Origin: Hyphomonas sp.
GTDB lineage: Bacteria; Pseudomonadota; Alphaproteobacteria; Caulobacterales; Hyphomonadaceae
Direction: 5' to 3'
Length of the DNA: 13,058 nt
Assembly (NCBI GenBank): GCA_003486945.1
Contig: DNFL01000298.1
Coordinates: 1-13,058 of the forward strand
The notes under the pieces are model-generated. The model did not search any database. It worked only from the letters and a program-made list of their open reading frames with translations, and was not told the DNA's origin. The stretch's first letter is position 1. The number at the start of each line of letters is the position of its first letter. Positions 1 through 13,058 of this stretch are shown here, piece after piece. The position numbers were made by a program, and so were the translations under genes.

Positions 1-1
1 G

Positions 2-997
2 GAGCCAGGCGTGCATGCCGGGCTGTTCGATCTCTGCATGGCGAGCGCGGCGCTGTGGCCGAACTTTGCGGCGGAGCTTGCGAAGCGGGCCGGGCGCGAG
101 GTGGGGTTTGATGCGGCGCCCTCGCTGGCGGCAGCGCTGGACGGAGGGCAGGTGGCGCGGCTGTCGGGGATTGCGGAAACGCTGGCGGCGCGCGGTGTGG
201 CGCATGAGGTGCTGAGCGCAGAGGCGCTGCGGACGCGCGAACCGGCGCTGAGCGAAGCGGTGCTGGGCGGGATGGAACTGCCGACGGATTTCCGCGTGCA
301 CAACCGGCTGGTGGTGGAGGCGCTGCTGGCGGTGCTGCGGGCTTCGAAGAAGGTGAAGTTTGTGGCCGGGGCGGCGCCGCTGAAGTCCGTAGGCGGACGG
401 GTTCAGCTGGACGGGCACGGCGCCATCATCGCGGCAGCGGGGTGGGAGACGGCAGTTATCAAGGTGGAAGAGCGCGGGGAGCGCTACAGCCTCGTGAACT
501 GGGATACGGCGCTGGATGATGTCGACTGCCATGGCGGGCAAATGCTGGCGGTGGAGGCGGGGCCGGGCGCGCCAGCGCGGGTGGTGCGTGCGGGGCATGT
601 ATATCTGGTACCGCGCGGCGGGCAGGTGGTGATCGGCGCGACGGTGGAGCCGGGACGGGTGATCGATGCGGCCGAACCGGAGGCGATTGCGGCGCTGCAG
701 GCAGAGGCGGCGCTTCTCTGCCCGGGGCTGGCGGCGGCGGCTGTGGCAGAGCATTGGGCGGGGGTGCGACCGGGCACGCCGGACCATGCGCCGTTCCTGG
801 GTGAGACAGTGACGCCGGGCCTGTTCGTGGCGGCGGGGCATTATCGCAACGGCATCCTGCTGGCGCCTTTGACGGCGCAGATCCTGGCAGATGCGGTGAC
901 GGGCGCGGCGCCGGACGCGCTGGCGGCGGCGTTCACGACGCGGCGGGACTACACGGGTCCCGGCGTGAGGCTGGACGCGCCGATAGCTCAGCCCTAA
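2..997 (+). CDS. FAD-dependent glycine/D-amino-acid oxidase, ThiO-like (5' end outside window)
   Basis: Flavin-dependent amine oxidase of the DAO superfamily, most like glycine oxidase ThiO, which oxidises glycine to an imine or glyoxylate and feeds thiamine thiazole synthesis. Only the C-terminal part is present: the frame is open to the left edge, so the GTG at 11 is not a credible start and the N-terminal FAD-binding Rossmann motif lies upstream. Visible family motifs are HVYLVPRGG with the His and Tyr of the ThiO active site (nt 596 onward), the IGATVE strand, GVRPGTPDHAP (nt 761-793) and GHYRNGILLAP (nt 836-868). The two arginines in the last two motifs match the carboxylate-binding arginines known in Bacillus glycine oxidase. 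No other thiamine gene is visible, so the pathway assignment is inference; it could be another DAO-family amine oxidase. The acyl-CoA dehydrogenase follows after 27 bases. Confidence 0.8.
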   Translation, partial: EPGVHAGLFDLCMASAALWPNFAAELAKRAGREVGFDAAPSLAAALDGGQVARLSGIAETLAARGVAHEVLSAEALRTREPALSEAVLGGMELPTDFRVHNRLVVEALLAVLRASKKVKFVAGAAPLKSVGGRVQLDGHGAIIAAAGWETAVIKVEERGERYSLVNWDTALDDVDCHGGQMLAVEAGPGAPARVVRAGHVYLVPRGGQVVIGATVEPGRVIDAAEPEAIAALQAEAALLCPGLAAAAVAEHWAGVRPGTPDHAPFLGETVTPGLFVAAGHYRNGILLAPLTAQILADAVTGAAPDALAAAFTTRRDYTGPGVRLDAPIAQP

Positions 998-1024
998 GTG
1001 TCGCCCGCAAAGGGAGACTAGAAG

Positions 1025-2197
1025 ATGCACACGATCCGCCCGATGACCGAGGATCAGCAGGCGATCCGCGATGCGGTTGCCAGGACGCTGGAGCCGTTCG
1101 ACGACGCCTATTGGGCGAAGACCGACGAGACGGGCGATTGGCCGGAAGAGTTCTGCGCCGCGATGGCGAAGGGCGGCTGGATGGGCATTGCCTTCCCGGA
1201 AGAATATGGCGGCGCAGGTCTCGGCCTGACCGAAGCGGCGATCATGATGCAGACGGTGACGCGCACGGGCGCGGGCTTTTCCGGCGCCTCCGCGATCCAC
1301 CTCAACATCTTCGGGCCGAAGCCACTGGAGAAGTTCGGCAATCCAGAACTGAAGCGCGAGAATCTGCCGAAGATCATCTCCGGCGAGGAGAAGATGTGCT
1401 TCGCCGTGACGGAGCCGAACTCGGGCCTCGATACGTCGAGCCTCGAGACGAAAGCGGAGCGGACGAACAATGGCTATGTCATCAATGGCCGGAAGATCTG
1501 GACGACAGGCGCTCAGCGTGCGGACAAGATCCTGATCATCGCGCGCACGACGCCGAAGGACCAATGCTCGAAACCGCACCTCGGATTGTCGCTGTTCTAT
1601 ACCGATCTCAACCGCAACAAGATCGAGGCGAAACCGATCCCGAAGATGGGCCGCAAGGCGGTGGAGTGCAACGCGCTGTTCATCGACGGACTGGAAGTGC
1701 CGAAGGAGCATCTGATCGGTGAGGAAGGCGCGGGTTTCAAATACCTGCTGCAGGGGCTGAACCCGGAGCGTGTGCTGTTTGCGGCGGAGAGTGTGGGCCT
1801 CGGCTTTGCGGCGCTGGAGCGAGCGGCGCGGTATGCCAACGAGCGCGTCGTGTTCGGCCGGCCGATTGGTCAGAACCAGGGCATCCAGCATCCGCTGGCA
1901 AAGGCCTGGGCAGAGCTGTCAGCGGCAGAGCTGCTCGCCTACAAGGCGGCGGCGCTTTACGATGCAGGCGAGGAGTGCGGCGCGGAAGCGAACGCCGCGA
2001 AATATCTCGGCACGGAAGCCGGCTTCTCGGCCTGCGAGACGGCGGTGCTGACGCATGGCGGCATGGGCTATGCGCGCGAGTATCATGTCGAGCGCATGAT
2101 GCGCGAGGCGATGCTGGCGCGGATTGCGCCGGTGAGCCGCGAGATGATCCTGAACTTCATTGCCGAGCGCGTGCTGGGGCTGCCGAAGAGTTATTGA
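1025..2197 (+). CDS. acyl-CoA dehydrogenase family protein
   Basis: A 390-residue cytoplasmic flavoenzyme of the acyl-CoA dehydrogenase family, full length. It would desaturate the alpha-beta bond of an acyl-CoA and pass electrons to ETF. The order is typical: N-terminal helical domain (about 1-120), middle beta domain with CFAVTEPNSGLDTS (125-138) and GRKIWTTGA (155-163), then the C-terminal helical domain with RVVFGRPIGQNQGIQ (274-288) and GGMGYAREYHVER (345-357). The usual C-terminal EGTSE segment that carries the catalytic glutamate of MCAD-type enzymes is replaced by IAPVSREM (367-374). Glu248 in LNPERVL sits where isovaleryl- and long-chain acyl-CoA dehydrogenases carry their base, so that residue is the likely catalyst. 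The start is supported by AGGGAGA 7 bases upstream. Substrate chain length or branching cannot be read from sequence. It lies 27 bases after the oxidase gene, possibly cotranscribed. Confidence 0.93.
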   Translation: MHTIRPMTEDQQAIRDAVARTLEPFDDAYWAKTDETGDWPEEFCAAMAKGGWMGIAFPEEYGGAGLGLTEAAIMMQTVTRTGAGFSGASAIHLNIFGPKPLEKFGNPELKRENLPKIISGEEKMCFAVTEPNSGLDTSSLETKAERTNNGYVINGRKIWTTGAQRADKILIIARTTPKDQCSKPHLGLSLFYTDLNRNKIEAKPIPKMGRKAVECNALFIDGLEVPKEHLIGEEGAGFKYLLQGLNPERVLFAAESVGLGFAALERAARYANERVVFGRPIGQNQGIQHPLAKAWAELSAAELLAYKAAALYDAGEECGAEANAAKYLGTEAGFSACETAVLTHGGMGYAREYHVERMMREAMLARIAPVSREMILNFIAERVLGLPKSY

Positions 2198-2202
2198 GGC
2201 CC

Positions 2203-3144
2203 TCACCGCTTCGCGAAAAACCGGGCGACGCCGATGGCGCCGGCGAGGATGGAGCCGATGCCGCCGAGGAGCACGAACAGGGGGTTGGCCTGGTCGGCGA
2301 AGGCGATGGCGCGGTTGAGGCCGGAGACCTTGACCGTCACCGTGTCGCGATAGGTACGCAGCGGCGTGACCGCATCGGAATCGATGGCGAAGATTTCGAA
2401 GGTGAGGTCATGGTCGCCGGCGGTGAGCGCGGTGACGGACCAGCGCCAGGTATTCTCCGTGAGCGGAGAAAGTGTCTGGATCGGCGGTGAGGTCTGCTCG
2501 ATGGCGAAGCTGGCGCCGGAGAGGCGCACTTCCACGCGGTCTGACACTTTCGCTTCACCTTCAGACACGATGCCGCGACCGGGCAGGGCGTCGGCGGCGG
2601 TTGTGTCGCCGGTGGCGTCGATGGCGAAGGTGACGTTGAAGGGACGCTTGTATTCCGCCGAGGCCGGCGTCTCGTGAGCAACGGGCACGGTCTGCAGCTT
2701 TTGCTCAAAGGAGGGTTTCGGCGCGGGCGGCATGGCGGCGGAAGAGGCGACTGGGTCTTCAACGGCGCCTTCCAGAGGCGCGCTGCGCATCATCTGCACC
2801 GGGCCTTCTTCCATCTGCGTCTGGAACATGAAACCGATTTCGTCGTCGGAGAGCGCGGGCTCGCCCGCTTCGGCGGTTTCCGGCGGGGCGTTCGTGACAG
2901 CTTCAGGCGCCGGGTTGGAGGCGGATTCTTCGGGCGGGCTGGCGGTGTCCGCAGAGGCGATCTCGAAACCGATGTCTTCTTCCGGAGCGGAAGCGGCAGC
3001 GACCGTTTCCTCCGAGGCCGTTGCGGCGGACGGAGCGTTCAGCGCGGCGGGGTCTGAGTCGTAATTCTCGAGCAGGGCGGCGCCTCCGAAACCGGCGGCC
3101 AGCAAGCCGGCGATCACGAGCAGGACGGACAGGATGCGCATCAT
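2203..3144 (-). CDS. hypothetical membrane-anchored envelope protein with two terminal TM segments
   Basis: I do not recognise this 313-residue protein. It has an N-terminal hydrophobic segment (about 4-24) without a lipobox, a low-complexity Ala/Pro/Glu-rich linker (about 28-165), a beta-rich domain (about 166-275, with TWRWSVT and TAGDHDLTFEIFA) that looks like a small immunoglobulin-type sandwich, and a second hydrophobic helix (about 287-307) ending in AKR. The likely topology is both termini inside and the middle in the periplasm. Within the linker the pattern acidic-acidic-acidic-IGF occurs twice (EEDIGF 55-60 and DDEIGF 100-105). The start is supported by GGGGAGA 8 bases upstream (plus-strand 3153-3159). 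It lies 52 bases downstream of the rlmB-like gene on the same strand, so cotranscription is plausible. Its stop is only 5 bases from the convergent acyl-CoA dehydrogenase stop, leaving no room for a terminator between them. Confidence 0.75.
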   Translation of the reverse strand: MMRILSVLLVIAGLLAAGFGGAALLENYDSDPAALNAPSAATASEETVAAASAPEEDIGFEIASADTASPPEESASNPAPEAVTNAPPETAEAGEPALSDDEIGFMFQTQMEEGPVQMMRSAPLEGAVEDPVASSAAMPPAPKPSFEQKLQTVPVAHETPASAEYKRPFNVTFAIDATGDTTAADALPGRGIVSEGEAKVSDRVEVRLSGASFAIEQTSPPIQTLSPLTENTWRWSVTALTAGDHDLTFEIFAIDSDAVTPLRTYRDTVTVKVSGLNRAIAFADQANPLFVLLGGIGSILAGAIGVARFFAKR

Positions 3145-3196
3145 GGCTTCGGTCTCCCCATTTCCGGGTCAGTCTACAGAGGTTCAGACGGCAGGA

Positions 3197-4000
3197 CTAC
3201 TGCCCCCGGCTCGCCTCGTAGAACGCAATTGCGGCAGCATTGGACACGTTGAGGCTTTCCATCGCAGAGGCAATCGGGATGCGAGCAAGTTCGGCGCAGG
3301 ACTTTGCAACGCCGGGGCGCAGGCCCGGGCCTTCGGCGCCGAGGACGATGGCGAGCTTCGCTGCGCCTTTCACGGCAAGGTCGAGCGGGCGGGTGCTTTC
3401 GCCGGCGAGGCCGACGGTATGGAAGCCTGCTTCACCGAGCTGTTCGAGAGCACGGGAGATGTTGACCGTGCGCACTTCGGTGACGGTTTCGATGGCGCCC
3501 GCTGCGCTCTTGGCGACCACGCCGGTGATCGGCGGGGCGTTGCGGCTTTGCAGGACGATGCCGGTGAAGCCGAAGGCGGCGGCGGAGCGGAAGATGGCGC
3601 CGAGATTGTGGGGGTCGGACACCTGGTCCAGCACGGCGATGCGGGTCGCTCCCTCGGCTATCAGATCTTCGAGGGCGGCGGGCTCCAGCGGGTCTGCCTT
3701 GACGGCGATGCCCTGATGGACGGCGCCGGGCGGCAGGCGCTGGTCGAGTTCCTTGCCGGTGACGACCTGCGGCTGGATCTGCGTGCGGGGCAGGCGTTGG
3801 GCGGCGTTTTCGGTGACCAGCAGCTGATGGAACTGCCGGTCCGGGTTGGCGAGGGCGGCCATCACGGCATGCGTGCCCCACAGCCAGACGGGGCCACCTT
3901 CGGTTTCCCGCTCCGGGCGGTGGAAAACGGGCTGCTCCGGACGGCCGGGGCCGCCTGCCGGGGGTCTGCGGCCGGGCCGCTTTGGATGGTTGCGCGCCAT
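3197..4000 (-). CDS. rlmB: TrmH/SpoU-family 23S rRNA (guanosine-2'-O-)-methyltransferase, RlmB-like
   Basis: SPOUT-class methyltransferase, most like RlmB, which 2'-O-methylates G2251 in the peptidyl-transferase P loop of 23S rRNA using SAM. Counting from the chosen start it has 267 residues: a basic, disordered N-terminus rich in Pro/Arg/Gly, a substrate-binding domain beginning at WLWGTHAVMAAL, and the knotted catalytic domain. All three SpoU motifs are present: DQVSDPHNLGAIFRSAAAFG (motif 1), IVLGAEGPGLRPGV (motif 2) and IPIASAMESLNVSNAAAIAFYE (motif 3, split here from the C-terminal residues EASRGQ). I chose the ATG at 4000 over the one at 4009: AAGGA (plus 4009-4013) is 8 bases from the former but directly abuts the latter. 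The gene diverges from the tRNA-Tyr/tRNA-Gly pair. Other SpoU rRNA/tRNA methylases are the alternative specificity. Confidence 0.9.
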   Translation of the reverse strand: MARNHPKRPGRRPPAGGPGRPEQPVFHRPERETEGGPVWLWGTHAVMAALANPDRQFHQLLVTENAAQRLPRTQIQPQVVTGKELDQRLPPGAVHQGIAVKADPLEPAALEDLIAEGATRIAVLDQVSDPHNLGAIFRSAAAFGFTGIVLQSRNAPPITGVVAKSAAGAIETVTEVRTVNISRALEQLGEAGFHTVGLAGESTRPLDLAVKGAAKLAIVLGAEGPGLRPGVAKSCAELARIPIASAMESLNVSNAAAIAFYEASRGQ

Positions 4001-4008
4001 GAGGTTCA

Positions 4009-4013
4009 TCCTT
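4009..4013 (-). promoter_or_regulatory. ribosome binding site deciding the rlmB start
   Basis: On the minus strand this reads AAGGA, 8 bases upstream of the ATG at 4000 and overlapping the first bases of the upstream in-frame ATG at 4009. The spacing supports the inner start (protein beginning MARNHPK). Confidence 0.55.
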
Positions 4014-4038
4014 ATAAGGCCGCTTCCGGCGTGGATCG

Positions 4039-4055
4039 GGGCTGTCTGACAGCCC
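4039..4055. promoter_or_regulatory. 17-bp inverted repeat between rlmB and the tRNA pair
   Basis: GGGCTGT, three bases CTG, then ACAGCCC: a perfect 7-bp dyad, 38 bases upstream of the rlmB ATG on one side and 48 bases upstream of tRNA-Tyr on the other. There is no T-run on either strand, so it is not an intrinsic terminator. It could be an operator for either transcript or a hairpin in the rlmB 5' leader; the sequence alone does not decide. Confidence 0.4.
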
Positions 4056-4103
4056 TATGAAACGACGGCGCGGCGGCGTCAAACGGCGTTGACGCGGGGC
4101 CGT

Positions 4104-4188
4104 GGAGGGATTGGAGAGTGGTTAAATCCACCAGACTGTAAATCTGGCCGCCTAGCGTACGCTGGTTCGAATCCAGCTCCCTCCACCA
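4104..4188 (+). tRNA. tRNA-Tyr (anticodon GTA)
   Basis: An 85-base class II tRNA with encoded CCA. The acceptor stem pairs GGAGGGA (4104-4110) with TCCCTCC (4178-4184), the discriminator is A4185 and CCA is at 4186-4188. The D stem is GGA/TCC (4113-4115 with 4127-4129). The anticodon stem is CCAGA/TCTGG with loop CTGTAAA (4136-4142), so the anticodon is GTA at 4138-4140. The long variable arm (4148-4160) can form CGC/GCG over a three-base loop, as expected for tRNA-Tyr. The T arm is GCTGG-TTCGAAT-CCAGC. All stems pair perfectly. Confidence 0.97.
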
Positions 4189-4226
4189 CCCCGCTTCACC
4201 CACAGGCGCGGCAGCAGCCCTGACGG

Positions 4227-4300
4227 GCGGGTATAGCATAATGGTAATGCACTAGCCTTCCAAGCTATGTATGTCGGTTCGATTCCGTCTACCCGCTCCA
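4227..4300 (+). tRNA. tRNA-Gly (anticodon TCC)
   Basis: A 74-base class I tRNA with encoded CCA, 38 bases after tRNA-Tyr and probably cotranscribed with it. The acceptor is GCGGGTA (4227-4233) with TACCCGC (4290-4296), discriminator T4297 and CCA 4298-4300. The D stem is GCAT/ATGC with loop AATGGTA. The anticodon loop CTTCCAA (4257-4263) carries TCC at 4259-4261, reading GGA and by wobble GGG. The T loop is the canonical TTCGATT. Two stem positions do not pair: C4252/T4268 at the base of the anticodon stem (27-43) and T4274/T4288 in the T stem (50-64). Despite these it retains every identity feature I can check. Confidence 0.95.
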
Positions 4301-4363
4301 GTCTCCAAATCTCCGAGCCGTCAGCAATCTATCAGCGGGATGGGCGTAACGCGCTCCCGAAAC

Positions 4364-4370
4364 GAGAGGG
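4364..4370 (+). promoter_or_regulatory. ribosome binding site deciding the cytochrome b start
   Basis: GAGAGGG lies 8 bases before the ATG at 4379. The in-frame ATGs further upstream (4271, inside tRNA-Gly, and 4340) have no comparable site, so this motif fixes the start. Confidence 0.6.
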
Positions 4371-4378
4371 TTGAGATC

Positions 4379-5116
4379 ATGCCGGCCGGCGAAGCGCACG
4401 CAACACGCAAACTGAAAGTCTGGGACCTGCCGACGCGGATGTTCCACTGGTCCTTGCTGGCGCTGATCCTGGTAAGCTGGTTCTCTGGCGGCGAAGATGA
4501 AAGCGCCGGAATCCACCGGTTGAGCGGCATGCTTCTCTGCGGGCTGATTGTCTTTCGTACGGTCTGGGGCTTTGCAGGAGGTGAGCATTCTAGATTTGCC
4601 GCCTTTTTTCCAAACCCGGCCCGTATCATTAGTCACTTGAGGAAGGTGGCGACCGGCACGCCGGAGCGCCATCTGGGGCACAATCCTGTCGGCGGTGTGG
4701 CGGTGTTTCTCCTGCTGGGGGCGGTGTCAGTCTGTATCTTCACCGGCCTGATGAGCTCAGGCGAAGGCCTGACAGGGCCGCTTGCAGGATACGCACCGTT
4801 CGAGATGTCAAACGTGCATGAGTTGGCCTTCCGGGCGCTGCAAGCGCTGGTCGTGCTGCATCTGATCGGTGTGGCATTGGAAAGTTGGCTGGCGAAGGAT
4901 GGGCTCGTGCCGGCGATGATTACGGGGCGGAAGATTCGCGGCGCGGGCGAGCCTGGCGAGCATGCGCGGCTGGGGTCCGTTGCCGGGCTGGTACTTGCGG
5001 TGGCGCTAGGTGCCGGAGCGACAGTGTTCCTGCTGAGTTTGCCTGAACCTTCAAGGAACTGGGCCGACGAGGGCGCCTGTGAATGGCGCGGCGAAAAGCT
5101 GCGCTGCGATGACTGA
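4379..5116 (+). CDS. cytochrome b561/HupC-type diheme membrane cytochrome b
   Basis: A 245-residue inner-membrane b-type cytochrome of the bacterial cytochrome b561 / Ni-hydrogenase cytochrome b family, which shuttles electrons between the quinone pool and redox partners. It opens with the family signature KVWDLPTRMFHWSL (11-26). Hydrophobic segments lie at about 22-37, 47-65, 104-124, 145-168 and 199-220. Candidate haem-ligand histidines are His23, His46, His101 in GHNP, His147 and His161 in HLIGV. Positive charges fall in the loops expected to be cytoplasmic (68-103 and 172-198), giving N-in, C-out. Beyond the four-helix core there is an extra fifth helix and a tail with Cys234 and Cys243 predicted to be periplasmic. 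It starts 78 bases after tRNA-Gly with no visible terminator between. The partner is unknown: no cytochrome c or hydrogenase gene is adjacent. Confidence 0.88.
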   Translation: MPAGEAHATRKLKVWDLPTRMFHWSLLALILVSWFSGGEDESAGIHRLSGMLLCGLIVFRTVWGFAGGEHSRFAAFFPNPARIISHLRKVATGTPERHLGHNPVGGVAVFLLLGAVSVCIFTGLMSSGEGLTGPLAGYAPFEMSNVHELAFRALQALVVLHLIGVALESWLAKDGLVPAMITGRKIRGAGEPGEHARLGSVAGLVLAVALGAGATVFLLSLPEPSRNWADEGACEWRGEKLRCDD

Positions 5117-5250
5117 GTGACAGAAATAGCGGGGTGCAGCCTGCGGTTTTGCTCAAGAGTCGTGTAAATCTCCCGAACGCTTAATCTGGTTGCGCCCGCG
5201 CCCGGTTCCGGCTTGTTTGTTACAGGCTGATAACAATTCCAGGGAACCGG

Positions 5251-7077
5251 ATGCTCGCGCCTATCCTAGAAAGCTCTGCGTTCCAGATCGGCTTCGTGCT
5301 GTTGCTGGTCGTGATCGTGTTTTTCGGCTTCGTGCGCGAGAAGCTGCCGGCGGATATCGTGGCGCTGCTGGCAATGGGCGCGCTGATGCTGACCGGGATT
5401 CTTTCGGTCAATGACACGCTTTCGGTATTCTCCAATTCCGCGCCGATAACCGTGGCGGCGATGTTCGTGCTGTCGGCAGCGCTGGAGCGCACCGGGGTGA
5501 TCGATTGGGTGGGGCGCAAGGTGGCGTCACTTGCGGAGCACGGGTCGCCGACACTGGCGGTGATCGCGCTGATGTTTGGTGTCGTGCTGCTGTCGGCCTT
5601 CATCAACAATACGCCGGTCGTGATCATTCTGATTCCGGTGACGATCCGGCTGGCGCAGGCGATCAAGGTGGCGCCGTCGAAACTGCTGATGCCGCTGTCC
5701 TTTGCCGCGATCTTCGGCGGCACGACGACGCTGATCGGGACTTCCACGAATATCCTCGTGGACGGTGTCGCCCAGCGTCAGGGCATGCCGGCGTTCGGAA
5801 TGTTCGAGATTACGCTGGCAGGGCTGATGTTTGCGGGCGTGGGTATCCTGTACACGGCGATTCTCGGACCCTTCCTGCTGCCGAAGCGCGAGTCGCTTTC
5901 GACACTCCTGCCGGACCAGAAGGAGCGGCGGTTCACGGCGCAGATCCTGATCCCGCTCGACTCCGCGCTGATCGGCAAGAAGATCGGCGAAACGGGCTTC
6001 TCGGTGGAGAAGGGCTTTACCGTCATCGACGTGTTCCGCGAGGGATTGTCGCTGCGTGCAAATCTCAAGGAGATCGTGCTGCAGGCGGGTGACCGGATGG
6101 TGCTGCGTTCCCCGGTGTCGGAAATGCTGACGCTGAAGGAAGCGGGCAACGTTGCGCTCGGCGCGCAGGCGAATGCGCCGGCATCGTTCGAGCCGGTGCA
6201 GACTTCCGAGACAGTGATCATGGAAGGCGTGATCGGGCCGCAGTCGCGCCTGATCGGCCGGCGCCTGGCAGGTATCGGCCTTGCGCGGTTGTATGGCGTC
6301 TACGTTCTGGCCATTCACCGGCGCGGCGAGAACATGGCCCGCCAGATTGACGAGTTGCGTTTTGAAGTCGGCGACACGGTACTGATCGAAGGCCCGCCGG
6401 CCGGGATGCGCCAGATGTTCGAAGACGGCGTTCTCAACAACCTTACCGAAAGCACCGAGCGGGCCATCCGGCGCGACAAGGCGCCGATTGCCGTAGGTGC
6501 TGTGCTGCTGGTGATGGGGCTCGCGGCGATCGAGCTGATGCCGATTGCGGGCCTCGCGCTGATTGCGGCGACGGCGGTGGTGGCGTTCGGCTGCCTCGAC
6601 CACCAGGAGGCCTACCAGTCGATCCAGTGGGACATCCTGATGCTGATCTTCGGCATGCTGGCTCTCGGTATCGGACTGGAGAAGACAGGCGCGGCGGCGC
6701 TGATCGTGAGTTTCCTTGCAACCTTCGCGGAGGGAATGGGGCCGCTGTTCCTGCTGATCATCGTCTACGCGTTCACGTCGATCGTAACCGAGATCATGAG
6801 CAATAATGCGGCGGCGATCCTGATCACGCCGCTGGCCATCGGCCTTGCGCAGCAGATCGGCATCGACCCGCGCCCGTTCATCGTGGCGGTGATGTTTGCC
6901 GCCAGCGCGAGCTTTGCGACGCCGATTGGCTATCAGACAAACACGCTGGTTTACCGGGCTGGCGGCTACAAGTTCATGGACTTTGTGAAGTTCGGCTCGC
7001 CGCTGAACTGGATTTTCATCGCTGTTGCGGCCTTCGTGATTCCGATCTTCTGGCCGCTGGTTCCTGTTGCATCTTGA
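5251..7077 (+). CDS. SLC13 (DASS/CitT)-type anion permease with two RCK_C domains
   Basis: A 608-residue inner-membrane permease of the SLC13 family, expected to take up divalent anions (sulfate, or di/tricarboxylates) usually driven by sodium or protons. The protein is a repeat of two membrane halves. The first half (about 10-212) contains INNTPVV (118-124) and GTSTNILV (163-170); the second (about 410-605) contains EIMSNNAAAILITP (514-527) and TPIGYQTN (557-564). These paired SNT/SNN motifs form the substrate and cation sites in the family. Between the halves are two TrkA-C/RCK_C regulatory domains (about 228-292 and 318-386), each ending in the GDRMVLRSP / GDTVLIEGP strand-turn. The start is supported by AGGGA 5 bases upstream. 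The gap upstream is 134 bases, so it probably has its own promoter. Which anion it moves cannot be told; sulfate and dicarboxylates are the main options. Confidence 0.88.
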   Translation: MLAPILESSAFQIGFVLLLVVIVFFGFVREKLPADIVALLAMGALMLTGILSVNDTLSVFSNSAPITVAAMFVLSAALERTGVIDWVGRKVASLAEHGSPTLAVIALMFGVVLLSAFINNTPVVIILIPVTIRLAQAIKVAPSKLLMPLSFAAIFGGTTTLIGTSTNILVDGVAQRQGMPAFGMFEITLAGLMFAGVGILYTAILGPFLLPKRESLSTLLPDQKERRFTAQILIPLDSALIGKKIGETGFSVEKGFTVIDVFREGLSLRANLKEIVLQAGDRMVLRSPVSEMLTLKEAGNVALGAQANAPASFEPVQTSETVIMEGVIGPQSRLIGRRLAGIGLARLYGVYVLAIHRRGENMARQIDELRFEVGDTVLIEGPPAGMRQMFEDGVLNNLTESTERAIRRDKAPIAVGAVLLVMGLAAIELMPIAGLALIAATAVVAFGCLDHQEAYQSIQWDILMLIFGMLALGIGLEKTGAAALIVSFLATFAEGMGPLFLLIIVYAFTSIVTEIMSNNAAAILITPLAIGLAQQIGIDPRPFIVAVMFAASASFATPIGYQTNTLVYRAGGYKFMDFVKFGSPLNWIFIAVAAFVIPIFWPLVPVAS

Positions 7078-7094
7078 GGCCTTTGCCGGTTTTT

Positions 7095-7149
7095 CAGGCA
7101 GCCTGCCGGGGGATTGCCGCCGGATCAGGCAGCACAACTTGCAGGCAGC
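7095..7149 (+). repeat. three direct copies of CAGGCAGC upstream of the ATP-grasp/Anbu operon
   Basis: Perfect 8-bp copies occur at 7095-7102, 7126-7133 and 7142-7149, start-to-start 31 and 16 bases; the first two extend to 9 bp (TCAGGCAGC). They fill the middle of the 124-base gap between the permease and the ATP-grasp gene, ending 52 bases before its start codon. The first copy is also part of a small dyad, CAGG-CAG-CCTG. A regulator binding site is possible; function is not shown by sequence. Confidence 0.5.
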
Positions 7150-7201
7150 CCATCACGCGAACCCCGTTGAGCGCCGGTGAATCCCGCGTAATGTCAGGTA
7201 C

Positions 7202-8629
7202 ATGGGAGAAACACCGGCGTTTTTTAACGAGATGGATGGGGGCGGCGACAAGCCGCGCGCGCCTTATTCCAAGTATGGCGACTGGTTTGCAGCCGAGCCG
7301 CCCGAACGGCTGCGCCGCAAGGCGCGCGAGGCGGAGACCTTTTTCCGGCGCACCGGCATCACCTTCAACGTCTATGGCGCGGCGGATGCGGATGAGCGGC
7401 TGATCCCGTTCGACATCGTGCCGCGCATCATCTCGGCGCGCGAGTGGACGAAGCTGACGCGGGGCATCGAGCAGCGGGTGCGGGCGATCAACGCCTTCCT
7501 GCATGATATCTACCACCGCCAGGAAATCCTGCGGGCGGGGCGCATCCCGGTCGAGCTGATCGAGAACAATGACGCCTTCCTGCCGAAGATGATCGGCGTC
7601 GCGCCGCCCGGCGGGATCTATACGCATATCATCGGTGTCGATCTGGTGCGCACCAGCGAGAACGAGTTCTTCGTGCTGGAGGACAATGCGCGCACGCCGT
7701 CCGGTGTCTCCTACATGCTGGAGAACCGGGAGACGATGCTGCAGATGTTCCCGGAACTGTTCACGAAAATACGTGTGCGGCCGGTGAGCGATTACCCGAA
7801 GATGCTGCGCCGGTCGTTGTCGGCCTGTGCGCCGAATGTCAGCAAGGGCAGGCCGGTGGTGGCCGTGCTGACGCCGGGCATCCACAACTCGGCCTATTAC
7901 GAGCACGCCTTCCTCGCCGACCAGATGGGCGCCGAACTGGTGGAGGGTCATGACTTGCGCGTGGTAGATGGCCGTATCGCGATGCGCACGACGCTCGGCT
8001 ATACGCCGATTGATGTGCTCTACCGCCGCGTCGATGACGACTATCTCGATCCGCTGAATTTCCGCCCCGATTCTTATCTGGGCGTGCCGGGCATCCTGGA
8101 TGTCTACCGCTCAGGCGGCATCACCATCGCCAATGCGCCAGGCACCGGGATTGCGGATGACAAGGCGATCTATTCATACATGCCGGACATCGTGCAGTTC
8201 TATACAGGCGAAAAGCCGATCCTGAAGAATGTGCCGACATGGCGCTGCTCTGAGCCCTCCTCGCTCGCCTACGTGCTGGACCATCTTTGCGAGTTGGTGG
8301 TGAAGGAAGTGCACGGCTCCGGCGGCTATGGCATGCTGGTCGGCCCGGCGGCGTCGAAGAAGGAAATCGAGGCGTTCCGCGCGAAGCTGACGGCGAAGCC
8401 CGGCAATTACATCGCGCAGCCGACGCTGGCGCTTTCGACGGTGCCGATCCTTACGCGCGCCGGTCTCGCGCCGCGGCATGTGGACCTGCGCCCGTTTGTG
8501 CTGATGTCGCCGGAAGGGATCGAGATCACGCCCGGCGGCCTGACGCGCGTGGCGCTGAAGAAGGGCTCGCTGGTCGTCAATTCGAGCCAGGGCGGCGGCA
8601 CCAAAGATACCTGGGTTCTGGAGGACTAG
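7202..8629 (+). CDS. circularly permuted ATP-grasp type 2 family protein
   Basis: A 475-residue cytoplasmic protein of the circularly permuted ATP-grasp family (DUF404/DUF407 group). Family members are predicted carboxylate-amine ligases that use ATP to form an amide or peptide bond; the substrate is not known. It matches the family along its whole length: FFNEM near the N-terminus (7-11), IPFDIVPRII (68-77), QRVRAINAFLHDIYHRQEIL (91-110), VLEDNARTPSGVSYMLENR (158-176), LTPGIHNSAYYEHAFLA (223-239), GTGIADDKAIY (314-324), VVKEVHGSGGYGML (366-379), PRHVDLRPFV (424-433) and NSSQGGGTKDTWVL (460-473). No key motif is missing. The Shine-Dalgarno is weak (AGG 3 bases before ATG), but an in-frame TGA at 7178-7180 and conserved residues before Met11 fix the start. 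It is the first gene of a four-gene operon; the alpha-E gene begins 5 bases after its stop. Confidence 0.93.
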   Translation: MGETPAFFNEMDGGGDKPRAPYSKYGDWFAAEPPERLRRKAREAETFFRRTGITFNVYGAADADERLIPFDIVPRIISAREWTKLTRGIEQRVRAINAFLHDIYHRQEILRAGRIPVELIENNDAFLPKMIGVAPPGGIYTHIIGVDLVRTSENEFFVLEDNARTPSGVSYMLENRETMLQMFPELFTKIRVRPVSDYPKMLRRSLSACAPNVSKGRPVVAVLTPGIHNSAYYEHAFLADQMGAELVEGHDLRVVDGRIAMRTTLGYTPIDVLYRRVDDDYLDPLNFRPDSYLGVPGILDVYRSGGITIANAPGTGIADDKAIYSYMPDIVQFYTGEKPILKNVPTWRCSEPSSLAYVLDHLCELVVKEVHGSGGYGMLVGPAASKKEIEAFRAKLTAKPGNYIAQPTLALSTVPILTRAGLAPRHVDLRPFVLMSPEGIEITPGGLTRVALKKGSLVVNSSQGGGTKDTWVLED

Positions 8630-8634
8630 GCGGC

Positions 8635-9576
8635 ATGCTGGGCAAGACCGCAGGGGGCCTCTTCTGGATGTTTCGCTATCTCGAGCGGGCGGAGAATACC
8701 GCGCGCCTCGCGGATGCGGGATTCCGCATTGCGCTGACACGCTCCGACCATGCCGAGGATGAGTGGGCCTCGATCATCGACACAGCGTCGGCGCGGCAGG
8801 CCTTTCTTGAATCCGGAGGCAAGTTTGACGGGCCGAGTGTCATCAATTTCCTGCTGCGCGACAGTGCGAACCCGTCGAGCGTGCTATCCGTGACCGAAGC
8901 GGCGCGCAACAATGCCCGCCTCGTGCGCACGGCGCTGACACGCGAAGTGTGGGAAGCGGTGAACGAGACATGGATCAAGCAGAAGGCCGCGCTTGCCCGC
9001 CCGGTGCGCGAGACGGACCTGCCGGATGTGCTCGGCCTGATCCGCAACCAGAGCGCCCTCGTGCGCGGCGCAACCGTCGGCACGATGTTGCGCAACGACA
9101 TCTACAATTTTGCCCGCATCGGCACCTTCGTGGAGCGGGCCGACAATATCGCGCGCATTCTGGACGTGAAGTATTATGTGCTGCTGCCTTCGGTGCAGCT
9201 GGTTGGTTCGACGCTGGACAATGTGCAATGGGAAACGATCCTGCGCGCGGCCTCGGCGGAGCGCTCGTTCCGCTGGTTGCATGGCGGCGAGACGCGGCCG
9301 CTGACGATTGCGGACTTTCTGATCCTCGACCGGCGGATGCCGCGCTCTCTGCTCTACTGCCTGCGCAAGATTGCCGGGAATCTGGGTCATTTGTGTGCGG
9401 ATTATGGTGTGCGCCGCCCGAGCCTTGAGGCGGCAATCGACCTGCGCGACCAGCTGGAAGAACTGTCCATTGACCAGGTGATGGAGCGCGGCCTGCACGA
9501 ATTCCTGACCAGCTTCATCCAGTCCAACAACGCCCTCGCCCGACAGGTCGAGGAAGACTTCCGTTTCAACAGTTGA
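8635..9576 (+). CDS. alpha-E domain-containing protein
   Basis: A 313-residue, largely alpha-helical cytoplasmic protein of the alpha-E family (named for its helical fold and conserved Glu/Arg pattern). It has no known enzymatic activity and is found almost always next to circularly permuted ATP-grasp genes, so it is probably a partner or substrate-binding subunit. The conserved signature occurs twice: FRYLERAENTARLAD (13-27) near the N-terminus and GTFVERADNIARILD (163-177), which suggests an internal duplication. RRMPRSLLYCL (233-243) is another typical segment. The start ATG at 8635 lies 5 bases after the ATP-grasp stop, with GAGGA inside the end of that gene as ribosome site. The open frame extends further 5' into the ATP-grasp gene but that part has no homology-like content and is excluded. 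Translation is probably coupled to the upstream gene. Confidence 0.92.
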   Translation: MLGKTAGGLFWMFRYLERAENTARLADAGFRIALTRSDHAEDEWASIIDTASARQAFLESGGKFDGPSVINFLLRDSANPSSVLSVTEAARNNARLVRTALTREVWEAVNETWIKQKAALARPVRETDLPDVLGLIRNQSALVRGATVGTMLRNDIYNFARIGTFVERADNIARILDVKYYVLLPSVQLVGSTLDNVQWETILRAASAERSFRWLHGGETRPLTIADFLILDRRMPRSLLYCLRKIAGNLGHLCADYGVRRPSLEAAIDLRDQLEELSIDQVMERGLHEFLTSFIQSNNALARQVEEDFRFNS

Positions 9577-9586
9577 GGGAAGATCG

Positions 9587-10390
9587 ATGCGTCTGAGAAT
9601 CCACCACACATCGCACTACACCTACACCGCGCCGGTTTCCTACGGCCTGCTGCAGCTGCGCCAGACGCCGAAATCGCGCGCCGGCCAGCAGGTGCTCGGC
9701 TGGGAGCTGAAGATCGAGGGCGGGCGGGTCGAGGCGGAGTATGAGGACCAGAACGCCAACTGGGTGCAGCTGGTCAGCGTGACGCCCGGTGCTTCGGAAC
9801 TGGTGATCACCAGCGACGGAGAGGTGGAAGTGGAAGACAAGGCCGGCGTGGTCGGCACCCATCGCGGCTTCGCGCCGCTCTGGCTGTTTCGCCGCTCCAC
9901 GCCGCTGACGCGCGCCGGGGCGCATGTGCGAAAGATTGCCCGCGCCGCGCCGGACAATACGGACGGCGACATCGCCCGCCTGCACGTCCTGGCCGGACTG
10001 GTGCGTGATGCCATCCGCTATGAACCCGGCTGGACGGACGTGGACACGAAGGCCGAGGACGCGCTGGAGGCGGGCCACGGCGTCTGCCAGGATCATGCGC
10101 ATGTGTTCATCTCGGCGGCACGCCTTCTTGGCTACCCGGCACGTTACGCGGGCGGCTACCTGATGATGAATGACCGGGTGCATCAGGATGCCGGCCATGC
10201 TTGGGCCGAGGTGCATGTCGACCGGCTCGGGTGGGTGGGTTTCGACATTTCCAACGCGATTTCCCCCGACAGCCGCTACGTTCGCGTGGCGACGGGTCTT
10301 GACTACCGCGAGGCAGCGCCTGTTTCTGGCATGCGGTTCGGCGCGGCAAGCGAATCGCTCGATGTTTCGATCCAGGTGCAGCAACAATAA
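9587..10390 (+). CDS. transglutaminase-like cysteine protease family protein
   Basis: A 267-residue protein with an N-terminal transglutaminase-associated beta domain (RIHHTSHYTYTAPV, 4-17, about 1-90) followed by the transglutaminase core (about 125-225). The papain-like triad is intact: Cys167 in GHGVCQDHAH, His204 in AGHAWAEVH and Asp220 in WVGFDISN. Bacterial members of this group usually act as peptidases or amidases rather than cross-linking enzymes. No signal peptide is visible, so a cytoplasmic location is likely. The ATG at 9587 is preceded by GAGGGAAG (9575-9582) overlapping the alpha-E stop codon, a clear sign of coupled translation; the gap is 10 bases. In this operon context it may trim, transfer or hydrolyse the amide bonds made by the ATP-grasp enzyme; that is inference. 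Confidence 0.92.
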   Translation: MRLRIHHTSHYTYTAPVSYGLLQLRQTPKSRAGQQVLGWELKIEGGRVEAEYEDQNANWVQLVSVTPGASELVITSDGEVEVEDKAGVVGTHRGFAPLWLFRRSTPLTRAGAHVRKIARAAPDNTDGDIARLHVLAGLVRDAIRYEPGWTDVDTKAEDALEAGHGVCQDHAHVFISAARLLGYPARYAGGYLMMNDRVHQDAGHAWAEVHVDRLGWVGFDISNAISPDSRYVRVATGLDYREAAPVSGMRFGAASESLDVSIQVQQQ

Positions 10391-10415
10391 GAAAGCCGAA
10401 TAACGGTTCCCTCCC

Positions 10416-11147
10416 ATGACCTATTGCGTCGGAATGAAGCTCAACGAAAGCCTGGTGTTCATGTCCGACACGCGGACGAACGCCGGTGTCGACAACATCT
10501 CCCGGTTCCGGAAGCTGTTCACTTGGCAAGTGCCGGGCGAGCGGGTGATCGTGCTGATGACGGCGGGCAACCTGGCCACAACGCAAGCAGTTGTCAGCTT
10601 GCTGGAGGAGCGCACGAAGGCGCCTTCCGAACGCCGGCCGTCGATCCTCGAAATGCCGACCATGTTCCAGATCGCGCGCCATGTCGGCGACACGCTGAAG
10701 GATGTGATCCAGTCCAACGCGCCGACCGGGCAGAAGGCGGACTCGACGTTCAACTCCACCATCATCCTCGGCGGACAGGTGAAGGACATGCCGCCCCGCA
10801 TGTTCATGATTTATCCGGAAGGCAATTTCATCGAGGCGAGCGATGACACGCCCTTCTTCCAGATCGGCGAGACGAAATATGGCCGGCCGATCCTGGTGCG
10901 CGCCTACGATCCGGCCATGAGCACGGAAGAGGCGGTGAAACTGCTGATGGTGTCGTTCGACTCCACCATCAAGGCGAACCTTTCCGTCGGCTTGCCGCTG
11001 GACCTGCAGGTGGTCGAAACCAATGCCCTGCGGTTGGGCAAATCGAAACGGATCGAAGCAGAAGACCCCTATTACCGCCAGATTTCCAGTGGATGGGGCG
11101 AAGCACTGAAGAAAGCATTCGACTCGCTGCCTCCCTTCAGGTTTTGA
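10416..11147 (+). CDS. Anbu, proteasome-type NTN-hydrolase peptidase
   Basis: A 243-residue proteasome-type peptidase of the Anbu family (ancestral beta subunit), related to HslV and 20S beta subunits. Removal of Met1 would expose Thr2 as the N-terminal nucleophile, and this requirement fixes the start at 10416 rather than at Met7. The proteasome-like catalytic partners are visible: Asp18 in MSDTRTNAG and Lys33 in FRKLF, with IGETKYGRPIL (150-160) and FDSTIKANLSVGLPLDL (181-197) supplying the remaining conserved active-site positions. Published structures of homologues show open spiral or lock-washer assemblies rather than closed rings; peptidase activity has been hard to demonstrate and no natural substrate is established. 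It is the last gene of the operon. The 25-base gap before it ends in a pyrimidine-rich TTCCCTCCC with no clear Shine-Dalgarno, so translation may depend on the upstream gene. Confidence 0.93.
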   Translation: MTYCVGMKLNESLVFMSDTRTNAGVDNISRFRKLFTWQVPGERVIVLMTAGNLATTQAVVSLLEERTKAPSERRPSILEMPTMFQIARHVGDTLKDVIQSNAPTGQKADSTFNSTIILGGQVKDMPPRMFMIYPEGNFIEASDDTPFFQIGETKYGRPILVRAYDPAMSTEEAVKLLMVSFDSTIKANLSVGLPLDLQVVETNALRLGKSKRIEAEDPYYRQISSGWGEALKKAFDSLPPFRF

Positions 11148-11153
11148 CAAGGT

Positions 11154-11198
11154 GCCGGTGCAAGTGTGCCGGCTGATTTGACGCCGCTTTGTGCGGCG
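11154..11198 (+). other. tandem small inverted repeats between Anbu and DUF481 genes
   Basis: Two stem-loops are possible: GCCGG (11154-11158) with CCGGC (11169-11173) and the perfect CGCCGC-TTTGT-GCGGCG (11182-11198). Neither is followed by a T-run. The second ends 6 bases before the Shine-Dalgarno of the DUF481 gene. They may act as a weak or Rho-assisted terminator for the operon, an mRNA 3' end protector, or a leader structure for the next gene. Confidence 0.35.
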
Positions 11199-11204
11199 CA
11201 GAAC

Positions 11205-11210
11205 AGGAGA
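11205..11210 (+). promoter_or_regulatory. ribosome binding site deciding the DUF481 start
   Basis: AGGAGA, 5 bases before the ATG at 11216. It selects this start, which also begins a proper signal peptide, over the upstream in-frame ATG at 11189. Confidence 0.7.
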
Positions 11211-11215
11211 CACGC

Positions 11216-11959
11216 ATGAAACTGTTTTTCGCCGCCATGGCATCCGGATTCTGTATCGCAATGCCTGCGTTTGCAGATGACGCGAAATGGAAGGGCGAAG
11301 GATCGTTCAGTGCGGGCCTCAACACAGGCAATACAGAGACCAGCGATCTCGGCATTGGCCTGAAGATGGCGCGCGAAACGCAGGTCTGGAAGAACAGCGT
11401 CGAGTTTGTTGCAGACTATGGCACCAAGAATGGCAGCGAGACCAAGAACCGTATGTTCTTCGCCGGCCAGACCAACCGTACACTGAATGATGACGCGTTT
11501 GTCTTTGCCCGCGTGTCGCATGAGGTGGACGAGTTCTCGGCGTTTGACAGCCGCTCCTTCATCGGCGGCGGTTTCGGCTGGCAGGTGTTTGAAGGCCCGC
11601 CGGCGCGGTGGTCGCTTGAAGGCGGTCCGGGCCTGAAATTTGACGAAGTGAAGGAAATCACAAGCGGGGATCCGCCCGTCACCGTTCCGGGGCGTACGGA
11701 CGAATCTTTCTCGTTCATTGCGGCCTCGAAGTTCGGCTATGTGTTCAATGATGCCGTGAAGCTCAGCAACGACACGAGCCTGCTCTATGCTGACACATCA
11801 ACCCAGATTGGCAACAAGGCGAGCCTGACGGCACTGCTGACCAAAAGCCTGTCGGCCCGCTTCTCCGTCGAAGTGCGCCACGATACCGATCCGAAGCCGG
11901 GATTCGAAGAAACCGACACTGCAACTCGCATGTCGATTGTCTATGCCTTCGGCGGCTGA
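11216..11959 (+). CDS. DUF481 (YdiY-like) outer-membrane beta-barrel protein
   Basis: A 247-residue exported protein of the DUF481 family (YdiY, called salt-induced outer-membrane protein). Residues 1-20 form a signal peptide with probable cleavage after AMPAFA. The mature part starts with WKGEGSFSAGLNTGNTETSD, typical of the family, and continues as alternating amphipathic strands with Gly/aromatic turns (SFIGGGFGWQVF, WSLEGGPGLKF, FGYVFNDAVKLSNDTSLLYA), consistent with a beta barrel. The C-terminus is VYAFGG, with the aromatic residue a few positions from the end instead of last. The family's function is unknown; pore or osmotic-stress roles have been suggested. It lies 68 bases after Anbu on the same strand and could be read through or have its own promoter. 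It converges with the C39-like gene at a 7-base gap. Confidence 0.88.
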   Translation: MKLFFAAMASGFCIAMPAFADDAKWKGEGSFSAGLNTGNTETSDLGIGLKMARETQVWKNSVEFVADYGTKNGSETKNRMFFAGQTNRTLNDDAFVFARVSHEVDEFSAFDSRSFIGGGFGWQVFEGPPARWSLEGGPGLKFDEVKEITSGDPPVTVPGRTDESFSFIAASKFGYVFNDAVKLSNDTSLLYADTSTQIGNKASLTALLTKSLSARFSVEVRHDTDPKPGFEETDTATRMSIVYAFGG

Positions 11960-11966
11960 CAAGCTT

Positions 11967-12662
11967 TTATTTCCGGCTGAACACAATGGCGGCGTCGCCG
12001 AAGGGTGCGCGGTAGCGTTCGAAGCGCTGGGCGGAGATGGTGCGAAATCCGGCAACGGGTTCCAGCACGACAAACTTGTCGCCTTCGTATCCTGCAACGA
12101 GAACAAAGTGGTTCAGCATCGACCAGTTGGTTTTTTCTGACAGCCAGGCGGTGCGGGACGTAACGATTTCTGCGGGCAAGCCCAGTACGGGCACATTCAT
12201 TCCCGGCAGCTGGCGGGATTGTACGTAGACGGAGGGAACCTTGACGGGCACCAGTACGGGTCGCCCGGCTTCCAGTTCGCCGATCACGCCTGCTGCGGGA
12301 ATGCGCACAGCGCTTGCCAGCAGGCCGCTGGCATCGGCGAGCGCCAGCAGTTCGGCCATCGAATAGCCGATTACGGTATCGGCAGGTGGGGACGCAGCGA
12401 AGATGTCAGCGCCGCGAACTGTTCCAGCGCCGTGCCAGTAGTTGATCAGGCTTGCGAGCGCATGCGCGCCGCACGCTGCGCCGTCTTCCTGCGGATCATG
12501 CACGAGCGGCAGGAGAAGGGTTTCTGGTGGGTCAACCGCCGCGCCAAACAATTCGAAACTGTTCTGGCTGGTGCGCGCCGCAAACGCAGACGGATCTGAG
12601 GCGGGGTGTATGGCGCAGGCGCTCAAACCGAACGCCAGCGCCATACTGAAGACAGGCCGCAT
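11967..12662 (-). CDS. C39-like cysteine peptidase, putative lipoprotein
   Basis: A 231-residue protein with a lipoprotein signal: hydrophobic 4-15 and lipobox LSAC with Cys16, so it is probably anchored in the envelope facing the periplasm. The rest resembles the papain-fold C39 peptidase-like family. Gln58 in DPQEDGAACGAHAL is placed as the oxyanion residue, Cys64 as nucleophile, and His185 in NHFVLVAGY as general base. The third residue, usually Asp or Asn in a DP motif, is Glu201 in VVLEPVAG. The remaining domain (about 80-150) has the helix-strand pattern of the family including LEAGRPVLVPV. The ATG lies 2 bases after the stop of the small upstream gene and has no purine-rich ribosome site, so its translation is probably coupled. 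C39-like lipoproteins paired with a short membrane protein occur elsewhere (PA2778/PA2779-type pairs); whether this is the same family is uncertain. Confidence 0.7.
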   Translation of the reverse strand: MRPVFSMALAFGLSACAIHPASDPSAFAARTSQNSFELFGAAVDPPETLLLPLVHDPQEDGAACGAHALASLINYWHGAGTVRGADIFAASPPADTVIGYSMAELLALADASGLLASAVRIPAAGVIGELEAGRPVLVPVKVPSVYVQSRQLPGMNVPVLGLPAEIVTSRTAWLSEKTNWSMLNHFVLVAGYEGDKFVVLEPVAGFRTISAQRFERYRAPFGDAAIVFSRK

Positions 12663-12664
12663 CG

Positions 12665-12982
12665 TCAGACGACGGAGGCAATCACCACGACAATGGCGAC
12701 CAGGCCAATAAGTGCGAGAATGTTGTTGTTGGAAAGGCCGGCATTGTAGGCTTCGGCCTCTTCCGGGGTCAGCACCTGCACGTGATAGCCTTGCTCTTCA
12801 TACGCGCGCACCTCTGCGGTTTCCGCTTCGGTGAGGCCGTAGCGCGCGAGTTCACTGTCGGAGAATGTCTGCGCAGGCACGCTGCGGAACTGCGATGCCG
12901 GGGCCTGTGCCATGGCAAGCGGCGCGGCGATCTGGGACAGCGCGAAGCCGAGCGCGATGGCGGCGGGAAGACGGTTTTTCAT
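12665..12982 (-). CDS. small exported protein with C-terminal membrane anchor
   Basis: A 105-residue protein. It has a signal peptide (1-25, cleavage probably after PLAMA), a short acidic, helix-forming periplasmic segment with ARYGLTEAETAEVRAYEEQGYHVQVLTPEEAEAYNAGLSN split across 46-85, and a C-terminal hydrophobic helix (about 87-105, ending IVVVIASVV) with no residues after it. The product would be a small membrane protein with its body outside the cytoplasm. GAGGAG (12988-12993) lies 5 bases before the ATG. Its stop is 2 bases before the start of the C39-like lipoprotein gene, so the two form an operon and probably work together. The layout is reminiscent of PA2779-type partners of PA2778-type cysteine peptidases, but I cannot confirm homology. 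A chaperone, inhibitor or anchor for the protease are all possible. Confidence 0.72.
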   Translation of the reverse strand: MKNRLPAAIALGFALSQIAAPLAMAQAPASQFRSVPAQTFSDSELARYGLTEAETAEVRAYEEQGYHVQVLTPEEAEAYNAGLSNNNILALIGLVAIVVVIASVV

Positions 12983-13001
12983 GTAAACTCCTCTGCGTTT
13001 G

Positions 13002-13011
13002 TTTGTACAAA
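13002..13011. promoter_or_regulatory. 10-bp palindrome upstream of the small protein/C39 pair
   Basis: TTTGTACAAA is a perfect palindrome whose near edge is 19 bases upstream of the ATG of the small exported protein. Its location fits an operator or part of a promoter, but no clear -35/-10 pair is visible within the 76 bases that remain before the window edge. Confidence 0.3.
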
Positions 13012-13058
13012 ACCGTTCGGAAGCGACCCCCGGCTTGAAGAAGCCCGTGTCACTGAAC

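Follow-up and report, generated by a model that had tools for sequence, protein, structure and literature searches.

The four genes at positions 7202 to 11147 of the Hyphomonas sp. DNA analysed here (contig DNFL01000298.1, 13,058 nucleotides, hereafter the window) are the canonical, previously described Anbu operon, and this copy is an ordinary, intact member of an already known cluster, with no trait found that sets it apart. Among genomes of Pseudomonadota the ATP-grasp and alpha-E genes were inseparable, and Anbu is an optional, separable addition to them. We tentatively favour, at slightly under an even chance, a cytoplasmic nitrogen-stress module in which an amide is made by the ATP-grasp and alpha-E proteins, with the transglutaminase-fold enzyme and Anbu acting on such bonds by transfer or cleavage.

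Organization and conservation of the operon

The genes are adjacent on one strand, in the following order:

7202..8629, + strand, circularly permuted ATP-grasp protein (predicted amide ligase), 475 aa
8635..9576, + strand, alpha-E protein, 313 aa
9587..10390, + strand, transglutaminase-fold protein, 267 aa
10416..11147, + strand, Anbu, proteasome-type Ntn protein, 243 aa

The intergenic gaps are 5 (8630-8634), 10 and 25 bases, with the alpha-E start taken from the sequence as the ATG at 8635 (the mechanical ORF list has a longer frame). The original prediction had described four full-length genes with this spacing, and every checkable detail was borne out when the reading frames were re-read. 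Its assignment of the family set to the known Anbu neighbourhood also held, with Pfam and PDB matches for the members. Judged by eye, none of the four N-termini looks like a signal peptide. Yersinia bercovieri and Pseudomonas have Anbu operons made up of these families in an identical order (PMC6376114 and PMC5666114, where Vielberg 2018 and Iyer 2009 are cited).

That the genes form one conserved unit was supported by the 80 nearest loci, 75 of which keep all four in the same order and on the same strand. Gaps of at most 50 bases were found at the successive junctions in 56/75, 71/77 and 66/78 loci, the last count with L079 dropped as an artefact. None of the four genes appears to be decaying, because their dN/dS values against two close relatives (L001, L002) were 0.056-0.139; against L015 and L003 they were 0.18-0.31, with synonymous change near saturation.

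The ATP-grasp/alpha-E pair

The ATP-grasp protein is a full-length member of the circularly permuted type 2 family, matching PF14403 (E 3.5e-164, positions 1-374 of 374) and PF04174 as well as PDB 3n6x (E 3.8e-191 over residues 8-475), and its gene showed dN/dS of 0.066 against L001 and 0.056 against L002. The predicted amide-bond-forming enzyme of the operon is supported as a likely amide ligase. The Yersinia ATP-grasp protein releases phosphate from ATP, according to PMC6376114. The alpha-E protein matched PF04168 (E 2e-86), and no sequence relative was found in the PDB up to E 1; its AF2 model has a pLDDT of 86.6. It consists of two tandem helical halves with an ER motif in each (about residues 14-24 and 165-174), which align to each other (hhalign probability 96.3, E 2e-9), and it looks like the product of a tandem duplication.

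The two genes occurred in the identical 201 of 348 Pseudomonadota genomes. In a second cluster type (L041, L079), which shares the three partner families with the window operon, they are fused into one chain of 806-818 aa, whereas in the window they are separate; besides a small transglutaminase, this type has an extra large one of about 1100 aa. Because of the shared 201 genomes and the single chain, we regard the pair as most likely one unit. Anbu was present in 140 of the 348 genomes, 137 of them within the 201, and was missing from the other 64; it is therefore optional. No partner was detected in the flank examined at 23 of 141 Anbu places, and three of the 140 Anbu genomes carry Anbu alone, with its triad residues retained. 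Independent distribution of the families had been named as evidence against a functional unit; the outcome was split, the pair being inseparable and Anbu separable from it.

The transglutaminase-fold protein and Anbu

The transglutaminase-fold protein matched PF08379 and PF01841, and PDB 3isr over residues 134-256 (E 1.3e-10). The predicted intact Cys-His-Asp triad is present as Cys167, His204 and Asp220 and is conserved among 106 relatives (Cys in 104, His and Asp in all 106). The enzyme may be a transferase rather than a hydrolase.

Glutathionylspermidine synthetase/amidase contains an ATP-grasp half and follows a similar principle, pairing an ATP-grasp ligase with a papain-like Cys enzyme. 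The E. coli protein (2IO7) has been named a CHAP protein (PMC10318531). The window differs from this fusion in having separate genes, a transglutaminase fold (PF01841/PF08379, with no CHAP match listed by Pfam) in place of CHAP, and alpha-E and Anbu in addition.

Anbu, named in 2008, lies close to the base of the proteasome family. The window protein matched PF00227 (E 7.7e-9) and the solved Anbu chains 5loy, 5nyj, 5nyf, 5nyw and 5lox (E 7.2e-92 to 2.6e-62), best of all 5loy (E 7.2e-92) and 5nyj (E 1.6e-75). It aligns with these chains over nearly its full length; Anbu assembles via a long C-terminal helix into a dodecameric open ring, an architecture that the window protein may share. It begins MTYC, and the predicted intact N-terminal Thr is indeed present as Thr2 behind the start Met, together with Asp18 and Lys33, a set shared with Yersinia bercovieri and Pseudomonas Anbu as described in PMC6376114 and PMC5666114. 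Among 138 relatives Thr2 was found in 137 (one Ser) and Asp18 and Lys33 in all. Removal of Met1 to expose the Thr was demonstrated for Yersinia Anbu only (PMC6376114).

HslVU and the 20S proteasome share the proteasome-type Ntn fold and Thr nucleophile with Anbu, whereas Anbu is reported as an open split ring, and none of the Anbu proteins assayed in PMC6376114 acted as an amidase on the proteasome substrates chosen. Anbu might nevertheless be a processive self-compartmentalising protease that boosts protein recycling under nitrogen stress, with the other three proteins regulating, modifying or feeding it; Fuchs et al. favour protein degradation (PMC5666114). The almost invariant catalytic Thr, Asp and Lys and the three genomes that keep an intact Anbu without partners agree with it. 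We consider it rather unlikely: besides the inactivity on proteasome substrates, no AAA+ partner of Anbu is known, and a general protease would not require the ligase pair that accompanies Anbu in 137 of 140 genomes. In the window, Anbu is flanked by the transglutaminase-fold gene and a DUF481 gene, and Pfam gave no match to an AAA+ unfoldase (hslU) among the ten window proteins scanned.

Nitrogen limitation and urea genes

The original prediction did not raise a link to nitrogen limitation. In Pseudomonas putida grown on nitrate versus ammonium, PMC8050072 gives log2 values of 4.44 for PP_2685 (Anbu) and 3.99 for PP_2688 (ATP-grasp), and PMC3325844 also has PP2685-2687 raised. Under nitrogen limitation of the wild type, PP_2686-2688 rose 11-15 fold alongside a rise of urtABCD, and both sets were assigned to ntrB/ntrC by the authors, while Anbu hardly changed (1.12, Table 2); in the rpoN (sigma-54) mutant the partners still rose 14-20 fold and urtABCD 7-17 fold (PMC7801951). 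A strict need for sigma-54 in P. putida is therefore disfavoured. For Burkholderia, PMC5491218 reports NtrC/sigma-54 dependence of genes annotated as DUF404/407, DUF403 and two transglutaminase-like, and in marine metagenomes the three partner domains were found to be associated with urea metabolism (PMC3597751). Operon genes are cited by Fuchs et al. as non-essential and as unchanged under several conditions that did not include nitrogen limitation (PMC5666114).

The flat response of Anbu in wild-type P. putida while its partners rise would fit a looser arrangement, in which ATP-grasp and alpha-E form the core, joined by Anbu and the transglutaminase-fold protein as separable accessories with nothing in common but the timing of expression. 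The pair without Anbu in 64 of 201 genomes, the Anbu places with no partner detected and the second cluster type with transglutaminases of its own point the same way, but the gene order kept by 75 of the 80 nearest loci and the short junctions argue against it, and we regard it as improbable.

New in this analysis are the sigma-54-like sites in distant relatives and the urt/urease genes beside some operons. The scan used the -24/-12 consensus of sigma-54 promoters. With up to 2 mismatches allowed, 26 of 76 distant relatives had such a site ahead of the ATP-grasp gene, versus 8 of 444 control regions, although the 26 are not independent, because related species share sites. They were not enriched in close relatives (3/85 versus 27/821), and the 400 bases preceding position 7202 contained no candidate, so that the window operon lacks the site found in part of the distant relatives. 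Seven of 241 loci (L035, L039, L041, L066, L086, L222, L223) had urea-transporter (urt) or urease genes close to the operon; several of the seven come from one family, and L222 and L223 were chosen partly because urtA is nearby; among L111-L221 there were 0 of 111.

Anbu could also be a hydrolase of a urea-linked nitrogen-salvage pathway that does not degrade proteins: ATP-grasp and alpha-E would form conjugates between an amino-acid carrier and amines or ureides that are scarce or toxic, from which Anbu and the transglutaminase-fold enzyme would later free the nitrogen. This would account for the induction with urtABCD under nitrogen limitation, for the urt/urease neighbours seen in some relatives and for the inactivity of Anbu towards peptides, yet we rate it as unlikely.

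Proposed function

In the preferred nitrogen-stress module, ATP-grasp and alpha-E most likely form one obligate cytoplasmic ligase unit, possibly a single complex, which would activate a carboxylate as an acyl phosphate and then couple an amine. Similar amide or isopeptide bonds would then be transferred or cleaved by the other two members, the transglutaminase-fold protein through its Cys and the Anbu ring through its N-terminal Thr, so that nitrogen or amino acids are shuttled or recovered, recovery being the presumed purpose. By analogy with P. putida and Burkholderia, the set may be produced under nitrogen scarcity in the window lineage. We infer that the four proteins act on one pathway, and likewise the direction of the reactions. 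The near-invariant residues of Anbu and the transglutaminase-fold protein, together with dN/dS, indicate selection on the active sites. Counted against the module are the experiments of PMC6376114, which detected neither amidase activity of Anbu on proteasome substrates nor specific interactions among the operon proteins, the absence of Anbu from 64 of 201 pair genomes, and the view of Fuchs et al., who prefer protein degradation and consider peptide synthesis less likely (PMC5666114).

A ligase and two amide-acting enzymes within one conserved unit would also suit protein tagging, in which proteins would receive a peptide or an amino acid from the ligase and Anbu would either strip this tag off or degrade the proteins carrying it, a hypothesis of Iyer et al. 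2009 as quoted in PMC6376114 and PMC5666114. We regard it as improbable: no tag-like neighbour recurred across lineages among clusters present in at least 6 of 191 loci, in a search of ORFs of at least 70 aa in flanks of up to 10 kb, a scope outside which smaller ORFs, rarer neighbours and distant tags fall. The original prediction had spoken of two hydrolases and of a closed conjugate-and-degrade or synthesise-and-recycle cycle. The former is unsupported as worded, given the possible transferase and the inactivity of Anbu on proteasome substrates, and so is the closed cycle; a synthesise-and-recycle scheme is conjectural.

The window copy contributes one further ordinary, intact Anbu operon. 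The finding that Anbu travels with an inseparable ligase pair but can be parted from it, and the tie to nitrogen starvation, guide the choice of conditions for experiments, and the urea genes beside the operon in some relatives hint at the class of molecule worth trying first.

Results

The operon consists of four intact genes with gaps of 5, 10 and 25 bases, as the original prediction had it and as the open reading frames and Pfam matches bear out, and the family identity of all four is near certain:

7202-8629, + strand, circularly permuted (CP) ATP-grasp gene (Pfam PF14403, PF04174)
8635-9576, + strand, alpha-E gene (Pfam PF04168)
9587-10390, + strand, transglutaminase-core gene with the bacterial N-terminal region (Pfam PF01841, PF08379)
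10416-11147, + strand, proteasome-type subunit (Anbu) gene (Pfam PF00227)

The nearest named proteins are mostly from Hyphomonas, and dN/dS of the four genes against the related loci L001 and L002 is 0.056-0.139, so the four-gene unit is maintained by selection. The operon is already described in PMC6376114 and PMC5666114, which name Valas and Bourne 2008 and Iyer et al. 2009 as the source of its prediction; the assignment to the known Anbu-type family set was correct, and the window holds an unremarkable example of an established operon type. Downstream, 11189-12982 holds a DUF481 protein on the + strand and, beyond it on the opposite strand, two further proteins, one matching C39 peptidase weakly and the other 105 aa long with a start that resembles a signal peptide by eye; this may be a secreted-peptide set.

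The window Anbu matches solved Anbu chains over almost its full length, the ATP-grasp protein matches 3n6x, a 'putative glutathionylspermidine synthase', and the match of the transglutaminase-fold protein to 3isr is restricted to its second half. For alpha-E, no solved sequence relative was found up to E 1 and no PDB relative was established; its AlphaFold2 model is all-helical (pLDDT 86.6, pTM 0.85). Profiles of residues 1-150 and 151-313, low in diversity at 1.8 and 2.8 effective sequences, align with probability 96.3 (E 2e-9, 83 columns), and each half carries an ER motif, so that alpha-E seems from its sequence to be built of two tandem halves.

Among 138 of the 141 Anbu places in the 140 Anbu-bearing genomes described below (a filter on length or retrieval excluded three), position 2 carries Thr in 137 sequences and Ser in the remaining one, Asp18 and Lys33 are invariant, and a Cys lies two residues past Thr2 in all but two sequences. 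In 106 transglutaminase-fold sequences, the best per locus and some of the second cluster type described below, Cys167 is retained in 104 and His204 and Asp220 in all. PMC6376114 and PMC5666114 report an exposed Thr1 and retained Asp17 and Lys32 in Yersinia Anbu, together with no amidase activity of the tested Anbu proteins on standard proteasome substrates. Protein turnover by Anbu, a degradation role argued by Fuchs et al. in PMC5666114, is in our judgement unlikely.

Searching genome contigs with an alignment of alphaproteobacterial Anbu sequences gave at least 576 confirmed relatives, and in 75 of the best 80 loci, which are near relatives, the four genes are all present with order and strand unchanged (alpha-E is divided into two frames in L017). 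Three (L032, L037, L048) are interrupted by contig ends and agree in their visible part, and two (L041, L079) deviate, a second cluster type adjoining Anbu (L041:8872-14670, L079:10757-17534). The latter comprises a large transglutaminase (1124-1156 aa), ATP-grasp and alpha-E fused into a single chain of 806 and 818 aa, and a small transglutaminase; in L079 it separates Anbu from a further ATP-grasp/alpha-E/transglutaminase set. A different Anbu arrangement is found in distant relatives (L112, L113, L117, L133, L138, L218, with variants L136 and L221), where Anbu immediately precedes a large transglutaminase gene and the divergent long ATP-grasp chain (847-865 aa in examples) is of fusion size and may include alpha-E. 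Some Rhizobiales (L053, L057) carry an ORF of about 130 aa between ATP-grasp and alpha-E, which we take to resemble the S23 four-helix-bundle family; L051 and L055 carry fragments of it.

Across 348 evenly drawn Pseudomonadota genomes, Anbu is present in 140, alpha-E in 201, CP-ATP-grasp above the cut-off in 201 (three weaker matches left out) and the transglutaminase N-region in 198. The expected co-occurrence of the families held for ATP-grasp and alpha-E, which occupy the identical 201 genomes, and was looser for Anbu, which is optional (64 of the 201 lack it). This identical distribution and the natural fusion make it likely that the pair forms one obligate ligase unit. Conversely, 137 of the 140 Anbu genomes have the pair and 131 all three partners; three (G105, G350, G259) gave no ATP-grasp, alpha-E or transglutaminase-N match, and their lone Anbu (L118, L125, L126) keeps the triad residues. 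At least one partner lies in the examined flank (1.5 kb at 30 places, about 6 kb at 111) at 118 of 141 Anbu places; blastp detected none there at 23 places in 22 genomes, a search in which distant partners can escape the queries (window proteins and one large transglutaminase). Nineteen of these 22 genomes have the pair elsewhere. One partnerless place, L141 (G027), is a weak Anbu match (E 1.8e-32) and may be another proteasome homologue. Nine of the 23 (L173, L179, L182, L184, L188, L189, L190, L194, L196) have mutS nearby, as labelled by eye, a separate conserved neighbourhood. In the phage collection, CAKLQH020000004.1 and CAKLQF020000002.1 (232-306 kb, Acinetobacter phage MD-2021a) contain an Anbu of 47% identity, which may be host DNA.

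The urt/urease proteins of locus L223 (UrtA-E, urease gamma and alpha by NCBIfam) were searched against 241 loci, and such genes lie close to the operon in seven. In L035, L039 and L066, urtABCDE follows Anbu on the same strand at a distance of 0.5-0.6 kb, with urease beyond it in L039. L041 has urtD/urtE upstream and L086 has urease gamma downstream; in L222, alpha-E has urtA, urtD and urtE downstream. In L223 urtABCDE immediately precedes the four genes, with divergent urease genes farther out; L222 and L223 are a biased sample because they were chosen partly for nearby urtA. Loci L001-L080 gave 4/80 against a rough expectation of 0.15, although L035 and L066 belong to the same genus and all four seem to fall in a single family; L081-L110 gave 1/30 and L111-L221 0/111. 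No published account of this adjacency was found in the literature searched.

The sigma-54 consensus is TGGCACG-N4-TTGCW. Regions of about 400 bases spanning and preceding gene starts were scanned with this consensus, GG and GC being mandatory and up to two mismatches allowed, and same-size regions at other large ORFs of the same loci served as controls. Sites occur at the ATP-grasp gene in 26/76 distant Anbu loci (Anbu <60% identical to the window's) against 8/444 controls, the 26 being non-independent because related species have sites in common. Close relatives gave 3/85 against 27/821, and the window has none in about 400 bases at and upstream of its ATP-grasp start. Support for the motif link is confined to distant relatives and does not extend to the window's own lineage.

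Discussion

Published expression data connect the operon to nitrogen. The P. putida genes are up under nitrogen limitation in PMC8050072, PMC3325844 and PMC7801951. In Table 2 of the last, PP_2686-2688 rise 11-15 fold in the wild type and PP_2685 (Anbu) stands at 1.12; in the rpoN mutant the partner genes are nonetheless 14-20 fold up and urtABCD likewise 7-17 fold, both being attributed to ntrB/ntrC by its authors. These details cut both ways. According to PMC5491218, the Burkholderia ATP-grasp-, alpha-E- and transglutaminase-family genes require NtrC and sigma-54, and metagenome abundance links the partner domains to urea metabolism in PMC3597751. PMC6376114 and PMC5666114 record no specific interactions among the operon proteins. 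They also report that the Yersinia ATP-grasp protein released phosphate from ATP. Loose co-regulation of the operon genes and protein tagging are, in our estimate, each very improbable.

In glutathionylspermidine synthetase/amidase, too, a papain-like Cys enzyme partners an ATP-grasp ligase, but the Anbu module is only analogous to this family and not a member of it; 2IO7 is named in PMC10318531. Anbu itself had no known function as of 2021 according to PMC8665760. The originally proposed conjugate-and-degrade or synthesise-and-recycle cycle is a fair but speculative reading; the case for Anbu in it is weaker because Anbu is optional across genomes, and that for ATP-grasp and alpha-E stronger because the pair is inseparable. 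The mechanism we favour, tentatively and at slightly under even probability, is a cytoplasmic nitrogen-stress module in which ATP-grasp and alpha-E would make an amide bond at the expense of ATP, and the transglutaminase-fold protein and Anbu would transfer or open amide bonds of the same class.
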